Origin: Sedimentibacter sp. zth1
Lineage (GTDB): Bacteria; Bacillota; Clostridia; Tissierellales; Sedimentibacteraceae
Assembly: GCF_017352195.1 (NCBI RefSeq)
Contig: NZ_CP071445.1
Location: 620,001 to 684,000, forward strand
Direction: 5' to 3'
DNA length: 64,000 bases
The position numbers and the translations under genes are program-made. The notes beneath the pieces were generated by a model. That model searched no databases, was not told the origin of the DNA, and saw only the letters and a program-made list of their open reading frames with translations. Below are positions 1 to 64,000 of this stretch, piece by piece (within the stretch, counting starts at the first letter, position 1; each line of letters starts with the position of its first letter).

Positions 1-660
1 GGAGATTTTAGTAAAGAACTTTGTGGTGGTACTCACATTGATGAAACAGCTAAAATTGGTATGTTTAAAATATTATCTGAAGGTGGAATAGCTTCAGGTG
101 TTAGAAGAATAGAAGCTGTTACTGGAAAAGCTGCAATTGAGTATTTAAATAATATCGACAATATTGTTTCAGAACTTATGAAATCATTAAAAGCAACAAA
201 AGATGAGATTGTTAACAAGGTTTCAGTATTAAAGAAAGAAGTTAAGGATAGAGACAAAGAAATAGCAAAACTTAACAATGAAATATTAAAATCTAATATG
301 GATGATATACTTAATAACTTTGATGAGATTAATGGTGTTAAAGTCTATAGTATAAAATTAAAAAATACTGATGCAAATACATTAAGAGATATAGCAGATA
401 AAATTAAGGATAAAAATCCTAGTTGTGTTATTGTTTTAGCTTCTGAAGTTAATGAAAAAGTTATTTTTGTAGCATCAGTTACTAAAGATTTAATACAAAA
501 AGGAATTCAAGCTGGTAATATTGTTAAAAAAGCAGCTAGTGTAGCTGGAGGCGGCGGTGGTGGAAGACCTGATTTCGCACAAGCTGGAGGAAAAGATGTA
601 ACTAAAATTGATGAGGCTTTGAAAAAAGCAAAAGAAGGAATTATTAATCAATTAAACTAA
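1..660 (+). CDS. alaS: Alanyl-tRNA synthetase, C-terminal part (5' end outside window)
   Basis: This is the last 219 codons of alanyl-tRNA synthetase, which charges tRNA-Ala and edits mischarged Ser/Gly. The frame is open from base 1. Seen directly: the editing-domain metal-site motif CGGTH at fragment residues 8-12, the ASGVRRIEAVTG signature, a coiled-coil stretch at about 50-100, then the DHHA1/C-Ala region with its glycine run (GGGGGGRPDFAQAGG) near residue 185. The family is normally about 875 aa, so three quarters lies upstream of the window. Its position before ireB and ruvX is the standard Firmicutes order. Confidence 0.97.
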   Translation, partial: GDFSKELCGGTHIDETAKIGMFKILSEGGIASGVRRIEAVTGKAAIEYLNNIDNIVSELMKSLKATKDEIVNKVSVLKKEVKDRDKEIAKLNNEILKSNMDDILNNFDEINGVKVYSIKLKNTDANTLRDIADKIKDKNPSCVIVLASEVNEKVIFVASVTKDLIQKGIQAGNIVKKAASVAGGGGGGRPDFAQAGGKDVTKIDEALKKAKEGIINQLN

Positions 661-711
661 TTGTTTGATTTTAATTTAGTTATATAGTATAATTGTATAG
701 AGGTGCTTATT

Positions 712-1011
712 ATGGCGAATAATATTGAAAAGAATTTATGTAATACAACCAGTAATATTGGGCAAAATACAGCTAAATTTGACTACAATACCGAATCATT
801 GAACAAAGCAAGAGAAATATTATCTCAAGTATATCAATCTTTACAAGAAAAAGGGTACAATCCTAGTACGCAATTAATCGGATATTTGCTATCAGGGGAT
901 CCTACGTACATTACAAATTATAATAATGCACGAAGTTTAATACGTAAGATAGAAAGAGATGAGCTTTTAGAAGAAATTTTGAAAGTTTATTTAGATGTTT
1001 TGAACTTATAA
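712..1011 (+). CDS. ireB: IreB family regulatory phosphoprotein (UPF0297)
   Basis: This is a 99-aa cytoplasmic protein of the IreB/YrzL family. In Enterococcus, IreB is a substrate of the Ser/Thr kinase IreK and affects cell-envelope stress tolerance; that role is transferred by homology. Recognisable family text includes the [15 protein letters not shown] and [11 protein letters not shown] stretches. I start at ATG 712, not GTG 703, because AGAGGTG at 699-705 is the ribosome binding site, 6 bases before the ATG. The gene sits between alaS and ruvX as usual, and a perfect terminator overlaps its stop codon. Confidence 0.93.
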
Positions 1012-1046
1012 CGGTATATGAATTCATATACCGTTTTTTTTTTTTT
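1011..1046 (+). terminator. Rho-independent terminator after ireB
   Basis: A perfect 24-base palindrome (arms ACGGTATATGAA / TTCATATACCGT, centred on GAATTC, 1011-1034) is followed directly by a run of about 13 T. The last base of the ireB stop codon is the first base of the stem. Confidence 0.9.
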
Positions 1047-1082
1047 AAATTTACATAAATATTTTGAATCTTGGTGAAAATA

Positions 1083-2030
1083 ATGATATATACAGAGTTA
1101 AAAGAAATAAAGAAAATGTCAAAAATTTGTTTTGGGACATTAGCTTTAAGCAATTTACAAAACAATGAATGCTTAGAACAAAAGGTAAGCGTGCTTGACT
1201 ATGCATATGAAAAAGGTATAAATTTTTACGATACTGCTGAGCTTTATGATAACTATGACATTCTAGGTAAATTTATGCAAAACAAAAGAAGAGATAGCTT
1301 ATACATAGCAACAAAAAGTTATGCATATAATAAAGAAACTGCTAAGTACAGTATAGAAAAGGCTTTAAAAGAGCTTAATACTGATTATATAGATATTTTT
1401 ATGTTGCATGAACAAGATAATGGCAACAATTTTCGAGGACATTATGAAGCTGTACAAGAATTTATGAAATATAAAAGTCAAGGAATAATTAAGCGTTTTG
1501 GAATATCTACACATGCTATACAAGCAGTAAATGATAGTGTTGAATTTGATGAAATAGATATAGTTTTTACAATTATGAACAGTACTGGTATTGGAATTAA
1601 TGATGGAACTAAGGAAAAAATGCTAGATGCAATAAAATATGCAAAAGCAAATGGAAAATTTATTATGGCTATGAAACCATATGGTGGCGGTCATTTAATA
1701 AATGATACATATAATGCTTTCAATTTTGTAAATAATATTAAAGAAATTGATTCAATAGCTGTTGGTATGAAAAACAAATCAGAAGTAGATGTTAATATAA
1801 ATTATTTAGAAAACAAGCCTATTACTGAAGAGCTTAAAAAAAGTGTAAGAGATACGAAAAGAACCTTGTGCATTGCATATTGGTGTGAAGGTTGTGGTAA
1901 ATGTGTTAAAAGATGTAAGCAAAATGCATTGTCCATTGTTGATGGAAAATGTACTGTTGATATGAGTAAATGTGTATTATGCAGCTATTGCGCAAGTGCA
2001 TGTGATAGCTTTTGTATAAAAATAGTGTGA
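1083..2030 (+). CDS. Aldo/keto reductase with C-terminal 2x[4Fe-4S] ferredoxin domain
   Basis: This 315-aa oxidoreductase has an N-terminal AKR TIM barrel (about residues 1-255). The tetrad candidates are Asp and Tyr in FYDTAELYD, Lys in ATKSY and His in MLHEQD. It is fused to a two-cluster ferredoxin tail (CEGCGKCVKRC, then CVLCSYCASAC) ending at the C-terminus. Such fusions are common in anaerobes, and the substrate is not predictable from sequence. I start at ATG 1083; in-frame TTG 1071 and GTG 1074 lie upstream, and GGTG at 1073-1076 works as a weak ribosome binding site. ruvX starts 9 bases after the stop, suggesting co-transcription. Its insertion between ireB and ruvX departs from the usual core order. 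Confidence 0.9.
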   Translation: MIYTELKEIKKMSKICFGTLALSNLQNNECLEQKVSVLDYAYEKGINFYDTAELYDNYDILGKFMQNKRRDSLYIATKSYAYNKETAKYSIEKALKELNTDYIDIFMLHEQDNGNNFRGHYEAVQEFMKYKSQGIIKRFGISTHAIQAVNDSVEFDEIDIVFTIMNSTGIGINDGTKEKMLDAIKYAKANGKFIMAMKPYGGGHLINDTYNAFNFVNNIKEIDSIAVGMKNKSEVDVNINYLENKPITEELKKSVRDTKRTLCIAYWCEGCGKCVKRCKQNALSIVDGKCTVDMSKCVLCSYCASACDSFCIKIV

Positions 2031-2039
2031 GGAAAATAA

Positions 2040-2462
2040 ATGGATAGACTAATAGGGTTAGATGTAGGAGATAGAACAATTGGGGTTGCAGTTAGTGATT
2101 TGTTAATGATAACAGCACAAGGTGTAACTACTATAAGAAGAACTAATTTTAAAGCGGATATTTTAGAATTAAAAAAAATAATCGAAGAATATAATGTAAA
2201 TAAAATTATAGTAGGAATGCCTAAAATGATGAATGGAACGATTGGTATTCAAGGTGAGAAGGTTATAAATTTTACTGAGAAAATGAAAGCAAAAATTGAT
2301 TTACCAGTAGATTTCCAGGATGAAAGATTAACAACAGCATTATCTGAAAAAATACTAATAAGTGCTGATGTGAAAAGGAAAAAAAGAAAACAGGTTATTG
2401 ATAAACTAGCGGCAGTTGAAATTCTTTCAACCTATATGGATAAAATGAAAAGAACCTTATAG
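2040..2462 (+). CDS. ruvX: RuvX/YqgF family Holliday-junction resolvase-like nuclease
   Basis: This 140-aa protein has an RNase H-like fold and belongs to the essential YqgF family. It is linked to Holliday-junction resolution, and in some species to rRNA 5' processing. The N-terminal GLDVGDRTIGVAVSD motif carries the first catalytic Asp. VGMPKMMNG and QDERLTT match the later family motifs with their acidic residues, and the length is typical. The ribosome binding site GAGGAAA overlaps the end of the preceding gene. It is followed by the DUF1292 gene as in Bacillus and Clostridium. Confidence 0.95.
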   Translation: MDRLIGLDVGDRTIGVAVSDLLMITAQGVTTIRRTNFKADILELKKIIEEYNVNKIIVGMPKMMNGTIGIQGEKVINFTEKMKAKIDLPVDFQDERLTTALSEKILISADVKRKKRKQVIDKLAAVEILSTYMDKMKRTL

Positions 2463-2497
2463 TTAATTCATAAAAAAATTAAATTTATGGAGGTTTT

Positions 2498-2809
2498 ATG
2501 AGCAATAAGAAAAAATTCAATAATGATATTATTGAAAATGAATTAGAAGAGGATGAGGACGATTACGAAGAACAAGTAGTTGAATTGATTAATGATGCTG
2601 GGAAAGTTGAAAGATTGATTGTAGAAGCTACTTTTCACCTTGATAATATTAAATATGCTGTATTAAGAGAAGAAAATTCTGATGAGGGAATGATTTACAG
2701 TATAGATGAATTACAAAATGGTGAAGTTATGTTTAACATGATTGAAGACGAAGAAGAATTAAAAGAGGTAATAGAAATATATGAAGCTATGGCTGATGAT
2801 ATAATATAG
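2498..2809 (+). CDS. DUF1292 family protein (YrzB-like)
   Basis: This 103-aa acidic protein of the DUF1292 family has no established function. The first third is strongly acidic (ELEEDEDDYEEQ), followed by the family core that includes YAVLREENSDEG and EDEEELKEVIEIYE. GGAGG at 2490-2494 sets the ATG at 2498. It keeps its usual place after ruvX. It is probably cytoplasmic, with no signal peptide or membrane segment visible. Confidence 0.88.
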   Translation: MSNKKKFNNDIIENELEEDEDDYEEQVVELINDAGKVERLIVEATFHLDNIKYAVLREENSDEGMIYSIDELQNGEVMFNMIEDEEELKEVIEIYEAMADDII

Positions 2810-2850
2810 CTTATTGGTTTTATCGGTAACATAAATAAGGAGATGAAAAA

Positions 2851-4536
2851 TTGGCACAAACCAAAAAAAATAAATTAAAAATTATCCCGCTAGGTGGATT
2901 AGGCGAGATTGGAAAAAATATAACTGCTATAGAATATAATAAGGATATTATTGTTATAGATTGTGGTATGGCTTTTCCTGAGGACGAAATGCTTGGAATA
3001 GATATAGTTATACCAGATGTTACTTATCTTATAAAAAATAAAGATAGAGTAAGAGGCTTATTTTTAACACATGGACATGAGGATCACATAGGTGGTATTC
3101 CTTACGTGCTTAAAAAAATTAATATACCTGTATATGGAACAAGGCTTACGATTGGATTAGTTGAAAATAAGTTACTTGAACATAAATTAGAGGATGTTAG
3201 CTTAAATGTTATAAATCCAGGTGAATTTGTTAAATTAGGATGTTTTAAGGTTAACTTTATAAGAACAAATCATAGCATACCTGATTCTGTCGGTTTTGCA
3301 ATAGAAACGCCTATGGGTACTGTAGTTCATACAGGGGATTTTAAAATTGATTATACACCAATTAAAGGTGAAGTAATAGATTTAAATGCTTTTGCTCAAT
3401 ATGGAAAAAAAGGTGTTCTGGTTGCAATGTGTGATAGTACAAATGTTGAAAGACCAGGATTTACACAGTCTGAGCGAACTGTAGGATATAAGTTTATGGA
3501 TGTATTTAAAGAGTGTAAACATAGAATCATTGTTGCTACGTTTGCATCTAATATCCATAGAGTTCAACAAATTGTTAATGCTGCTGTTTTATATAACAGA
3601 AAGGTAGCTATTTCTGGTAGAAGTATGGTGAATGTTGTAAAAGTGGCTCAAGAGCTAGGATATTTAGACGTACCAGAAGGAACTATTATAAATATTAATG
3701 ATTTAAAAAAATACAAAGATGAAGAAATAGCGTTAATTACAACTGGTAGTCAAGGGGAGCCAATGTCAGCTCTTACTAGAATGGCTAATAATGATCATAA
3801 GAAAGTAGTAATAAAAGAAGGCGATATGGTAATAATATCTGCAAGTCCTATTCCTGGTAATGAAAAAACTGTAGCTAGAGTAATAAACCTGTTGTATAAA
3901 AAGGGCGCAGATGTGTTATATGATGCATTAGAAGAGATACATGTTTCAGGTCATGCTAGACAAGAAGAATTAAAATTGATGCTATCATTATTAAAACCTA
4001 AATTTTTCATGCCAGTTCATGGTGAATACAGACATTTAAGACATCATGCTAAATTAGCAATGTCTCTTGGAATAGAGAAAAGCAATATTTTGATTGCTGA
4101 AAATGGTAATGTACTAGAGTTCAATACTAAATCAGGTGCAATAAATGGTAGTGTTCAATCAGGAAAAATATTAGTTGATGGATTGGGTGTTGGAGATGTT
4201 GGAAATATAGTATTAAGAGATAGAAAGCACTTATCTGAAAACGGGCTAATAATTGCTGTAATTACAATTGACAAGAAAACTGGAGAAATGATATCTGGAC
4301 CAGATATAGTTTCTAGGGGATTTATCTATGTTAGAGAAAACATTGACTTGATTGAAGAATCTAAAATAATTGTAAAAACTGCATTTAATAAGTGTAAAGA
4401 CGCTAACATAAAAGACTGGAGTTCTATAAAAGCAATGATAAAAGATGATTTAAGCAATTTTATCTATGAAAAAATAAAGAGAAGTCCTATGATATTGCCT
4501 ATAATTATGGAGGTTAGCGTAAATGAACGCATATGA
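2851..4536 (+). CDS. rnj: Ribonuclease J (MBL-fold exo/endoribonuclease)
   Basis: This 561-aa RNase J is a central 5'-3' exonuclease and endonuclease in Firmicutes mRNA decay and rRNA maturation. The metallo-beta-lactamase motif HGHEDH gives zinc ligands H74, H76, D78 and H79. HTGDFK, CDSTNVERPG (beta-CASP) and SGHARQEELK follow in order, and the C-terminal domain is complete. The start is TTG at 2851, preceded by AAGGAGATG at suitable spacing. Full length matches the family (about 555 aa). The next gene overlaps its end by 14 bases, indicating translational coupling. Confidence 0.97.
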   Translation: MAQTKKNKLKIIPLGGLGEIGKNITAIEYNKDIIVIDCGMAFPEDEMLGIDIVIPDVTYLIKNKDRVRGLFLTHGHEDHIGGIPYVLKKINIPVYGTRLTIGLVENKLLEHKLEDVSLNVINPGEFVKLGCFKVNFIRTNHSIPDSVGFAIETPMGTVVHTGDFKIDYTPIKGEVIDLNAFAQYGKKGVLVAMCDSTNVERPGFTQSERTVGYKFMDVFKECKHRIIVATFASNIHRVQQIVNAAVLYNRKVAISGRSMVNVVKVAQELGYLDVPEGTIININDLKKYKDEEIALITTGSQGEPMSALTRMANNDHKKVVIKEGDMVIISASPIPGNEKTVARVINLLYKKGADVLYDALEEIHVSGHARQEELKLMLSLLKPKFFMPVHGEYRHLRHHAKLAMSLGIEKSNILIAENGNVLEFNTKSGAINGSVQSGKILVDGLGVGDVGNIVLRDRKHLSENGLIIAVITIDKKTGEMISGPDIVSRGFIYVRENIDLIEESKIIVKTAFNKCKDANIKDWSSIKAMIKDDLSNFIYEKIKRSPMILPIIMEVSVNERI

Positions 4537-4849
4537 TTTAGCTAAACAATTGGCTGAAACAATTAAACTAAGTGATGAATATGTGCAATATAAAAATGCT
4601 AAGAAAAATGTTTATTCAAATGAAAAATGTAAAACAGTGCTTCAAAACATTGAAGATAGAATGATGGAAATACAATTAGCATCAATGCAAGGTGGAGAAA
4701 TTGAGCCTGATAAAATTGAAGAATATGAGAAGCTACAAGCTGAAGCTATGCAGAATGAAACTATAAAAGATTACTATGAAAAAGAAATGAAATTTGAACA
4801 AATTATGAATGAAATTTCTCAAGTGATATCTGAAACGGTAGAATTATAG
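4523..4849 (+). CDS. YlbF/YmcA family RNA-processing cofactor
   Basis: This 108-aa, mostly helical protein is of the YlbF (Com_YlbF) family. In B. subtilis, YlbF, YmcA and YaaT form a complex that assists RNase Y-dependent mRNA maturation; that role is inferred here. Visible traits are an N-terminal DLAKQLAETIKLSDEY block and a long heptad-like helix to the C-terminus. The start lies inside the RNase J gene (14-base overlap), with GGAGG at 4508-4512. Coupling to RNase J fits a joint role in RNA turnover. A terminator follows. Confidence 0.85.
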   Translation: MNAYDLAKQLAETIKLSDEYVQYKNAKKNVYSNEKCKTVLQNIEDRMMEIQLASMQGGEIEPDKIEEYEKLQAEAMQNETIKDYYEKEMKFEQIMNEISQVISETVEL

Positions 4850-4867
4850 AATAAAAATTGTAAATAT

Positions 4868-4920
4868 AACCACAAAGTTCATTATTAATTAATTATGTTA
4901 CTTTGTGGTTTATTATTTAT
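4868..4920 (+). terminator. Terminator after ylbF-like gene
   Basis: An 11-bp stem (AACCACAAAGT at 4868-4878 with ACTTTGTGGTT at 4900-4910) has a 21-base AT-rich loop and is followed by a T-rich tract. It closes the ireB-to-ylbF block before mltG. Confidence 0.8.
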
Positions 4921-4984
4921 GTTGAAAAATAAAAATATAAGTTGTATAATATAAAATGTATATTTATATGTTAAGGAGAAACTT

Positions 4985-6007
4985 ATGAAAAAGTTTGTAA
5001 TTATTTTGATATTTGTTTTAATACTAGCTATTGGATCATTTATGTATATATCTAATTATATGGAAAGCTCTTTGAGTCCAGTCGATATAAATGATACTAC
5101 ACTAATTACTGTTGAGATTCCTTCAGGTAGCAATACAACTACTATAGCAAATATTCTATATGAAAAAAAATTGATTAATAATGTTAATTCATTCAAATAT
5201 TTAGCAAAAAAAGATGGTTATGATGTTTTATTAAAGGCTGGAGAATTTACGTTAAGTAAAAGTATGAGTGCTAAAGAGATATTGGACAATTTAGTAAATA
5301 AGTCACACTCAAATAATACTATTAATTTAACCATAATAGAAGGATTGACATTAGAAGATACTGCAAAATCAATATCAGAACAATTATCTTTAGATGAAGG
5401 TAAATTATTAGAACTTATGAAAGATGCGGATAAATCTAGAGCATCACATGAATTTTTAAAAGATAATGAGGACATAAAGGATTTACAAGGTTACTTATTA
5501 CCGGAAACATATAATCTTTATGTGGGAATGACTGAAGAAGATATTATTGATTTTTTATTAACACAATTTGATAAATACTATGAAAATACAATTCTTTCTG
5601 CATTAAAAAATACAACGCTTAATTTTGAAGAAGTTATAATTCTTGCTTCTATAGTAGAAAAAGAAGCGATGCTAAAAGAAGAAAAACCTATAATATCAGG
5701 CGTGTTTATTAACAGGCTTGAAATTGATATGAAGCTTCAATCTTGTGCAACTGTTAACTATGCTCAGGGAGAATGGAAAGCGAGATTATCAGAACAAGAT
5801 ATTTTGATAGATTCTCCATACAACACTTATATTAATGTTGGGCTACCTCCTTCACCAATTAATTCACCTGGTAAGGATTCCATAAATGCAGTCTTGCACC
5901 CAGAAAAAGTAGATTACTTATATTTTTTAGCGAAAGGAGATGGTTCTCATTATTTCTCAGTTACTTATGATGAACATCTTAAGGCTAAAGAAAACTATAT
6001 AGATTAA
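4985..6007 (+). CDS. mltG: Endolytic murein transglycosylase MltG (YceG-like)
   Basis: This 340-aa membrane-anchored lytic transglycosylase cuts nascent glycan strands and so sets peptidoglycan chain length. There is one N-terminal membrane segment (about residues 3-22). A LysM-like/YceG region follows, then the catalytic block ASIVEKEA, whose first Glu (E225) aligns with the E. coli catalytic residue. LQSCATVNYA and the GLPPSPINSPG signature come next. The ribosome binding site is AAGGAG at 4973-4978. It lies directly upstream of trmR, as yrrL lies upstream of yrrM in B. subtilis. Confidence 0.94.
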   Translation: MKKFVIILIFVLILAIGSFMYISNYMESSLSPVDINDTTLITVEIPSGSNTTTIANILYEKKLINNVNSFKYLAKKDGYDVLLKAGEFTLSKSMSAKEILDNLVNKSHSNNTINLTIIEGLTLEDTAKSISEQLSLDEGKLLELMKDADKSRASHEFLKDNEDIKDLQGYLLPETYNLYVGMTEEDIIDFLLTQFDKYYENTILSALKNTTLNFEEVIILASIVEKEAMLKEEKPIISGVFINRLEIDMKLQSCATVNYAQGEWKARLSEQDILIDSPYNTYINVGLPPSPINSPGKDSINAVLHPEKVDYLYFLAKGDGSHYFSVTYDEHLKAKENYID

Positions 6008-6020
6008 TAGAGGTTAAATA

Positions 6021-6671
6021 ATGGACACAATAACAAGGGAGTATATACAAACATATATACAAAGCTTAATAGAAAATGAAAGTGATGCATTAGAAAAATT
6101 TAGAGAAAATTGTGTTGAGAACCATAGACCAATTATTCAAAAAGAAGTAGGGCAATTTATTAAGGTAATGCTTAATATTTTAAAACCTAAAAAGATATTA
6201 GAAGTTGGGACCAATGTAGGTTTCTCTTCTATATTTATGTGCAATTCTTTGAATAAGGATGTAGATATACTTTCAATAGAAATTAATGAAGAAGTATTTA
6301 ATGAAGCTATTGAAAATATCGAAAAATTTGGTTGCCAAAAAAATATTAGAGTTATAAATGATGATGCTATCAATGCTTTAGATTACATTACAGAAAAATT
6401 TGATATTGCATTTATTGATGCGGCTAAAAGTCACTATGATAAGTTTTTAGATAAAATTATTAAAATATTAAATCCAAATGGGGTTATAATATGTGACAAT
6501 GTGTTGTATAAAGGATTAATTGCTAATGATGATTTAGTAGTTAAAAGGAAAAGAACAATTGTAAGAAATATGAGGGAATTTTTAGATTATATTTCACATG
6601 ATAAAAGATTTGAAACTTCAATAATTCCTATTGGGGATGGAGTGGCTTTAATAAATTTAAAAAATGTTTAG
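6021..6671 (+). CDS. trmR: tRNA 5-hydroxyuridine methyltransferase (O-methyltransferase family 3)
   Basis: This 216-aa SAM-dependent O-methyltransferase has motif I EVGTNVGFSS and the metal/substrate-side sequence FIDAAKSHYDKF. By position and family it corresponds to B. subtilis YrrM/TrmR, which methylates 5-hydroxyuridine at wobble position 34 to 5-methoxyuridine. The next gene is the hydroxylating partner TrhP, so the two steps of one pathway are adjacent. The assignment rests on conserved order (mltG-trmR-trhP-udk). Without the context it would be only a class I O-methyltransferase. Confidence 0.88.
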   Translation: MDTITREYIQTYIQSLIENESDALEKFRENCVENHRPIIQKEVGQFIKVMLNILKPKKILEVGTNVGFSSIFMCNSLNKDVDILSIEINEEVFNEAIENIEKFGCQKNIRVINDDAINALDYITEKFDIAFIDAAKSHYDKFLDKIIKILNPNGVIICDNVLYKGLIANDDLVVKRKRTIVRNMREFLDYISHDKRFETSIIPIGDGVALINLKNV

Positions 6672-6691
6672 ATAATAGATTGGAGAATTGT

Positions 6692-7915
6692 ATGTTACCA
6701 AAAATATTAGCACCGGCAGGTAATTTAGATAAATTAATAATGGCTGTTCAATATGGAGCTGACGAAGTATTTTTTGCAGGGAAATCAATGGGTTTAAGAG
6801 CAGGTTCTAAAAATTTTGATTCGGATGATTTAGAAAAAGGCATTGATTATTGCCATAAACATGGAGTAAATGCAAACATTACTGTAAATATAGTTCCACA
6901 CAATGAAGATTTAAAAGGATTTGAAGAATATATAAAATATTTGCAAAAAATAGGAGCAAATGCAGTAATTGCCTCAGATGCAGGAGTTATTGATATAATT
7001 AAACAAACAACGCCTGATATGAAAATACATTTAAGCACACAAGCAAACACTACCAATTCAGCAGCAGCAAATTTTTGGTATAAACAGGGTGTAAAAAGAA
7101 TTGTTTTAGCAAGAGAGCTATCATTTCTTGAAATAGAAGACATCATGAAGAATACTCCAAAAGACTTAGAATTTGAAGCTTTTGTTCATGGTGCAATGTG
7201 TATTTCATATTCTGGAAGATGTTTATTGAGCAGTTTTATGACAGGTAGATACTCTAACAAAGGAGAATGCGCTCAACCATGTCGTTGGAAATATAATTTG
7301 GTAGAAGAAAAAAGACCTAATGAGTATTATCCAATTGAAGAAAATGATGAAGGAACTTTTATTTTTAATTCAAAAGATATGTGTATGATTGAATACATGC
7401 AAAAGTTTATAGATTTAGGTATAACTGCACTTAAAATTGAAGGTAGAATGAAAAGTGAATATTATACTGCAAATGCTGTAAAGGCTTATAAAAATGCTTT
7501 GTTAGAAGTTTCTAAATATGGAGAAAAAGCGGATTTGCAATATTGGAAAGAAGAATTGGAAAAGGCTTCTTATAGAGACTATACTTATGGTTTCTATTTA
7601 GGAAATCCATATAAAAATGGACAGCTTTATACATCAAGTAGCTATATAAGAACTTATGATGTAGTTGCAATAGTTAGAGAATATGATAAGGCTACACAAA
7701 CTGCTATAGTTGAGCAAAGAAATAAATTCTGCGAGGGCGATGTATTAGAAGTATCAGGACCAATAGGAAGGCATTTTGAGATTATAGCTAAAGATATGAG
7801 AAACAAAAAAGATGAGAAAATTGATTGTGCTCCACATCCACAAGAATTAATAAAAATGAAAATTGAACAAGAACTAGCTCCATATTATATTATTAGGAAA
7901 AGGAAGGAAGTATAA
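6692..7915 (+). CDS. trhP: Peptidase U32 family tRNA hydroxylation protein P
   Basis: This 407-aa U32-family protein is the counterpart of YrrO/TrhP, which with prephenate and an Fe-S cluster makes 5-hydroxyuridine in tRNA. Seen: APAGNLDKL near the N-terminus, the U32 signature [20 protein letters not shown], and [11 protein letters not shown], giving four conserved Cys as possible cluster ligands. I start at ATG 6692; TTG 6680 is in frame but GGAG at 6682-6685 lies just after it and fits the ATG. Despite the family name a protease role is unlikely. The udk start codon follows the stop codon after one base. Confidence 0.88.
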
Positions 7916-7916
7916 T

Positions 7917-8543
7917 ATGAAATCACCTTTACTTATTGGAATAACTGGGGGAAGCGGTTGTGGTAAAACAACAATAGTTAATAAGATATTTGCTGAGGTA
8001 CCTGAAAAAAGCATAGCAATTTTGGAACAAGATTCATACTATAAAGACCAAAGTCATTTATCTTTTGAGCAAAGATGTAAAAGTAATTATGATCATCCTT
8101 TAGCCTTTGACACAGATTTATTTATTAAGCATATTAAAAATTTGAAAAAGGGACAAGCGATTGATAAACCTATATATGATTATGAGATACACAATAGAAG
8201 AAAAGAAACTAAAATTATAGAACCAAAAGATATAATAATAGTAGAAGGTTTGCTTATATTTTATGATGAAAGAGTAAGGGATTTATTAGATATAAAAATA
8301 TTTGTAGATACAGACGCAGATTTGAGATTAATTAGAAGAATTATTAGAGATGTAAATGAGAGAGCTCGTACTGTTGATTCAGTTATAACTCAATATATTA
8401 ACACTGTTAGACCAGCACATGAACAATTTATAGAGCCAACTAAAAAATATGCTGATATAATTGTGACTGAAGGTGGAAATAACTTAGTTGCGATCGATTT
8501 GATGGTAACCAAGATTAAAGCTATCATGGATAGTAATAAATAA
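7917..8543 (+). CDS. udk: Uridine kinase
   Basis: This 208-aa P-loop kinase phosphorylates uridine and cytidine in pyrimidine salvage. The Walker A is GGSGCGKTT (about residues 10-18). LEQDSYYKD and YDHPLAFD are substrate-side family motifs, and [12 protein letters not shown] is the lid region. Length is typical. The start codon follows the trhP stop after one base, and GGAAGG lies inside the end of trhP, so it is translationally linked to the tRNA-modification genes. It is the last gene of this operon, before a two-way terminator. Confidence 0.96.
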
Positions 8544-8576
8544 TATAAAATAACTTGTCCAAAATATTTTATACTA

Positions 8577-8609
8577 ATAAAAGTCTGCATACAAGCAGAC
8601 TTTTATTTA
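8577..8609. terminator. Bidirectional terminator between convergent udk and sigK
   Basis: A 10-bp stem (AAAAGTCTGC / GCAGACTTTT) has a 6-base loop ATACAA and carries T-rich flanks on both strands. It serves the rightward udk operon and leftward sigK. Confidence 0.85.
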
Positions 8610-8617
8610 GTATAAAG

Positions 8618-9358
8618 TTAGTTTTGAAGTTTACTATTTTTAATATTTTTGTTAGTTTGATTAGTTTGATATGCCATTAAACCGTCATATAATTTTTTTA
8701 ATGCTTTTTTTTCTATTCTAGATACATAAGAGCGTGAAATACCTAACATTTTTGCGATTTCTCTCTGTGTCTTATGATCATTATTGTTTATTCCGTATCT
8801 ATATTCAATTATCATTCTTTCTCTATCCTGAAGTGTTTTATCCCATATTTTATTGAGTATTCCTATCTTTTGTTCCTTATCAATCTTGCCTACAACTTCT
8901 TCACATTCATACTTTATAATATCAATTAAGTATATACTGTTTCCATCTTTATCTGTTCCAAGTGGTTCATGAAGTGAAATTTCATTTCTGAGTTTTTTAT
9001 CTGAACGTAATGTCATTAATATTTCATTATCAATACATTTAGCGGCATATGTAGCGAGCCTAATTCCCTTGTTATTATCAAAGGTTGTAACCGCCTTGAT
9101 TAGCCCAATCGTACCAATAGAAATTAAATCTTCAGGATCTATATTCACAGATTTATATTTTTTAACTACATGTGCAACTAAACGTAAATTTCTTTCAACC
9201 AGTATATTTCGTGCTTCTAAGTCTCCCAATCTTGATTTTTCAATTAGCTCAAATTCTTCATCCTTCTCAAGTGGTTGAGGAAAAGAGCTTCCATTAGTTA
9301 TGTATCCAAATAGCAAAATAGTAAAAGGAAAAATAAATTGCAAAAATTGTTCAAACAA
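8618..9358 (-). CDS. sigK: Sporulation sigma factor K (pro-sigma-K), uninterrupted
   Basis: This 246-aa late mother-cell sigma factor carries a hydrophobic N-terminal pro-sequence (about residues 5-21), normally removed by regulated intramembrane proteolysis. The conserved FPQPL block follows at 26-30. Region 2 includes LRLVAHVVKKY, EDLISIGTIGL and LATYAAKCIDNEIL. The C-terminal helix-turn-helix is QREIAKMLGISRSYVSRIEKKAL. I start at TTG 9358 because GGAGG at 9371-9367 (minus strand) is 8 bases before it; GTG 9373 and 9367 overlap that site. The gene is intact, but codons 26-39 recur 8.2 kb away at 17472-17511, suggesting a past insertion in this gene. Confidence 0.95.
   Translation of the reverse strand: MFEQFLQFIFPFTILLFGYITNGSSFPQPLEKDEEFELIEKSRLGDLEARNILVERNLRLVAHVVKKYKSVNIDPEDLISIGTIGLIKAVTTFDNNKGIRLATYAAKCIDNEILMTLRSDKKLRNEISLHEPLGTDKDGNSIYLIDIIKYECEEVVGKIDKEQKIGILNKIWDKTLQDRERMIIEYRYGINNNDHKTQREIAKMLGISRSYVSRIEKKALKKLYDGLMAYQTNQTNKNIKNSKLQN
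9243..9282 (+). repeat. Direct repeat copy A inside sigK (candidate attachment site)
   Basis: These 40 bases match 17472-17511 at 35 positions, with the first 20 identical. Copy A encodes residues 26-39 of sigma-K on the minus strand. The two copies are in the same orientation and enclose the phage-remnant region, as expected for attL/attR of an element inserted in sigK. The interpretation is inference; the repeat itself is seen. Confidence 0.75.
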
Positions 9359-9575
9359 TACAAACACCTCCACGGTTACATTACTATTATATGTTTGTGA
9401 ATGAAAAACTTGTTTGTACCAATAAAAAAATTAGTTGGACGTATTAAAAAAATATTTATAAGATCACGCAGAGTAATTGTTAAAAGAGAGAATATTGGAG
9501 TAGAACGGTAAGCGATGTATAAGAATAATGGAAAATTTAAGATGATATTTAAAAGAATTAGCTAAATATTTATGC

Positions 9576-9851
9576 TTGGTACTTCTACAGGACCTCGCAT
9601 TTCACAATTCGCCACTTTCAAGACAAAGAGTATATGATATCTTAAACAAGGTAGCCGACACATTAAATATTTCAAAGATAGGGACACATACACTAAGAAA
9701 AACTTTTGGGTATCATTTCTATCAGCAAACTAAGGATGTTGCAATCCTGCAAGAGATATTTAATCATTCATCACCTAATATAACAAGAAGGTATATTGGG
9801 ATAGACCAAGATGTTATGGATAAGGCTATTGGGGAATTTAGGTATAAATAG
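9576..9851 (+). pseudogene. Tyrosine recombinase (phage integrase), C-terminal fragment 1
   Basis: About 85 codons match the C-terminal catalytic part of tyrosine integrases. Seen are HTLRKTFGYHFYQ (His and Arg of the active site), HSSPNIT (second His) and RRYIGI (Tyr nucleophile). The N-terminal two thirds, including the first catalytic Arg, are absent. The apparent ATG at 9576 lacks a convincing ribosome binding site, and the upstream stretch 9374-9575 shows no integrase reading frame. It lies directly beside sigK. A second, worse-preserved copy is at 15105-15197. Confidence 0.85.
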
Positions 9852-9926
9852 TGTGCACAAGTATTGAGAAAATATTGAATGTATAGTAAAATAATATAGA
9901 AAAATATTTTAAAAGGTGTAATGTCT

Positions 9927-10691
9927 ATGGAAAATGTAAAATTTTTATTAAAATTTGGGGGAAAAAAGTATCTAAAAGATTTGCAAGAAGGAAAACTTTA
10001 TTTTTCCAATGCTTACAATTTTAAAAACATTGAAAAAGAAAAATTATTAAAGGGTCAAGGTGATTTATTAGAGGGTGGTACTATACTAATAGCACAAGAT
10101 TTACAAATTACTAATAATGATAATAAAGAAGTGATAAATATTAATGATGTTAAAGTTAAACTTAATAATGATCCTGCAAATTTATTACCAGTTTATTGTT
10201 TGTTTGCTTGTTTTGAAAAAGATTGCTATAAATCATATGATGGAAAATATGAAATAAAATTATCTGAAGAAATTAAAGAAACAATAATTTCACATTTTCC
10301 AAAAGCTGATGCTGTTGCTATAATAAAAGAACCACAACAATTTATAGATGATGTTAATTCAAGTATTGGTTATGCTTGTAAGTCAAATTTAGTTAAGTAT
10401 TTCCATTTAAAAGGTATAATGGATTCAAAATTTGGGATTGTTAATGATTTAGATTATTATAAATATGTTACTCAAGATACGCCTCTTGTTAAAAAATATG
10501 GTAAGATAATTTTAACAATGAATGTAGATTTTATTTATAGAACTTTATTATGTAAAGATATTTTCTTTTGTAACGAACAAGAATATAGATTTATTTTACC
10601 AGAAATAAATATTAAAAAAGCAAGAAATTTTCCAATTCATTTAAATGAAAAAATTGAAATAGTTGATTTAGATTTATTTTTTCATAAATAA
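9927..10691 (+). CDS. Unknown 254-aa protein in the phage-remnant region
   Basis: I do not recognise a named family. The protein begins with KFLLKFGGKKYLKDL, a style seen in uncharacterised Firmicutes proteins whose N-termini read like FG-x-x-x-L-x-x-L. Near the end, EQEYRFILPE resembles the closing motif of DUF2971-type proteins. No signal peptide or membrane segment is present. I prefer ATG 9927 to ATG 9921, since AAAGGTG at 9913-9919 is only one or two bases before the latter. The reading frame is intact amid decayed neighbours, suggesting it is newer or selected. Placement between an integrase scrap and an HNH scrap makes a phage-defence or moron-type role possible but unproven. Confidence 0.6.
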   Translation: MENVKFLLKFGGKKYLKDLQEGKLYFSNAYNFKNIEKEKLLKGQGDLLEGGTILIAQDLQITNNDNKEVININDVKVKLNNDPANLLPVYCLFACFEKDCYKSYDGKYEIKLSEEIKETIISHFPKADAVAIIKEPQQFIDDVNSSIGYACKSNLVKYFHLKGIMDSKFGIVNDLDYYKYVTQDTPLVKKYGKIILTMNVDFIYRTLLCKDIFFCNEQEYRFILPEINIKKARNFPIHLNEKIEIVDLDLFFHK

Positions 10692-10701
10692 ATTTGTCTA
10701 T

Positions 10702-10926
10702 ATGAACAATGATTTTTATAAATCAAAGGAGTGGAGACAATGTCGAAACTCCTATTTTATTTATAAGCACGGAATATGCGAAAGATGTGGTGAACTAGGC
10801 AAAATAGTTCACCACAAAATATATATAAACAAAAATAATATAATTGATCCTGAGGTTACTTTGAATTTTAGTAACCTCATTTTATTGTGTCAAGATTCCA
10901 GAACAAAGAGCATATTTAATGCCTGA
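10702..10926 (+). pseudogene. Phage HNH endonuclease, N-terminal part fused out of frame to terminase
   Basis: The first roughly 64 codons are a phage-type HNH nuclease. FYKSKEWRQCR is the usual start, CERCG a zinc-knuckle half, and IVHHKIYI the HH of the HNH motif, ending in LILLCQD. The expected second CxxC half and third catalytic residue are missing. After about 10894 the sequence switches to terminase coding in another frame, so the tail SRTKSIFNA is read-through of a deletion junction. No strong ribosome binding site was seen. A 40-base fragment of a second HNH copy is at 16179-16219. Confidence 0.8.
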
Positions 10927-11420
10927 AACACCTCCTAAGATAATAGATGACGGCATAAAATGCCTTATGATTTATGGCATAAAATGGGCTTATTAAGAGT
11001 AACAGAAGGCAACAAAGTTCACCCAAAGTATGTAACAGAGTGGTTTTTAGAAATAAGTAATGAATAGGAGTATATATACCTTGGATTGGCTATGACTCAT
11101 GGAGTGTAACCTATTGGGAGGAAAAAATGCAAGGACACTTTGATAAAGAAGCGATGATTCCAATTATACAAGGTAAAAAAACTCTATCAGCTCCGATGAA
11201 ACTCTTTGGAGCAGACCTTGAAGCTAAAAAGATAATCTATAATAATAATCCAATAGATAAATGGTGTTTATCCAATACCTCATTAGAAATAGACAAAAAC
11301 GTAAACATCCAACCATGCAAAACTAACAACCAAAGAAGAAAAATAGATGGAACTGCCGCACTCTTAAATGCTTATGTAGTATTACAGGATAAGATGAATG
11401 AATATATAAATATACTTTAA
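10895..11420 (+). pseudogene. Phage terminase large subunit, C-terminal remnant with two frameshifts
   Basis: Three successive frames join into one terminase-like sequence. The first reads PEQRAYLMPETPPKIIDDG (10898 onward). A shift near 10968 leads to DLWHKMGLLRVTEGN (10969-11064). A second shift, at 11064-11067 where one base is missing from a Tyr codon, leads to IPWIGYDSWS, GKKTLSAPMK, LSNTSLEID and RKIDGTAALL to the stop at 11420. The order matches the nuclease half of phage large terminases, with GYD probably holding a nuclease Asp. Small terminase and the ATPase half are deleted. The ATG at 11127 is internal. Confidence 0.82.
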
Positions 11421-11449
11421 TTGACAAAAAAAACCATAAGCTTTATAAT
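11421..11449 (+). promoter_or_regulatory. Consensus sigma-A promoter
   Basis: TTGACA (11421-11426), a 17-base spacer and TATAAT (11444-11449) form a perfect consensus pair directly upstream of the frameshifted gene at 11481. Confidence 0.75.
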
Positions 11450-11480
11450 TAAATCATAAAATATGGTGGAGGGTGTAATT

Positions 11481-12049
11481 GTGAAAAGTGATATCAAAAA
11501 TTATATTGAAAAAAACTAAATATAAAAAATTTTGATGAAAATAATAAAGAACATGTATTACAATTAGCAAAAAATCTAACAAGTCTAGATACGAAAACCT
11601 TTTTAGAGATAAGTAATGAATTATCTAATTTTAATTATATAGCTAGAGAATCACTATTATATCATAGCAATATCATTAAAAATTTATCACAATCTACTGA
11701 AGGAACTACAAAACGATTTTTTGAATTTTTAGATAAAAGTAAAGAATTATATATAAGGCAATTAGATAAAGATAATCTAAGTGATAAAGAAAAAAAGTCT
11801 TTGCGTAAATATATACATAAATTAGATAAGATTGCTGAGAAATGTGTAAATAATGATAGAAAAGCTAGAATTATATTTAGTAAAGAATATATTTTATATG
11901 CACTAGGTGTATTAGCACTAATATTGCTTGGTATTGGAGTGAAAATTGGCTTTGCTAAATTAAAAGAAATAGTATTTAATATCAATGATGATAGTGAGAT
12001 AATTGATATAGACGATATTATTGAACAGGATGAGTGTTCAGATAAATAA
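11481..12049 (+). pseudogene. Unknown membrane protein gene broken by a one-base loss in an A-tract
   Basis: A consensus promoter and GGAGGGTG (11467-11474) precede GTG 11481, but that frame stops at 11517 after 12 codons. Adding a single A to the run of seven A at about 11509-11515 restores one reading frame to 12049, giving about 190 residues. The restored protein is helical and charged, with one membrane segment near the C-terminus (EYILYALGVLALILLGIGV) and an acidic tail IIDIDDIIEQDE. Only the downstream half (ATG 11801) is visible as a stand-alone frame. It may be a true pseudogene, phase variation or a sequencing error. No family recognised. Confidence 0.65.
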
Positions 12050-12105
12050 TATATTGGTTGCTATTTTAAAGTAAATTTTTTATTTCATATATAAGAAGGT
12101 ATATT

Positions 12106-12388
12106 ACGACCCTATTCAAAAAAATATTCGGACCTAAAAGTCCAACACATAAAGAAGTAACAAATTTTGAGCTACTTTCCGACAACGGAGGTGGCTTTTT
12201 TTATTGGAATGGTGAGCTATATCATTCTGATATTTTAAGAGGAGCTATACGACCAAAGGCTAATGCTATTAACAAATTAACAGCTAAGCATATTAAAAGA
12301 CAATGATAAGTTTTTAGTCAATCCTGAGCCTAATATAAGGTTTATATTAGAAGAACCTAAAATGCAAGACTTATTGTTTTATATATAA
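12106..12388 (+). pseudogene. Phage portal protein, N-terminal remnant (copy 1)
   Basis: The frame through 12124-12303 reads KIFGPK, NFELLSDNGGGFFYWNGELYH and SDILRGAIRPKANAINKL, which is the start of a phage portal protein. It stops at TGA 12304; one frame change at about 12298 continues it as KFLVNPEPNIRFILEEP to 12388, where it ends. No start codon is left, although AGAAGG lies at 12094-12099 with ACG in the ATG position. The portal gene normally follows terminase, so gene order is retained. A second, more decayed copy of its first 90 bases is at 14911-15004. Confidence 0.78.
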
Positions 12389-12500
12389 TTACATATTTCG
12401 ACTTGTTAATTTATTGCTATAATAATACAAATGCTATATAATATGAGTAATATGTGAAATTTCGATAAAAGATAAAATTATTATGTGAGGACTGATTTTA

Positions 12501-12959
12501 ATGGATAATATTATTTACCATGGAAGTAATGTGATTGTTGAATATCCTGAAATACAGGTGAAGGGCTATTATAAAGATTTTGGATTTGGGTTCTATTGCA
12601 CTAGTTTAGAAAAACAAGCAAAACGCTGGGCTTTAACAAAAAGACCAAAACATATAATTAATGTATATAGCTTTGAGGTAAATGAAAATTTATCAATTTT
12701 AAAATTTGATAAAATGTGCGATGAGTGGCTTGACTTTGTAGTTAGTTGCAGGAGAGGTATTACTCATAATTATGACATTGTAGAAGGTCCAATGGCAGAT
12801 GATACAATATGGGATTATATTGAAGATTTTATAAGTGAAACTATTTCAAGGGAAGCTTTTTGGGTTTTGGTTAAGTTTAAATATCCGACACATCAAATTG
12901 TATTGTGTAATGATAAAGCGTTAAATACGATACGATTTGAAAGGAGTTATGAAATATGA
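12501..12959 (+). CDS. DUF3990 family protein, possible ADP-ribosyltransferase-like toxin
   Basis: This 152-aa protein opens with IIYHGSNVIVEYPEI and continues DFGFGFYCTSLEKQAKRWA, the characteristic DUF3990 beginning. That family has been linked by remote similarity to ADP-ribosyltransferases (H of YHGS, then the FGFYCT strand), so an NAD-dependent toxin role is plausible but inferred. A weak TATAAT-type promoter lies at about 12410-12440, with GTGAGGA before ATG 12501. The next gene overlaps by 4 bases (ATGA), implying an obligate two-gene unit. Both genes are intact in an otherwise decayed region. Confidence 0.75.
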   Translation: MDNIIYHGSNVIVEYPEIQVKGYYKDFGFGFYCTSLEKQAKRWALTKRPKHIINVYSFEVNENLSILKFDKMCDEWLDFVVSCRRGITHNYDIVEGPMADDTIWDYIEDFISETISREAFWVLVKFKYPTHQIVLCNDKALNTIRFERSYEI

Positions 12960-13429
12960 GAAATGTATTCTTTGAAGATGAAGAAATAACTGAAAATGAC
13001 TTGTTTTTTATTTGTTATATAATAGAGAAAATTTCAAGAAGATTAAAACAACATAATTATTATGTAGTAAATACACTTGGATATAATGAGTTATCTAGAA
13101 AGATTAGTGTTGCACAGGTGCTTCATTGCGAGAATCCATTGCAAGTGGTTGATGACTTTATAGATGAATATACTTTGCAAGAAGGTACTTTTGATATTAC
13201 AGATGTAGACAGAGAATTAGTTGATAATATACCAACTGAATTACAAATGGGAAAAGTTTATACAAGATTAATCTTAAGTACTTTAGAGAAAGGTGAAGAT
13301 TATGTACAAGGCATGATAAGAGTATATAACTCAAAAATATGCGAATTTTTAGATGATTATAATAGTAGTGCATATTATGAGCCTTCATATGTAATAACTC
13401 AAGCATATTATAGAGAGTCTTTTAATTAA
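12956..13429 (+). CDS. Partner protein of the DUF3990 gene, function unknown
   Basis: This 157-aa protein is coupled by an ATGA overlap to the DUF3990 gene. Notable stretches are ENDLFFICYIIEKISRR, VAQVLHCENPLQVVDDF, TLQEGTFDITDVD and YNSSAYYEP. My recollection is that similar proteins recur beside DUF3990 genes in Clostridia, which would fit an antitoxin or accessory subunit; I could not search this. No signal peptide, membrane segment or clear DNA-binding motif is visible. GGAG inside the upstream gene serves as ribosome binding site. Confidence 0.65.
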   Translation: MRNVFFEDEEITENDLFFICYIIEKISRRLKQHNYYVVNTLGYNELSRKISVAQVLHCENPLQVVDDFIDEYTLQEGTFDITDVDRELVDNIPTELQMGKVYTRLILSTLEKGEDYVQGMIRVYNSKICEFLDDYNSSAYYEPSYVITQAYYRESFN

Positions 13430-13545
13430 TGATGAACAGGAATAACTTCCTTTTTTAATGATAAAATAAAAGATATTGTTATAGCAAAAAATTATTTGTG
13501 GTGTCAACTTTATTAAATTAAATAAAAGCAATAAAGGGGTTGTAA

Positions 13546-13869
13546 ATTGATGCAAAAGTTGCACAACCTTATGAAGTTGAACCAAAACTTGATGAATTAA
13601 TAGAGTGGTACTATAATCTAGAAAAAGTTACTTTAGAAGATTTAGCAGAATTCCATTATAGATTTGAATTAATACATCCATTTCAAGATGGTAATGGTCG
13701 TATAGGAAGGTTCTTAATGCTTAAGCAGATGCTAGAGAATGACTTGCCAGTTCAAATAGTATCTTGGGATACAGAAGATTTATATATAAACTCTTTGAGT
13801 TTATGTTCAATTGGTGATTACAGCCCATTAACTGCATACTTAAAAACACTAACAGACTTTAGAGTGTAA
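13546..13869 (+). pseudogene. Fic family protein, C-terminal fragment with intact HPFxDGNGR motif
   Basis: An uninterrupted frame of 107 codons encodes the C-terminal half of a Fic domain. EKVTLEDLAEFHYRFELIHPFQ leads into the full catalytic motif HPFQDGNGRIGR at residues about 44-55, followed by the usual helices. A stop codon (TAA 13543) lies just before, and no ATG, GTG or TTG exists in frame near the beginning, although AAAGGGG (13533-13539) is upstream. Fic proteins AMPylate targets, but without the N-terminal half (inhibitory helix, flap) and a start codon I regard it as a truncated gene. Confidence 0.78.
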
Positions 13870-13958
13870 AATATAGGGACGGTTCTTGTTGATTGACAAA
13901 GTATAAAAACAGTAGTGCAGTAATACTATAATAAAACAATAAAAATTTGAGGTGAAAT

Positions 13959-14330
13959 ATGCCAAGACAATCACGGGTAAAAAGTTCTACTGGAATATAT
14001 CACATAATGATAAGAGGAAAAAATAAAGAGAAAATATTTATGAATTCTATATACAAAAATGAAATTTAAGAAATCTTATAAGAAATAAGAGAAGAGCTAG
14101 AATTTTTATAATTGCTTATTGTGTTATGGATAATTATATGCATACGTTTATTAAAATTGATGAAGATAAATTGGGAATTTTAATGAAAAAAATTAATATA
14201 AAGTACGCTATGCACTATAACAAAAGATATAGAAAATTATAAATGGCGTAGTGCAAGCGAGTATATAGGAAAGGACTCAAATATAGTAACAGAAAAATAT
14301 TTAAATGTTAATATGTTAAAGAGGGATTAG
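13959..14330 (+). pseudogene. Y1 (IS200-like/REP-associated) transposase remnant
   Basis: GAGGTG and ATG 13959 begin a typical tyrosine-transposase N-terminus: MPRQSRVKSSTGIYHIMIRG, then KNKEKIF. It stops at 14067. Beyond the stop, other frames give AYCVMDNYMHTFIKIDED (14110-14170; this replaces the HUH-region pattern and has lost the second His) and, near the end, IENYKWRSASEYIGKDSN to TAG 14330, typical of the family C-terminus. At least two frameshifts and an internal deletion are needed. Immediately upstream, 13876-13892 reads GGGACGGTTCTTGTTGA, which resembles end sequences I associate with such elements. Confidence 0.75.
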
Positions 14331-14334
14331 GAAT

Positions 14335-14463
14335 ATGATTAAAAAAATAAATTTATTATTTTTAATATTACTATCATCACTATTTCTTGCATCATGCACT
14401 AACTCAGACATACCAGATGGTCAGCCTGTAGATAATGATATAATATCTGAAAACAATTTTTAA
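14335..14463 (+). CDS. Short lipoprotein-type peptide (42 aa), possibly truncated
   Basis: ATG 14335 with AGGA upstream encodes 42 residues: a hydrophobic signal and the lipobox LASC at about residues 17-20, then a short acidic tail. It looks like the beginning of a lipoprotein whose mature part is lost. The sequence immediately following reads open in another frame (14451-14909), so the two may once have been one gene or adjacent genes. It could still be expressed as a tiny lipopeptide. Confidence 0.45.
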   Translation: MIKKINLLFLILLSSLFLASCTNSDIPDGQPVDNDIISENNF

Positions 14464-14909
14464 TTGTAATATTATGTATTATTATTTTACTTATCTCTAC
14501 ATACAAATTATATATAAATTACAATATTAAAAAAACACTTGAAACAATAGAACTCATAAATGATTGTGACAATGTAGAAATTTTTTATTCAAAAAATAAT
14601 AAAGTTGTAACAATGAATGAAAGCGATGTTTTAAATAAAATAAAAGATAATTTTAAGTTGAATAATTTTTTTTCATCAAGTCATATCAATAATATAGAGA
14701 AATGTATAGATCAATTATATTGTACTATAAAATTCAAAACGAGAAATGAGACTATTATTTCTATTAATGTTTTTTTAAGTAATAACAATGTAGATAATTA
14801 TAAAGAAAATTATTATAGTTTGATTGATGGAAAAAAATGTATAATTAAATTTGGCAAGTATCATTGGCATATTAAAAATAATGTTGACTTAATAGATTTA
14901 TATAACTAA
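14451..14909 (+). pseudogene. Unknown single-pass membrane protein lacking a start codon
   Basis: The frame is open from 14451 to 14909 (about 152 codons). It begins with a membrane segment (ILCIIILLISTYKLYI at about 14470-14517) and continues as a lysine- and asparagine-rich soluble domain. No ATG, GTG or TTG precedes the membrane segment. ATG 14613 (98 aa) is available but would delete it and lacks a good ribosome binding site. The out-of-frame lipoprotein signal at 14335 suggests a frameshifted or rearranged gene. No family recognised. Confidence 0.45.
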
Positions 14910-14910
14910 A

Positions 14911-15004
14911 TATCAAAAATTATTTGACCGAAAGGTCCAACAAGCAAACAAGCAACGCATTTTGAGCTACTTTCAGATTAAATAACGGAAGTGGCTTTTT
15001 TTAT
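14911..15004 (+). pseudogene. Phage portal remnant (copy 2)
   Basis: About 94 bases align with 12113-12203. Long identical blocks are ATTTTGAGCTACTTTC and GTGGCTTTTTTTAT. Small indels destroy the frame, and the homology ends where copy 1 continues into YWNGELYH coding. It shows that portal sequence is present twice. Confidence 0.7.
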
Positions 15005-15104
15005 GCCCTAACCCAATTTGTGAAACAAAATGTTGGTAGGTCAAACGCGATAAGAGTCAAATTTGTACTATTTATTTTTTTGCTTACAGATTTGTTCTCG
15101 AAAC

Positions 15105-15197
15105 TGCGATGTTGGAATGTAGCAATATTAAAGAATATATATCGGGATAGTCAAAGATGTTATGAATAAAACTAGTGGCAAATTAAGGTATAAATAA
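15105..15197 (+). pseudogene. Integrase C-terminal remnant (copy 2)
   Basis: This stretch aligns with 9733-9851 with a gap of about 30 bases. Shared are AAACT...GATGTTG, a YIGI-type codon run mutated to CGGGATAG, AGATGTTATG and the terminal AGGTATAAATA. The frame is broken. It stands next to portal copy 2, whereas copy 1 stands next to sigK. The region 15005-15104 between them shows no other recognisable coding. Confidence 0.65.
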
Positions 15198-15271
15198 CTA
15201 TTGATAGTATTATAAGAAAATGATACTATTATATAATAAAGATTTTATATTAAAAGGCGGGTAATAAAAAT

Positions 15272-16174
15272 ATGAATTATAGTATGATTGCTGATATAAT
15301 ATGTAATTATCCAATTGGAAATTTAATTTCTTATTATAAGATTGAAAAAGGTAATACAGCAGATACTTATTTTATTGAGACTGAATTAGGTGAATGGATT
15401 TTACGGAAAATTAAAAATAGAGAACAAGGGTATACAGAATTTGGAATAGTTAATCATTTACTCAATATAGGAATTGAGTGTGTTCCTAAAATAGTAGAAT
15501 CATTAGACAATAAAGCTACTGTATGTATTCAAGGAAAATTTTATAATTTGCAAGAATATTTTAAAGGAAATGAACCAGCAATTGAAGATGTTAAGATAAT
15601 TAGTAAAGTGGCTGAATCTATAGCATTAGTGCAAAAAGGACTTGATACTTGCCATATAGCTTTTGAAAATACGGACCGTTTTGAAATTAAGTATCAATGG
15701 GAAAATGCTAAGAACATTTGGCAAGAGTTGTATACTAAAAATATTGTAGCTTTTTCTAATAAAGATGTAGAAAATATAGTGCGTAAATTATCTGATTTAT
15801 CGAGTAGTAATAAGCAGATTATTCATGGTGACTTGGGAATATGGAATATGCTTTATAAAGATGATGTTTTAAAGATAATTGATTTTGGTGAAGCACGTAT
15901 GGGAGATTATTATTTTGATATTGCTGGCGCATTAGCTTCTATTTCAGAAAAAAGCAAAAACATTCCAATTGAAATAATCTGTGATGAATTTATCGAGTCT
16001 TATGCCAAAAAAAAATTTTTACTTGATACAAATAAACTATTATCATATATACACCTTTGGTATTGGCGTGGTATTTTGGCAATTGCTTTATCTTCAAATA
16101 TAGAAAGCAATATTAAAGGAAAAGTAATTGCTGAATTTGTAAAAACGATTGATATATTTGATAATGTGTTCTAA
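15272..16174 (+). CDS. Phosphotransferase, aminoglycoside phosphotransferase/homoserine-kinase-II fold
   Basis: This 300-aa small-molecule kinase of the APH superfamily has the Brenner-type catalytic motif HGDLGIWNML (H185, D187, N192), the metal motif IDFGEAR (D204) and an N-lobe Lys in WILRKI. It is cytoplasmic. The substrate could be a sugar alcohol, homoserine, methylthioribose, choline or an antibiotic, and the sequence does not decide. The gene is intact in the decayed region and has AGGCGGG upstream. Its stop abuts the HNH scrap and M1 peptidase pseudogene that follow. Confidence 0.8.
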   Translation: MNYSMIADIICNYPIGNLISYYKIEKGNTADTYFIETELGEWILRKIKNREQGYTEFGIVNHLLNIGIECVPKIVESLDNKATVCIQGKFYNLQEYFKGNEPAIEDVKIISKVAESIALVQKGLDTCHIAFENTDRFEIKYQWENAKNIWQELYTKNIVAFSNKDVENIVRKLSDLSSSNKQIIHGDLGIWNMLYKDDVLKIIDFGEARMGDYYFDIAGALASISEKSKNIPIEIICDEFIESYAKKKFLLDTNKLLSYIHLWYWRGILAIALSSNIESNIKGKVIAEFVKTIDIFDNVF

Positions 16175-16178
16175 ATGA

Positions 16179-16219
16179 AAAATAGTTCACCACAAAGTGT
16201 ATATAAGAGAAAAATAATG
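16179..16219 (+). pseudogene. HNH endonuclease fragment (copy 2)
   Basis: 18 bases (AAAATAGTTCACCACAAA) are identical to 10801-10818, and the similarity continues through the next 20 bases. In one frame it encodes KIVHHKVYI, the HH part of the HNH motif seen at 10702-10926. It sits exactly between the APH-type kinase stop and the proper start of the M1 peptidase remnant, and would otherwise look like a 20-residue N-terminal extension of that protein. Confidence 0.65.
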
Positions 16220-16234
16220 AAAAATGAGGTACAT

Positions 16235-17476
16235 ATGAGAGATTCAAATTTTAAACAGGTTCAGTATAATATTACAATTGATTTGTTGCAAATAAATAAT
16301 ATGTATTATGCCACGCAAAGCATTACGTGTATATGTGATTCCTATTCAGCATTATCTCAAGTTGTAATTCTAACAGAACAAACTAATATTGATATTTTAA
16401 CCGTAGAAGTTAACCATGATTCTGAATGTGAATTGAGAGATGGTTTATTAATAGTAAACCTAAAAGAGCCAATCAAATTAGGTGATTTTTTTACAATCTC
16501 TTTCAACTATAATGCAAAGCTACCTGGTTCAGTATATTGGAATGATTATTTCCAAGAATTTGCTGGTGAGAAAAGTTGGTATCCACGGCTTGCCGTAGAA
16601 CCCATTTTAGGTTGTGATTATGATGTTCTTATACATGCTCCAGAAAGTATGTCTGTATATGGTACAGGTCAAAGAATTGGTAAACGCTTTGTAGGAAAAT
16701 CAATTCAAAATTTTGGTTTTATAGCTTCTGAAAAATTTCTTGTAATAGAGAAAAAAACTCAAGATATTGATTTTGTTTGCCTGTATCCACCAGGAAGTGA
16801 GATGCTTGCTAAAGGGGTAATTGATACTGCAATTGAGGCTGCAATGTTTTACCATGAACTTTTGGGATTTTATCCTTGTAATTCATTTACTGCTGTCCCA
16901 GGTGCAGAATACTATGTTGGCGGATGTCCGATTGCTACAGGAATGGTGCATCTACATGGCATGCAACGTACAAAAAACTCATTTGATTATGATAACTGTA
17001 TTGTTGCACATGAAATAGCACATCAATACTTTGGAGATACTTATGACTATAAAAGTCCTTCTTGGGTATGGTTGGGTTTGGGGTTATCGTTAGATTATGA
17101 ATTTATGTTGAAAACAAACAAAAGTATGGGTCAATATGAAAAATATTATAACTATCTAAATGAGGCTATAAAATTAGGTAAGGCTGACATTCCTTTTAAA
17201 AAAGAAGAGCTTATGAGACGAATTGCAGATACATGAATTGACTATAACACTGCTGTATTGCATGCAAAATCTATTGCTATAATGAGAGCATTACAAGAAA
17301 TAATAGGTAAGGACACTTATTTTCGAATTGTTAGAAAATACTTGTGTGATAATGGTTGCAGTACTATTTCAGAGGAAGATTTTATTCAACTTTGTGAAGA
17401 GGAAAGTAAAATGCAATTAAAGCATATATTTGAACGATGGCTTAGAAACAACGAATATCCTGTTGGAAAGTATTAG
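16235..17476 (+). pseudogene. M1-type (gluzincin) peptidase, inactivated
   Basis: This is one frame of 414 codons broken by TGA at 17234-17236, after residue 333; downstream text (YNTAVLHAKSIAIMRAL, LKHIFERWL) continues the same protein, so TGG-to-TGA is the likely mutation. The zinc motif HEIAH (H259, E260, H263) is present, but the third ligand Glu expected 19 residues after the second His is Leu282 (WLGLGLS where WLDEGLS is usual), and the GAMEN exopeptidase loop is not recognisable. I start at ATG 16235 after GAGGT, since the upstream ATG 16175 reads HNH-derived sequence. The final stop lies inside the sigK-like repeat. Confidence 0.8.
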
Positions 17477-17511
17477 CTCAAATTCTTCATCATTATCAAG
17501 CAGTTGAGGTA
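17472..17511 (+). repeat. Direct repeat copy B: displaced sigK N-terminal fragment
   Basis: This matches sigK 9243-9282 at 35 of 40 positions. On the minus strand it reads PQLLDNDEEFELI, against PQPLEKDEEFELI in sigma-K. Reading further in the N-terminal direction gives LILPFSQVLI, one stop, then FALL, a hydrophobic stretch like a pro-sequence. This suggests the original 5' end of sigK was displaced here by an insertion. Confidence 0.72.
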
Positions 17512-17533
17512 ATAAAGCAAACTATATAAGCAC

Positions 17534-17561
17534 TTGACTAAATGGTAAAATAAGGTATAAT
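17534..17561 (+). promoter_or_regulatory. Sigma-A promoter for the small membrane protein
   Basis: TTGACT (17534-17539), a 16-base spacer and TATAAT (17556-17561). GGGGGTG follows at 17571-17577 ahead of ATG 17585. Confidence 0.7.
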
Positions 17562-17584
17562 TATGTTGTTGGGGGTGATTGTAA

Positions 17585-17758
17585 ATGGTTACCAATCTTA
17601 TAACTGTTATAAATCTTATATTTGTAGTAATAATACCTATAATAATATTGATACTTATAATTGTGGTAGTGCCTTTTTTTGTAAGGTTATTTAAAAAAAT
17701 TGATAAACTTATTGATATTTTAATTGAAGAAAAAACAAATAATAAAAAATTAGATTAG
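17585..17758 (+). CDS. Small single-pass membrane protein, 57 aa
   Basis: ATG 17585 is preceded by a strong ribosome binding site (GGGGGTG) and a near-consensus promoter. The peptide is one long hydrophobic helix (about residues 4-33, rich in I, L and V) followed by a charged tail (FKKIDKLIDILIEEK). Function unknown. The architecture resembles small membrane or holin-like peptides. It lies just outside the sigK-derived repeat, so it may belong to the original sigK upstream region, not the phage remnant. Confidence 0.6.
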   Translation: MVTNLITVINLIFVVIIPIIILILIIVVVPFFVRLFKKIDKLIDILIEEKTNNKKLD

Positions 17759-17927
17759 AACTATTTAGGTTTTTTTATTTAGGTAATAAAAATTTTTTTG
17801 AGAAAAACGGACATTTAATATTTCAATTTTTAATAAACATATTTTAGTTTGTTAAAAGTTGTTTATTATTAAATATAGTTGTATAATTTATTAAAAATTA
17901 TTAATTTAATAGGATGGAGATAGGTAT

Positions 17928-18458
17928 ATGGATAAACAAATAGTTGGTCAAAAAGTTATTTTACGCCAGCAGATAGATGGTGACGCAGATTTCTTTGTTC
18001 GTTGGTATAACAATAAAAATATAATGGAGAAATGCGGCTTTACGCAAAAGACTACCAAAGAGGAAATTATTGCTTCTTTTCACAAACAAAGTTCGGATGG
18101 AGACTGGTATACTGTTGTAGACAAGGAAACAGGCAGAGTAATTGGAGAAACCGGTTTGTTGCGTATGTTTCCTAAATGGGCGACAACAGACTTAACTATC
18201 ATAATTCCGAACCCCGAAGATTACGGAAAAGGCTATGGTACGGAAACTATCAATTTGATGTTTGATCTTGCTTTTACTAAGTTAAATTTCAACAGAATTG
18301 CCATTGGTGTTGTTGGTTTTAACCATTCCGCACTTTCCTTTTACAAAAAAGTTGGCTTCAAACAAGAAGGAATACAAGAACAAGGATATTTCTATGATGG
18401 TGAATTTAGTGATTTTATCATGATGCGGTTACTAAAAAGCGAGTATTTAGCAAAATGA
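17928..18458 (+). CDS. GNAT acetyltransferase, RimJ/RimL-like
   Basis: This 176-aa protein of the GNAT superfamily transfers acetyl from acetyl-CoA to an amine. KVILRQQIDGDADFFVRWYN is a RimL/RimJ-type beginning. The acetyl-CoA loop is YGKGYGTETI, and GFNHSALSFYKKVGFKQEG is the usual motif B. GGATGGAGA precedes the ATG. The base composition is slightly richer in GC than its neighbours, hinting at acquisition. Substrate unknown. Confidence 0.85.
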   Translation: MDKQIVGQKVILRQQIDGDADFFVRWYNNKNIMEKCGFTQKTTKEEIIASFHKQSSDGDWYTVVDKETGRVIGETGLLRMFPKWATTDLTIIIPNPEDYGKGYGTETINLMFDLAFTKLNFNRIAIGVVGFNHSALSFYKKVGFKQEGIQEQGYFYDGEFSDFIMMRLLKSEYLAK

Positions 18459-18650
18459 GCATAAACAAATGTCAAGAGTACAGGAATCTATATTAAAATG
18501 CACATTACTGAAGATAAAATTTTTCTGTACCTAGATGAATATACAATACTTGACATTGACGAAAATTTAAAATGATTGGAATATGTAACAATACAAAAGA
18601 ATTAGCATAGCTTTTTTGCTATGACTTTTATTATATCAGGGAGTAATTCT

Positions 18651-19139
18651 ATGATAATAGCGGAAGCAAATATTAATGATACAGAATTAGTAGCACCTTT
18701 AATTGCAAAATTTAGAGTAGAGTTAAAAAAGCTCAAACAAATAGACAGTGATGAAAACCTTGAAGTAGCCAAAGAGGGGTTTATGGAATATATTAACTCA
18801 AACTATCCTATATACATAGCTTTAGATGAAAACGTATGTGTCGGATATTTAGTATGTAGAGTTGATAAACCAAATGTTTGGGTGGAATCTATTTATGTAG
18901 TTGAGAGTTTCAGAAGAAAAGAAGTTGCAAGTCTTATGTTTGAACAAGCTGAAAAATTGGCACATTCTTATGGAGAAGAAACTCTATATAATTATGTTCA
19001 CCCTAATAATGATAAAATGCTTAAATTCCTTGCTAAGCATGGATACGATGTTTTAAATCTTATTGAAATAAGAAAAAAGTATACAGATGAAAAAACAAAT
19101 ATGAAAATCAACGTCAATAACTTTGAATTTGATTATTAA
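18651..19139 (+). CDS. GNAT acetyltransferase
   Basis: This 162-aa GNAT has a central strand VWVESIYV and the acetyl-CoA site ESFRRKEVASLMFEQAE, which lacks the usual Q/RxxGxG/A glycines (RRKEVAS), then YVHPNNDKMLKFLAKHGY. I start at ATG 18651 because AGGGAG at 18638-18643 fits it; an ATG 30 bases upstream lacks a site. The preceding 18460-18620 holds only a 25-codon frame (18498-18572) without a ribosome binding site and a short TAGC hairpin. Confidence 0.78.
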   Translation: MIIAEANINDTELVAPLIAKFRVELKKLKQIDSDENLEVAKEGFMEYINSNYPIYIALDENVCVGYLVCRVDKPNVWVESIYVVESFRRKEVASLMFEQAEKLAHSYGEETLYNYVHPNNDKMLKFLAKHGYDVLNLIEIRKKYTDEKTNMKINVNNFEFDY

Positions 19140-19222
19140 GCACTATTATGAAGATTATGATCATAATGTGTAACTAAAATAAATAAAGATTATTTATATA
19201 TAAGATTGGAGGAAAACAAAAA

Positions 19223-20260
19223 ATGCTCAATTTGATAAAACCACAAAAGTTAAATCGCGGAGATAAGGTTGCTACAGTTAGCTTATCTTGGGGTGGTGCA
19301 GGTGATAAAGATATTCTATGGCGTTATTATCAAGGCAAAAAACGCCTAGAAGAACAATTCGGACTTCAAGTAGTGGAAATGCCACACACTCTAAAGGGTT
19401 CTGAATTTGTGTATAATCATCCAAAAGAGCGGGCTGATGATTTAATGCAGGCGTTTTCGGATAAGAGTATAAAAGGAATTATTTCATGTATAGGCGGCAC
19501 TGATAGTATTAGAATGTTTCCATACATTGATTTTAAAATTATCAAAAACAATCCTAAAATTTTCACTGGATATTCTGACTCAACAGTAACACATTTTATG
19601 TGTATGAAAGCGGGCATTTCTTCTTTTTATGGTCCTGCTATACTTACTGACTTTGCGGAGAATATTAAAATACCTAAATATACAGTGAACGCAATAAACA
19701 ATACCTTCTTTTCAAATGAAAATATTGGCGAGGTAGTTCCTTCTAAAACGTGGACATCGCAGAGACTTGAATGGGTTGAAGAAAATAAAGATACGGCGAG
19801 AATTTTCAGTGAGAATACTTCCTATGAAGTTTTGCAAGGCAACGGAAAAGCACAGGGTAGACTAATAGGCGGATGCCTTGAGGTTATTGAATATATTAAG
19901 GGAACGTCATTATTTCCTCCAGTTGACTATTTTAATAATGCGATTTTATTTCTTGAAACTTGTGAAGTATTACCACCGGTATGGCTTATAGAAGATGAAT
20001 TGCGTTGCTTTGGAATGATGGGAATGCTGAATCGAATTTCAGGTATATTCTGGGGTAAGTCTCAAGGCGAAAAGTATTATGAGGAATACAAAGTAGCAAT
20101 CCGTAAAGTATTAGCTGAATTTGATTGTTCAGATTTACCTGTGCTATATAATGGGAGCTTTGGACACAATGAACCGAGAACAATTCTTCCATATGGAGCT
20201 ATAGCTGAAATTGATTGTGAAAACAACACCTTTTCAATTCTTGATAACGCTACATTGTAG
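19223..20260 (+). CDS. S66 peptidase family protein (LD-carboxypeptidase / MccF-like)
   Basis: This 345-aa serine hydrolase is of the S66 family. Members are either LD-carboxypeptidases that trim peptidoglycan tetrapeptides or MccF-type enzymes that cleave toxic peptidyl-nucleotides. Seen: GDKVATVSLSWG near the start, IISCIGGTDSIRMFPYID, the nucleophile elbow GYSDST (about residue 115), and the late Glu/His region with FGHNEPRTILPYGA. GGTD and length favour the MccF-like clade, so a detoxification or immunity role is plausible. It is free-standing with GGAGG upstream. A decayed piece of a second copy lies at 23287-23364. Confidence 0.85.
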   Translation: MLNLIKPQKLNRGDKVATVSLSWGGAGDKDILWRYYQGKKRLEEQFGLQVVEMPHTLKGSEFVYNHPKERADDLMQAFSDKSIKGIISCIGGTDSIRMFPYIDFKIIKNNPKIFTGYSDSTVTHFMCMKAGISSFYGPAILTDFAENIKIPKYTVNAINNTFFSNENIGEVVPSKTWTSQRLEWVEENKDTARIFSENTSYEVLQGNGKAQGRLIGGCLEVIEYIKGTSLFPPVDYFNNAILFLETCEVLPPVWLIEDELRCFGMMGMLNRISGIFWGKSQGEKYYEEYKVAIRKVLAEFDCSDLPVLYNGSFGHNEPRTILPYGAIAEIDCENNTFSILDNATL

Positions 20261-20296
20261 GTTCCTGTTATTCGTATAAAAAGAGGAATATATACA

Positions 20297-21148
20297 ATGA
20301 GAAGATTAAAGAAAAAAAGAATAATAATAGTATCGTTACTTATAATTTTAGTATTAATTACTTTATTAGCTTTTGATGTTAGATTAAAGGTTCAAGAATA
20401 CACTGTTATTTCTGATAAAATTACTTTGCCTGTAAAGGTTGCATTGATTACTGATTTACATTCATGTAAATATGGAGATAATGAGATGAACTTAATTAAA
20501 GCAATTGACAAACAAAATCCTGATGTTATTTTGATGGGTGGAGATATATGTGATGATAAGTTGCCAAACGATAATACGGAATTGTTGTTGAAAGGTATTG
20601 CTGATAAATATCCTTGCTTTTATGTTAGTGGTAATCACGAATACTGGAGTGGTGAAATAGATAAAATTAAGTCAATGTTTCGTTTATACAATGTAGATGT
20701 ATTAGAAGGAACTTCATCTACAATTAATATAAGGGGACAAAATATAAATATATGTGGTATGGATGATCCTGATGTTGAAAAATATATTGATAATAATAAT
20801 ATGTTTTATTCACAGCTTGAAGCGTTAGAAAAGATATCTGATAATGGATATTATACAATATTGCTTGCACATCGTCCTCAGTATGTAAATATGTATCTTC
20901 AATATGGTTTTGATATGGTTTTATCAGGACACACACATGGAGGTCAGTGGAGAATTCCGGTTATTCTAAATGGACTTTATGCTCCAGATCAAGAATGGTT
21001 TCCGAAGTATGCAGGCGGTGAGTATGATTTTGCAAACGGAAAAATGATTGTAAGCAGAGGTCTTTCAAGAGAATCTACCAGAGTTCCAAGAATATTTAAT
21101 AGACCTGAGCTTGTAATAATAAATTTGGAGAATAGCGTATCTAGGTAA
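20297..21148 (+). CDS. Membrane-anchored metallophosphoesterase (YkuE/YaeI-like)
   Basis: This 283-aa protein has one N-terminal membrane segment (about residues 9-26) and a calcineurin-like phosphoesterase domain. The metal-binding blocks appear in order: ITDLHS, GGDICDD, SGNHEYW, LAHRPQ and SGHTHGGQWR. Relatives include YkuE and UDP-diacylglucosamine-hydrolase-like enzymes that act near the membrane; the substrate here is unknown. AAGAGGA precedes the ATG. It begins 36 bases after the S66 gene and could share its transcript. Confidence 0.87.
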   Translation: MRRLKKKRIIIVSLLIILVLITLLAFDVRLKVQEYTVISDKITLPVKVALITDLHSCKYGDNEMNLIKAIDKQNPDVILMGGDICDDKLPNDNTELLLKGIADKYPCFYVSGNHEYWSGEIDKIKSMFRLYNVDVLEGTSSTINIRGQNINICGMDDPDVEKYIDNNNMFYSQLEALEKISDNGYYTILLAHRPQYVNMYLQYGFDMVLSGHTHGGQWRIPVILNGLYAPDQEWFPKYAGGEYDFANGKMIVSRGLSRESTRVPRIFNRPELVIINLENSVSR

Positions 21149-21249
21149 AAATATAATAATTAAAGAAAGGGTGAATACTATAAATTTAAGAGAATTAAAA
21201 GAAGATATAGTATTATGAATAGATTATTTTTATTATATGGAGTGATAAA

Positions 21250-21756
21250 ATGTACATTGAAACTGAGCGATTAATTTTGAGAAATTTTACAGATACTGAT
21301 ATATCTAATGCTACTAGATATTTAGGTGATAATGATGTCATGCAGTATGTAGAGAAACCTTTCAGTAAGGAACAAGTAACAAAATTCATAAAATCTTTTG
21401 GATTGTGTGAGCCCCCTCTTATATACGCATTGGTTGAGCGACAAACTAATTTGCTGATAGGGCACATCATTTTTCATGCATTTGATACAACTTCAATCTA
21501 TGAATTAGGTTGGATTATTGACAAGCCATATTGGGGAAAGGGTTATTGCATGGAAATCAGCAAGGTGATTATTGACTATGCTTTTTATGATATTAAAATA
21601 GAGAAGCTTATTGCTGAAACTGTTGCTGAAAACTCCAAATCATTGTTGCTAATCAAACGATTGGGAATGGTAGAAACAGACACATCGGATGGTCTAAAAA
21701 TATTCTCTTTGACAAATTCTAATCTAATAAATGAGTATAATCTACAAAATAAATAA
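21250..21756 (+). CDS. GNAT acetyltransferase, RimJ/RimL-like
   Basis: This 168-aa GNAT starts TERLILRNFTDTDI, the standard RimJ/L beginning. ELGWIIDKPYWGKGYCMEIS holds the acetyl-CoA loop, and NSKSLLLIKRLGMVE is motif B. ATATGGAGTG precedes the ATG. The upstream 21149-21249 contains a 15-codon GTG frame after AAAGAAAGG (NTINLRELKEDIVL), which may be the stub of a lost gene. A terminator follows. Confidence 0.83.
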   Translation: MYIETERLILRNFTDTDISNATRYLGDNDVMQYVEKPFSKEQVTKFIKSFGLCEPPLIYALVERQTNLLIGHIIFHAFDTTSIYELGWIIDKPYWGKGYCMEISKVIIDYAFYDIKIEKLIAETVAENSKSLLLIKRLGMVETDTSDGLKIFSLTNSNLINEYNLQNK

Positions 21757-21758
21757 TT

Positions 21759-21796
21759 AAAATACACTTTTATTTCACAAATAAGGTGTATTTTTT
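21759..21796 (+). terminator. Terminator after GNAT gene
   Basis: The stem AAAATACAC (21759-21767) pairs with GTGTATTTT (21786 onward), extended by CTTTTATT/AATAAG pairing, and is followed by T6. Confidence 0.8.
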
Positions 21797-21814
21797 ATTT
21801 TTATCTTTAGAGAC

Positions 21815-21849
21815 AATCATAACTACTGGCTTAGCTAGTAGTTATGATT
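21815..21849. repeat. Perfect 13-bp inverted repeat, no attached gene
   Basis: Arms AATCATAACTACT (21815-21827) and AGTAGTTATGATT (21837-21849) have a 9-base spacer GGCTTAGCT. No T-run follows, so it is not a plain terminator. The 282-base gap 21757-22038 otherwise holds the terminator and a promoter-like TAGTATAATACT near 21983. Confidence 0.7.
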
Positions 21850-22038
21850 TGAGTGACAAAAGTAGGACAACATTTGGGAAATTTGCTACAAGCATAAGCA
21901 AGGGCGTTATATTGTTAATGATATTAAAATACGTCTCGGGTTGATGCGTAGTTAAAATATTGTAACACATGGTAAAATGTAGTATAATACTAATTAATGA
22001 TTATTAATAGTTCGTCTATTTATTAGGAGAAAAATGAA

Positions 22039-22212
22039 ATGATATATAAGCACTGGATAACTTATTGGTTATTTGCCTCAGCATTTATTTTTTGTGCAGG
22101 AATGAGTATATATAATGCGATTTACAAAAGTAGGATACATGGGTTTGTTTTTCAATTATTATGTGTTTTTGTTATTTTGGATTGGCTACCAGAGAGATAT
22201 ACTGGTATTTAA
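22039..22212 (+). CDS. Small membrane protein, 57 aa
   Basis: ATG 22039 has AGGAGA at 22025-22030, 8 bases upstream. A nearer ATG (22034) is followed at once by a stop, so it is not used. The peptide has two hydrophobic stretches (about residues 9-25 and 36-48) separated by a short basic loop. No family recognised. A promoter-like TAGTATAATACT lies about 50 bases upstream. Confidence 0.55.
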   Translation: MIYKHWITYWLFASAFIFCAGMSIYNAIYKSRIHGFVFQLLCVFVILDWLPERYTGI

Positions 22213-22306
22213 AGCAAAAAGACAAAAATAATAGAACAAAATAATTATAATAAGTAGTAATATTAATAAAAGAAACTAAAGATTATTTATACTTTGAGGA
22301 ATTAAA

Positions 22307-23194
22307 ATGAATGAAATAATTATAACAAGAAAATATATACATCCTAAGTCAAAAGAAATAGAAGAATTTGTTAACATAATGAAGAAAAATACTATTGATT
22401 TTCAAGGATTCGTTAGGAATATTTTTGATTGGTTTAATAAAAATATTCAATATAGCCGTTTAAATTCTCCATATTTCCCATTACAAAGGAATGATTTGGA
22501 AGTATTAAACATGAAATCTGGAACATGCGGTGACTATTCTAATCTTTTGGTTTCAGTATTCATTTCTATGGAAATTGAAGCTAATTATGCATATATTAAA
22601 AAAGATTGTTATGGTAACGAGCAAGATCACATATGTGTAGCGATAAAACTAAGTGATGAGTGGATTCTAATTGATGCTACAAAACCATATAGAAAGTGGC
22701 ATGGTTATAATTGCCAACATAAAGAGTATAAACTATATTCTCCAGAACAATTTGAAAAAATAATGAAAAAAGAAGAGAATTATTGGTATAATAAGGCTGT
22801 AAAATGGGGAAATGCTAAGTACGCTGGTTTACTATACGCCCCTTGGATTTATGAGGAAACGGTATGGTCTGAAACAGATGAAGAAGAGGATGTTTTCTTT
22901 TTGATAAATCTTAATGACAATCAACATTGGATGTTATATATAAACTATTTTATGTATGCTAAAGAAACTGCAAAAAATAGGATAATGGTTACTATCAATC
23001 AATATGGAGAGAAATTCATTCAATTTTCTACAAAGGCAGCTAAATCACTTTGGGATAGTTCTCAATGGGGTGAAAAATATAATATGTTAAATATTCCGAA
23101 AGAATATTATTCAGAACAATTAAAACGGATGATGAGATGTATTACTAAAAATAAAGATAGAGTTATATCTATATATAGTAACATAGAAAAATGA
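22307..23194 (+). CDS. Transglutaminase-like superfamily protein
   Basis: This 295-aa protein has the papain-like triad of the transglutaminase core: Cys74 in KSGTCGDYSNL, His108 in DHICVAI and Asp123 in LIDATKPY. There is no signal peptide, so it is probably cytoplasmic. The C-terminal 150 residues (rich in W, Y and N, with ENYWYNKAVKWGNAKY) match nothing I know. Members range from proteases to amidases, and the function is open. Its leader at 22262-22300 resembles that of the lipoprotein gene at 26408. TGAGGA precedes the ATG. Confidence 0.75.
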   Translation: MNEIIITRKYIHPKSKEIEEFVNIMKKNTIDFQGFVRNIFDWFNKNIQYSRLNSPYFPLQRNDLEVLNMKSGTCGDYSNLLVSVFISMEIEANYAYIKKDCYGNEQDHICVAIKLSDEWILIDATKPYRKWHGYNCQHKEYKLYSPEQFEKIMKKEENYWYNKAVKWGNAKYAGLLYAPWIYEETVWSETDEEEDVFFLINLNDNQHWMLYINYFMYAKETAKNRIMVTINQYGEKFIQFSTKAAKSLWDSSQWGEKYNMLNIPKEYYSEQLKRMMRCITKNKDRVISIYSNIEK

Positions 23195-23286
23195 GTATAA
23201 TTGGAGTATATTTCATATTATAATTTTGTGTGTTATTATTGTTGGATTATGCCTGTAATAATCTAAAACTGAATCTTTTTTTAGTA

Positions 23287-23364
23287 TGGAATGATGGAAT
23301 ACTGAAAAAATTTCAGGTATGTTTAGGGGCAAGTCTCAAGGCGAAAAGTAGTATGAGGAATAAA
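23287..23364 (+). pseudogene. Fragment of a second S66 peptidase gene
   Basis: This aligns with 20011-20093 of the intact S66 gene, sharing AATTTCAGGTAT-type sequence and the identical block AAGTCTCAAGGCGAAAAGTA followed by TATGAGGAATA. Two single-base indels and a TAG break the frame. It lies directly before the CPBP protease gene, and its bases supply a spurious upstream extension to that frame. Confidence 0.75.
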
Positions 23365-23385
23365 AAATATTCAGGAGAAACTAAA

Positions 23386-24054
23386 ATGATAAATTCGGCT
23401 TACACATTAACAATTTTACAGAGTATTTTACTGTGTGCAGGTTATTTCCTGTGCATGCTTTGCTATACAATACTTGATATGGGAGTATGGAGAAAAATAA
23501 CCCCAAACATTTCAGTATGGCTTAACATTTTCACAATAATATTATTTAACTTAGTGTTTTTTTTACTTATTTCAAATAAAGTGTCTTATAAGTTGAATAT
23601 TTTGGGTGGAATATCCTTTTTAAAAATATTACTTGCAATGTTATGTTCTATTTTGTTCTATTTTGCTTTAGACAAATGTTTAGATCCTATTTTTGAGCAC
23701 CTTTTTCCGGTTAGCGAAATAAAATATCAAGATACCATAACAAGACTTAAACAATCCCCTGTTACAAGTTTTATGTTAGTTTGCATTATTGCTCCTGTTG
23801 TAGAAGAAATATTGATAAGGGGATTTATTTTAACTGGATTACAGAATGAATATGGTAATTTTATTGCTCTAGTTGTGTCAGCTATTTTATTTGCACTATT
23901 GCATTTTAATATGGTTCAAACGATATCAGCATTTATTTGCGGACTTGTTCTGGGATTGCTTTATATTAAAACAGATTCGATTTTTTGTTGTATTGTTACT
24001 CACTCAGGATATAATATAATTTCTTATCTTAAAATGATTTTACCGTTAAATTAA
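23386..24054 (+). CDS. CPBP family intramembrane metalloprotease
   Basis: This 222-aa polytopic membrane protein is of the CAAX/bacteriocin-processing (Abi) family. The diagnostic EExxxR is VVEEILIRG (E140, E141, R145). The second motif FALLHFN has His173, and a C-terminal HSGYN supplies a further His. About six hydrophobic segments are visible. I start at ATG 23386, 8 bases after AGGAG; the frame extends upstream to 23230 only because it runs through the S66 fragment. Relatives process bacteriocins or give self-immunity; no bacteriocin gene is seen nearby. Confidence 0.82.
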   Translation: MINSAYTLTILQSILLCAGYFLCMLCYTILDMGVWRKITPNISVWLNIFTIILFNLVFFLLISNKVSYKLNILGGISFLKILLAMLCSILFYFALDKCLDPIFEHLFPVSEIKYQDTITRLKQSPVTSFMLVCIIAPVVEEILIRGFILTGLQNEYGNFIALVVSAILFALLHFNMVQTISAFICGLVLGLLYIKTDSIFCCIVTHSGYNIISYLKMILPLN

Positions 24055-24274
24055 AAAATTCAGTTAAATTGAGTTTATAATAAATGAAATGTGAATAATT
24101 GGAGTAATATAACTCAAAACAATTCATTTAAATGTAATTAGTCAACTAATTGGATTTTTATGCAATTATATATTGTTATATTTGGGAATATATAGTATAA
24201 TACTGATGGTAGATTTTGTATAACATGTACCGAACAGAGAAACTGTATAAATAAAAAATTATGGAGGATTTTAT

Positions 24275-25450
24275 ATGAACAATCAGAGATTAAGAGTTCC
24301 AAAAGATTCAAGGTTAGTATATATATCTATGTTTTGTGGACTCATAATGTTATTTTTTAATTTTTGCACCATACTTTCTATGGAAGGTGAATTTGCTATT
24401 TTATTTAATGTCAAAGGATATAACACAGGCTTATATATTATAGATATAATATGCAACATATTTTTAATTTATATTCCTATTTTAGTATTTGTTTTTTCTC
24501 CTATATTTGCAAAAAGAAATTTGCGAATACTTTGTATTCCATTAGCAATTTCTTTTGTAAAGTTGTTATTTTATTCTTTTGTTTTTTATGGGCTTAAATA
24601 TTGTTGGTTTGATTTAATTGCCTATACTGTTATGCTTGTTATTTTTATACTAACATCTACTGGAAAAATAAAAAACAAATTTCCACTTGTAATAGTTTCT
24701 TTTCTTATATTTGTTATATCTTTTGTTCTTTTTATAACTGGATGTGAATTTTCTAATTATATTAGTTATAATTCTTACTATATTTCGAGTTTTATATCAT
24801 TCATTGCTCCATTTATTGCATATGCAATTATAGGGCTTGCACTTGATAATGATCCTAATAAAGAGTACTTAGAAAAAGATATAATTTCTGATGATGCAAC
24901 AATCGGTAGTAATTCTCAGATTGAATTGCTTGAAAGTAAAGATGTAGCTGTTTGTATTCTATTATCATTAGTAACATTTGGTATTTACTTTATTATATGG
25001 TTATATTCCATAATCAAAAAAATTAAACTTTTGAACAAGGATCAGACAGATTGTTTAGGTGAGCTATTACTATGTATTTTTGTTCCTTTTTACTTTGTTT
25101 ATTGGTTTTACATAAGAGCAAAAGAGTTGTCAAATGTTGCTGCTAAGCAAAATATTCAAATTAAAGACAATGGAACATTATATCTTATACTGACTTTGTT
25201 CGGTTTAGGAATAATTTCTTGCTCTTTAATGCAAAATGATTTAAACGTTATTTCTTTAAGATTGAAGACAGAAAACACTGATTTTAATAATCCAAATACA
25301 GCTTATTCTCAGCATTTAAAAGCCCAGAATGAATTTTATCAAAAAGATCCTGTCGAGAGATTGAAAGAGATAGCTTTATTAAAAGAACAATGTATTATTA
25401 CTGAAGAAGAATATGAATCTAAGAAAAGAGAATTGCTCGGGAAAATATAA
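24275..25450 (+). CDS. DUF4234 membrane protein with C-terminal SHOCT motif
   Basis: This 391-aa protein has five or six hydrophobic segments in the first 190 residues. A DUF4234-like region follows (about 225-325; VTFGIYFIIWLYSIIKKI, then FYFVYWFYIRAKEL). A short helical SHOCT segment closes the protein (DPVERLKEIALL, ITEEEYESKKRELLGKI). SHOCT is a small oligomerisation or membrane-association motif found at protein ends. GGAGG at 24262-24266 fits ATG 24275. Function unknown; a terminator follows. Confidence 0.75.
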   Translation: MNNQRLRVPKDSRLVYISMFCGLIMLFFNFCTILSMEGEFAILFNVKGYNTGLYIIDIICNIFLIYIPILVFVFSPIFAKRNLRILCIPLAISFVKLLFYSFVFYGLKYCWFDLIAYTVMLVIFILTSTGKIKNKFPLVIVSFLIFVISFVLFITGCEFSNYISYNSYYISSFISFIAPFIAYAIIGLALDNDPNKEYLEKDIISDDATIGSNSQIELLESKDVAVCILLSLVTFGIYFIIWLYSIIKKIKLLNKDQTDCLGELLLCIFVPFYFVYWFYIRAKELSNVAAKQNIQIKDNGTLYLILTLFGLGIISCSLMQNDLNVISLRLKTENTDFNNPNTAYSQHLKAQNEFYQKDPVERLKEIALLKEQCIITEEEYESKKRELLGKI

Positions 25451-25543
25451 TGTGTTGATTTAACATAATATAAAGTTAAATTAAATAAAAAAGTAACAGA
25501 TGAATTTAAAATTAAAACTACAAAACTCAATAAATAAAAATTC

Positions 25544-25594
25544 AACCTAACCTCAAGAACTACTTTTTACTATGCTCTGATAGGTTAGGTTTTT
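25544..25594 (+). terminator. Terminator after DUF4234 gene
   Basis: The 10-bp perfect stem AACCTAACCT (25544-25553) and AGGTTAGGTT (25582-25591) has a 28-base loop and ends in five T. Confidence 0.82.
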
Positions 25595-25716
25595 CTGTTG
25601 GCGATAAAAATCATATATAATATTTATAAGTGCAAATGGAATATATTGTATCACATGACTTAATGTGTTGTGATTTAACAGTTAAGAATATTTATCTAAT
25701 ACTAATGGAGGATGCT

Positions 25717-26238
25717 ATGAATATAGAATTAAAAAAAGTCGATGTTGAGGAAAAAGAGATTCTTAAGAATTTAATGGAAAAATACGATTATGAGTTTTCC
25801 CAATGGGATAATCGTGATGTCAATAAGCTTGGGTTGTATGGTTATAACTATCTTGACTGTTATTGGACAGATAATAATAGATATGCTTTCTTTATATTAG
25901 TTGATGGAATGCTTGGAGGTTTTGTTATGGTCAATGATTGTCCAGAAGCAAACGAAAAAGCAGATTATGCCATAGCAGAATTTTTTGTAATGTACAAATA
26001 TAGACAAAAAGGTGTGGGGAAATTTGTTGCTTATAAAGTTTTTGATATGTTACGTGGAAAATGGCAACTAAAAAGGCATCCTAAAAATACTCCATCTGTA
26101 CATTTTTGGAATAAAATCGTTTCAGAATATACAAATGGAAATTTCAGACTTGTTGAATCATGTCCTAATACCGATTATGATGACGGGACTTTGGCTGATG
26201 TATTCTTCTTTGATAATTCTGATAACTGTGATAAATAA
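25717..26238 (+). CDS. GNAT acetyltransferase family protein
   Basis: This 173-aa protein matches a GNAT subtype with the start NIELKKVDVEEKEILKNLMEKY, the acetyl-CoA site YKYRQKGVGKFVAYKVF and then HFWNKIVSEYT. I start at ATG 25717, after TGGAGG at 25705-25710; upstream in-frame ATGs at 25630 and beyond lack a site. Substrate unknown. It is a free-standing gene. Confidence 0.8.
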   Translation: MNIELKKVDVEEKEILKNLMEKYDYEFSQWDNRDVNKLGLYGYNYLDCYWTDNNRYAFFILVDGMLGGFVMVNDCPEANEKADYAIAEFFVMYKYRQKGVGKFVAYKVFDMLRGKWQLKRHPKNTPSVHFWNKIVSEYTNGNFRLVESCPNTDYDDGTLADVFFFDNSDNCDK

Positions 26239-26407
26239 GCAAAATATTTTTTATTAAAGATAAAATTTTTTTAAAATTGATGATGAATACTTTGATTCTT
26301 TGCTTATGAATTAATATTTATAACAGAAATTATGAGCAAAAACACAAAGTTAATATTAATAAAAGAATCTAAAAAATATTTATGTTTTGAAAGGTGTGTT
26401 AATATTT

Positions 26408-26947
26408 ATGTTCAATAAAAAAATAAAATCAACAATTCTTTTTACTTTAATAGTTCATACTGTTTTTTTGCTAAGTGGGTGTTCTGAACAAAATATATCA
26501 GAAGAGGAATATGAACAACTACTATCACAAAACATACAGCTGGTTTCAGAACTGGAAAATATAAAAGAAACCGATAATAAAAAAGAAACAATCAACACGA
26601 TGGTAACTGGTCACTTTGTAGCAAATGTGCGACAGCTTAGTCCTGATTACTGTTTAGATGATTTTACACCAACAGTTGCTGTGCTTACTTGTTTTCAAGA
26701 TTATCCCTTTATGGTACATATAGGTGAGGAAATGGCTTCTCAATTAGTTGTTGGAAAAAGTTACTATTTTGAAATTGTAGAAACAGAAATAGGAGAAATT
26801 CTTAAAACAGATTTTGATAAGCATTTTCTTTCAATTAATGCAGCATTCGCCCAATATAATCTTAAAATAAAAAATTTTAGAACTCCAAGTGAAAATGAAT
26901 GTGGAATAGTATCTACTTTTATTACTTATGAAGAAATAACTAAATAA
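26408..26947 (+). CDS. Lipoprotein of unknown function
   Basis: This 179-aa lipoprotein has a lysine-rich N-terminus, a hydrophobic core and the lipobox LSGC (Cys at about residue 25). A short coiled-coil stretch follows (EEEYEQLLSQNIQLVSELENIKE), then a compact domain with MVTGHFVANVRQLSPDYC. I start at ATG 26408; AAAGGTG lies at 26390-26396. The leader at 26353-26393 shares the block TAATATTAATAAAAGAA with that of the transglutaminase-like gene. No family recognised. Confidence 0.65.
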   Translation: MFNKKIKSTILFTLIVHTVFLLSGCSEQNISEEEYEQLLSQNIQLVSELENIKETDNKKETINTMVTGHFVANVRQLSPDYCLDDFTPTVAVLTCFQDYPFMVHIGEEMASQLVVGKSYYFEIVETEIGEILKTDFDKHFLSINAAFAQYNLKIKNFRTPSENECGIVSTFITYEEITK

Positions 26948-26987
26948 AATAAGAATAATCTATATAATTTAATATTAATAAAGCATA

Positions 26988-27015
26988 AAGAGGCTATTAA
27001 AAATAGTCTTTTTTA
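26988..27015 (+). terminator. Terminator after lipoprotein gene
   Basis: AGGCTATT pairs with AATAGTCT (one G-T pair) around a short A loop and is followed by T6. Confidence 0.7.
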
Positions 27016-27150
27016 TTGCATTAAAAATAGATTAAGTGTCAAAACAAAAATAAATATTATAATTTCATGGAACTTTATTATTTTCTCTTCGTCTAAAAAA
27101 GTATGGTAAAAAAATAACCAAATTATTTATTCATAAGGAGATAAATTAAC

Positions 27151-27666
27151 ATGAAATTTAAAAAAATTGTTTTAGGATTAGTAATAGCGGCTTTAGCATT
27201 TGGAGCAGTAGCATGTACAGACAAATCAAATGATACAAATATTGACAATGGTCAACAACAAGATAAAGAGGAAAAAGAATTAACTGGATCTTTAGAAGAA
27301 ATTATGACTTCTATATATGAAGGTATTGATGAAGAAATGCCAATGGTTGCAAATACAGTTTTAACTGAGGAAAATGTTGCATACTTTGCTGGTATCGAGA
27401 AACTAGATGGAAATGAAGGTTTAGCTTCTGAAGCAATGATTAATGCTAAAGCACACTCAGTAGTTCTTGTAAAAGCTAAAGAAGGCACTGATATTGAAGC
27501 TTTAAAAAAAGAAATGAAAGAGAAAGTTGATCCAAGAAAATGGATTTGCGTTGGAGTTGAAAGAGAAGAAATTATAGTTGATAATATTGGAAATACAGTT
27601 ATATTAATTATAGATGATCAAGTAGCTTATAAAATTCATGAAAGTTTCTTAGCATTAGGAAAATAA
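27151..27666 (+). CDS. DUF4358 family lipoprotein
   Basis: This 171-aa lipoprotein has a signal sequence with lipobox VAC (Cys at residue 22) and an acidic linker. The DUF4358 domain follows, with SLEEIMTSIYEGI, VVLVKAKEGTDIE, RKWICVGVE and GNTVILIIDD. These proteins usually accompany DHHW and MBOAT acyltransferase genes in Clostridia, pointing to an extracytoplasmic acyl-transfer assembly; that is inferred. AAGGAG precedes the ATG. The next gene starts 8 bases after the stop, so the pair is an operon. Confidence 0.82.
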   Translation: MKFKKIVLGLVIAALAFGAVACTDKSNDTNIDNGQQQDKEEKELTGSLEEIMTSIYEGIDEEMPMVANTVLTEENVAYFAGIEKLDGNEGLASEAMINAKAHSVVLVKAKEGTDIEALKKEMKEKVDPRKWICVGVEREEIIVDNIGNTVILIIDDQVAYKIHESFLALGK

Positions 27667-27674
27667 TTAGGGAA

Positions 27675-28616
27675 ATGAAACTAAATAGAAAAGTATTTAT
27701 TCCTATTTTATTAGTTGCTTTAATAATTATAATGGGAATTACACAAGCAAGTAATATTAAAAGAATGTATTTGAATATTATCAAAAAGCCTGACGAAAAT
27801 GGAATGTATACTTACAATGATAATTATTTTAAATCAATATATCCATTAAATGATAAGTCAGTTTTAAGGTTTTCGAACAAGCTAAATACCTTATATGACA
27901 CTTTTTTGTCTGATGATATGAATGTATATTATGCTATCATCCCTGATAAAACATATTATGATAAAGACTCTATGTATAAGACTTTAGATTATGATAAAAT
28001 GATTGAAATGTTAAATCAAAATATAGATAATATAGAGTATATTGACTTGAAAGATTCATTAAACTTAAATGATTACTTTAAAACAGATAATCATTGGAAG
28101 CAAGATAAAATATTTGATGCTTTAAATAAATTAGGAGAAACTTTAGGGTTTACTATTGATAAATCTAATTTTGAAGAAAACTCTTATGATTCATTTGTTG
28201 GTATGTATAAAAACTATATTAATGACTCAAAAGTTAAAGAAGAGTTGGTATACATGTTTAATAAATATATAGATAATGCATTTGTAGATAATTATCAAAA
28301 CAATGATTTCCATAGTATATATGATGTTGAAAAGCTAAATTCGGAAATACCTTATGATATATACTTATCAGGTGCAACACCATTTGTTACAGTAACAAAT
28401 AAGCTTGCTAAAACTGACAAAGAACTTATAATATTTAGAGATTCTTTTTCAAGTAGCTTAACACCACTTATAATAAGTGAGTATAGTAAAATTACTCTGA
28501 TTGATTTAAGATATATGATGAGTACTGTGCTAAATGATTTTATAGAATTTGATAATCAAGATGTACTTTTCTTGTATAGCTCAGCAGTAGTTAATAATAG
28601 TACAATGTTAAAATAA
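27675..28616 (+). CDS. DHHW family protein (AlgX/SGNH-hydrolase-like)
   Basis: This 313-aa protein is anchored by an N-terminal membrane segment (about residues 8-26). The domain resembles AlgJ/AlgX-type SGNH hydrolases: YAIIPDKTYYD, then TDNHWKQD in place of the DHHW motif, and FRDSFSSSLTPLI with the probable Ser nucleophile. Such proteins act with an MBOAT membrane acyltransferase to acetylate cell-surface polymers, but no MBOAT gene is present here. It is coupled to the DUF4358 gene; AGGGAA precedes the ATG. Confidence 0.8.
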   Translation: MKLNRKVFIPILLVALIIIMGITQASNIKRMYLNIIKKPDENGMYTYNDNYFKSIYPLNDKSVLRFSNKLNTLYDTFLSDDMNVYYAIIPDKTYYDKDSMYKTLDYDKMIEMLNQNIDNIEYIDLKDSLNLNDYFKTDNHWKQDKIFDALNKLGETLGFTIDKSNFEENSYDSFVGMYKNYINDSKVKEELVYMFNKYIDNAFVDNYQNNDFHSIYDVEKLNSEIPYDIYLSGATPFVTVTNKLAKTDKELIIFRDSFSSSLTPLIISEYSKITLIDLRYMMSTVLNDFIEFDNQDVLFLYSSAVVNNSTMLK

Positions 28617-28624
28617 CATCTATT

Positions 28625-28655
28625 AGAAGATAATTAAGGTTATCTTCTTTTTTTC
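28625..28655 (+). terminator. Terminator after DHHW gene
   Basis: AGAAGATAA (28625-28633), loop TTAAGG and TTATCTTCT, then a T-run. The stretch 28656-28898 has a TATAAT-like promoter near 28760 and no recognisable RNA element. Confidence 0.85.
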
Positions 28656-28898
28656 GTTTAAGAAAGCTTAAAAGTATGACATTACGTAATTATGTATTAA
28701 TTATTTTTGGTGTTTTTTTGAGCTAATATAAATTTATTTACTATTATGGCAATTAATGTTATAATATTGTTATAAGGAGAATAAATAAGATACATTATTA
28801 AGAAATGACAACATAAAATATTAAAGGTGCAAATTTTCTATGTGCTAAAGAAAAAGCAGTATTTTGGTATTTAGAATTTTAATAAAATGGAGGTAAAA

Positions 28899-29672
28899 AT
28901 GATAAGTAAAAATGATTTTCCTATATTAGAATTTGATTCTAATAAAAATTCAAAAATAAATCCATCTAGCATTATAGCTAAAAAAGATGTTCCAAAATGT
29001 TGTGTTATAACGTTTTTTGGTGATGTAATTGAGCAAATGCTTAAAAATGATAGACTAAAGCAAATAGGAACCTTTGCTACAACATCTATACGTCTACCAA
29101 TTTATGAAACAGAATATTCTGGTAAAAGAATTGGTATTATTGCAGGTTTTTTAGGAGCTGCTGGTTCAGCTGGACAACTAGAAGAATTAATTGCAATGGG
29201 ATTCAAGAAATTTATCGTTTGTGGTGGTGCTGGAGTATTACAAAAGGGTATTCAGGTTGGACATTTAGTAGTTCCATATTCAGCTATTAGAGATGAAGGT
29301 CTTTCATATCATTATTTAGAACCTTCAAGAGAGGTAGAATGTGATTTTGACGTACTTGATGTAATTGAAAATCAACTTAGTACTGATAATATACCATATA
29401 TAAAAGCAAAAACTTGGACTACAGATGCATTTTATAGAGAAACAGAAGATAAAGTTAAGCTTAGGGTGTCTGAAGGTTGTGTGACTGTAGAAATGGAAGC
29501 TGCGGCATTTTTTGCAATATCAAAATTTAGAGGTGTAAAACTAGGTCTAGTTCTTTATGGTGGTGATGATTTAAGCGGTGTAGAATGGGATTCACGCAAA
29601 TGGAATAGTAGAGAAAACATAAGAAAAAATCTTGTTGAATTATCATTTAAGATTTGTCTGAAGCTAAAATAA
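28899..29672 (+). CDS. Nucleoside phosphorylase family protein
   Basis: This 257-aa cytoplasmic enzyme of the PNP/UDP superfamily cleaves nucleosides with phosphate for salvage. Seen: GFLGAAGSAGQLEEL (phosphate site), FIVCGGAGVLQKG, and the diagnostic VEMEAAAFFAIS, where Glu contacts ribose. The 60-residue N-terminal lead and GDDLSGVEWDSRKW near the end mark an uncharacterised subgroup. GGAGGT at 28889-28894 overlaps in-frame ATG 28887, so I prefer ATG 28899. It is followed by a strong hairpin. Confidence 0.82.
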   Translation: MISKNDFPILEFDSNKNSKINPSSIIAKKDVPKCCVITFFGDVIEQMLKNDRLKQIGTFATTSIRLPIYETEYSGKRIGIIAGFLGAAGSAGQLEELIAMGFKKFIVCGGAGVLQKGIQVGHLVVPYSAIRDEGLSYHYLEPSREVECDFDVLDVIENQLSTDNIPYIKAKTWTTDAFYRETEDKVKLRVSEGCVTVEMEAAAFFAISKFRGVKLGLVLYGGDDLSGVEWDSRKWNSRENIRKNLVELSFKICLKLK

Positions 29673-29710
29673 TTGGATTAAAACATTGTTTTAATCCAAT
29701 TATTTTGATT
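29671..29710 (+). terminator. Terminator after nucleoside phosphorylase
   Basis: A 14-bp perfect stem (AATTGGATTAAAAC / GTTTTAATCCAATT) has a 3-base loop and is followed by a T-rich tract. It overlaps the gene's last codon. Confidence 0.82.
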
Positions 29711-29764
29711 TTAGATATTTAAATAAATAAGAAACATATTTATAGATTGAGAGGTACTTATAAA

Positions 29765-31381
29765 ATGTTAAATATCAAAATGCCTAAACACGTAAAAAAA
29801 TACTGTGCAATTTCTGTAATAGTATATTTAATAATTAATATATTGAGTAAAATATCGCCTATTATTATGAAACAAATAATAGATGTTGCAATTCCATGTA
29901 AAGATATGAAATTAGTATTTAATATGATTATTACATTTACTTGTTTACCAATAATTGTTACTACGTCAGATGTTTTTTACTTCAAATATATAAATAAAAA
30001 AATATGGGAAAATGCATTGGAAGTAAACTTTAGAGTTTTTAAAAAAATTATGCGTCAACCTATAAACTATTTCATAGAAAATAATCATGGGGATTTAATG
30101 AATTTGTATAAAAGTGATATTACACAGTTGTATTCATACTTTTTGGTTGAATTACCAAAATTAATATCAGGTGGTATTGTGGCCATAGTACTTCTTATTT
30201 ATTTGTTTACAATAAGTCCGATTATATTTTATATAGAACTTATATCTATTCCATTAATTATATTACCAACAAAAAAAATATTTGCTAAAGTAAAAAATCT
30301 TTCGAAAAACATATTTTCTAGTAATGGGAAAAGAATTGGTATTGTGAATGAGACATTATTGAAAAATAAGCTAGTTAAAGTAAATAATTTAGAAAAAATG
30401 CAAGAAGATAAATTATTAGAATCGCATAATGATTTGATTACTTCATGGAAAAAAATATTTGTATATGATTTATTAACGTCAAGTTGGACAAACTCTTTTG
30501 TTGCTCCATTGCTTTTGGCTTTTGCCTTCATATATTCAGCAAATATGGTTATAAAAGGAGAAATGACTATAGGAAGTTTAATTATTATTATATCTTATTT
30601 ACCAATAATAAATTCTTTTTTAGGCTCATTAGCTTCTACTAATATTAGGTTAGCTCAAAAAAACGAAGAGTTTATAAAAGTTATGGAAATGTCAAAAGAG
30701 CAAACAAATATATCAAAAGAATGTATATGTATTAAAGATATAAACAGTGTAAAATTAAATAATTTAAGCTTTGGATATAACGTTAATGAATGTTTATTTA
30801 ATTCCATAAATCTTACACTAAATAAAGGTGAAGTATTGTGTATTAAAGGTGCGAATGGGAGTGGAAAATCTACTTTAATTGATTTAATGTTGGGACTATA
30901 TAAACCTCTTTCAGGATGCATTGTTATTAATGAAAATAGTTTGGATAGCTTAGATAAAAAAGCATACTATGAAAATATTTCTTATGTTATGCAAGACGTA
31001 GAGATTTTTTCTGATTCAATACGAAATAGTTTTAAAGTTTATAACCACAACATTACAGATGAGAAAATATATGAATATTTAAAATGTGTAAATTTAGACC
31101 AAGTAATTCTTAATTCAAAAGATGGTTTGGATACTAAAGTAAGTTTAAAAGCGGATAACTTATCTGGTGGAGAAAAAAGAAAACTATTTTTAGCTTTAGC
31201 TCTAACTAAAAATGCAAATTTAATTATCTTGGATGAGGTAACACAAAATTTAGATGATATTTCAATTAAGATAATACACAATACATTAGAAAATATAAAA
31301 CAAAAAGGAAACAAAATAATAATTATTATTACGCATGATGAATATCTAAATGATTTAGCAGATAAATTTTTGAAATTATAA
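29765..31381 (+). CDS. ABC exporter half-transporter (fused membrane and ATPase domains)
   Basis: This 538-aa half-transporter has six membrane segments within about residues 10-300 and an ATPase domain from about 325. The nucleotide-binding motifs are Walker A GANGSGKST, signature LSGGEKRKL and Walker B LIILDEVT, with D-loop sequence QNLDD. The catalytic Glu is present, so a homodimer could be active. Its type matches peptide, bacteriocin or lipid exporters; no peptidase C39 domain is present. I start at ATG 29765, since GAGAGGT lies at 29749-29755. It stands alone, without a partner subunit. Confidence 0.85.
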   Translation: MLNIKMPKHVKKYCAISVIVYLIINILSKISPIIMKQIIDVAIPCKDMKLVFNMIITFTCLPIIVTTSDVFYFKYINKKIWENALEVNFRVFKKIMRQPINYFIENNHGDLMNLYKSDITQLYSYFLVELPKLISGGIVAIVLLIYLFTISPIIFYIELISIPLIILPTKKIFAKVKNLSKNIFSSNGKRIGIVNETLLKNKLVKVNNLEKMQEDKLLESHNDLITSWKKIFVYDLLTSSWTNSFVAPLLLAFAFIYSANMVIKGEMTIGSLIIIISYLPIINSFLGSLASTNIRLAQKNEEFIKVMEMSKEQTNISKECICIKDINSVKLNNLSFGYNVNECLFNSINLTLNKGEVLCIKGANGSGKSTLIDLMLGLYKPLSGCIVINENSLDSLDKKAYYENISYVMQDVEIFSDSIRNSFKVYNHNITDEKIYEYLKCVNLDQVILNSKDGLDTKVSLKADNLSGGEKRKLFLALALTKNANLIILDEVTQNLDDISIKIIHNTLENIKQKGNKIIIIITHDEYLNDLADKFLKL

Positions 31382-31394
31382 AAATCAAATATAG

Positions 31395-31571
31395 CTTAGA
31401 ATAGGGATTTTATATACTATTTGGTTTTGGGGTGGATATAGCCGTCATAATGATTTATATCGTCAAGTGTTTGATAAAGAAGGGAATATTCTTGATGAAG
31501 AATTTATTATAAGTAATTCTGCAATTATGATGTACTCACCGTTTTTATCCGATACATCTACCAACAACTGA
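31395..31571 (+). pseudogene. Unidentified coding remnant
   Basis: A 58-codon open stretch without a start codon reads IWFWGGYSRHNDLYRQVFDKEGNILDEEFI-type sequence, with amino-acid composition typical of a real protein. It stops at TGA 31569 and is followed by promoter-like AT-rich DNA. No family assigned. Resemblance to repeats of the W...Q.FD..G type in surface proteins is only suggestive. Confidence 0.35.
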
Positions 31572-31670
31572 TAATGAGTATAATTTATAGAAATTAAATT
31601 GAAAATTGAATTTTTGTATGTTACGATTATAGAATGAAGATTATTTATTTTAGGAAATAGAGGAATATTT

Positions 31671-32507
31671 ATGGAAGTATTAAAGTTAGAAAATGGGTTT
31701 AATGAAGAAGCAAAGAATTTGCTTAATATTAACTCAAACTATATTATTGCTTTTAATGATGCAGATAATTTCTATGCTGCATATAAAGGTAATTATTTAA
31801 TAGGAATTGGTTCATTATGGAAAAACAAGATGCATCCATACAGACAATATATCAGTATAGTTGTAGATGAAACCGAAAGAAATAAAGGATATGGAACTAA
31901 GATATTTGAATACTTAAAGCATAAAACTAAATTGCAAAAGTTTCAAACTGCTTTTGATTCGTGTAATGTTGGTGCACTCTCATTTGCAAAACACTGTGGT
32001 TTCTACTTGGCACGAAAGTGTTATTGTTATGAAGTAACAAAAACAGAGCTAAAGTCTTTAGACGTTATGTCACTTAAAGATGAAATATATGTAGTAGACG
32101 ATTTAATTGATAACGAAAAGTTATTTTCTATGATAAAACAGGATTATGAATGTAAACATATAAACGTAAATCCTATGGCTAAGGATATTTCAAAAGAGTA
32201 TTTTATAAATACAATTAAATCTGGAATGTTATTGAGTGACAGTTATGTATTAGTAAAGAATCAAGAGATTGAAGCATACTTTATTGCATATAAATCAGAT
32301 GATAAAGTAGTAGCTATGGGGTATACCGGAACACGTGTTAGCAAAGAAAAATATCGTTCATTTTTATATGATATTATTTGCAGGTTGTTTTCTAAATATG
32401 ATGTCTTAGAATTAGAAATTGATGGTTGTGATGAAGATGCCATGTTTTTGGGAAAGTTGTTTTCAAAAAAACCTATTGATTCATGGGATGCATATTTAAG
32501 AGACTAG
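31671..32507 (+). CDS. GNAT acetyltransferase with C-terminal extension, possibly two GNAT domains
   Basis: This 278-aa protein has a first GNAT domain (about residues 1-135), with ISIVVDETERNKGYGTKIFEYL as acetyl-CoA site and NVGALSFAKHCGF as motif B. The second half (140-278) also looks GNAT-like (YFIAYKSDDKVVAMGYTGTRVS, then FLGKLFSKKPIDSWDAYL) but its CoA-binding site is degenerate. AGAGGA precedes the ATG. Substrate unknown. Confidence 0.78.
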   Translation: MEVLKLENGFNEEAKNLLNINSNYIIAFNDADNFYAAYKGNYLIGIGSLWKNKMHPYRQYISIVVDETERNKGYGTKIFEYLKHKTKLQKFQTAFDSCNVGALSFAKHCGFYLARKCYCYEVTKTELKSLDVMSLKDEIYVVDDLIDNEKLFSMIKQDYECKHINVNPMAKDISKEYFINTIKSGMLLSDSYVLVKNQEIEAYFIAYKSDDKVVAMGYTGTRVSKEKYRSFLYDIICRLFSKYDVLELEIDGCDEDAMFLGKLFSKKPIDSWDAYLRD

Positions 32508-32656
32508 AAATGAAGAACATATAAAGCAAGTCAATAGTTATAAATAATTTATTTTATAAAGGATGTTAAAAATGTATTCAAAGCAAGAATTATTTCAGAT
32601 ATAAAAACTATTTGTTTATATGAATGAGTAACACTGATGAAAGGAAGATACGAACA

Positions 32657-33121
32657 ATGAATTTTTTTGAGGAAAGTATGCAGGTCATGAATGAATTATA
32701 TGGACATGATGTTGCAATGCCGTTGGCTACTGTCAATGGCGAAAAAGCTAATTTGAGAGTAGTAAATGCTTATTATAAAGATAAAGCATTCTACATTACT
32801 ACATATGCGTTGAGCAATAAAATGAAAGAAATCAAGCTTAATCCATACGTTGCAATTAATCATAATTTATTTGTGGCACATGGCGTAGGTGAGAATATTG
32901 GAAACCCACTTGACGAAACAAACAAAGCGTTGCGTGAAGAACTGAGGCATGCATTTTGTGCATTTTATGATAAACATGTAGATGAGAATGATAAAAATAC
33001 CTGTATTTTAAAAATCAAATTAACCGATGCACTTGTTTTCGCACATGATTTTAAATATTTTATTGATTTTGATAAAGAAATAGCAACAAGGAAAAAATGT
33101 GTTGTTGATATTGTTTTCTAA
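32657..33121 (+). CDS. Pyridoxamine 5'-phosphate oxidase-like flavin-binding protein
   Basis: This 154-aa protein has a split-barrel flavin-binding fold: MPLATVNGEKANLRVVNAYYKDKAFYITT, then KMKEIKLNPYVAIN, the typical strand and NP motif of the family. It probably binds FMN, F420 or haem; the reaction is unknown. AAGGAAG (32641-32647) supports ATG 32657. The upstream stretch 32560-32600 has an abortive 10-codon frame after AAAGGATG, perhaps the stub of another gene. Confidence 0.75.
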   Translation: MNFFEESMQVMNELYGHDVAMPLATVNGEKANLRVVNAYYKDKAFYITTYALSNKMKEIKLNPYVAINHNLFVAHGVGENIGNPLDETNKALREELRHAFCAFYDKHVDENDKNTCILKIKLTDALVFAHDFKYFIDFDKEIATRKKCVVDIVF

Positions 33122-33226
33122 TGAACAAAATGAGCAGAACACGAAATTATATAAATGTTGTGAGACTAATATTGGATAGAGACAGTAATTCAGACAATTG
33201 TAACCCTAGATGTGTGAGGTAAACTT

Positions 33227-34219
33227 ATGGTACAGATAGAAGTAAAAGATATATGTAAAAGTTATAAAACTTATTTTAAAGGAGAAAAATTAACTACATC
33301 TTTTAAAGGATTATTTCATAGAAAATACAAAATGGTAAAAGCTGTAAGCAATATTACTTTTTCCATAAATTCTGGCGAAATTTTAGGATTGGTTGGGCTT
33401 AACGGAGCTGGAAAAACAACGATTATTAAAATGATTTCTGGAATAGTAAAATCTGATAGTGGAAGTATAAAAATACTAAACGAGGATCCTTTTACTAAAA
33501 CAAACAACTATAGAAAAAGTGTGTCACTAGTAATGGGTCAAAAAGGACAATTAGATCGTGATTTAACAATTCTTGATTCAGTAAAGCTTTACTCTACAAT
33601 ATACTCTATAGATAAAAGCGTAGCATTAGAACGCTCTATGTCAATGGCAAAAGAGTTAAATTTTGATGTTAATGATTTAAATAAACAAGTTAGGCAACTT
33701 TCCTTAGGGCAAAGAATGAAAGGAGAGTTAATATTGTCTTTTTTGCATTTACCTAAGATTATTTTTTTAGATGAGCCTACTTTAGGATTAGATTTTATAA
33801 CACAAAAATCTATTAGAAATTATCTGAAAAAATACACAAAAAAGTATAATGCATCAATTCTTTTAACTAGTCATTATATCAACGATATTGAGGACTTATG
33901 TGATAATATTTACGTTATAGATCATGGAAAACAACTATATTATGGCTCAATTGAACAATTAAAGTTAAAGACTCCAATTCCTAAAAAAATAGAATTTAGA
34001 GCTACTCCTAGTGTTATTACTAATATAGAAGAAACTACTAATTTTTTTGTGCAAAAAAATAATGATATATATACTATTAGTTTTAGAAATGATCAGATGG
34101 CAGATATTATTCATTTGTTGGCAAATGCTAAAGAAGTTTTTAATATAAAATTTTCTGAAGATAGCTTAGATGTAATAATTGAGGAATTATATAAGGAGTT
34201 GGATAAGTCATATGTTTAA
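33227..34219 (+). CDS. ABC transporter ATPase (ABC-2 exporter type)
   Basis: This 330-aa ATPase has Walker A GLNGAGKTT, the signature-like LSLGQRMKGEL, Walker B IIFLDEPTLGLD and the H-loop LTSHY. It has an N-terminal extension of the type with a SFKGLFHRKYKMVKA insert and a C-terminal regulatory tail, resembling the subfamily that works with two ABC-2 (DUF990-like) permeases. Both permeases follow, the first overlapping by 8 bases. The cargo is unknown; drug or viologen export is known for relatives. Confidence 0.88.
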   Translation: MVQIEVKDICKSYKTYFKGEKLTTSFKGLFHRKYKMVKAVSNITFSINSGEILGLVGLNGAGKTTIIKMISGIVKSDSGSIKILNEDPFTKTNNYRKSVSLVMGQKGQLDRDLTILDSVKLYSTIYSIDKSVALERSMSMAKELNFDVNDLNKQVRQLSLGQRMKGELILSFLHLPKIIFLDEPTLGLDFITQKSIRNYLKKYTKKYNASILLTSHYINDIEDLCDNIYVIDHGKQLYYGSIEQLKLKTPIPKKIEFRATPSVITNIEETTNFFVQKNNDIYTISFRNDQMADIIHLLANAKEVFNIKFSEDSLDVIIEELYKELDKSYV

Positions 34220-35000
34220 GATCTTTATAGGGTATTGTGAAAATGCTATAAAAAAACTATTTATGTATAGAATTTTTATTATCTCAGAAATTGTTAATTC
34301 ATTGATTTTACCAATATTGCTGAATTTTTTTCTTTGGAAATCTATTATCAAATATAATTCAATAGGTTATAACTTACAGGAAATGATGTTATACATAATA
34401 GTCTCTAATATAATTTTATTATTTACGCAGATACATATTGAACATAATATAGAAGGCGATGTAAAAACGTATAAATTAGGTCAAAAACTACTACTACCAT
34501 TAAATTATACATTAAACCTTATATTAAACTTTGTTTCAGATAGTATTGTACGCTTTATTTTTATATATTTACCATTACTAATAATAATTTTATTTATATC
34601 TCCAAATGCAATAGTATTAGAAAGAGTTTTATATTTATTACCTACGATAATTGTTGCTTTTATTATTAATTCCTTATTTTCTTTAATAATTGGCTTTTTT
34701 TCATTTTGGACAACAGAGATATGGGGAATTGCTGCAGTTAGAAATTTAATTACGGGACTACTAACTGGCGCAGTTTTACCATTAGATATATTTCCAAAAA
34801 CAATTCAGGATATAATGTTATATACACCTTTTCCGTATATAACTTATATACCCACAAAAGTATTAATAGACAATAATTTTAATATAGAAATTATTAAAAA
34901 TGGGTTATTTATATCTACCCTATGGATTATTACTTTAACAATATTTATGTTAGTACTTAAAAATCGCGGTATGAAAAAATATACATCTAGTGGAGGTTAA
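34212..35000 (+). CDS. ABC-2 type permease, subunit 1
   Basis: This 262-aa membrane protein has about six hydrophobic segments. FPKTIQDIMLYTPFPYITYIP near residue 200 is the signature-like loop of the ABC-2 permease group that pairs with a second permease. I start at ATG 34212 (MFKIFIGYCENAIKKL); AAGGAG is at 34193-34198. It overlaps the ATPase gene by 8 bases and meets the next permease at the stop codon, so the three genes form one operon. Confidence 0.84.
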   Translation: MFKIFIGYCENAIKKLFMYRIFIISEIVNSLILPILLNFFLWKSIIKYNSIGYNLQEMMLYIIVSNIILLFTQIHIEHNIEGDVKTYKLGQKLLLPLNYTLNLILNFVSDSIVRFIFIYLPLLIIILFISPNAIVLERVLYLLPTIIVAFIINSLFSLIIGFFSFWTTEIWGIAAVRNLITGLLTGAVLPLDIFPKTIQDIMLYTPFPYITYIPTKVLIDNNFNIEIIKNGLFISTLWIITLTIFMLVLKNRGMKKYTSSGG

Positions 35001-35005
35001 TGAAA

Positions 35006-35764
35006 ATGATTAAAGAATCATTAGTATATGCTTTTAAAAAATCAACAATGTATAGAGCAAATATGATTAGTTGGTTTTTAGCTGATTTAGCTCTATATAT
35101 ATCAACATTTTTATGTTATTTTATTTTAGGTAAAAGTGTAAGCAATTTTGGTGGTTATAGTGCTAATGAAATTTTGTTATATATTTCGTGTTTCTTTCTG
35201 GTGAATAATATATATGCTATTTTCTTTTCTGAATCAGTTTCAAAATATGGCGGATCAATAATAAATGGGCTCTTAGATTATGAGTTGTTAAAGCCTAAAT
35301 CATTAGTAGTAAATTTTATTATTAAAAATATAAATTTTGCGCCAGCTCTTTCAACACCACTTCTGATGATATTAAATTATTATTGTTTGAAATTATGTAA
35401 TGCAAATATAAGCATTATATATATATTATCAATAATTTGTGGTTCGTTGACCATGGGTATAATGTTTTTTATAGTTTATAGTATTGCTTTATTTGGTATA
35501 AGGGCAGAAGCAATATCAAATATAGTGGTACAATTACTTACTATAGGTGAAAAACCAGATTCAGTATTTCCAAAAGCAATTCAAAATCTATTATTATATG
35601 TAATTCCTGTTTTTCTATTTAGTGCTTTACCTACAAGAATTGCTTTATGTAAAATTGATAGTTTAAATTTATTATGGATTTTTTTAGCACCTGTTATTTA
35701 TATTTTTATTTTGAAAGTAATTATGTCTCTAGGATTAAAAAAATATCAATCTGGAGTTGAATAG
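35006..35764 (+). CDS. ABC-2 type permease, subunit 2
   Basis: This 252-aa membrane protein has six hydrophobic segments. KPDSVFPKAIQNLLLYVIPVFLFS mirrors the same region of subunit 1, indicating paralogy. GGAGG at 34992-34996 sits 9 bases from ATG 35006; ATG 35000 (TAATG overlap) is also possible but only 3 bases from the site. It completes the exporter and is followed by a two-way terminator. Confidence 0.84.
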   Translation: MIKESLVYAFKKSTMYRANMISWFLADLALYISTFLCYFILGKSVSNFGGYSANEILLYISCFFLVNNIYAIFFSESVSKYGGSIINGLLDYELLKPKSLVVNFIIKNINFAPALSTPLLMILNYYCLKLCNANISIIYILSIICGSLTMGIMFFIVYSIALFGIRAEAISNIVVQLLTIGEKPDSVFPKAIQNLLLYVIPVFLFSALPTRIALCKIDSLNLLWIFLAPVIYIFILKVIMSLGLKKYQSGVE

Positions 35765-35793
35765 ACATAAATACACCAAATAATAATCTTATC

Positions 35794-35835
35794 AACAAAG
35801 AAAGTGATGCCATTTTAAACACCACTTTCTTTGTT
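35794..35835. terminator. Bidirectional terminator
   Basis: A 13-bp perfect stem (AACAAAGAAAGTG / CACTTTCTTTGTT) has a 16-base loop between the rightward ABC-2 operon and the leftward DUF2680 gene. Confidence 0.82.
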
Positions 35836-35836
35836 A

Positions 35837-36307
35837 TTATTCTGAAAAACAAGATCCTTTGGAGTTACCCATTCTTTTGCCTTGTCCTTCACCATTTCTC
35901 ATACCGTGTCCGTTACCCTTACCAAAACCGATTCCATATTCTTGACCGATTTTAGCAGACCCAGTGCCATCGCAATTTGCTTGATTTTCTACAATAGCAT
36001 TTATAATCTCATCTGCTTTTTCTTGTGTAAGTATTCCATCAGCAACTTTTTCTTCTAGAATATCTTTTTTGATTTCAATATTTTCTTTTTTGAATTCTTC
36101 AAGCTTTCCTGCATCATTTGCAAGAGTTCCATAAGTTTTGCCTGTTTCCTGTTTTGCTTCAATAACAGCTTCGACTGTTTTTCCTGTGAGCCCTGCTACA
36201 ACGTCCGCAGGAGTTTTATAATTTGAAGCTGCAAATGCTGTCATTGATGTTGCACCAACTACTAATAATACTGTTCCAAGTGTTATGATTTTTTTAATCT
36301 TTGTCAT
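35837..36307 (-). CDS. DUF2680-type secreted protein
   Basis: This 156-aa exported protein has an N-terminal signal peptide with a cleavage-like site after TAFA (about residue 26). A helical DUF2680-like domain follows (VEAVIEAKQETGKTYGTLA, then DGILTQEKADEI). The C-terminal tail is rich in Gly, Asn, Lys and Met (GFGKGNGHGMRNGEGQGKRMG). Related small proteins are found beside two-component systems and may act in the envelope, possibly metal- or stress-linked; function is unknown. AGGAG precedes the ATG. It is divergent from the response-regulator gene across about 210 bases. Confidence 0.78.
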   Translation of the reverse strand: MTKIKKIITLGTVLLVVGATSMTAFAASNYKTPADVVAGLTGKTVEAVIEAKQETGKTYGTLANDAGKLEEFKKENIEIKKDILEEKVADGILTQEKADEIINAIVENQANCDGTGSAKIGQEYGIGFGKGNGHGMRNGEGQGKRMGNSKGSCFSE

Positions 36308-36519
36308 TTTAAATGACTCCTTTCATTTTTTTATTAGCATTTCTGCTATGGTTATATAATAATCTACTTTTATGTTTTAATTGTGTTTTTATTATGGAAT
36401 AAAAACTACTTTTCATTAAATAATTTTTAGTTGTTTTGTATATTACTAAAAAGACACATATTTACCATACTAATTTTTTATGATATATTAATATAAATAA
36501 ATAATAAGAGGTGTTCAAG

Positions 36520-37215
36520 TTGGGATATATTTTAGTAGCAGATGATAATACTCAAATTTCTTCAATTTTATCAGAATATATAAAAAAAGAGGGCTATACT
36601 CCTATAATAGCAGGTAATGGAGAAGAGGCAATTTCAAAATTCAATGAATTTAATCCAGAAATAATTTTACTTGATGTAATGATGCCTTCTATTGACGGCT
36701 TTGAAGTTTGCAGAGAGATAAGAAAAACTTCAAACGTTCCTATTATTATGGTAACCGCACGAGGCGAGGATTTTGAAAGAATTATGGGACTTGATATCGG
36801 AGCAGACGATTATATTGTTAAGCCATTTTCTCCTGGAGAGGTAATGGCAAGAGTCCGTGCTATTCTTCGTCGAATTGCTAAATCAGATGATAAAACTTCT
36901 CAAGTTTTTAGTTTTGATAACCTTATAATAAATTTAGATGATTATTTTGTAACAGTTGCTAGCCAAAATGTTTCACTAACAAAAAAGGAAATAGAACTTT
37001 TATGGACACTTGCAAATAATCAAAACAAAGTCTTTTCAAGGGATAATCTTTTAAATAGCCTTTGGGGATATGATTATTTTGGTGACACAAGAACAGTGGA
37101 TTCACATATTAAAAGGTTACGAGCTAAGATTAATAAATTTCAACATGATAATTGGGATATTACTACAATATGGGGTGTTGGATATAAATTTGAGGGTTTA
37201 AAAAATGAAAAATAG
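36520..37215 (+). CDS. OmpR/PhoB family response regulator
   Basis: This 231-aa regulator has a receiver domain with acidic pair D8/D9, phospho-acceptor D52 in ILLDVMMPS and Lys in VKPFSP. The winged-helix DNA-binding domain includes LTKKEIELLWTLA and DTRTVDSHIKRLRAKI. I choose the TTG start at 36520 because AGAGGTG (36507-36513) is 6 bases before it; GTG 36511 lies inside that site. It overlaps the kinase gene by 11 bases. The divergent DUF2680 gene is a likely target, which is inference. Confidence 0.93.
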   Translation: MGYILVADDNTQISSILSEYIKKEGYTPIIAGNGEEAISKFNEFNPEIILLDVMMPSIDGFEVCREIRKTSNVPIIMVTARGEDFERIMGLDIGADDYIVKPFSPGEVMARVRAILRRIAKSDDKTSQVFSFDNLIINLDDYFVTVASQNVSLTKKEIELLWTLANNQNKVFSRDNLLNSLWGYDYFGDTRTVDSHIKRLRAKINKFQHDNWDITTIWGVGYKFEGLKNEK

Positions 37216-38665
37216 AATTGCATTTAAACTTACTTTATATTTTACATTAGCACTTTTAGTTTTTTTATTAATTTTTAGTGGTATTTTTATTTTCCTTTTT
37301 AAAAGAAATACTGTTGAATTAAATAAGATTGAACTTGAAAAAAGGGCAACAAAAATATCCGAAACCTTATCACCCATTATAGAAGGAAACACAATAAAAG
37401 TGCAAGGTAAAGGATACGGAGCTTATATTAAATTTTTAAATGATATAGCTATGGCTGATGTCTGGATTGTGGATGAAAATCTTAATATTATTACAAGTGG
37501 CAAAGGACTTCACTCACAATATTCATTTTCTGAGTTGCCGCTAAATGCTGAAAATATTGTTAAAGATGTATTTAAAGGGAAAACGGCTTTTAGCGAAAGT
37601 TTTAGCTCTATATTAGATACTTCTGTCCTAACAGTTGGAACACCAATAATATCAAGCAATGATATAGTAATTGGTGTTGTGTTACTTCATTCTCCTATCA
37701 ATGGAATTAACCTTGTAATAGCAAAGGGTATTTTTATTTTGTCTTTAAGCGTTGGCATTGCTTTAATTATTGCTGTTTTACTTTCAATAACTTTTTCTGT
37801 AATCTTTACTAAACCTTTGAACAAGATGAATAATACTGCAATAAAACTGGCAGACGGCAATTATACTGTAAAAAATAATATTAAGCAAGGTGATGAAATC
37901 GGTACTCTTGCGAATAACATGGATATTCTTTCTGATAGGCTTTATTTATCTTCAAAGGAAAGTGAAAAATTAGAGCAATTAAGACGTGATTTTATTGCGA
38001 ATATTTCACATGAATTAAGAACTCCAATTACAGTTATCCGTGGTTCTCTTGAAGCACTAAATGACGAAGTTGTAACTGAAGAAAATCAAGTAAAAGAATA
38101 CTATAAGCAAATGTTAAATGAAAGTATAAACTTACAAAGGCTTATAGGAGATTTACTGGACTTATCAAGACTTCAAAATACAGAGTTTAAAATTGAAATG
38201 TTAGATGTAAATATTTACGATGTTATCAATGATATTATAAGAAGTGCAAAAAACATAGCTAAGTCAAAAAATATAGAATTATTGTTAGTAAACACCGCTA
38301 CAAATTGTTCTATTTGTGGTGATTATGGAAGGCTTAGGCAAATGTTTATGACTTTACTTGACAATGCTATTAAATTTTCTCCACAAAATGGTCACATTAA
38401 TATAACATTATCTAGAAATGAAAGCTTAAATATTTCAATTAAAGATGAAGGTATAGGAATAGAAAAACAAGATTTACCTTATTTATTTGAACGTTTTTAT
38501 AAAACAAAAGCAATAGAAAACACAAATGGAACTGGGTTAGGTCTATCGATTGCAAAACAAATTGCGCTTAGACACAATGCGAAAATATGCGTAAATAGTT
38601 TAAAAAGCAAGGGAAGTGAGTTTATAGTGAAATTCCCTCTGACAATATTAACTATACACAAATAA
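37205..38665 (+). CDS. Membrane sensor histidine kinase
   Basis: This 486-aa kinase has membrane segments at about 10-32 and 172-200 flanking an extracellular sensor of about 140 residues, then a HAMP domain (KPLNKMNN region). The HisKA box NISHELRTP carries phospho-acceptor His269. The ATPase domain has LLDNAIKFSP, KDEGIGIEK and GTGLGLSIA. The gene overlaps the response regulator, forming a complete two-component system. The signal is unknown. Confidence 0.93.
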   Translation: MKNRIAFKLTLYFTLALLVFLLIFSGIFIFLFKRNTVELNKIELEKRATKISETLSPIIEGNTIKVQGKGYGAYIKFLNDIAMADVWIVDENLNIITSGKGLHSQYSFSELPLNAENIVKDVFKGKTAFSESFSSILDTSVLTVGTPIISSNDIVIGVVLLHSPINGINLVIAKGIFILSLSVGIALIIAVLLSITFSVIFTKPLNKMNNTAIKLADGNYTVKNNIKQGDEIGTLANNMDILSDRLYLSSKESEKLEQLRRDFIANISHELRTPITVIRGSLEALNDEVVTEENQVKEYYKQMLNESINLQRLIGDLLDLSRLQNTEFKIEMLDVNIYDVINDIIRSAKNIAKSKNIELLLVNTATNCSICGDYGRLRQMFMTLLDNAIKFSPQNGHINITLSRNESLNISIKDEGIGIEKQDLPYLFERFYKTKAIENTNGTGLGLSIAKQIALRHNAKICVNSLKSKGSEFIVKFPLTILTIHK

Positions 38666-38741
38666 AAAGCAAAATTCTATAAGAACGTTCCTACTTTATG
38701 AAAGGTTAGAATTATTAAATAGCAAAGCACAACAATCAATC

Positions 38742-38786
38742 AAACCATTTATCAATTATACAATTAATGATAAATGGTTTTGTTTT
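38742..38786 (+). terminator. Terminator after histidine kinase
   Basis: A 13-bp stem (AAACCATTTATCA / TGATAAATGGTTT) has a 13-base loop and is followed by TGTTTTATTT. Confidence 0.82.
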
Positions 38787-38802
38787 ATTTGTTAAAAAAA
38801 TC

Positions 38803-38830
38803 TTGACAAGAAGAATAAAAAGTGTAAAAT
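38803..38830 (+). promoter_or_regulatory. Promoter of the MarR-ABC operon
   Basis: TTGACA (38803-38808), a 16-base spacer and TAAAAT (38825-38830) preceded by TG. The repeat array 38840-38877 begins about 10 bases downstream, in the transcribed leader. Confidence 0.72.
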
Positions 38831-38839
38831 ATATTTAGC

Positions 38840-38877
38840 ATACGAAATATTATTATACGAAAGTTAATTATACGAAA
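38840..38877 (+). repeat. Three direct ATACGAAA repeats at 15-bp spacing (candidate operator)
   Basis: ATACGAAA occurs at 38840, 38855 and 38870, exactly 15 bp apart, between the promoter and the MarR gene. It probably binds the MarR repressor or another regulator. MarR sites are usually inverted repeats, so a direct-repeat arrangement is unusual. Confidence 0.75.
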
Positions 38878-38919
38878 TACTTTTATATAAAATTGATTTG
38901 AGAGAAGGTGAATAAACTT

Positions 38920-39348
38920 ATGGAAGAAACATCTAAAGCATTAGAAATACTTAGAACTTTTAGAGAAGTAATGAAGACTCTAAAGAAAAATATAAAGTGT
39001 CAATATAAAGAAGTAAATCTAACTGGTGCTCAAGGGATGATGATGGGAATTTTGGCTCATAATGAAAAAATGAAGATTAGTGATTTAAGTGAGAAACTTA
39101 ATTTATCTAACAGTACCGTTTCAGGAATAGTAGATAGACTTGAAAAGCAAGGATTAGTTGAAAGAGTAAGAAGCAAAGAAGATAGAAGAGTAGTATATGT
39201 TAATATTACACCAGAATTCAAAAAAATTGCTGAAGAAAAATTTAAAGAAGCAGAGAAAGAGATTGAAATAAAAATGAGTAGAGCCAGCGACGAAGAGTTG
39301 GATAGAATACTTCAAGGATTAAATAGTCTAAAAAAAATACTAGACTAG
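38920..39348 (+). CDS. MarR family transcriptional regulator
   Basis: This 142-aa winged-helix dimeric repressor has MKISDLSEKLNLSNSTVSGIVDRLEKQGLVERVRSKEDRR-type recognition helix and wing (about 50-90), with helical dimer ends. I start at ATG 38920, since AGAAGG is at 38903-38908; GTG 38908 overlaps it. It is the first gene ahead of two ABC exporter subunits and probably represses the operon, with release by a transported compound (known for similar units). Confidence 0.92.
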   Translation: MEETSKALEILRTFREVMKTLKKNIKCQYKEVNLTGAQGMMMGILAHNEKMKISDLSEKLNLSNSTVSGIVDRLEKQGLVERVRSKEDRRVVYVNITPEFKKIAEEKFKEAEKEIEIKMSRASDEELDRILQGLNSLKKILD

Positions 39349-39409
39349 CTAATATAAAATATGTAACTAACAAGAATAATTTAGTATTTGATAAGGAGAT
39401 GATAGGAAG

Positions 39410-41635
39410 ATGGTTAAATTAGCAAAATATCTAAAACCATTTATTGCATTAATATTGACTGCAATAATTTTGCTTTTTGTTCAGGTAATGTGTGATCTTT
39501 CATTGCCAGACTACATGTCTGATATTGTAAACATAGGTATTCAGCAGGGCGGTATTGAAAATTCAGTGCCAAAGGCGATTAGAGCAAGTCAAATGGATAA
39601 ACTTACAATATTTGTGGATAAAAATGATAATAAAAATATAATGAAAAATTATTCATTAATTGATAAATCTAATTTAGAATATGATAAGTATGTTAAAAAA
39701 TATCCTGTTTTAGAGAAGGAATCTATTTACATATTGAATGACGTAAGTAAAGAGGAAATTAACAAAATGAGTCCTATAATAGGAAAAGCTTTTGTTGCAG
39801 TTACAGGTGTTGAAAAAATAAAAGCTGATGCTAAGGACGATGTAATAAATTTTAATGGGAATGAAATTCCTGCTGATACAGATTTATTTGTTTTATTTGA
39901 AAATATGCCAGCTGAACAGCGTTTGAAAATAACTGATGATATGAATAAAAAGTTTTCAGCTTTAGGGGATAGCATGATTAATCAAGCAGCTGCTAGTTCA
40001 ATTAAAGCTGAATATTCTGCATTAGGAATGAATACAGATAAAATACAAAGTAGATATATTATAAACACAGGAAAATATATGCTTCTAATATCTTTATTTA
40101 GTGCAATATGTACTGTTATTGTTGGACTATTAGCAGCAAGAACCGCTGCAGGAGTATCAAAAAATCTGCGTAAAGATATATTTACAAAGGTTGAAAATTT
40201 CTCAAATGCTGAATTTGACAAATTTTCTACTGCTTCACTAATTACAAGAACTACTAATGATGTTACTCAAATTCAGATGCTTATTGTTCTTGCCATAAGG
40301 ATGATAATATATGCACCTATAATGGGAATAGGTGGAGTTATAAAGGCTCTTAATAGGAGTGTTTCAATGTCATGGATTATAGCATTAGCAGTTATAGTTC
40401 TAATGTCACTAATTGGGAGCGTATTCACAATTGCAGTTCCAAAATTTAAGGCAATTCAAAAACTAATAGATAGACTAAATTTAGTTACTCGTGAAAACCT
40501 TTCAGGAATGATGGTAATAAGAGCCTTCAATACTCAAAAGTTTGAGGAGAAGAGATTCGACAAGGCAAACAAAGACCTTACAAGTACAAATCTTTTTGTA
40601 AATCGTGTAATGGTATTAATGTTTCCTGCTATGATGCTATTAATGAATGGTGTTACATTGCTTATTGTTTGGGTAGGAGCTCATCAAATTGCAAACTCAG
40701 ATATGCAAGTAGGAGATATGATGGCATTTATGCAATATGCTATGCAAATAATTTTTGCATTCTTGATGATGTCTTTTATGTTTATTATGATACCAAGAGC
40801 CTCAGTATCTGCACAAAGAATTGCAGAAGTTTTAGAGGTGAGACCTACTATAATAGATCCAAAAGAGCCTAAGCGTTTTAATAAGAAAATTAAAGGAGTA
40901 GTTGAATATAAAAATGTACACTTCAAATATCCTGGAGCTGAGGAAGATGTAATTAAGAATATAAGCTTTAAGGCTTTACCAGGACAGACTACAGCATTTA
41001 TAGGTTCTACTGGTTCTGGAAAGTCAACGCTTATAAATTTACTTCCACGTTTTTATGATATAACAAGTGGAGAAATACTTATTGATGGAATGAATGTTAG
41101 AGAAGTAACACAGCATGAGTTGCGAGAACAAATTGGATATGTACCACAAAAAGGTTCGTTATTCCAAGGTACTATAGAGTCTAATTTAAAGTATGCTGAT
41201 GAAAATGCAACAATAGATGATATAAAGAAAGCCATCGAAATTGCACAAGCTATGGAATTTGTAAGTGAAAAACCTGATGGACTTGAAAGTGAAATATCAC
41301 AAGGTGGAGACAATGTATCAGGCGGTCAAAAGCAAAGATTATCGATTGCACGTGCTCTCGTAAAGAAACCTCAAATTTATATATTTGATGATAGCTTTTC
41401 AGCACTTGATTTTAAAACAGATGCATTACTTAGAAAAGAATTAAAGAATCAAACAGCTTCAAGTACACTTCTTATAGTTGCACAGCGTATTTCAACTATT
41501 ATGAATGCTGAACAGATTATTGTTCTTGATGAAGGTAAAGTAGTTGGTATTGGTACCCATGCTGAACTGTTAAAAAATTGTAAAACTTATCAAGAAATTG
41601 CTTTATCACAGCTATCAAAGGAGGAATTAGCATGA
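39410..41635 (+). CDS. Heterodimeric ABC multidrug exporter, subunit with degenerate ATP site
   Basis: This 741-aa half-transporter is longer than usual because of a large extracytoplasmic insertion (about residues 40-215) between the first two membrane segments. The ATPase has Walker A GSTGSGKST and signature VSGGQKQRL, but Walker B ends IYIFDDSFSALD, with Asp where the catalytic Glu belongs. That is the mark of the degenerate site in heterodimeric exporters such as BmrCD, LmrCD and EfrCD. The gene overlaps its partner by 4 bases and follows MarR. Confidence 0.9.
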   Translation: MVKLAKYLKPFIALILTAIILLFVQVMCDLSLPDYMSDIVNIGIQQGGIENSVPKAIRASQMDKLTIFVDKNDNKNIMKNYSLIDKSNLEYDKYVKKYPVLEKESIYILNDVSKEEINKMSPIIGKAFVAVTGVEKIKADAKDDVINFNGNEIPADTDLFVLFENMPAEQRLKITDDMNKKFSALGDSMINQAAASSIKAEYSALGMNTDKIQSRYIINTGKYMLLISLFSAICTVIVGLLAARTAAGVSKNLRKDIFTKVENFSNAEFDKFSTASLITRTTNDVTQIQMLIVLAIRMIIYAPIMGIGGVIKALNRSVSMSWIIALAVIVLMSLIGSVFTIAVPKFKAIQKLIDRLNLVTRENLSGMMVIRAFNTQKFEEKRFDKANKDLTSTNLFVNRVMVLMFPAMMLLMNGVTLLIVWVGAHQIANSDMQVGDMMAFMQYAMQIIFAFLMMSFMFIMIPRASVSAQRIAEVLEVRPTIIDPKEPKRFNKKIKGVVEYKNVHFKYPGAEEDVIKNISFKALPGQTTAFIGSTGSGKSTLINLLPRFYDITSGEILIDGMNVREVTQHELREQIGYVPQKGSLFQGTIESNLKYADENATIDDIKKAIEIAQAMEFVSEKPDGLESEISQGGDNVSGGQKQRLSIARALVKKPQIYIFDDSFSALDFKTDALLRKELKNQTASSTLLIVAQRISTIMNAEQIIVLDEGKVVGIGTHAELLKNCKTYQEIALSQLSKEELA

Positions 41636-43497
41636 GAGAGCAAAATACAAAAACACAAACTCATCAAAAGAACCATGGTCAAATGAGAGGTCCTGGTGGA
41701 ATGATGCGAGGTGGAGAAAAAGCTCGTGATTTCAAAGGCACAATGAAAAAACTTATAAAATATTTAAGTGTTTATAAGATTTCAATGATAATTGTATTTA
41801 TATTTGCCGCAGCAAGTACTGTATTTGCAATAGTAGGTCCAAAAATTTTAGGAAAAGCAACAACAAAATTATTTGAAGGTGTAATGGCTAAAATTTCTGG
41901 CATAGGAAATATAGATTTTGATTATATCGGAAAAATTATGTTGATACTTATAGGGTTCTATTTAGTAAGTGCATCGTTTAGTTATATTCAAGGATGGATA
42001 ATGTCTGGTGTATCTATGAAGGTAAGCTATAAATTAAGAAAAAATATTTCTGAAAAAATTAACCGCATGCCTCTTAAGTATTTTGATAGCACAAATCACG
42101 GTGAAGTTTTATCTCGTGTTACTAATGATGTTGATACCCTTAGCCAGACGCTTAACCAAAGTTTAAGTCAAATTATTACATCTGTTATAACTGTCATTGG
42201 AGTATTAGTCATGATGATTAGTATAAGTTGGCAAATGACTCTTGTAGCAATGGTTATTATTCCATTATCAATGATACTTATTATTGTTATTGTTAAGAAC
42301 TCTCAAAAATTCTTTAAACAACAACAAGATTATTTAGGAAATGTCAATGGACACGTTGAAGAAATGTACGGCGGACACATAGTAATGAAAGCTTTCAATG
42401 GAGAAAAAGACAGTATAGAGAAGTTTGATAAAATGAACAATCAACTTTTTGGAGTTGCATGGAAGTCTCAATTCCTAACTAGTATAATGATGCCTCTTAT
42501 GAATTTTATTGGAAATTTAGGATATGTAGCGGTATGTATTTTAGGTGGATGGCTTGCAGCAAAGAGAACCATCGAGGTTGGTGATATTCAAGCATTTATT
42601 CAATATGTACGTCAGTTTACACAACCACTTTCCCAAATAGCTAATATATCTAATATACTTCAACAAACTGCTGCTTCAGCAGAGCGTGTATTTGAATTTT
42701 TAGAACAAGAAGAGGAAGTTCCAGAAAACACAAATCCTGTTAAGCTTGAAAATGTTAACGGAAATGTTAAATTTAATAATGTACACTTTGGATATAATGA
42801 TGATAAAATTATAATAAATAACTTCTCAGCTGCTATTAAACCAGGACAAAAAATTGCAATTGTTGGTCCAACAGGAGCAGGTAAGACTACTATGGTGAAA
42901 TTATTAATGCGTTTCTATGACGTAAATAGCGGAGCAATACTAGTTGATGGACATGATATCAATGAATTCACACGTAGTGATTTGCGTTCTATGTTTGGTA
43001 TGGTTCTTCAAGATACATGGTTATATAATGCTACTATAATGGAAAACATACGATATGGACGTCTTAATGCCACACAAGAAGAAGTAATAGCTGCAGCAAA
43101 AGCAGCTCATGTTGACAGCTTTGTTCATACATTACCAGGTGGCTATAACATGGTACTGAATGAAGAAGCTTCAAATGTATCACAAGGACAGAAACAATTA
43201 TTAACTATTGCTAGAGCAATACTTGCAAATCCTAAGATACTTATTCTTGACGAAGCTACAAGTTCTGTCGATACTCGTACTGAATTGCAAATTCAAAAAG
43301 CTATGAATAATCTTATGAAAGATAGAACGAGTTTTATAATCGCTCATCGTTTATCAACAATACGTGATGCTGATTTAATACTTGTTATGCAAAATGGAGA
43401 TATTGTTGAACAAGGAAATCACAATGAACTTCTTGCGAAAGCTGGCGTTTATTCTGAACTATATAACAGTCAATTTGAACACGAACAGGTTATCTAA
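41632..43497 (+). CDS. Heterodimeric ABC multidrug exporter, catalytic subunit
   Basis: This 621-aa half-transporter has a hydrophilic N-terminus rich in Gly, Met, Arg and His (GQMRGPGGMMRGG), six membrane segments, then an ATPase with Walker A GPTGAGKTT, signature VSQGQKQLL and a canonical Walker B ILILDEATSSVD. The complete catalytic Glu complements the Asp-bearing partner encoded just upstream (ATGA overlap, GGAGG inside that gene). The pair probably exports drugs or peptides under MarR control. Confidence 0.9.
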   Translation: MREQNTKTQTHQKNHGQMRGPGGMMRGGEKARDFKGTMKKLIKYLSVYKISMIIVFIFAAASTVFAIVGPKILGKATTKLFEGVMAKISGIGNIDFDYIGKIMLILIGFYLVSASFSYIQGWIMSGVSMKVSYKLRKNISEKINRMPLKYFDSTNHGEVLSRVTNDVDTLSQTLNQSLSQIITSVITVIGVLVMMISISWQMTLVAMVIIPLSMILIIVIVKNSQKFFKQQQDYLGNVNGHVEEMYGGHIVMKAFNGEKDSIEKFDKMNNQLFGVAWKSQFLTSIMMPLMNFIGNLGYVAVCILGGWLAAKRTIEVGDIQAFIQYVRQFTQPLSQIANISNILQQTAASAERVFEFLEQEEEVPENTNPVKLENVNGNVKFNNVHFGYNDDKIIINNFSAAIKPGQKIAIVGPTGAGKTTMVKLLMRFYDVNSGAILVDGHDINEFTRSDLRSMFGMVLQDTWLYNATIMENIRYGRLNATQEEVIAAAKAAHVDSFVHTLPGGYNMVLNEEASNVSQGQKQLLTIARAILANPKILILDEATSSVDTRTELQIQKAMNNLMKDRTSFIIAHRLSTIRDADLILVMQNGDIVEQGNHNELLAKAGVYSELYNSQFEHEQVI

Positions 43498-43509
43498 ATA
43501 TATTGAAAA

Positions 43510-43544
43510 TAAAGCCATCACATTGTTAAACATGTGGTGGCTTT
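43510..43544 (+). terminator. Hairpin after ABC exporter operon
   Basis: The 13-bp stem AAAGCCATCACAT / ATGTGGTGGCTTT contains one G-T pair and has an 8-base loop. The T-run is short, so termination is probable but not certain. Confidence 0.6.
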
Positions 43545-43574
43545 GAAATATTTGATGAAAGTAGAGGATAGATA

Positions 43575-44138
43575 ATGAAAATAGTGATAGTTAATTTTAG
43601 TGGAAAATTGAAAAATGGGAATGGAGAAAAAATAAGCTTATATATAAAAAAGCTATTATGTAAAAATGAAGTACAAATTATAAATTTTAAACAATTAAAT
43701 ATAAATTCATGCAATATGTGTAATTATGAATGTTTTGAAAAAATGAGTAGTTGTAGATATATTGATGATGATATAAAGTTTGTCTATGATTCATTAATTA
43801 ATGCAGATTATAATATATATATTATACCAATATATAGTGATTATCCGTGTTCAAATTATTTTGCTTTCAGAGAAAGATCACAATGCTATTTTGATGAAGT
43901 AATTTATAACAAGTATAGCGTTATAAGAAAAAGTTTTATAATAATTGGAAATAGTGGATTTGAGAATACTTATAATATAGTACATAATGATTATAAAGAT
44001 ATAAATAGAGACAGTTTCTTGCAATTAAGTAGTAATAAATATTCAACTAAATCTATTAATGGAGATTTAATTACATTCGATGGTATTAAGTTAGAAATAA
44101 GTAATTTCATAAATAATAATTTTATAAAACTAGAATAG
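43575..44138 (+). CDS. Flavodoxin-like NAD(P)H-dependent oxidoreductase family protein
   Basis: This 187-aa protein has the start KIVIVNFSGKLKNGNGEKIS, where the P-loop for FMN phosphate is expected, then NSCNMCNYECFEKMSSCRYIDDD, the Cys-rich stretch typical of the iron-sulfur flavoprotein/NADPH-FMN-reductase group. IIPIYSDYPCSNYFAFRER matches the second flavin loop. FMN binding is probable; the electron partner is unknown. AGAGGATAG precedes the ATG. It is a single gene followed by a terminator. Confidence 0.7.
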   Translation: MKIVIVNFSGKLKNGNGEKISLYIKKLLCKNEVQIINFKQLNINSCNMCNYECFEKMSSCRYIDDDIKFVYDSLINADYNIYIIPIYSDYPCSNYFAFRERSQCYFDEVIYNKYSVIRKSFIIIGNSGFENTYNIVHNDYKDINRDSFLQLSSNKYSTKSINGDLITFDGIKLEISNFINNNFIKLE

Positions 44139-44188
44139 TTTAATTAAACATTACAGAGGCTTTTGATTAATTTAATAGTGTATTTAAT

Positions 44189-44222
44189 ATTCTCTAAAAC
44201 TATGGTTTTAGGGAATTTTTAT
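44189..44222 (+). terminator. Terminator after flavodoxin-like gene
   Basis: ATTCTCTAAAAC and GGTTTTAGGGAAT pair (one G-T) around a 3-base loop, followed by a T-run. Confidence 0.75.
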
Positions 44223-44370
44223 TTAAGTGGTGTTACTTTTAAGCATATAAAAGGGTAAATGATAAAGTTTGATTTATTATGGTAAATAATGTATAATAAT
44301 GTGAAAATGGTTACTTACTAGTAATAGAATACATTATTATGTAAATAAAAAAATTATTTTGGAGGAAATT

Positions 44371-45090
44371 ATGTCGACTTGGAATCCTTGGAAGGGATGT
44401 CATAGAAAAAGTGAAGGCTGCAAGCATTGCTATATATTTAGAGCTAATGATAGAAAGAAAATAGATACAAATATTGTTTATAAAACTGATGAATTTGATA
44501 AACCCTTACAAAAGGATAAAAAAGGTAATTACAAGATAAAACCAGGACAGATGGTATATTTGTGCTTTAATGCAGATTTTCTTGTTGAAGAAGCAGATGA
44601 GTGGAGAAATGAGATATGGGAAATAATCAGGATTCGTACTGATCTTACATTTATGTTTTTGACAAAAAGAATTGAAAGATTTTATATTGGATTACCTGAA
44701 GATTTTAAAGATAATTTCGATAATTTGATAGTTTGTTGCACTATTGAAAATCAAAAAAGAGCAGATGAACGATTGCCCATTTTTAAAGCTTTGCCAATTA
44801 AACATAAGATGATAACAATCCAACCAATGCTTGAAAGAATTGATATATCTAAATATCTTGATGATGATATTGAATATGTTGTTGTAGGTGGAGAGTCTGG
44901 AAAGGATGTAAGACCACTAAATTATGATTGGGTTTTGGATATTAGACAGCAATGTATTGACGCAAATGTATCTTTTGAATTTAGACAATTAGGTTCTATA
45001 TTTATTAAGGATAAAAAAACTTATAATGTCCGAAAACAATACCTTTGTGCACAAGCTAGAAAGGCTGGTATTAATTATAAAAAATCATGA
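44371..45090 (+). CDS. DUF5131 (phage Gp37/Gp68-like) family protein
   Basis: This 239-aa protein has the start STWNPWKGCHRKSEGCKHCY, giving Cys10, Cys17 and Cys20 (CX6CX2C), close to the radical-SAM cluster pattern. VVVGGESGKDVRPL and QCIDANVSFEFRQLG are family hallmarks. Members are common on phages and in bacterial genomes, and a radical-SAM-like TIM barrel with unknown chemistry is likely (inference). GGAGG at 44361-44365 selects ATG 44371. Confidence 0.8.
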   Translation: MSTWNPWKGCHRKSEGCKHCYIFRANDRKKIDTNIVYKTDEFDKPLQKDKKGNYKIKPGQMVYLCFNADFLVEEADEWRNEIWEIIRIRTDLTFMFLTKRIERFYIGLPEDFKDNFDNLIVCCTIENQKRADERLPIFKALPIKHKMITIQPMLERIDISKYLDDDIEYVVVGGESGKDVRPLNYDWVLDIRQQCIDANVSFEFRQLGSIFIKDKKTYNVRKQYLCAQARKAGINYKKS

Positions 45091-45100
45091 TTAAATCATA

Positions 45101-45151
45101 TTGACAATAAAAAATAAGATGTTATAATATTCTCATCCCCCAGGGGGGGAT
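45101..45151 (+). promoter_or_regulatory. Promoter with CsoR-type C/G-tract operator
   Basis: TTGACA (45101-45106), a 16-base spacer and TATAAT (45123-45128) form the promoter. It is followed at 45135-45151 by the inverted C5-A-G7 tract (ATCCCCC / GGGGGAT arms). This matches the CsoR/RcnR class of metal-repressor operators and covers the expected transcription start, so the repressor encoded next would regulate itself. Confidence 0.85.
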
Positions 45152-45165
45152 AAGGAGGATAATAT

Positions 45166-45447
45166 ATGTGTAATACAAATCATAATAAACATAAAGATAC
45201 AAAAAAAGTTATTGACAGAATGTCAAAGGCTATAGGGCATATGGAAGCAGTCAAAAGAATGGTTGAAGATGGAAGAGATTGTAGCGAAGTCTTAATCCAA
45301 ATATCAGCTGTCAAATCGGCTCTTAATAATATTGGAAAAATTATTTTACAAGATCATATAAATAATTGCGTTATTGATGCTGTGGAAAATGGTGACTTAA
45401 AGATATTAGAAGATTTAACAGAAGCAATTAATAAATTTGTCAAATAA
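45166..45447 (+). CDS. CsoR/RcnR family metal-sensing repressor, Cu-type ligand set
   Basis: This 93-aa all-helical repressor is of the DUF156 family. Cys39, His64 and Cys68 reproduce the C-H-C spacing (25 and 4 residues) of the Cu(I) site in M. tuberculosis CsoR; the N-terminal HxHxxK (residues 6-10) could add ligands. It binds the C/G-tract operator in apo form (family knowledge). AAGGAGG precedes the ATG. The following gene, 18 bases on, is an EamA transporter, not a copper ATPase, which is an unexpected partner. Confidence 0.88.
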   Translation: MCNTNHNKHKDTKKVIDRMSKAIGHMEAVKRMVEDGRDCSEVLIQISAVKSALNNIGKIILQDHINNCVIDAVENGDLKILEDLTEAINKFVK

Positions 45448-45465
45448 TATATTAGGAGAGCATAA

Positions 45466-46338
45466 ATGAGAAACAATAATAAATCAATAGTATTAGCTAT
45501 TTTAGCTGCAGCTTTATATGCAATTAGTTCACCTGTATCAAAGCTTCTATTAAAAGAAATACCACCAACAATGATGGCTGCTTTATTATATTTAGGAGCA
45601 GGAACTGGTATGCTCATTTTTGGAATAATACAAAAGAAATTTGGAAATAAAACAAATGAGTTGCATTTATCAAAAGATGAAATGCCTTTTGTAATAGGTA
45701 TGATAGTTTTAGATACTGCAGCTCCAATTTTTTTAATGATAGGATTAACTTTAACTTCTTCTGAAAATACATCTCTTTTAAATAATTTTGAAATAGTGGC
45801 AACATCAATAATAGCACTATTTATATTCAAAGAAACCATATCCAAGAGATTATGGTTGGGTATAGGACTAATTACGCTGTCGAGTATTATACTATCTGTA
45901 GAAGATATTAGCAGTTTTTCTTTTTCATTTGGTTCAATTTTTGTCTTATTAGCATGTATTTGCTGGGGTTTTGAAAACAACTGTACTAGAATGCTATCCA
46001 AAAAAGATCCCTTAGAAGTAGTAATTTTAAAAGGATTTGGTTCTGGAATTGGATCATTAATAATTGCATTTATATTAAATGAAACTATCAATAATTTTAC
46101 ATATTTAGCGTTAGCATTAATTTTAGGATTTGTATCCTATGGCCTAAGCATTTTCTTTTATGTATATGCTCAACGTGAATTAGGCGCTGCAAAAACAAGT
46201 GCTTATTATGCTATTTCTCCATTTATAGGTGTTGCTTTTTCCTTTCTTATATTTAAAGATATACCTACTGTTTCGTTCATTGTAGCTTTAATGATAATGA
46301 TTATAGCTACATACCTTGTTTCTACAGATAACAAATAA
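45466..46338 (+). CDS. EamA/DMT superfamily transporter
   Basis: This 290-aa transporter has ten membrane segments in two EamA repeats (about 5-140 and 150-285). The repeat ends are ETISKRLWLGIGLITLSSI and FKDIPTVSFIVAL. Members export amino acids or metabolites, and some are metal-linked. Here it shares a promoter and operator with the CsoR-type repressor, which suggests metal- or sulfur-stress-induced efflux (inference). TAGGAG precedes the ATG. Confidence 0.87.
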   Translation: MRNNNKSIVLAILAAALYAISSPVSKLLLKEIPPTMMAALLYLGAGTGMLIFGIIQKKFGNKTNELHLSKDEMPFVIGMIVLDTAAPIFLMIGLTLTSSENTSLLNNFEIVATSIIALFIFKETISKRLWLGIGLITLSSIILSVEDISSFSFSFGSIFVLLACICWGFENNCTRMLSKKDPLEVVILKGFGSGIGSLIIAFILNETINNFTYLALALILGFVSYGLSIFFYVYAQRELGAAKTSAYYAISPFIGVAFSFLIFKDIPTVSFIVALMIMIIATYLVSTDNK

Positions 46339-46391
46339 ACCTGTTTAGTTTTGTATAATTTTATTTTGCAATTACATATGTAAATTTTGAT

Positions 46392-46418
46392 AAAAAACTA
46401 TTGACAAATAGTTTTTTT
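46392..46418 (+). terminator. Terminator of csoR-eamA whose loop contains the next promoter's -35
   Basis: AAAAAACTATT (46392-46402) and AATAGTTTTTTT (46407-46418) form the stem. The loop GACA belongs to TTGACA at 46401-46406, the -35 box of the GntR operon. Confidence 0.72.
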
Positions 46419-46449
46419 GTTATATACTTAGTTACATGAGTAACTAAGT
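46401..46449 (+). promoter_or_regulatory. Promoter and inverted-repeat operator of the GntR-ABC operon
   Basis: TTGACA (46401-46406), a 16-base spacer and TATACT (46423-46428). A perfect 10-bp inverted repeat, ACTTAGTTAC-ATGA-GTAACTAAGT (46426-46449), overlaps the -10 box and start site. YtrA-like GntR repressors bind such sites, so autorepression by the first gene is likely. Confidence 0.82.
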
Positions 46450-46468
46450 AATTAGCAAGGAGGGTTAA

Positions 46469-46849
46469 ATGAATCTAAATTTCGAAAGTAAAAAACCGAT
46501 TTTTTTACAAATTTCAGAGCAAATAGAGGACGCTATTTTTGTAGGTACCTTTCCTGAGGAAACCCAAATACCTTCAACTACTGAAATATCAACGACATTC
46601 AAAATCAATCCTGCTACAGTATTGAAGGGGATGAATGTTTTGGTAGACAATAATATTATTTACAAAAGAAGAGGAGTTGGAATGTTTGTTTGTAGTAGTG
46701 CAGTAGATACAATCAGAAAAAGTAGAGAAAACAATTTTTACGACAATTACATTGTTAAACTTGTAGAAGAGGCTAAGAAATTAAAATTAAGCAAGGAAGA
46801 TATTATTTCATTTATAGAGAGGGGATACACCGATGAGTATAGAAATTAA
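46469..46849 (+). CDS. GntR family regulator, YtrA type
   Basis: This 126-aa short GntR has an N-terminal winged helix (PIFLQISEQIEDAIFVGTF, PSTTEISTTFKINPATVLKG, YKRRGVGMFV) and only about 50 further residues, typical of the YtrA subfamily that controls adjacent ABC transporters. AAGGAGG precedes the ATG. It overlaps the ATPase gene by 17 bases. The perfect inverted repeat just upstream is its probable binding site. Confidence 0.92.
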   Translation: MNLNFESKKPIFLQISEQIEDAIFVGTFPEETQIPSTTEISTTFKINPATVLKGMNVLVDNNIIYKRRGVGMFVCSSAVDTIRKSRENNFYDNYIVKLVEEAKKLKLSKEDIISFIERGYTDEYRN

Positions 46850-47681
46850 AAACGTTTCTAAAAATTTTGCAAAATTAAAGGTTTTGGATAAAATTAATAT
46901 TAAATTGGAAGACAAAAAGATATATGGACTTTTAGGAAGAAATGGTTCTGGAAAATCAACTTTATTAAATATTATTTCTGACAGAATTAATAATTATGAA
47001 GGTGAAATCATAATTGATGGTGTTAATGGTAAAAATAGCGATACTTCTTTAGGAAAGCTTTATATAATGAGTGATTTGATGCTTTATCCTGATGGAATGA
47101 CAGTTAAAAAAGCTTTTAAATGGACTAAAGAATTTTATCCTTCATTTGATATGGATTATGCTGTTGAACTTTCAAAAAAATTCAAGCTTGGACTTAGGAA
47201 GAAGGTTGATAAGTTTTCAACAGGCTATGCATCTATTTTTAAGCTCATAATTGGTTTATCGGTCAATACTGAATATGTGTTTTATGATGAGCCAGTGCTT
47301 GGTCTGGATGCAAATTTTAGAGAAATTTTTTATAAGGAATTATTATCAAATTTTGCTAAGTATCCTAAAACTATTATAATTTGCTCTCATTTAATTGATG
47401 AAATTTCAACTATTCTTGAGCATGTTTTTATAATAAATGAAGGAAAAATTATCATTAGTGAGGATATTGATGAATTATTGGATGGTGGCTTTACAATAAC
47501 AGGAAATGCAAGAGTAGTTGATGAATTTATTAAGGATAAAAAGGTTATAGGTATAGAATCATTAGGAAACTTTAAGTCAGCTTATATTTATGAGCAAATT
47601 AATAAAGAAACTATTCCAAATGGACTAGAGATAAGCAAATTAGATTTACAAAAACTATTTATTGAATTAACAAATTGTTAG
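46833..47681 (+). CDS. ABC transporter ATPase (YtrB-like)
   Basis: This 282-aa ATPase has Walker A GRNGSGKST, Walker B YVFYDEPVLGLD and H-loop CSHLIDE. The signature is KFSTGYASIFK where LSGGQ is usual, a variant I associate with the GntR-linked YtrB-like group. Its start lies within the GntR gene, and GAGAGGGG precedes it. It works with the membrane protein encoded 9 bases downstream. Relatives respond to cell-wall antibiotics; the cargo here is unknown. Confidence 0.87.
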   Translation: MSIEIKNVSKNFAKLKVLDKINIKLEDKKIYGLLGRNGSGKSTLLNIISDRINNYEGEIIIDGVNGKNSDTSLGKLYIMSDLMLYPDGMTVKKAFKWTKEFYPSFDMDYAVELSKKFKLGLRKKVDKFSTGYASIFKLIIGLSVNTEYVFYDEPVLGLDANFREIFYKELLSNFAKYPKTIIICSHLIDEISTILEHVFIINEGKIIISEDIDELLDGGFTITGNARVVDEFIKDKKVIGIESLGNFKSAYIYEQINKETIPNGLEISKLDLQKLFIELTNC

Positions 47682-47690
47682 GAGGCAATT

Positions 47691-48413
47691 ATGAAGCTTA
47701 AAGCATCTTTAAAATATTATGCAAGTGAATTTTTTCACTCAGCATCTATTTATTATATTATCATATTTATGATTACTATTTTAACTATTATTCTAAGTAA
47801 AACCACAAATATATTTAGAAATACACAAATAAAAGGACTGGAATTATGCTCAATTATTTTTATTTTCGTTACTGGACTAAATTCATTTAAAAGTGAATTT
47901 AAATTTTTTACACAGAATGGTGTTTCAAGAAAATCAACTGTAACATCTTTTATGCTTAGTGCCTCGTGTGTTGCAGTTATAGCAATCATTGATATAATAA
48001 TTTCAGTTATTCTTGAAAACGTACTTGCTAACTATGAATCTATGTTCAATCAGATTTTTGTTAACAGATATAGTAGCTACAGTTTTTTATATTTTCTTGA
48101 GAATTTTGTATATCTAACAACATTTTATATGCTTATATTTATGGGGGGACATTTTATTTCATCACTTTATTATAAAATGAACACATTAATGAAGATTATT
48201 GTTTCAATTTTGCTGTTCATAGGTGCTAATATTGTAACAAGTTTAAATTATGCAGTATTAGGATTTGACTTATCATATTATATTAAATGTATATTCGGAT
48301 ATTATGGAAACACATTTAATCCAATACTAACGTCAATCATATCAATGATACATTTTATGGTTTATGGGTTTTTAACATTCATCTGTGTTAAAAACGTATC
48401 TGTCAGAGAATAG
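47691..48413 (+). CDS. Membrane subunit of GntR-linked ABC transporter
   Basis: This 240-aa membrane protein has six predicted segments, with a start LKASLKYYASEFFHSASIYYIIIF and a central FFTQNGVSRKST loop typical of this permease group. GGAGG at 47681-47685 precedes the ATG. It is the third and last gene of the operon. Confidence 0.78.
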   Translation: MKLKASLKYYASEFFHSASIYYIIIFMITILTIILSKTTNIFRNTQIKGLELCSIIFIFVTGLNSFKSEFKFFTQNGVSRKSTVTSFMLSASCVAVIAIIDIIISVILENVLANYESMFNQIFVNRYSSYSFLYFLENFVYLTTFYMLIFMGGHFISSLYYKMNTLMKIIVSILLFIGANIVTSLNYAVLGFDLSYYIKCIFGYYGNTFNPILTSIISMIHFMVYGFLTFICVKNVSVRE

Positions 48414-48446
48414 ATATTAATAATAGGTAAATTTTTATTTTTATGT

Positions 48447-48489
48447 AAATTATAACATATCGATTATCTATATTGATATGTTATAATTT
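48447..48489 (+). terminator. Terminator-like hairpin after GntR-ABC operon
   Basis: A 15-bp perfect stem (AAATTATAACATATC / GATATGTTATAATTT) has a 13-base loop. The rest of the 333-base gap 48414-48747 is AT-rich. A weak GCCTAA/TTAGGC pairing spans 48606-48649, and a TATAAT-like box near 48685 may serve the YfcC gene. No known riboswitch was recognised. Confidence 0.65.
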
Positions 48490-48747
48490 AATAAAACTTT
48501 TTAGGGATAAGACTGGTACTATTTTAACTAATTAAGGAAATAAATTATTACTTAACTAAAACAAATCAAATAAAAGCCAATTAAAACCATTAAAAAAACA
48601 TAATAAGCCTAATATAATTTGATATATTCAATACAAGTTATTTAGGCATTCTTTTGTTTTAAAAAACTTGGTATGTATTTTGCTTATAATACTAATAATA
48701 CTAATATTATAAGTAAATAAATTAATTTGTTTTAGGAGGAGAGTAAT

Positions 48748-50259
48748 ATGAATAATGAAAAAAAGAAAAGAAGATTTCAAGTACCAGATACTTATGTAAT
48801 TATCTTTTTTGTAGTAGTTTTAGCCGCACTTTTAACATTTATTATACCACAAGGTAAATACACTACTGAAGAAATATCTTACAGTATGAATGGTGAAGAG
48901 AAAACCCGAACAGTTATAAAAGATGGTAGTTTTGAGTATGTATTAGATGAAGATGGCAAACCATTAAAAGATGGTATCGCTCTATTTGAACCTTATGGCG
49001 AAGTTGGTCTTTTTAACTATGCTTTTGAAGGTATGGTAAGCGGAGATAAATGGGGTTCAGCAGTTGGTGTTGTAGCTTTCATATTAATTATAGGTGGAGC
49101 ATTTGGTATCATTCTTAGAACAGGTGCTATTGAAACTAGTATACTTAATATGATTAGCAAAACTCAAGGAAGAGAAAAGTTATTACTCCCTGTTATATTT
49201 GCTTTATTTTCATTAGGTGGTGCAGTATTTGGCATGGGTGAAGAAGCTATTCCATTTGCAATGATATTAATTCCTTTGGTTGTAGCAATGGGCTATGATT
49301 CAATTGTAGGTATTTTAATTACATATGTAGCAACTCAAATTGGTTTTGGTGCATCATGGATGAATCCATTCTCGCTTGCAATTGCCCAAGGTATTGCTGG
49401 TATTCCAGTGTTTTCAGGCTCAGCATTCCGTATAGTATTATGGTTTGTATTTACCGCTATAGGTATTGTTGCAACGATGTTATATGCAGCTAAAGTTAAA
49501 AAAGATCCTATGCGTTCTTTAGCACATGAATCTGACGAATATTTCCGTAAGGATTTTGAACAGAGAGGTAAAGAACAAACTAAGTTCCAAATTGGTCATG
49601 CATTAGTACTATTAACAATTGTTGTAGGTATTGTATGGGTTATTTGGGGAGTTATGAAAAATGGATACTATATTCCAGAACTTGCAACTCAATTCTTTAT
49701 TATGGGTATTGTAGCAGGTATCATAGGTGTAATTTTCAAATTAAATGGTATGACTGTTAATGAGATGGCAAAAGCTTTTAAAGCTGGAGTTACTGATTTA
49801 GTAGGCGCAGCTATGATAGTTGGTATGGCACAAGGTATCATGCTTGTTTTAGGTGGTTCTGATCCAACAAGTGGAACAGTTTTAAATACTATTTTATATA
49901 AAATAAGTTCAGCATTTGTTGGATTATCTTCAACAGTTGCAGCAATTTTAATGTATGTATTCCAAACAATTTTCAATTTCTTTGTAGTTTCAGGTTCAGG
50001 TCAAGCAGCTTTAACAATGCCTATTATGGCTCCATTGGCTGATTTGCTTGGTGTTTCAAGACAAACTTCTGTACTTGCATTCCAATTAGGCGATGCATTT
50101 ACAAATATTATAGTTCCAACATCAGGTTGCTTAATGGGAGTTTTAGCTGTTGCTAAATTAGATTGGGCAAAATGGGCAAAATTTGCGATTAAATTTGTAG
50201 GTATATTGTTTGTACTTTCAGTAATAGTAATGATAATTGCAAGCTTAACAGGATTTTAA
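48748..50259 (+). CDS. YfcC family transporter (putative amino acid/dipeptide permease)
   Basis: This 503-aa polytopic transporter has about 12 membrane segments. It is of the YfcC/DcuC-like family, with the start FQVPDTYVIIFFVVVLAALLTFIIPQG, then FGMGEEAIPFAMILIPL and QTIFNFFVVSGSGQAALTMPIMAPLADLLGVSRQ. An extracytoplasmic insertion lies between segments 1 and 2 (about 35-95). TAGGAGGAG precedes the ATG. The isoaspartyl dipeptidase gene follows after 24 bases, suggesting that it brings in (iso)aspartyl peptides or the derived amino acids. Confidence 0.88.
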   Translation: MNNEKKKRRFQVPDTYVIIFFVVVLAALLTFIIPQGKYTTEEISYSMNGEEKTRTVIKDGSFEYVLDEDGKPLKDGIALFEPYGEVGLFNYAFEGMVSGDKWGSAVGVVAFILIIGGAFGIILRTGAIETSILNMISKTQGREKLLLPVIFALFSLGGAVFGMGEEAIPFAMILIPLVVAMGYDSIVGILITYVATQIGFGASWMNPFSLAIAQGIAGIPVFSGSAFRIVLWFVFTAIGIVATMLYAAKVKKDPMRSLAHESDEYFRKDFEQRGKEQTKFQIGHALVLLTIVVGIVWVIWGVMKNGYYIPELATQFFIMGIVAGIIGVIFKLNGMTVNEMAKAFKAGVTDLVGAAMIVGMAQGIMLVLGGSDPTSGTVLNTILYKISSAFVGLSSTVAAILMYVFQTIFNFFVVSGSGQAALTMPIMAPLADLLGVSRQTSVLAFQLGDAFTNIIVPTSGCLMGVLAVAKLDWAKWAKFAIKFVGILFVLSVIVMIIASLTGF

Positions 50260-50283
50260 AATTCACATAAGGAAGGATATAAT

Positions 50284-51486
50284 ATGATTAAATTAATAAA
50301 AAATGCTAATGTTTTTACTCCAGAACCAATAGGAAATGTAGATTTATTGATTTCTGATAATAGAATATGCAGGATAGAAAAGAACATTGATGAAAATAAT
50401 GAATTAATTCAAGAAGTTATTGATGGAACAGGAAAGTATGTAGTACCTGGTTTTATTGATGGTCATGAGCACATTATAGGTGGGGGTGGAGAAGGTGGCT
50501 TTTCTACTAGAACACCTGAAGCTGTTTTGACTGATTTTACTTTAAATGGTATTACTACAGTAGTTGGATGTATTGGTACAGATGGCGTTACTAGAAATAT
50601 GAAATCTTTGTACGCTAAGGCAAAAGGACTTGAAGAGGAAGGAATAAGTACATTTATCTATACTGGTTCTTATCATATCCCTGTTATAACTGCTACTGCA
50701 GATTTGATGACTGATATAATTATGTTAGATAAAGTTATAGGTGTTGGAGAAATAGCTTTATCTGACCATCGCTCATCACAACCAACATATGAAGAATTTT
50801 TGAGAGTTGTTTCTGATGCAAGAATTGGTGGTATGTTATCAGGTAAAGCAGGTATTGTTAATATACACTTAGGAGATAGCAAAAGATGTATGGATTTGAT
50901 TGAAAAGGTTGTTGCTGAAACAGAAATACCAATATCACAGTTATGGCCAACACATGTAAATAGAAATGCTATGTTGTTTGAAAAAGCACTTGAACTTGCA
51001 AAAAAAGGTGGAACAATTGATTTTACAGCCAATGAAAATATTGACTATTGGGAAACCGTTAGTGACGAAGTTAGAGTAAGCAAGGGAATTAAACGTATGC
51101 TTGAAGACAATATAAGTACAGACTTATTTACAATTACATCAGATGGACAAGGAAGTTTTCCAATGTTCGATGAAAATGGCAATTATATTGGAATTGGTAT
51201 TGGTAAAGCTAGAGCAATTTTAAAAGAAGTTAAAGATTGCGTTTTAAATTACAATATTCCATTAGAAATAGTTTTAAAAGGTATAACTACAAATCCTGCA
51301 AGGGTACTTAAATTAAAAAACAAAGGAAAAATCGAAGTAGGTTACGATGCTGATTTATGCTTACTTGACAAAAATACTCTAGATATTAACACAGTTATTT
51401 GCAAAGGCAAGGTAATGGTATCAAATGGTAAACCTATAGTTTTGGGTACTTTTGAGCAAGATATAGATACTGCGCTAAAAAAATAA
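50284..51486 (+). CDS. iadA: Isoaspartyl (beta-aspartyl) dipeptidase
   Basis: This 400-aa amidohydrolase cleaves isoaspartyl dipeptides formed by protein damage. The metal ligands appear in order: H61 and H63 (GHEH), H195 (NIHLGDSK), H224 (PTHVNR) and D287 (SDGQGS). The position of the bridging carboxylated lysine in E. coli IadA is Glu156 here (VGEIALSDHRS). GGGGEGG after the first motif matches the substrate loop. AAGGAAGG precedes the ATG. It forms an operon with the YfcC transporter. Confidence 0.92.
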   Translation: MIKLIKNANVFTPEPIGNVDLLISDNRICRIEKNIDENNELIQEVIDGTGKYVVPGFIDGHEHIIGGGGEGGFSTRTPEAVLTDFTLNGITTVVGCIGTDGVTRNMKSLYAKAKGLEEEGISTFIYTGSYHIPVITATADLMTDIIMLDKVIGVGEIALSDHRSSQPTYEEFLRVVSDARIGGMLSGKAGIVNIHLGDSKRCMDLIEKVVAETEIPISQLWPTHVNRNAMLFEKALELAKKGGTIDFTANENIDYWETVSDEVRVSKGIKRMLEDNISTDLFTITSDGQGSFPMFDENGNYIGIGIGKARAILKEVKDCVLNYNIPLEIVLKGITTNPARVLKLKNKGKIEVGYDADLCLLDKNTLDINTVICKGKVMVSNGKPIVLGTFEQDIDTALKK

Positions 51487-51586
51487 AAAAATATTTTTTT
51501 TTATCACAATTTTATCAAAACTTCTGTTTATAATAATAATATCATTAAAAAATAATTAATGAAAATTATTGTAAAGGAGTTTTAAA

Positions 51587-52294
51587 ATGATATTTAAGAA
51601 AAGCTTACTTGTCACAGTGGTAGTTTTTAGCTTATTGGCAGTGTCTTTTGTAAGTGCTTATGCAGTAGAAGTTGAAAATTTAGAGAATCTAGAATATTTT
51701 ACAATAGGTGATTCTTTTCAAAAAATAAAAGCTAGAGCACACAGTTATATGACTAAAGAGCAAATTAATGCTCTTATAGAAAAATATAAAAACTTAACTG
51801 TAGAAGAAAAAACACAGCTAATAGAAAAATTTAAAGCAGAAAAAGAACAGTTAATTGAGAAGTATAAAAATTCAACAGCTGCAGATAGAGCTATACTTGT
51901 AGAACAACTAGAAATTTTAAGAACAGAATATAAAGCATTATGTAGAAGTTTGACAGCTGCTGAAAAAGAACAATTCAAGGAAGAATTTAAGCTTGAAATT
52001 AAAAATTATAAAAATGAACTAAAATCACAGCTAGATTGCTTAACTGAAGAGCAGAAAGAACAACTAAAAGCAGAAATATTAGCTTTGAAAGAAGAATACA
52101 AAGCTAAATTTGAAGATGCTACAACTGCTGAAGAAAAAGATAATCTTAATAAAGAATTGAAAAATAAAATTAGTGAATTAAGAGAAAAATATGGTTTGAA
52201 ATTTGAACCTAAAAAACAAAACATGAAAATAAAACAAAAATTTAATTCACAACAACAAAATAATAAAGACAAGATAATCGAAAATCAAAACTAA
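51587..52294 (+). CDS. Secreted coiled-coil protein, unknown
   Basis: This 235-aa protein has a signal peptide (residues 1-26, cleavage after SAYA). The rest is almost wholly helical, built from loose repeats of the type L-x-E-K-Y/F-K (LIEKYKNLTVEEKTQLIEKF, LIEKYKNS, LTEEQKEQLKAEIL, LREKYG), ending in a K/Q/N-rich tail. It is probably extracellular or wall-associated. AAAGGAG precedes the ATG; a strong terminator follows. No family recognised. Confidence 0.7.
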   Translation: MIFKKSLLVTVVVFSLLAVSFVSAYAVEVENLENLEYFTIGDSFQKIKARAHSYMTKEQINALIEKYKNLTVEEKTQLIEKFKAEKEQLIEKYKNSTAADRAILVEQLEILRTEYKALCRSLTAAEKEQFKEEFKLEIKNYKNELKSQLDCLTEEQKEQLKAEILALKEEYKAKFEDATTAEEKDNLNKELKNKISELREKYGLKFEPKKQNMKIKQKFNSQQQNNKDKIIENQN

Positions 52295-52306
52295 TTTGGA
52301 ATAACA

Positions 52307-52346
52307 AAAATAGCATTTACTTGCAATAGGTAAATGCTATTTTTAT
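52307..52346 (+). terminator. Terminator after coiled-coil protein
   Basis: A 14-bp perfect stem (AAAATAGCATTTAC / GTAAATGCTATTTT) has a 9-base loop and terminal T-run. Confidence 0.88.
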
Positions 52347-52429
52347 AATTATTTGCTTGTTATATTATGTAAAAAGTTGTATAATTTCTAAATGTAAGTG
52401 GTATTAACAATGCCTATCAAGGAGGAAAT

Positions 52430-53083
52430 ATGAATAATATAGAAAAATCAATAAAATTTTTGAAAGACACTTTTGAAGATTGCAAATTTTTCAAAGAAAA
52501 CGAAAGTAGTAAGCTCTATCGTATTGAACATTCAATTAGAGTAGCAAACATAGGTAAACAGATCGCTATTGAAGAAAATCTTGATGTTGAAGCATTAGTT
52601 ATAGGCTGTATATTACATGATATAGGTTACGCACAAGAATTTACTTCGGATGATGATTATGTAAATCATGGAAGATATTCAGCTAAACTTGCAAGACCTT
52701 TTTTGAAATCTTTGGGATATGATGAAAGCAAAGTTGATGAAATATGCTATGGTATAGCAATACATGTTGATGATAAAGCGGATTTTGATGGTGAAAGAAC
52801 TCCTTTAGCTTTAAGTATTGGTGACAGTGATAACATTGACCGCTTCGATGCATTTAGAATATATATGGATTTTGAAAATAGAAACTTTAGTGATATGCTA
52901 ATAGATGATAAAATGATTTTATTGAACAATTCTATTGATAAGCTTAAAAAATATATGATTATGGATTTTGGTACAAGAACGGGTTTAGATATGTGGCAAG
53001 ACAAAATTAAATATAGAATTGAGTACTCAGAAAAATTAAAGAGTCAGTTTGAGAACAGCAAAAAAGTTAATATAGTTGGATAA
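52430..53083 (+). CDS. HD domain phosphohydrolase
   Basis: This 217-aa cytoplasmic HD-superfamily hydrolase has metal ligands H34 (EHSIRVAN), H63-D64 (CILHDIGY), a further NHGRYSA His, H in AIHVDDKA and a late Asp in GDSDNIDRFDA. It is similar to uncharacterised YedJ-like HD proteins that act on nucleotides. AAGGAGG precedes the ATG. It is a single gene. Confidence 0.85.
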   Translation: MNNIEKSIKFLKDTFEDCKFFKENESSKLYRIEHSIRVANIGKQIAIEENLDVEALVIGCILHDIGYAQEFTSDDDYVNHGRYSAKLARPFLKSLGYDESKVDEICYGIAIHVDDKADFDGERTPLALSIGDSDNIDRFDAFRIYMDFENRNFSDMLIDDKMILLNNSIDKLKKYMIMDFGTRTGLDMWQDKIKYRIEYSEKLKSQFENSKKVNIVG

Positions 53084-53233
53084 TATGACAGTATCAAGAG
53101 TATATTCAAGAGCTTGTATTTTATCAATGGCTTTAGGTAGTTTATTATAGTTGCTTACATAATAAAATTTGTTAAGCTCAGATATAACAAAATTTAATTC
53201 TTTAGGGAGTAAGGTTACACTTACTCCTTTTTT
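53036..53233 (-). other. Open minus-strand stretch, possible gene relic
   Basis: The minus strand is open for about 65 codons across the gap and into the end of the HD gene, reading LLPKELNFVISELNKFYY and KLPKAIDKIQALEYTLDTV. The composition looks protein-like, and codon use resembles the neighbours, but there is no start codon in frame. Its 5' end coincides with the HD-gene terminator. The 303-base gap 53084-53386 otherwise holds that terminator and the hcp leader with two inverted repeats. Confidence 0.25.
53205..53233 (+). terminator. Terminator after HD gene
   Basis: GGAGTAAG (53206-53213), loop GTTACA and CTTACTCC (53220-53227), then T6. Confidence 0.8.
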
Positions 53234-53249
53234 ATTGCATAAAAATATA

Positions 53250-53325
53250 TTATACGTTGTATAAACAACAGATATGTTTTTATAATTACGATATAGTAAG
53301 CATGTTGAAACTTAAAAAATAAGTT
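53250..53325 (+). promoter_or_regulatory. Two inverted repeats upstream of hcp (candidate Crp/Fnr-type sites)
   Basis: TTATAC-GTT-GTATAA lies at 53250-53264 and AACTTA-AAAAA-TAAGTT at 53309-53325, in the hcp leader. Dyad sites of this general size bind Crp/Fnr-type regulators, one of which is encoded at 57431. The link is inference; sequence match to a known HcpR motif was not established. Confidence 0.4.
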
Positions 53326-53386
53326 AAAACATAATATTTTGATTAAGAAAAATAAAATTATTATATATTTAAAGGAGAGAGAAATA

Positions 53387-55039
53387 ATGAGCAATAATAT
53401 GTTTTGTTATCAATGTCAGGAAACAGCTGGTTGTGTAGGTTGCACTAAAGCAGGAGTTTGTGGTAAAAGCGCAGTTCTTTCTAATATGCAGGATTTATTG
53501 ATTTACGTTACAAAAGGACTATGTGAAGTAACAACAAGACTTCGTAAAGAGGGAACAAAAGTAAGCAAGGAAATAAATCATTTTATAACTTTGAACTTAT
53601 TTACTACAATAACAAATGCAAATTTTGATGATGACGTGTTCTACACAAGAGTTAAAGAAACATTGAATTATAAAAATGAATTAATGAAATCTTTGAAAAA
53701 TACAGAAAATTTACCTCAAGCAGCTCTATGGTCAGCTTTTTCTAATGGAGAAATGAAGAAAAAATCTGAATCTAATGAAGTAGGAGTATTAGCGACGGAA
53801 AATGAAGATATTCGTTCGCTAAGAGAACTTATTGCTTATGGACTAAAAGGATTAGCAGCATACTCAAAACATGCTAATACACTTGGTTATGACAATGAAG
53901 AGATAGATGTATTTATGCAAGAAGCATTTGCAAAATTATTGAATGATAATATATCATTAGATGAATTAGTTGCTTTAACTTTAGAAACAGGTAAATTTGG
54001 TGTTGACGGTATGGCTCTTCTTGATAAAGCAAATACTACTACCTACGGTAATCCAGAGATTACAAACGTTAATATAGGTGTAGGTAAAAAACCTGGAATA
54101 CTTGTATCAGGTCATGATTTAAGCGATATAGAGCAATTGTTAAAGCAGACAGCTGGAACAGGAGTAGACGTTTACACTCACTCAGAAATGTTACCCGCTC
54201 ATTATTATCCACAATTAAAGAAATACTCACACCTTGTAGGTAACTATGGAAATGCTTGGTGGAAACAAAAAGAAGAGTTTGAATCTTTTAACGGACCCAT
54301 TTTAATGACAACAAATTGTATTGTTCCTCCAAAGGATTCATATAAAAAACGTATGTTTACAACAGGGGCGGCAGGCTATATTGGTTGTAAACATATTGAA
54401 GGTGAAGCAGGAACAAAGAAAGATTTTTCTGAAATTATAGAACTTGCAAAGACTTGTAAAGCTCCAACTGAAATTGAGAGTGGTGAAATTGTTGGAGGAT
54501 TTGCACATAATCAAGTTCTGGCACTTGCAGACAAAGTAGTAGAGGCTATTAAATCAGGAGCAATAAAAAAATTTGTTGTTATGGCTGGTTGTGATGGTAG
54601 AGCAAAGTCAAGAAACTACTATACAGATTTTGCACAAGCACTACCAAATGATACTGTAATTCTAACTGCAGGTTGTGCTAAGTATAAATATAATAAATTA
54701 GACTTAGGTGATATCGGTGGTATACCAAGAGTTTTAGATGCAGGTCAGTGTAACGATTCATATTCATTGGCTGTGATTGCTCTTAAATTAAAAGAGGTAT
54801 TTGGATTAGATGATATCAATGAATTACCAATCATATATAATATTGCATGGTATGAACAAAAGGCTGTCATAGTATTATTATCATTATTATATCTTGGTGT
54901 TAAAAATATTCACCTAGGTCCAACTTTACCGGCTTTTCTTTCTCCAAATGTAGTCAGTGTATTAGTAGACAACTTTGGTATAGCAGGAATTGGAACAGTA
55001 GAAGAAGATATGAAATTATTCTTTAGTGAAGAAGTATAA
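53387..55039 (+). CDS. hcp: Hydroxylamine reductase / hybrid-cluster protein
   Basis: This 550-aa hybrid-cluster protein, in current views a nitric oxide reductase/nitrosylase and earlier described as a hydroxylamine reductase, protects anaerobes against nitrosative stress. The N-terminal Cys motif ([19 protein letters not shown], residues 7-25) is of the clostridial type that binds [4Fe-4S]. Cluster ligands follow in [34 protein letters not shown] and [18 protein letters not shown] supports ATG 53387. It is a single transcription unit with its own terminator. Confidence 0.96.
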
Positions 55040-55070
55040 TAAATATTAATTTATAAACAGAGTAAAATTT

Positions 55071-55102
55071 AAGCCTTTGTATATTATACAAAGGCTTTTT
55101 AT
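55071..55102 (+). terminator. Terminator after hcp
   Basis: AAGCCTTTGT and ACAAAGGCTT form the stem (loop ATATTAT), followed by T's. Confidence 0.85.
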
Positions 55103-55183
55103 AATAAATATTAAGTGACACACCAGTTAGAATATGATAAAATTCAATTATATATCAAATGAATGTGAATGGGAGTTGATTTT

Positions 55184-56050
55184 ATGAATATTAAAAAGCC
55201 TTTTATTTGTTTTACTTTTTGCATTTTATTAATCTTTTTTTTACCAACTTTAGTTTATGCAGATTTTGGACCAAAGGATAGTTTAACAGTTTATGTTAAA
55301 AATCCTCCAGAAGAAAAGTACTATCTAGATTTGCTTTCAGAGTATAGTGAACCATATAACAATTTTCATGATGAAGAAAAATCAACATTAAATCAGGATA
55401 TGATAAAGCTTTTATATTCATATAAGGATGAAGGTTGGATGCCATCATTGACTGAAGGAACAGGTGTTCCAATGTGGGGTACTTTAACTGGTGTTTATAA
55501 AAATGGTAAAATGGTACATGAGTTCGGCTATGTTGGAGTACCTGATACATATAGAATTATTATTGTAACAGAAAGTGGGAAGGTCACAGTCTCTGATATT
55601 CACACTAGGAAGGCACTTCAAAGCAGTATAACGTATAATTATGATACAAACACAGCGAAGATTCCATCCGTTTTATTTACTTATGTTATTCAATTTTTTA
55701 CAACATGTATTCCAACGTTAATTATTGAACTTATTATATTATTACTTTTTAAGTTTAAATTAAAAGAAAATTATAGAGTGTTTTTTATAACTAATATAGT
55801 AACTCAAATGTTTCTAACATTAACGTTAGGTACAGCTTTAATCAAGCATGGATCTGTATCGGGATATTTAACACAATTTCCAGTAGAAATAATTATATTG
55901 ATATTAGAAACAATTGTTTTTTCAAAATTACTTAAAGGTAATAGTATAAAAAGAAAAATTGCTTATGGAATAGTTGCTAATCTAGTAAGTTGGGGTGTGG
56001 GATTTTTCTTATTATCAAAGCAGTTTGAACTTTTAGTTTTATTATTATAA
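55184..56050 (+). CDS. Exported/membrane protein with YADFGPK start, unknown
   Basis: This 288-aa protein has a signal-type N-terminus (residues 6-25, ending VYA before DFGPKDSL). An extracytoplasmic domain of about 135 residues follows, then four membrane segments (about 160-285). I start at ATG 55184, 8 bases after GGGAG. I recall similar uncharacterised Clostridia proteins with the ADFGPK start, but no function is established. It is a single gene. Confidence 0.68.
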   Translation: MNIKKPFICFTFCILLIFFLPTLVYADFGPKDSLTVYVKNPPEEKYYLDLLSEYSEPYNNFHDEEKSTLNQDMIKLLYSYKDEGWMPSLTEGTGVPMWGTLTGVYKNGKMVHEFGYVGVPDTYRIIIVTESGKVTVSDIHTRKALQSSITYNYDTNTAKIPSVLFTYVIQFFTTCIPTLIIELIILLLFKFKLKENYRVFFITNIVTQMFLTLTLGTALIKHGSVSGYLTQFPVEIIILILETIVFSKLLKGNSIKRKIAYGIVANLVSWGVGFFLLSKQFELLVLLL

Positions 56051-56140
56051 TATATTTACAATCAAAGAAAGTTGTTTAGATAAAATTTATATGCTATAAG
56101 ATTTTAATTATTTAATAGATTTGTGGAGGATTATGTATTT

Positions 56141-56587
56141 ATGAATAATCTAATTTATCCTGTGAGTACAGAAGAATTCAAGAAAAAAGTTAGCATACGT
56201 TTTGATAATATACATGATGGTTTTAATAAATTCAAACATTTTATGATAGAGGATAAAACTGAAGAAGAAATTATAAACTATATAGAAGATATATATAATA
56301 AAAATAGTTTTGACAATTTCTATATTGACTTATATTTGAATAAAATAGATAAAAAAAATGAAGATAAATTTTTATTATTGCTATCAAATGAAGATAAGAA
56401 AATATATGGTAAGATAAAAACACAGTATAGTTTAGATACTGTATACTATAAAATAGATAAAAGTATTATTCCATTTATTACAAGATTAAGTACCAGAGAA
56501 GTATTATTTTGTACAATTTATGCTACTAAAGAATCTTGTACTATATGGGGCAACTATGATATGAAATTTCCAGTGTTTTTTAAATAA
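56141..56587 (+). CDS. Hypothetical protein, 148 aa
   Basis: This is a small cytoplasmic protein, lysine-, aspartate- and isoleucine-rich, with no signal or membrane segment. Visible text includes IYPVSTEEFKKKVSIRFDNI and STREVLFCTIYATKESCTIWGNYD near the end. GGAGG at 56125-56129 is 11 bases before ATG 56141; an upstream in-frame GTG (56123) overlaps the site. No family recognised. The following 182-base gap shows nothing but AT-rich DNA. Confidence 0.65.
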   Translation: MNNLIYPVSTEEFKKKVSIRFDNIHDGFNKFKHFMIEDKTEEEIINYIEDIYNKNSFDNFYIDLYLNKIDKKNEDKFLLLLSNEDKKIYGKIKTQYSLDTVYYKIDKSIIPFITRLSTREVLFCTIYATKESCTIWGNYDMKFPVFFK

Positions 56588-56769
56588 ATGACATAAGATG
56601 GAGGATATTGTAGATTGTAAGGCATAAATATATTTACATAAGCATAATTATGTAAACTTATAGTAAGTTTTATATGTTTAAATGCAGATTTTTATAAATT
56701 CATATTTGAATTGCAAAATTTGTTCTTTAATGATAAAGTAATATAAAATATAAATAGGTAGGAGTAAAT

Positions 56770-57303
56770 ATGTTACTTGAAAAAGGAAGACCAAATAATT
56801 TGAAAAATAGACTAGAAAAAGAAATTAAAGTTTATGAACTATTAGATAGTCTTGGCATAGAGTATTATAGAGTAGACCATGAACCCCTTATGAATATGGA
56901 AGCATGTAAAGATGTAGACAATTTACTGGAAGCAACCGTATGTAAAAACTTATTTTTGCGTAATTCACAGAAAACTAAATTTTATTTACTGATGCTTCCA
57001 GGTGATAAGAAATTTGTTACAAAGGACTTATCTAAACAAATTGAGAGTTCAAGGCTATCATTTGCTGAGCCTGAATATATGGAGAAATTTTTAAACATAA
57101 CACCTGGTTCAGTTAGTGTTATGGGACTTATGAATGATAAAAAAAATAGGGTTCAATTGTTAATTGATATAGATATACTAAAAGGTGAATATATTGGATG
57201 TCATCCATGTATCAATACTTCAAGTATTAAGTTGAAAACTAAACAACTTATTGGAATATTTTTAAAAGAACTTAAGCATGAACCTATAATAGTTAATCTA
57301 TAA
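56770..57303 (+). CDS. YbaK/ProX-type aminoacyl-tRNA deacylase
   Basis: This 177-aa protein belongs to the prolyl-tRNA synthetase-associated (INS/YbaK) superfamily, which hydrolyses mischarged tRNA-Pro. EACKDVDNLLEATVCKNLFLRN contains the conserved Lys, LLMLPGDKKFVTKDLSKQI the central strands, and GCHPCINTSSIKL the GxxxP-like substrate loop. It could be ProXp (ala-tRNA-Pro) or PrdX-like; the sequence alone does not settle this. TAGGAG precedes the ATG. Confidence 0.82.
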   Translation: MLLEKGRPNNLKNRLEKEIKVYELLDSLGIEYYRVDHEPLMNMEACKDVDNLLEATVCKNLFLRNSQKTKFYLLMLPGDKKFVTKDLSKQIESSRLSFAEPEYMEKFLNITPGSVSVMGLMNDKKNRVQLLIDIDILKGEYIGCHPCINTSSIKLKTKQLIGIFLKELKHEPIIVNL

Positions 57304-57430
57304 AAAAATTACTTTTTAGATAAAGTTAAGATATATAAGTTAAAATGTTAATAGTGCATTTAAAATAAGATTTATAATTTTATTAAGCTGAAAACTCAAA
57401 TTTTATCTTTAAAAGTTAGGGGGAGTAAAA

Positions 57431-58087
57431 GTGGAGCAAATATTAGATAGTTATTTTCCATTTTGGAATAAATTATCAGATAGAGAAAAAAGAAGTATTG
57501 GTAAAGCAACAATAAATAAAAAATTTAAAAAAGGTAACGTTCTTTACAGCGAAGGTAGAAGCTGTACTGGTATAGAAATTGTAAAATCAGGTAGAGTACG
57601 TGTATTTATCATGTCTCCTAATGGTGGAGAAATAACGCTTTATAGACTTTTAGACGGTGATATTTGTGTTTTAAGTGCTGCGTGTATGATTAATAGCTTA
57701 GATGTTGAAATTAATATGGAATTTGAAGAAGATAGTGAAATATATTTAATTCCTAAAAATACTTATAAAGAATTAAGTGATAATAATAATATAGTTAAAG
57801 AATATACTTTAGAGCTAATATCAAATAGATTTTCTGATGTGATGTGGATTTTAAAACAAATTGTTTTTACGGGAATGGCCAATAGATTAGCAACTGCTTT
57901 AATTGATCATAGTGCATTAGAACAAAGTAATATATTACATATAACACATGAAAAATTAGCTAAAGATTTAGGTACTGCAAGAGAAGTAATTTCAAGGCTT
58001 TTAAAACAATTTGAAGTAGATAATATTGTTTCTTTATCAAGAGGGGTAATAACAATAACTGATACGAAAAAATTAAAAAGTATATAA
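57431..58087 (+). CDS. Crp/Fnr family transcriptional regulator
   Basis: This 218-aa regulator has a cyclic-nucleotide-binding-like domain (about 25-125; GNVLYSEGRSCTGIEIVKSGRVRVF, DGDICVLSAACMI) and a C-terminal helix-turn-helix (THEKLAKDLGTAREVISRLLKQFE). It lacks the N-terminal Cys cluster of FNR; Cys in the DGDICVLSAAC loop is shared by regulators found beside Fe-S membrane proteins. The start is GTG 57431 after GGGGGAG. It is convergent with the ferredoxin/NapH-like pair and about 2.4 kb from hcp, a plausible target. Confidence 0.88.
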   Translation: MEQILDSYFPFWNKLSDREKRSIGKATINKKFKKGNVLYSEGRSCTGIEIVKSGRVRVFIMSPNGGEITLYRLLDGDICVLSAACMINSLDVEINMEFEEDSEIYLIPKNTYKELSDNNNIVKEYTLELISNRFSDVMWILKQIVFTGMANRLATALIDHSALEQSNILHITHEKLAKDLGTAREVISRLLKQFEVDNIVSLSRGVITITDTKKLKSI

Positions 58088-58125
58088 AAAAGTTGCTAGG
58101 CAACTACGCGTTTTTTATAATAATC

Positions 58126-58166
58126 AAGAGTGTTGACATATTAAAATATCAACACTCTTATTTTTT
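58126..58166. terminator. Bidirectional terminator
   Basis: An 11-bp stem (AAGAGTGTTGA / TCAACACTCTT) has a 12-base loop and a T8 run on the plus strand. A smaller hairpin (GTTGC-TAG-GCAAC) with T6 lies just upstream at 58092-58116. Confidence 0.82.
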
Positions 58167-58739
58167 TTATTTGGCTTTTGCTTTACAAATCATTTGTGTC
58201 ATAGTTCCCATTGGACAGTAAACACACCATGTTCTAGGTCTAAACAGCACCATTGTGATTAAACCGAGAATAGTAGATGTAAGCATAAGACTATAAAATC
58301 CAAAAGAAAATTGTGCTATCCATGGTGAAACTGATACAGTATATGCAAAGTTCCAAGGCATTTTAAATGTCCACAACAACACAACTACTTGTTTTAAACT
58401 CTGAGTGCCAAAAAAGACTAAATATGTGTTGTAAATCATATTTGCAAACATAGTCATAAAAAATGTTAAAAACAAATATCTAAAAAATTTTGATTTTATC
58501 AAACTAGGGCAATTTTTATTTCTTGATAATTTGAATTTACTTCCTATAATTTCTAATAATTGACCCCTTCCGCAATAATTATTGCAATATGCCTTGCTAC
58601 CAGTTGTAATTGATATTATAAGCGGTATAAAGAAGCATAGCAAGCCAATCCAGGCAAACAAAATATTAAAAAAGCCTAATATTAAATAAGTCAGTGAAAA
58701 TATCCATAGGTAGTCATACCATTTTTTTTGCTTTTTCAT
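58167..58739 (-). CDS. NapH/CcoG-like membrane 4Fe-4S protein
   Basis: This 190-aa membrane protein has about five hydrophobic segments. The Cys motifs are YCNNYCGRGQLLE (about residue 55) and, near the C-terminus, WCVYCPMGTMTQMIC. It resembles the membrane part of NapH/NosR/YccM proteins, which pass electrons from quinol or ferredoxin to periplasmic or cytoplasmic acceptors. I start at the ATG at 58739, which overlaps the ferredoxin stop (TAATG) and has GGAGG in that gene. Together with ferredoxin it may feed electrons to a stress reductase such as Hcp (inference). Confidence 0.8.
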   Translation of the reverse strand: MKKQKKWYDYLWIFSLTYLILGFFNILFAWIGLLCFFIPLIISITTGSKAYCNNYCGRGQLLEIIGSKFKLSRNKNCPSLIKSKFFRYLFLTFFMTMFANMIYNTYLVFFGTQSLKQVVVLLWTFKMPWNFAYTVSVSPWIAQFSFGFYSLMLTSTILGLITMVLFRPRTWCVYCPMGTMTQMICKAKAK

Positions 58740-58924
58740 TATACTTCCTCCAATTCTATAATTGATGCAGGACAAATTTTTTTGCATAAACCACATCCTA
58801 TACATGCTTTTTTATCAACAACAGCATGTATTCCTTTAAAAATAATTATTGCATTTCTAGGGCAAACTTTAATGCAGCAGCCACAGGCTACACATACGTC
58901 TTTATTAATACAAGCTTTTCTCAT
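58739..58924 (-). CDS. 2[4Fe-4S] ferredoxin
   Basis: This 61-aa bacterial ferredoxin has two complete CxxCxxCxxxCP motifs: CVACGCCIKVCP and CIGCGLCKKICP. It is cytoplasmic. TTGGAGG precedes the ATG. It is coupled by one-base overlap to the membrane Fe-S protein, so it is the probable electron donor of a two-component electron-transfer unit, located opposite the Crp/Fnr regulator gene. Confidence 0.93.
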   Translation of the reverse strand: MRKACINKDVCVACGCCIKVCPRNAIIIFKGIHAVVDKKACIGCGLCKKICPASIIELEEV

Positions 58925-59036
58925 AAAACCTCCAAAAAAAGTGATATTTTATTATATTAATAATTAAAGCATTCTGTAAGTGACTTTATTACATTAAATT
59001 ATATATATTGATTATAAAACATATTGACAACTAAAA

Positions 59037-59066
59037 ATAACTGAATCATATTGTAAGATTCAGTTA
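59037..59066 (-). terminator. Terminator of thioesterase gene
   Basis: TAACTGAATC and GATTCAGTTA form a 10-bp perfect stem. On the minus strand it is followed by TTTTTAG. Confidence 0.75.
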
Positions 59067-59089
59067 TGTATCACTTAATTATAAGTTAG

Positions 59090-59785
59090 TTATATATTTA
59101 CCAATAAATTCTTTATTATATCGTGTAAATTATCTAAATTCGAATCTAGATAAAAGTGATTACCTTCAAATCCCTTTATTGTGAAATTCTTGTTGGTATA
59201 ATTTTCCCAACGTTCTAGATTTGCAACTTCAATAGTATCTTGCTTTCCATAAAATACAGCTATATCACAGTTGATTTTTTCTTTTCTTTTTTTATATTGA
59301 TATGCTTCAAACATTTTAAAATCACTTCTCATTATTGGTAAGAATACATCAAGTATTTTCTTGTTTTCTAGTACGATTTTTGGAGTTCCTCCCATTTCAT
59401 ATACATGTTGTACAAATTCGTAGTCATCAAATTGTGCTATCTTATTTCTTCGGGGAATAAATTCTGGTTCTTCTACACTTGATAAAAACAAATATTTTGG
59501 TGTAGGAAAATTGTTTTCTACTATTTTATAGTACAATTCATATGTTAATAGACTACCCATACTATGACCAAATATTGCATAATTTCCATCTAATATTGTG
59601 TCTTTAATATTTTCAAATATATCTCCTACAGCCTCTTCTATTGAGTTGTAAAGTGGATCTATAATTCTATAACCTCTTCCGCTAAGTTTAACTGGTACAA
59701 CCTCTATAATATCCTTAAGTTTTCTTTTTAGTTTAAAATACATTGATTCTGAGCCACCAGCACATGGCAAACATAATAGTTTCAT
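59090..59785 (-). CDS. Type II thioesterase (GrsT/RifR family), stand-alone
   Basis: This 231-aa alpha/beta hydrolase opens with LLCLPCAGGSESMYFKLKRKL and has the nucleophile elbow GHSMGS, a late Asp (FYGKQD) and catalytic His in FEGNHFYLDS. Such enzymes remove misloaded acyl groups from NRPS/PKS carrier proteins. No synthetase, carrier protein or phosphopantetheinyl transferase is in the window, so its partner must lie elsewhere. I start at the ATG at 59785, after AAAGGAA; an upstream in-frame start at 59818 has no site. Confidence 0.87.
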   Translation of the reverse strand: MKLLCLPCAGGSESMYFKLKRKLKDIIEVVPVKLSGRGYRIIDPLYNSIEEAVGDIFENIKDTILDGNYAIFGHSMGSLLTYELYYKIVENNFPTPKYLFLSSVEEPEFIPRRNKIAQFDDYEFVQHVYEMGGTPKIVLENKKILDVFLPIMRSDFKMFEAYQYKKRKEKINCDIAVFYGKQDTIEVANLERWENYTNKNFTIKGFEGNHFYLDSNLDNLHDIIKNLLVNI

Positions 59786-59947
59786 ATTATTTCCTTTTGT
59801 TAAGTTTTCTTCAAACACTTTAATTATACCACAAGGTTATAAATTGTAAATATAAAAATTAATATCAGAATTATAAATAAGTTAGTTGAAATTTTACAAA
59901 ATAAATGATTAAATATATATATACATTAGTATAGGAGGGAATATAAT

Positions 59948-61171
59948 TTGAAAATTTTACATACAGGGGACTGGCATCTAGGCAAAAGCTTAGAGGGTCA
60001 CAGTAGAATGGATGAACAAGAGCTATTTCTCAATGATTTTGTACAAATAGTCGAAAGAAATAATGTAGACTTCGTAATTATTGCGGGTGATATATATGAT
60101 AGTAGTAATCCACCAGCTCGTGCTGAGAAAATGTTTTACAATACTTTAAAAAAACTTTCAAAAAATGGGGAGAGGTTGACACTTGTTATAGCTGGAAATC
60201 ATGATAGCCCGGAAAGACTAGTTGCAGCCGGACCTCTTGCAATGGAGCATGGAATTATAATGGTTGGAACACCAAAAACAGTTGTTGGAATTGGTGAATA
60301 TGGAAAACATAAAGTTTTGAATTCTGGTGAGGGTTTTATAGAAATTGAAATTAATGGTGAGAGAGCTGTTATATTGACAGTACCTTATCCAAGTGAAAAA
60401 AGATTAAATGAAGCTTTGTACGGTGATATGGATTCTGACGAAGAAAGACTTGAAGCATATGGGGATAGAATAAAAGAGTTATTTAATAAATTAAGTAAAA
60501 ATTATAGAGAAGATACAATAAATTTAGTTGTTTCACATTTATTTAGTATGGGTAGTGAAGAAAGTGGTTCTGAGAGAAGTATTCAGTTAGGTGGAAGCTA
60601 TATCGTTGATGGAAGTTGTTTCCCTAATAATGCTCAGTATATTGCACTTGGACATGTTCATAAGCCACAAATAGTACCCCATACAGATAAAAGAGCAAGA
60701 TATTCAGGTTCGCCACTACATTATAATAAAAAAGAAATATCTTTTACAAAAAAATGCTTTGTCATAGATATAGAGGCAGGAAAACAAGCAGATGTTAAAG
60801 ATATAAATTTTAAAGTTTATAAACCTATTGAAATTTGGAAATGTAATAATTTAGATGAAGCTCTTGAAAAATGCGAAGAAAATAAAAATAGAGATTGCTA
60901 TGTATATTTAGAAATAAAAACTGATAGCTACATAAAAGAAGATGAAATAAAGGCTCTAAAGGATTTAAAAGATGATATACTTGAAATTACTCCTATAATA
61001 AGTGGTATAAATGATGATAATGATGATTCTGTAAGATTATCAGAGCAAACATTTGATGAAATATTTAGAAGTTTTTACAAAAAAGAAAGAGGAGTAGATG
61101 CAGATGATGAAATAGTTGAGCTTTTGCAATCTATACTTATGGGAGATGAAAATATAAATGAAACCAATTAA
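59948..61171 (+). CDS. sbcD: Exonuclease subunit SbcD
   Basis: This 407-aa Mre11-family nuclease processes hairpins and DNA ends with SbcC. The phosphoesterase motifs are HTGDWHLGK (H5, D8, H10), IAGDIYDSSNP, AGNHDSPERL, VSHLF and ALGHVHKPQ; the capping domain follows. The start is TTG 59948, 7 bases after AGGAGGG. It overlaps sbcC by 14 bases, the usual operon arrangement. Confidence 0.96.
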   Translation: MKILHTGDWHLGKSLEGHSRMDEQELFLNDFVQIVERNNVDFVIIAGDIYDSSNPPARAEKMFYNTLKKLSKNGERLTLVIAGNHDSPERLVAAGPLAMEHGIIMVGTPKTVVGIGEYGKHKVLNSGEGFIEIEINGERAVILTVPYPSEKRLNEALYGDMDSDEERLEAYGDRIKELFNKLSKNYREDTINLVVSHLFSMGSEESGSERSIQLGGSYIVDGSCFPNNAQYIALGHVHKPQIVPHTDKRARYSGSPLHYNKKEISFTKKCFVIDIEAGKQADVKDINFKVYKPIEIWKCNNLDEALEKCEENKNRDCYVYLEIKTDSYIKEDEIKALKDLKDDILEITPIISGINDDNDDSVRLSEQTFDEIFRSFYKKERGVDADDEIVELLQSILMGDENINETN

Positions 61172-64000
61172 ACTTAAAATTAAAGGATTAAATAGCTTCA
61201 TGGATGAACAGGTTATTGATTTCAATAAGCTTGCTGAACGTGGCTTGTTTGGCATATTTGGCCCTACTGGAAGTGGTAAATCAACAGTTTTAGATGGTAT
61301 TACATTAGCCTTGTATGGTGAAGTTGCTAGAAAAAGTAGTAATTTTATAAATACGAATATGGGAAACTGCAATGTAAGCTATGAATTTTCTATATCTTCA
61401 ACAACTTGTAAAAAATATTTAGTTGAAAGAGAATTTAAGATTGATAAAAAGACTAAAAATCCTCGTTCGGGGAAATGTAAGGTAATGGATATAACAAATG
61501 CTGAGCCTGTAGTACTTGCAGACAAAGTTACTGATGTAACAGCTGAGTGTATAAAAATAATCGGATTGAATTTAGAAGATTTCACTCGAACAGTAGTTCT
61601 TCCTCAAGGGAAGTTTAGTGAATTTTTAAAGCTTGAAGGAAAATCCAGACGTGATATGCTTGAAAGACTTTTCAATTTACAGCAATACGGAGATAATTTA
61701 TCTAGCAAGCTTTCAAGAGAAATTATATCTAAAAAAGCAGAGAACACTTTTTTAAACGGAAAGCTTTTTGGATTTGAACATATAAACGAGGAGAATTTAG
61801 AGAAATTAAAGGCTGATTCATTAAATACTAAAAATGAGTATAATGAAACTTTGCAAAAATCTGAACTTGTAAACAAGAAATTTCAAGATAATCAACAATT
61901 ATGGAATTTGCAAACTGAGCTAAATAAATATAATATTGAAAAAAATAATATGCTTGAACAAAAAGAGGAAATAGAAAATAACACTAGTAAGGTTAAACTT
62001 GCACAAGCTGCATTGAGAGTAGTTCCATATATTCATGCATACAAAAAAACAACAGATGGCATAAAAAGGGTTACAGAACAGTTAGATGATGCAAAAATTG
62101 TTTTGTTTAAAACTAAATCGGATAAAATTGAAGCAGAGAATAGACATAATATAGTTAAAGAATTTAGAGAAATAAATGTACCTTTATTAAATACAAAAAA
62201 AGATAAAGCTCTTGATGCAATAAATTTATATAAAGAATTAGATAACACAAAACTTGAAATAAACAAACTTAATAAGGAACAAGAAGTCCTTTTAGATGAA
62301 ATGAGTATAAATTATAATGATTTAACTACTGTTAAGCAACAAATAAAACAAATTGATAAGAAAATTGATGGTTTAGAAAATAAAACTGAAAGCTTAAAGA
62401 TAAATAATGAGTTTAAACTTGATATAATAAATGGATTAAATCTATCTAAAGATTTTAAAAAATCAAAAAATGATTTCCAAGATAAAACTTCAAGACTTGA
62501 CAAAATAATTGGTGTTATTGATGAAAGCACTAAAAAATTGCTTCAACTTAAAAAAGAATTAGATAAATTAAATTTAATAATCAATGAAAAGCAAAAATCT
62601 TTGAATGAACTAGAAAAAGCAAATCCATGCAGCCAAAATTCACTTCTTGATTTGCAAAAACAAATTACCATTAAACAGGATTTATTTAATAAATATGATA
62701 CATACAACAAAGATTTATCTAGGTATAGTGAAGAATTTGCTAAATATAATACAGATTTAGAAAAATGCAAATTAACGAGCGAAAATATAGAAAATAACAT
62801 TTCAATTATTAAAAATTACATAAAGGATGCCGAGGTCGAAATTTTAGCTATAAAATTAAGGAATGACTTAAATAAAACTGGTGTTTGTCCAGTTTGTGGT
62901 TCAATAGAACATCATCTAGAAAATGTTAAGCATATAGATGTTTCTAACATAGAAGAATTAAATCAAAAACTCAAAAACTTAGAAAATGAAAAGCTAGCGA
63001 TTTTAAGAAATATGACTGCATATACTACAAGAATTGAAGATTTAGTAGAAAATATTGAGTACACTAAGAAGCTTATTAAAGATTTAGGAGAAGATTTTAA
63101 ATCTGTAACAGTAGATGATTTAAAAGCAAAGTTTAATACCGTAAATGAGAGTTTAGATAGGAGTAATGCCTTAAAGGAAGAACTAATTGAATTAAATAAC
63201 AAAAAAATTTCTGTAGACAGCAATGTTAAAAATATATTAGAAAATATACAAAAATATATTTTAGATAAAGAATTATTGGCAAAAGAATTGCAAATACTAA
63301 ATAAATCTTTAGAAAAACTTTCAAATAACTATAATAATGTTGCAAGCAAAACAAATGTTCAGGATTTTCAAATGAAATATGAAGAGATTAATGAAATAGA
63401 AAAACAAAGAGAAGAATTATTATCAATTATAAAAACTGATAGAGAAAAATCAAATGTTCTAAATCAAAAGCAAAAATTGTTAGAAAATAAATTGAACATC
63501 CTCGAACAAAACAAAGTTAAAATAATAGCTACACTCCAACAAAAAAATAATTATATAGATAAAACAAAACAAACTATTATTGAAAAGGTTGGTGATATTG
63601 ACGATATCAAAGTATATTATAAAGCATTAGAGACAGAAATTGAAAAAATCAATAAAAAATTTAATGCTGCTGAAATTTACTTAAACTCATGTCAACAAAA
63701 ATATGATTTAGCTAATGAAACATACATTAGAATATCTACTAATCTAAACGAGTTAAATATATCTAAGGATCATGATAAAACATCTATGCAAGAAGCTTTG
63801 CTTGAAGAAGGATTTAATACTATTGAAGATGTTAAAAAATGCTACTTAGAGAGACCGGCTGTAAACGAATTTGTTGAAATAATTGAGAAATATAAAAATA
63901 ATCTTGCCAAAATTGAGGGTTCTATAGAAAGCATTTGTTTGAAAATTAATGATAAGCATATAGACGAGGCTCAATGGATGGAAATACAAAGCTTAAAAAT
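61158..64000 (+). CDS. sbcC: Exonuclease subunit SbcC (3' end beyond window)
   Basis: This Rad50/SMC-like ATPase is open from ATG 61158 to the window edge (947 codons). The N-terminal ATPase half has Walker A FGPTGSGKST (about residue 36) and the Q-loop VVLPQGKFSEFL. A long coiled coil follows, interrupted by the zinc-hook CPVC (Cys577 and Cys580), then the returning coil. The C-terminal signature and Walker B lie outside. It starts inside sbcD, showing tight coupling. Many minus-strand open frames here are shadows of its AT-rich coding. Confidence 0.95.
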   Translation, partial: MKPIKLKIKGLNSFMDEQVIDFNKLAERGLFGIFGPTGSGKSTVLDGITLALYGEVARKSSNFINTNMGNCNVSYEFSISSTTCKKYLVEREFKIDKKTKNPRSGKCKVMDITNAEPVVLADKVTDVTAECIKIIGLNLEDFTRTVVLPQGKFSEFLKLEGKSRRDMLERLFNLQQYGDNLSSKLSREIISKKAENTFLNGKLFGFEHINEENLEKLKADSLNTKNEYNETLQKSELVNKKFQDNQQLWNLQTELNKYNIEKNNMLEQKEEIENNTSKVKLAQAALRVVPYIHAYKKTTDGIKRVTEQLDDAKIVLFKTKSDKIEAENRHNIVKEFREINVPLLNTKKDKALDAINLYKELDNTKLEINKLNKEQEVLLDEMSINYNDLTTVKQQIKQIDKKIDGLENKTESLKINNEFKLDIINGLNLSKDFKKSKNDFQDKTSRLDKIIGVIDESTKKLLQLKKELDKLNLIINEKQKSLNELEKANPCSQNSLLDLQKQITIKQDLFNKYDTYNKDLSRYSEEFAKYNTDLEKCKLTSENIENNISIIKNYIKDAEVEILAIKLRNDLNKTGVCPVCGSIEHHLENVKHIDVSNIEELNQKLKNLENEKLAILRNMTAYTTRIEDLVENIEYTKKLIKDLGEDFKSVTVDDLKAKFNTVNESLDRSNALKEELIELNNKKISVDSNVKNILENIQKYILDKELLAKELQILNKSLEKLSNNYNNVASKTNVQDFQMKYEEINEIEKQREELLSIIKTDREKSNVLNQKQKLLENKLNILEQNKVKIIATLQQKNNYIDKTKQTIIEKVGDIDDIKVYYKALETEIEKINKKFNAAEIYLNSCQQKYDLANETYIRISTNLNELNISKDHDKTSMQEALLEEGFNTIEDVKKCYLERPAVNEFVEIIEKYKNNLAKIEGSIESICLKINDKHIDEAQWMEIQSLK

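What the first reader, a model, noticed from the sequence alone, without database searches (positions are those of the whole stretch)
9927..10691. Intact unknown gene in the position of a phage moron or defence gene
A 254-aa protein with no recognised domain is intact between an integrase scrap and an HNH-terminase fusion. Its FG-x-x-x-L start and EQEYRFILP end recall uncharacterised proteins often met near phage-defence genes.
Basis: inference. Interest (0 to 1): 0.55.

Follow-up and report, generated by a model that had tools for sequence, protein, structure and literature searches.

The report
Phage-cargo protein resembling ADP-ribosyltransferase toxins
An intact gene stranded in a decayed virus remnant makes a protein distantly related to enzymes that tag molecules with ADP-ribose, and it sits where such bacterial viruses carry extra genes, so it may help its host fight other viruses.

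Summary
The ORF is real and intact (9927-10691, 254 aa), in a degraded prophage: phage-recombinase tail, gene, HNH, terminase-large scrap. No Pfam, NCBIfam or PADLOC family recognises it. It belongs to an unnamed family; 28 rows were aligned. Profile comparison places the family beside DUF2971: N- and C-terminal parts match independently (E about 4e-5 each; 0 of 200 and 0 of 150 permuted controls), with a shared K-x6-[QE]-x-E-x-R motif. A DUF2971 model has DarT as its six best Foldseek rows, and DarT/Tpt1 lead VIA-align, so I read both families as ADP-ribosyltransferase (ART) fold. The window protein's own model gives only very weak ART matches.

Viral contig L040 shows the window's order intact (phrog_216 recombinase, gene, HNH, terminase); L041 agrees, its terminase by reading only. 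Five of eight related phages keep recombinase-terminase-portal without the gene. This is a cargo slot. Other homologues lie beside restriction systems, CBASS, AbiH, SIR2 and integrases; by my reading 10 of 22 loci are near a defence gene.

Best reading: phage-borne, DUF2971/DarT-like ART effector, probably excluding competing phages by ADP-ribosylation or NAD+ consumption. Family and location well supported; fold likely; catalysis and defence inferred.

The parts
9927..10691 (+). Intact gene of the family, 254 aa (256 aa if started at 9921)
   Evidence: ORF; RBS spacing; homologues; model pLDDT 89.2, pTM 0.86
9912..9918 (+). Ribosome-binding site AAAGGTG, 8 nt before ATG 9927
   Evidence: Read from sequence; not tested
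9936..10007 (+). Codes for b1-a1-b2 (residues 6-29) with K/R at position 11; matches the DUF2971 N-terminal region
   Evidence: Secondary structure; hhalign to DUF2971 E 4.3e-5, 0 of 200 column-permuted controls; K 24, R 4 of 28 rows
10053..10076 (+). Codes for conserved GQGDLLEG (residues 45-52)
   Evidence: D48 in 27 of 28 rows, E or D at 51 in 28 of 28
10554..10589 (+). Codes for K212-x6-E219-x-E221-x-R223, putative catalytic-glutamate motif
   Evidence: Strict pattern in 23 of 28 family rows (two of the five misses are truncated rows) and 18 of 19 DUF2971 proteins; C-terminal hhalign E 3.4e-5, 0 of 150
9576..9851 (+). C-terminal scrap of phage tyrosine recombinase
   Evidence: phrog_216 E 2.3e-29; same PHROG precedes the family gene in L040 and L041
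10702..10926 (+). HNH endonuclease, its end running into other sequence
   Evidence: phrog_119 E 8.9e-14; also phrog_4581, named terminase small subunit, E 7.5e-14
11127..11420 (+). Terminase large subunit scrap (C-terminal part)
   Evidence: phrog_9 E 5.4e-21
12106..12303 (+). Scrap that reads like the start of a portal protein (by eye only)
   Evidence: Translation; PHROGs gave no family at E 0.1, so this label is a reading, not a result

Best explanation
The gene is phage cargo (a moron) in the slot between a mid-genome phage recombinase and the HNH-terminase packaging module. Its prophage has decayed but the cargo gene is intact. It encodes a divergent ART-fold protein from a family beside DUF2971, whose nearest known-function structural relatives are DarT toxins. 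Proposed working: the N-terminal b1-a1-b2 unit (K/R11) and the strand carrying [QE]-x-E221-x-R223 form an NAD+ site with E221 as catalytic glutamate; when another phage infects, the protein ADP-ribosylates a macromolecule or hydrolyses NAD+ and stops that infection, protecting lysogen and resident phage. Shown here: gene, family, homology to DUF2971, phage slot. Likely: ART fold. Inferred: NAD+ use, target, trigger, defence role.
For: Homology: family profile vs DUF2971 E 4.3e-5, score 40.5 vs at most 17.6 in 200 permuted controls, reversed 11.3; C-terminal parts alone E 3.4e-5, score 35.4 vs at most 15.1 in 150. Motif K-x6-[QE]-x-E-x-R: strictly 23 of 28 rows (25 of 28 if x7 and a Q are allowed) and 18 of 19 DUF2971 proteins. 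Fold: DUF2971 model (pLDDT 80.4) has six DarT chains as its six best Foldseek rows (best 7yk3_C E 9.5e-4, prob 0.98); the top 13 VIA-align rows are titled DarT or tRNA 2'-phosphotransferase and the 14th is one by my knowledge (best Z 7.1, rmsd 4.4, 150 aligned). DUF2971 vs DarT profiles: score 19.9, 0 of 60 controls reach it, highest 18.5. Window model: two of the four listed entries with Z of 2 or more are ART-fold by my knowledge, 7zhm_B (Z 2.7, rmsd 4.2, 94 aligned; chain taken to be the TreTu toxin) and 7wr5_A (Z 2.2, rmsd 9.4, 128 aligned). Cargo slot. Defence and mobile contexts. Composition: 22.0% G+C, GC3 8.9%, vs window 27.9% and GC3 16.1-19.6% in seven host genes.
Against: The window model has no Foldseek match at E 0.001 in PDB or BFVD and its ART matches have Z below 3. 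Family vs DarT profile directly: no signal (45 of 60 controls score as high). The DUF2971-DarT Foldseek rows have TM-scores of only 0.31-0.40, one row alone reaches E 0.001, and Z below 8 may be a common arrangement. DUF2971 shows no profile signal to KptA (16 of 60 controls as high) or DUF3990 (20 of 60). Only one of four DarT proteins read has Q before A-E, so the [QE] is not a DarT hallmark; no equivalent of DarT R51 was identified. PADLOC has no model for the window protein; 2 of 28 rows give weak PDC-S31 matches, best E 0.0017. No member in 50,697 phage records for four queries. The control neighbourhoods also hold some defence-like hits (T1RH-like_C 2, REase_I 2).
Confidence: 0.5

Rival explanations
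1. Phage attack or counter-defence enzyme: the ART modifies a host protein, for example a defence nuclease, on behalf of the phage that carries it, as AcrIF11 does to CRISPR.
For: Carried by phages in a mid-genome slot; AcrIF11 is described as a phage- and plasmid-encoded ART (PMC12421852, title and abstract start in listing); ARTs are common in large phages (PMC9503650, section 13).
Against: By my reading several homologues lie in chromosomal or plasmid neighbourhoods with defence genes and no phage backbone, which fits defence better than attack.
Confidence: 0.2
2. Catalytically dead ART-fold protein that binds a nucleotide or phage ligand and works as sensor or regulator.
For: Very weak direct ART match of the window model; no DarT R51 equivalent identified; K/R at the b1 position where DarT has H13 (position equated by my alignment reading; DarT residues from PMC9967889, passages).
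Against: E221 kept in 25 of 26 rows with letters there, R223 in 26 of 26, Y160 in 28 of 28, K212 in 25 of 26, as expected of an active site; K or R also stands at the b1 position in 7 of 15 DUF2971 proteins by eye.
Confidence: 0.15
3. Toxin of a toxin-antitoxin or addiction module.
For: DarT relatives are TA toxins (PMC9967889, passages); a small gene of 126 codons follows the homologue in both Photobacterium plasmids, though both genes carry the same protein accessions there, so this is one unit seen twice.
Against: All-against-all BLASTP of 143 neighbours of 22 loci (E 1e-5) shows no recurrent partner, only recombinases, methyltransferases and a sigma-like pair; the next ORF in the window is the HNH gene.
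Confidence: 0.1
4. Ordinary housekeeping enzyme captured near a phage remnant.
For: Some loci show no defence or mobile gene nearby by my reading, e.g. L035.
Against: Patchy: 2 of 199 relatives and 7 of 398 phylum genomes by single-sequence search, own genome counted in both, 10 of 249 by profile; mobile contexts; no Pfam family.
Confidence: 0.03

Closest known systems
DUF2971 (Pfam PF11185)
   Same: Colinear N- and C-terminal profile matches; K-x6-[QE]-x-E-x-R spacing, conserved Y and D
   Different: No Pfam hit in 14 of 14 members scanned; the W-x2-Y and G invariant in the 12-row DUF2971 alignment have no counterpart among the conserved columns of the family; [QE] is Q in 24 of 26 rows but E in the DUF2971 matches; the window has E
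DarT / DarTG toxin-antitoxin (PF14487)
   Same: Fold of the DUF2971 relative; an A-E step in the C-terminal part of the four DarT proteins read (preceded by Q in one, M in two, C in one) against [QE]-x-E here
   Different: No direct profile signal; no macrodomain partner noticed; no DarT R51 equivalent found
CmdT of CmdTAC
   Same: ART-like effector in anti-phage defence (PMC11618068, passages)
   Different: CmdT has partners CmdA and CmdC and an H-Y-[EDQ] triad; this gene appears solitary with a K/R start; no sequence comparison made here
phrog_26561
   Same: The only library family matching the window protein below E 0.01 (residues 6-100, E 5.8e-11)
   Different: No function assigned; the match covers the N-terminal part only
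AcrIF11
   Same: Phage/plasmid ART (PMC12421852, title and abstract start in listing)
   Different: No sequence comparison made here

Membership tests
DUF2971 (PF11185) | Pfam model hit | tested here: not met
   Window protein 0 families up to E 1; 0 of 14 members up to E 0.1
DUF2971 (PF11185) | Profile-profile homology, both ends colinear | tested here: met
   E 4.3e-5 and 3.4e-5 with permuted controls
DUF2971 (PF11185) | C-terminal K-x6-[EQ]-x-E-x-R | tested here: met
   Strictly 23 of 28 family rows, window included, and 18 of 19 DUF2971
DUF2971 (PF11185) | Invariant W-x2-Y and G in mid-domain | tested here: not met
   Invariant in A9; not among conserved columns of A5
ART superfamily | ART fold (split b-sheet core) | tested here: inconclusive
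   Window model Z 2.7 and 2.2 to ART-fold entries; clearer for the DUF2971 relative, Z 7.1
ART superfamily | Glutamate near the start of a C-terminal strand | tested here: met
   E221 at first residue of strand 221-225, conserved 25 of 26; equivalence to the ART glutamate is inferred from the motif, not shown by superposition
ART superfamily | NAD+ binding and ADP-ribosyl transfer | not testable with these tools
   Needs biochemistry
DarT (PF14487) | Pfam hit | tested here: not met
   No Pfam family up to E 1 for the window protein
DarT (PF14487) | Direct profile similarity to DarT | tested here: not met
   45 of 60 permuted controls score as high; the DarT profile held only five sequences
DarT (PF14487) | Adjacent macrodomain antitoxin DarG | tested here: inconclusive
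   None noticed by reading the neighbour ORFs of 22 loci or in the 25 Pfam families shown; neighbours were not scanned singly
Phage moron / cargo gene | Extra gene between conserved phage backbone genes | tested here: met
   L038, L040, L041; backbone without the gene in 5 of 8 phage regions
Phage moron / cargo gene | Own promoter and terminator | tested here: inconclusive
   TTGAGA-17-TAAAAT at 9864-9892, but 15 promoter-like sites found against 13.9 in shuffles; no terminator-like site between gene and HNH
Phage moron / cargo gene | Composition unlike surroundings | tested here: met
   G+C 22.0% vs 27.9% for the window; GC3 8.9% vs 16.1-19.6% in seven host genes
Catalogued anti-phage system | PADLOC model hit | tested here: not met
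   0 families for the window protein; weak PDC-S31 in 2 of 28 rows

The most novel reading that the evidence does not exclude
DUF2971 and this unnamed sister family form a large, unrecognised branch of DarT-like ADP-ribosyltransferases that phages, plasmids and defence islands carry as solitary single-gene anti-phage effectors; this family has fixed K or R at the b1 position (28 of 28 rows) where DUF2971 varies between H, K and R and DarT has H, keeps the putative catalytic glutamate, and uses a recombinase-HNH-terminase slot as one of its vehicles.
Probability: 0.35. Interest if true: 0.7.

Novelty: new variant of a known kind. Interest (0 to 1): 0.5.

Why it matters
It gives a testable activity (NAD+-dependent modification) to proteins annotated as hypothetical, and links DUF2971, a term found in a single paper of the searched library (listing only), to the DarT toxins. 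It also marks a defined phage slot where further cargo can be looked for. If true, a widespread solitary gene family joins the known ADP-ribosylating anti-phage effectors.

Tried and rejected
Direct fold searches with the window model: no match at E 0.001 in PDB or BFVD. Sequence search of PDB chains: one chance-level hit for the protein (E 0.39), none for the 28-row profile. Viral-contig scans with the window protein alone and with the 3-row alignment found no relative; the 4-row alignment of another subclade found seven loci. Tblastn of four family queries against 50,697 phage records: none. Of two family queries against 72,556 plasmid records, the window protein found none and the L006 protein found 8 records, one of them of chromosome size. 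E. coli genomes with one member's DNA: none. Family vs KptA profile: no signal (48 of 60 controls as high); vs DUF3990: 2 of 60, with an 18-column alignment near the C-terminus that I do not trust. Papers: DUF2971 one paper, none with 'phage', PF11185 none; two other searches empty; one search listed 4 papers, none read. Subscription papers are mostly absent from that library, so 'not in print' cannot be claimed.

Limits of the neighbour test: the 22 test loci exclude viral contigs, plasmids, three short contigs (L046, L053, L059) and the fragment L056; they include one broken (L030) and one truncated (L036) member. The random control draw had three of 20 segments replaced by hand because they lay on or near test loci, and the control was cut to the first 143 of 164 proteins (18 segments of nine genomes). 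PADLOC at E 1e-10 lists 159 families for test and 122 for control, which does not discriminate by itself; only the first 25 rows are shown in each. Pfam AAA_21 is commoner in the control (7 vs 2). The defence and mobile counts per locus are my own unblinded reading, and the control was not read in the same way. DUF2971 set: 22 loci gave 19 proteins in my script, 12 of which were used in the profile, some cut to the domain.

Considered and rejected: a functional HNH-terminase fusion (pieces in different frames); housekeeping enzyme (patchy, mobile context).

Full report
WHAT IS THERE. The window lies in a 3.13-Mb single-contig genome (G000:C1:620001-684000). A homologue-bearing genome of the same family (G011, contig of 3,929 bases) corresponds to a Sedimentibacter MAG contig of the same length whose family gene has the same translation, so the host is probably a Sedimentibacter relative. 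It is longer than any ORF in 300 Markov copies of the region (163 aa) and very AT-rich (22.0% G+C, GC3 8.9%).

SURROUNDINGS. Upstream is the C-terminal scrap of a phage tyrosine recombinase (phrog_216). Downstream are an HNH gene and a terminase-large scrap. The next scrap, at 12106-12303, reads by eye like a portal start, but PHROGs gave nothing for it. By reading, the phage genes around are broken. Intact besides the gene is a pair at 12501-13429: DUF3990 (Pfam E 2.6e-49) plus a partner; PADLOC matches the two as candidate system PDC-M10A/B (E 2.6e-76 and 4.4e-78).

FAMILY. No Pfam, NCBIfam or PADLOC model fits (NCBIfam gave one sub-threshold flagellin hit, 15.4 bits against a cut-off of 210). 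Homologues: 2 of 199 relatives and 7 of 398 phylum genomes with the single protein (own genome counted in both), 10 of 249 relatives with an 8-row profile (own genome counted), 9 loci in genome contigs, 7 in viral contigs, 8 of 72,556 plasmid records, 0 of 50,697 phage records. A second, more distant copy lies in the own genome at G000:C1:874040-874657 beside an IS110-like transposase by my reading. In the 28-row alignment (two rows truncated, two nearly identical) K or R stands at position 11 in 28 of 28 rows, D48 in 27 of 28, Y160 in 28 of 28, and, in the 26 rows with letters there, K212 in 25, E221 in 25 and R223 in 26.

LINK TO DUF2971. A profile of the family aligned to 12 DUF2971 proteins over b1-a1-b2 with E 4.3e-5; 200 column-permuted controls reached at most 17.6 against 40.5, and the reversed profile 11.3. 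With the N-terminal parts removed, the C-terminal parts aligned independently over V-x-Y-x-D ... K-x6-[QE]-x-E-x-R with E 3.4e-5, 0 of 150 controls. Against single DUF2971 sequences the family profile scores only 12.9 to 27.7, and unrelated control proteins reach 20.6 (121 scored); 4 of the 12 DUF2971 sequences exceed that, so the evidence rests on the profiles. The strict motif occurs in 23 of 28 family rows (two misses are truncated rows, one has x7, one a Q for the E, one lacks the K) and in 18 of 19 DUF2971 proteins. The 12-row DUF2971 alignment has invariant W71, Y74 and G80 without counterpart among the family's conserved columns, and none of 14 members hits the Pfam model. I therefore call it a sister family, not a DUF2971 member.

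FOLD. The window protein's model is confident (pLDDT 89.2, pTM 0.86) but has no significant Foldseek match. VIA-align lists four entries with Z of 2 or more, two of them ART-fold by my knowledge: 7zhm_B, taken to be the TreTu toxin (Z 2.7, rmsd 4.2, 94 aligned), and OspC3 (Z 2.2, rmsd 9.4, 128 aligned). I used the second prediction on a compact DUF2971 protein (L081, pLDDT 80.4): its six best Foldseek rows are DarT chains (E 9.5e-4 to 2.6e-2, TM-scores 0.31-0.40), and the top 13 VIA-align rows are titled DarT or tRNA 2'-phosphotransferase, the 14th being one by my knowledge (best Z 7.1, rmsd 4.4, 150 aligned). The tool warns that Z under 8 can be a common arrangement; agreement of one superfamily across the top rows makes that less likely. 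DUF2971 against a five-sequence DarT profile: score 19.9, 0 of 60 controls (highest 18.5), aligned at the b1 region; against KptA and DUF3990 no signal (16 and 20 of 60 controls as high). The family itself shows no direct signal to DarT or KptA (45 and 48 of 60). The chain is thus family - DUF2971 (strong), DUF2971 - DarT (moderate), family - ART (inferred plus very weak direct match).

ACTIVE SITE. In DarT the NAD+ site uses H13, T15 and N19, and R51 and E160 are needed for the reaction (PMC9967889, passages). At the position I equate with H13, DUF2971 has H in 7, K in 4, R in 3 and Y in 1 of 15 proteins in which I could read it (by eye); this family has K or R in 28 of 28 rows, followed at +2 by G, S or T in 26 of 28. 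Of four DarT proteins read, one has Q-A-E, two M-A-E and one C-A-E in the C-terminal part, against [QE]-x-E here. Equating E221 with the DarT glutamate is my inference. No equivalent of R51 was found.

PHAGE SLOT. Viral contig L040: recombinase phrog_216 (E 5.4e-72) - family gene - HNH (phrog_144, E 7.7e-44) - a gene I read as terminase small subunit - terminase large subunit (phrog_9, E 4.2e-141). L041: phrog_216 (E 5.6e-64) - one ORF on the other strand - family gene - short ORFs - HNH - genes I read as terminase. L038: family gene - HNH - terminase small subunit (phrog_83, E 2.4e-7). The window has recombinase tail - gene - HNH - terminase scrap. In G137 (L051) the gene lies between a D12-type methyltransferase and terminase genes by my reading. 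In L039 it lies between a portal gene and a head maturation protease (phrog_12, phrog_3017), and in L044 between a portal-like gene by my reading and a phrog_760 gene. In L042 and L043 it lies near a repressor-like gene (reading). Phage records with the same recombinase number 136. Of eight regions opened, five keep recombinase - terminase large subunit - portal without the gene, three of them with an annotated NinG or homing endonuclease in between; one is compatible but unannotated; two differ. In those five the space before the next annotated gene holds nothing or a small ORF.

DEFENCE AND MOBILE CONTEXTS. For 22 loci (143 neighbour proteins within 4 kb) PADLOC names among the 25 rows shown type I and II methyltransferases, a type IIG and a type I restriction enzyme-methyltransferase, an oligonucleotide cyclase, PD-T4-1, AbiLi and PDC-M10. 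The control (143 proteins from 18 random segments of nine of the same genomes) shows mainly mad3/mad8, E1-E2, RtcR and AriA rows, plus two REase_I. Pfam: Resolvase 4, N6_Mtase 3, D12 2, Phage_integrase 2 in the test; ABC_tran 8, AAA_21 7, BPD_transp_1 3 and also T1RH-like_C 2 in the control. By my own reading of the sequences (labels recalled, not tool output for each protein) 10 of 22 loci have a defence gene nearby (window, L029 type II RM, L031 SIR2, L032 and L033 HsdM, L034 type ISP, L047 McrBC, L052 FRG, L058 CBASS, L060 AbiH) and 9 of 22 a mobile-element gene (window, L032, L033, L036, L045, L048, L050, L051, L055). BLASTP among the 143 neighbours finds no recurrent small partner. Annotated plasmids add AbiJ-NTD4 plus integrase and type I restriction plus SIR2; the other plasmid contexts are less telling.

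HOW IT PROBABLY WORKS. ART-fold effectors defend bacteria by modifying DNA (DarT; PMC9503650, passages) or mRNA (CmdT; PMC11618068, passages). A solitary ART gene carried by phages and islands fits an abortive or superinfection-exclusion effector; the trigger and target are unknown. An anti-host or anti-defence role, as in AcrIF11 (PMC12421852, title and abstract start in listing), is the main rival.

VERDICT. The new points are the sister relation to DUF2971, the DarT-like fold of DUF2971, and the conserved phage slot. Catalysis and defence are predictions.

Noticed in passing
window 12501-13429: Intact pair: DUF3990 protein and partner, matched by PADLOC as candidate system PDC-M10A/B; a DUF3990 homologue in G010 (L066) is followed by a similar-looking partner ORF by eye.
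   Followed up: partly
window 15022-15257 vs 9657-9916: A second degenerate recombinase-tail remnant lies directly upstream of a phosphotransferase-like ORF (15272-16174, label by eye), as the first lies upstream of the family gene; local alignment score 122 vs at most 79 in 200 shuffles.
   Followed up: partly
window 12120-12204 and 14915-15004: The portal-like scrap is present twice (63 nt at 78% and 21 nt at 95% identity), which suggests two remnants or a duplication bracketing the DUF3990 pair.
   Followed up: no
window 13600-13868 and 13960-14250: Scraps reading by eye like a Fic-domain protein and a transposase.
   Followed up: no
window 8618-9373 (-): Intact sigma factor gene, resembling sporulation sigma-K by eye, next to the phage remnant; the known skin-type interruption of such genes is recalled, not tested.
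   Followed up: no
G000:C1:874040-874657 (L020/L055): A distant paralogue of the family in the same genome beside an IS110-like transposase by reading.
   Followed up: partly
L030 8001-8742: The homologue with the highest best-segment identity (51%, uncultured Clostridia MAG) is in broken frames, so a pseudogene or assembly error.
   Followed up: no
L090 8016-8396 and L093 8014-8394: A small gene of 126 codons follows the homologue in both Photobacterium plasmids although the wider contexts differ; both genes carry the same accessions in the two plasmids, so a possible partner or a shared segment.
   Followed up: no
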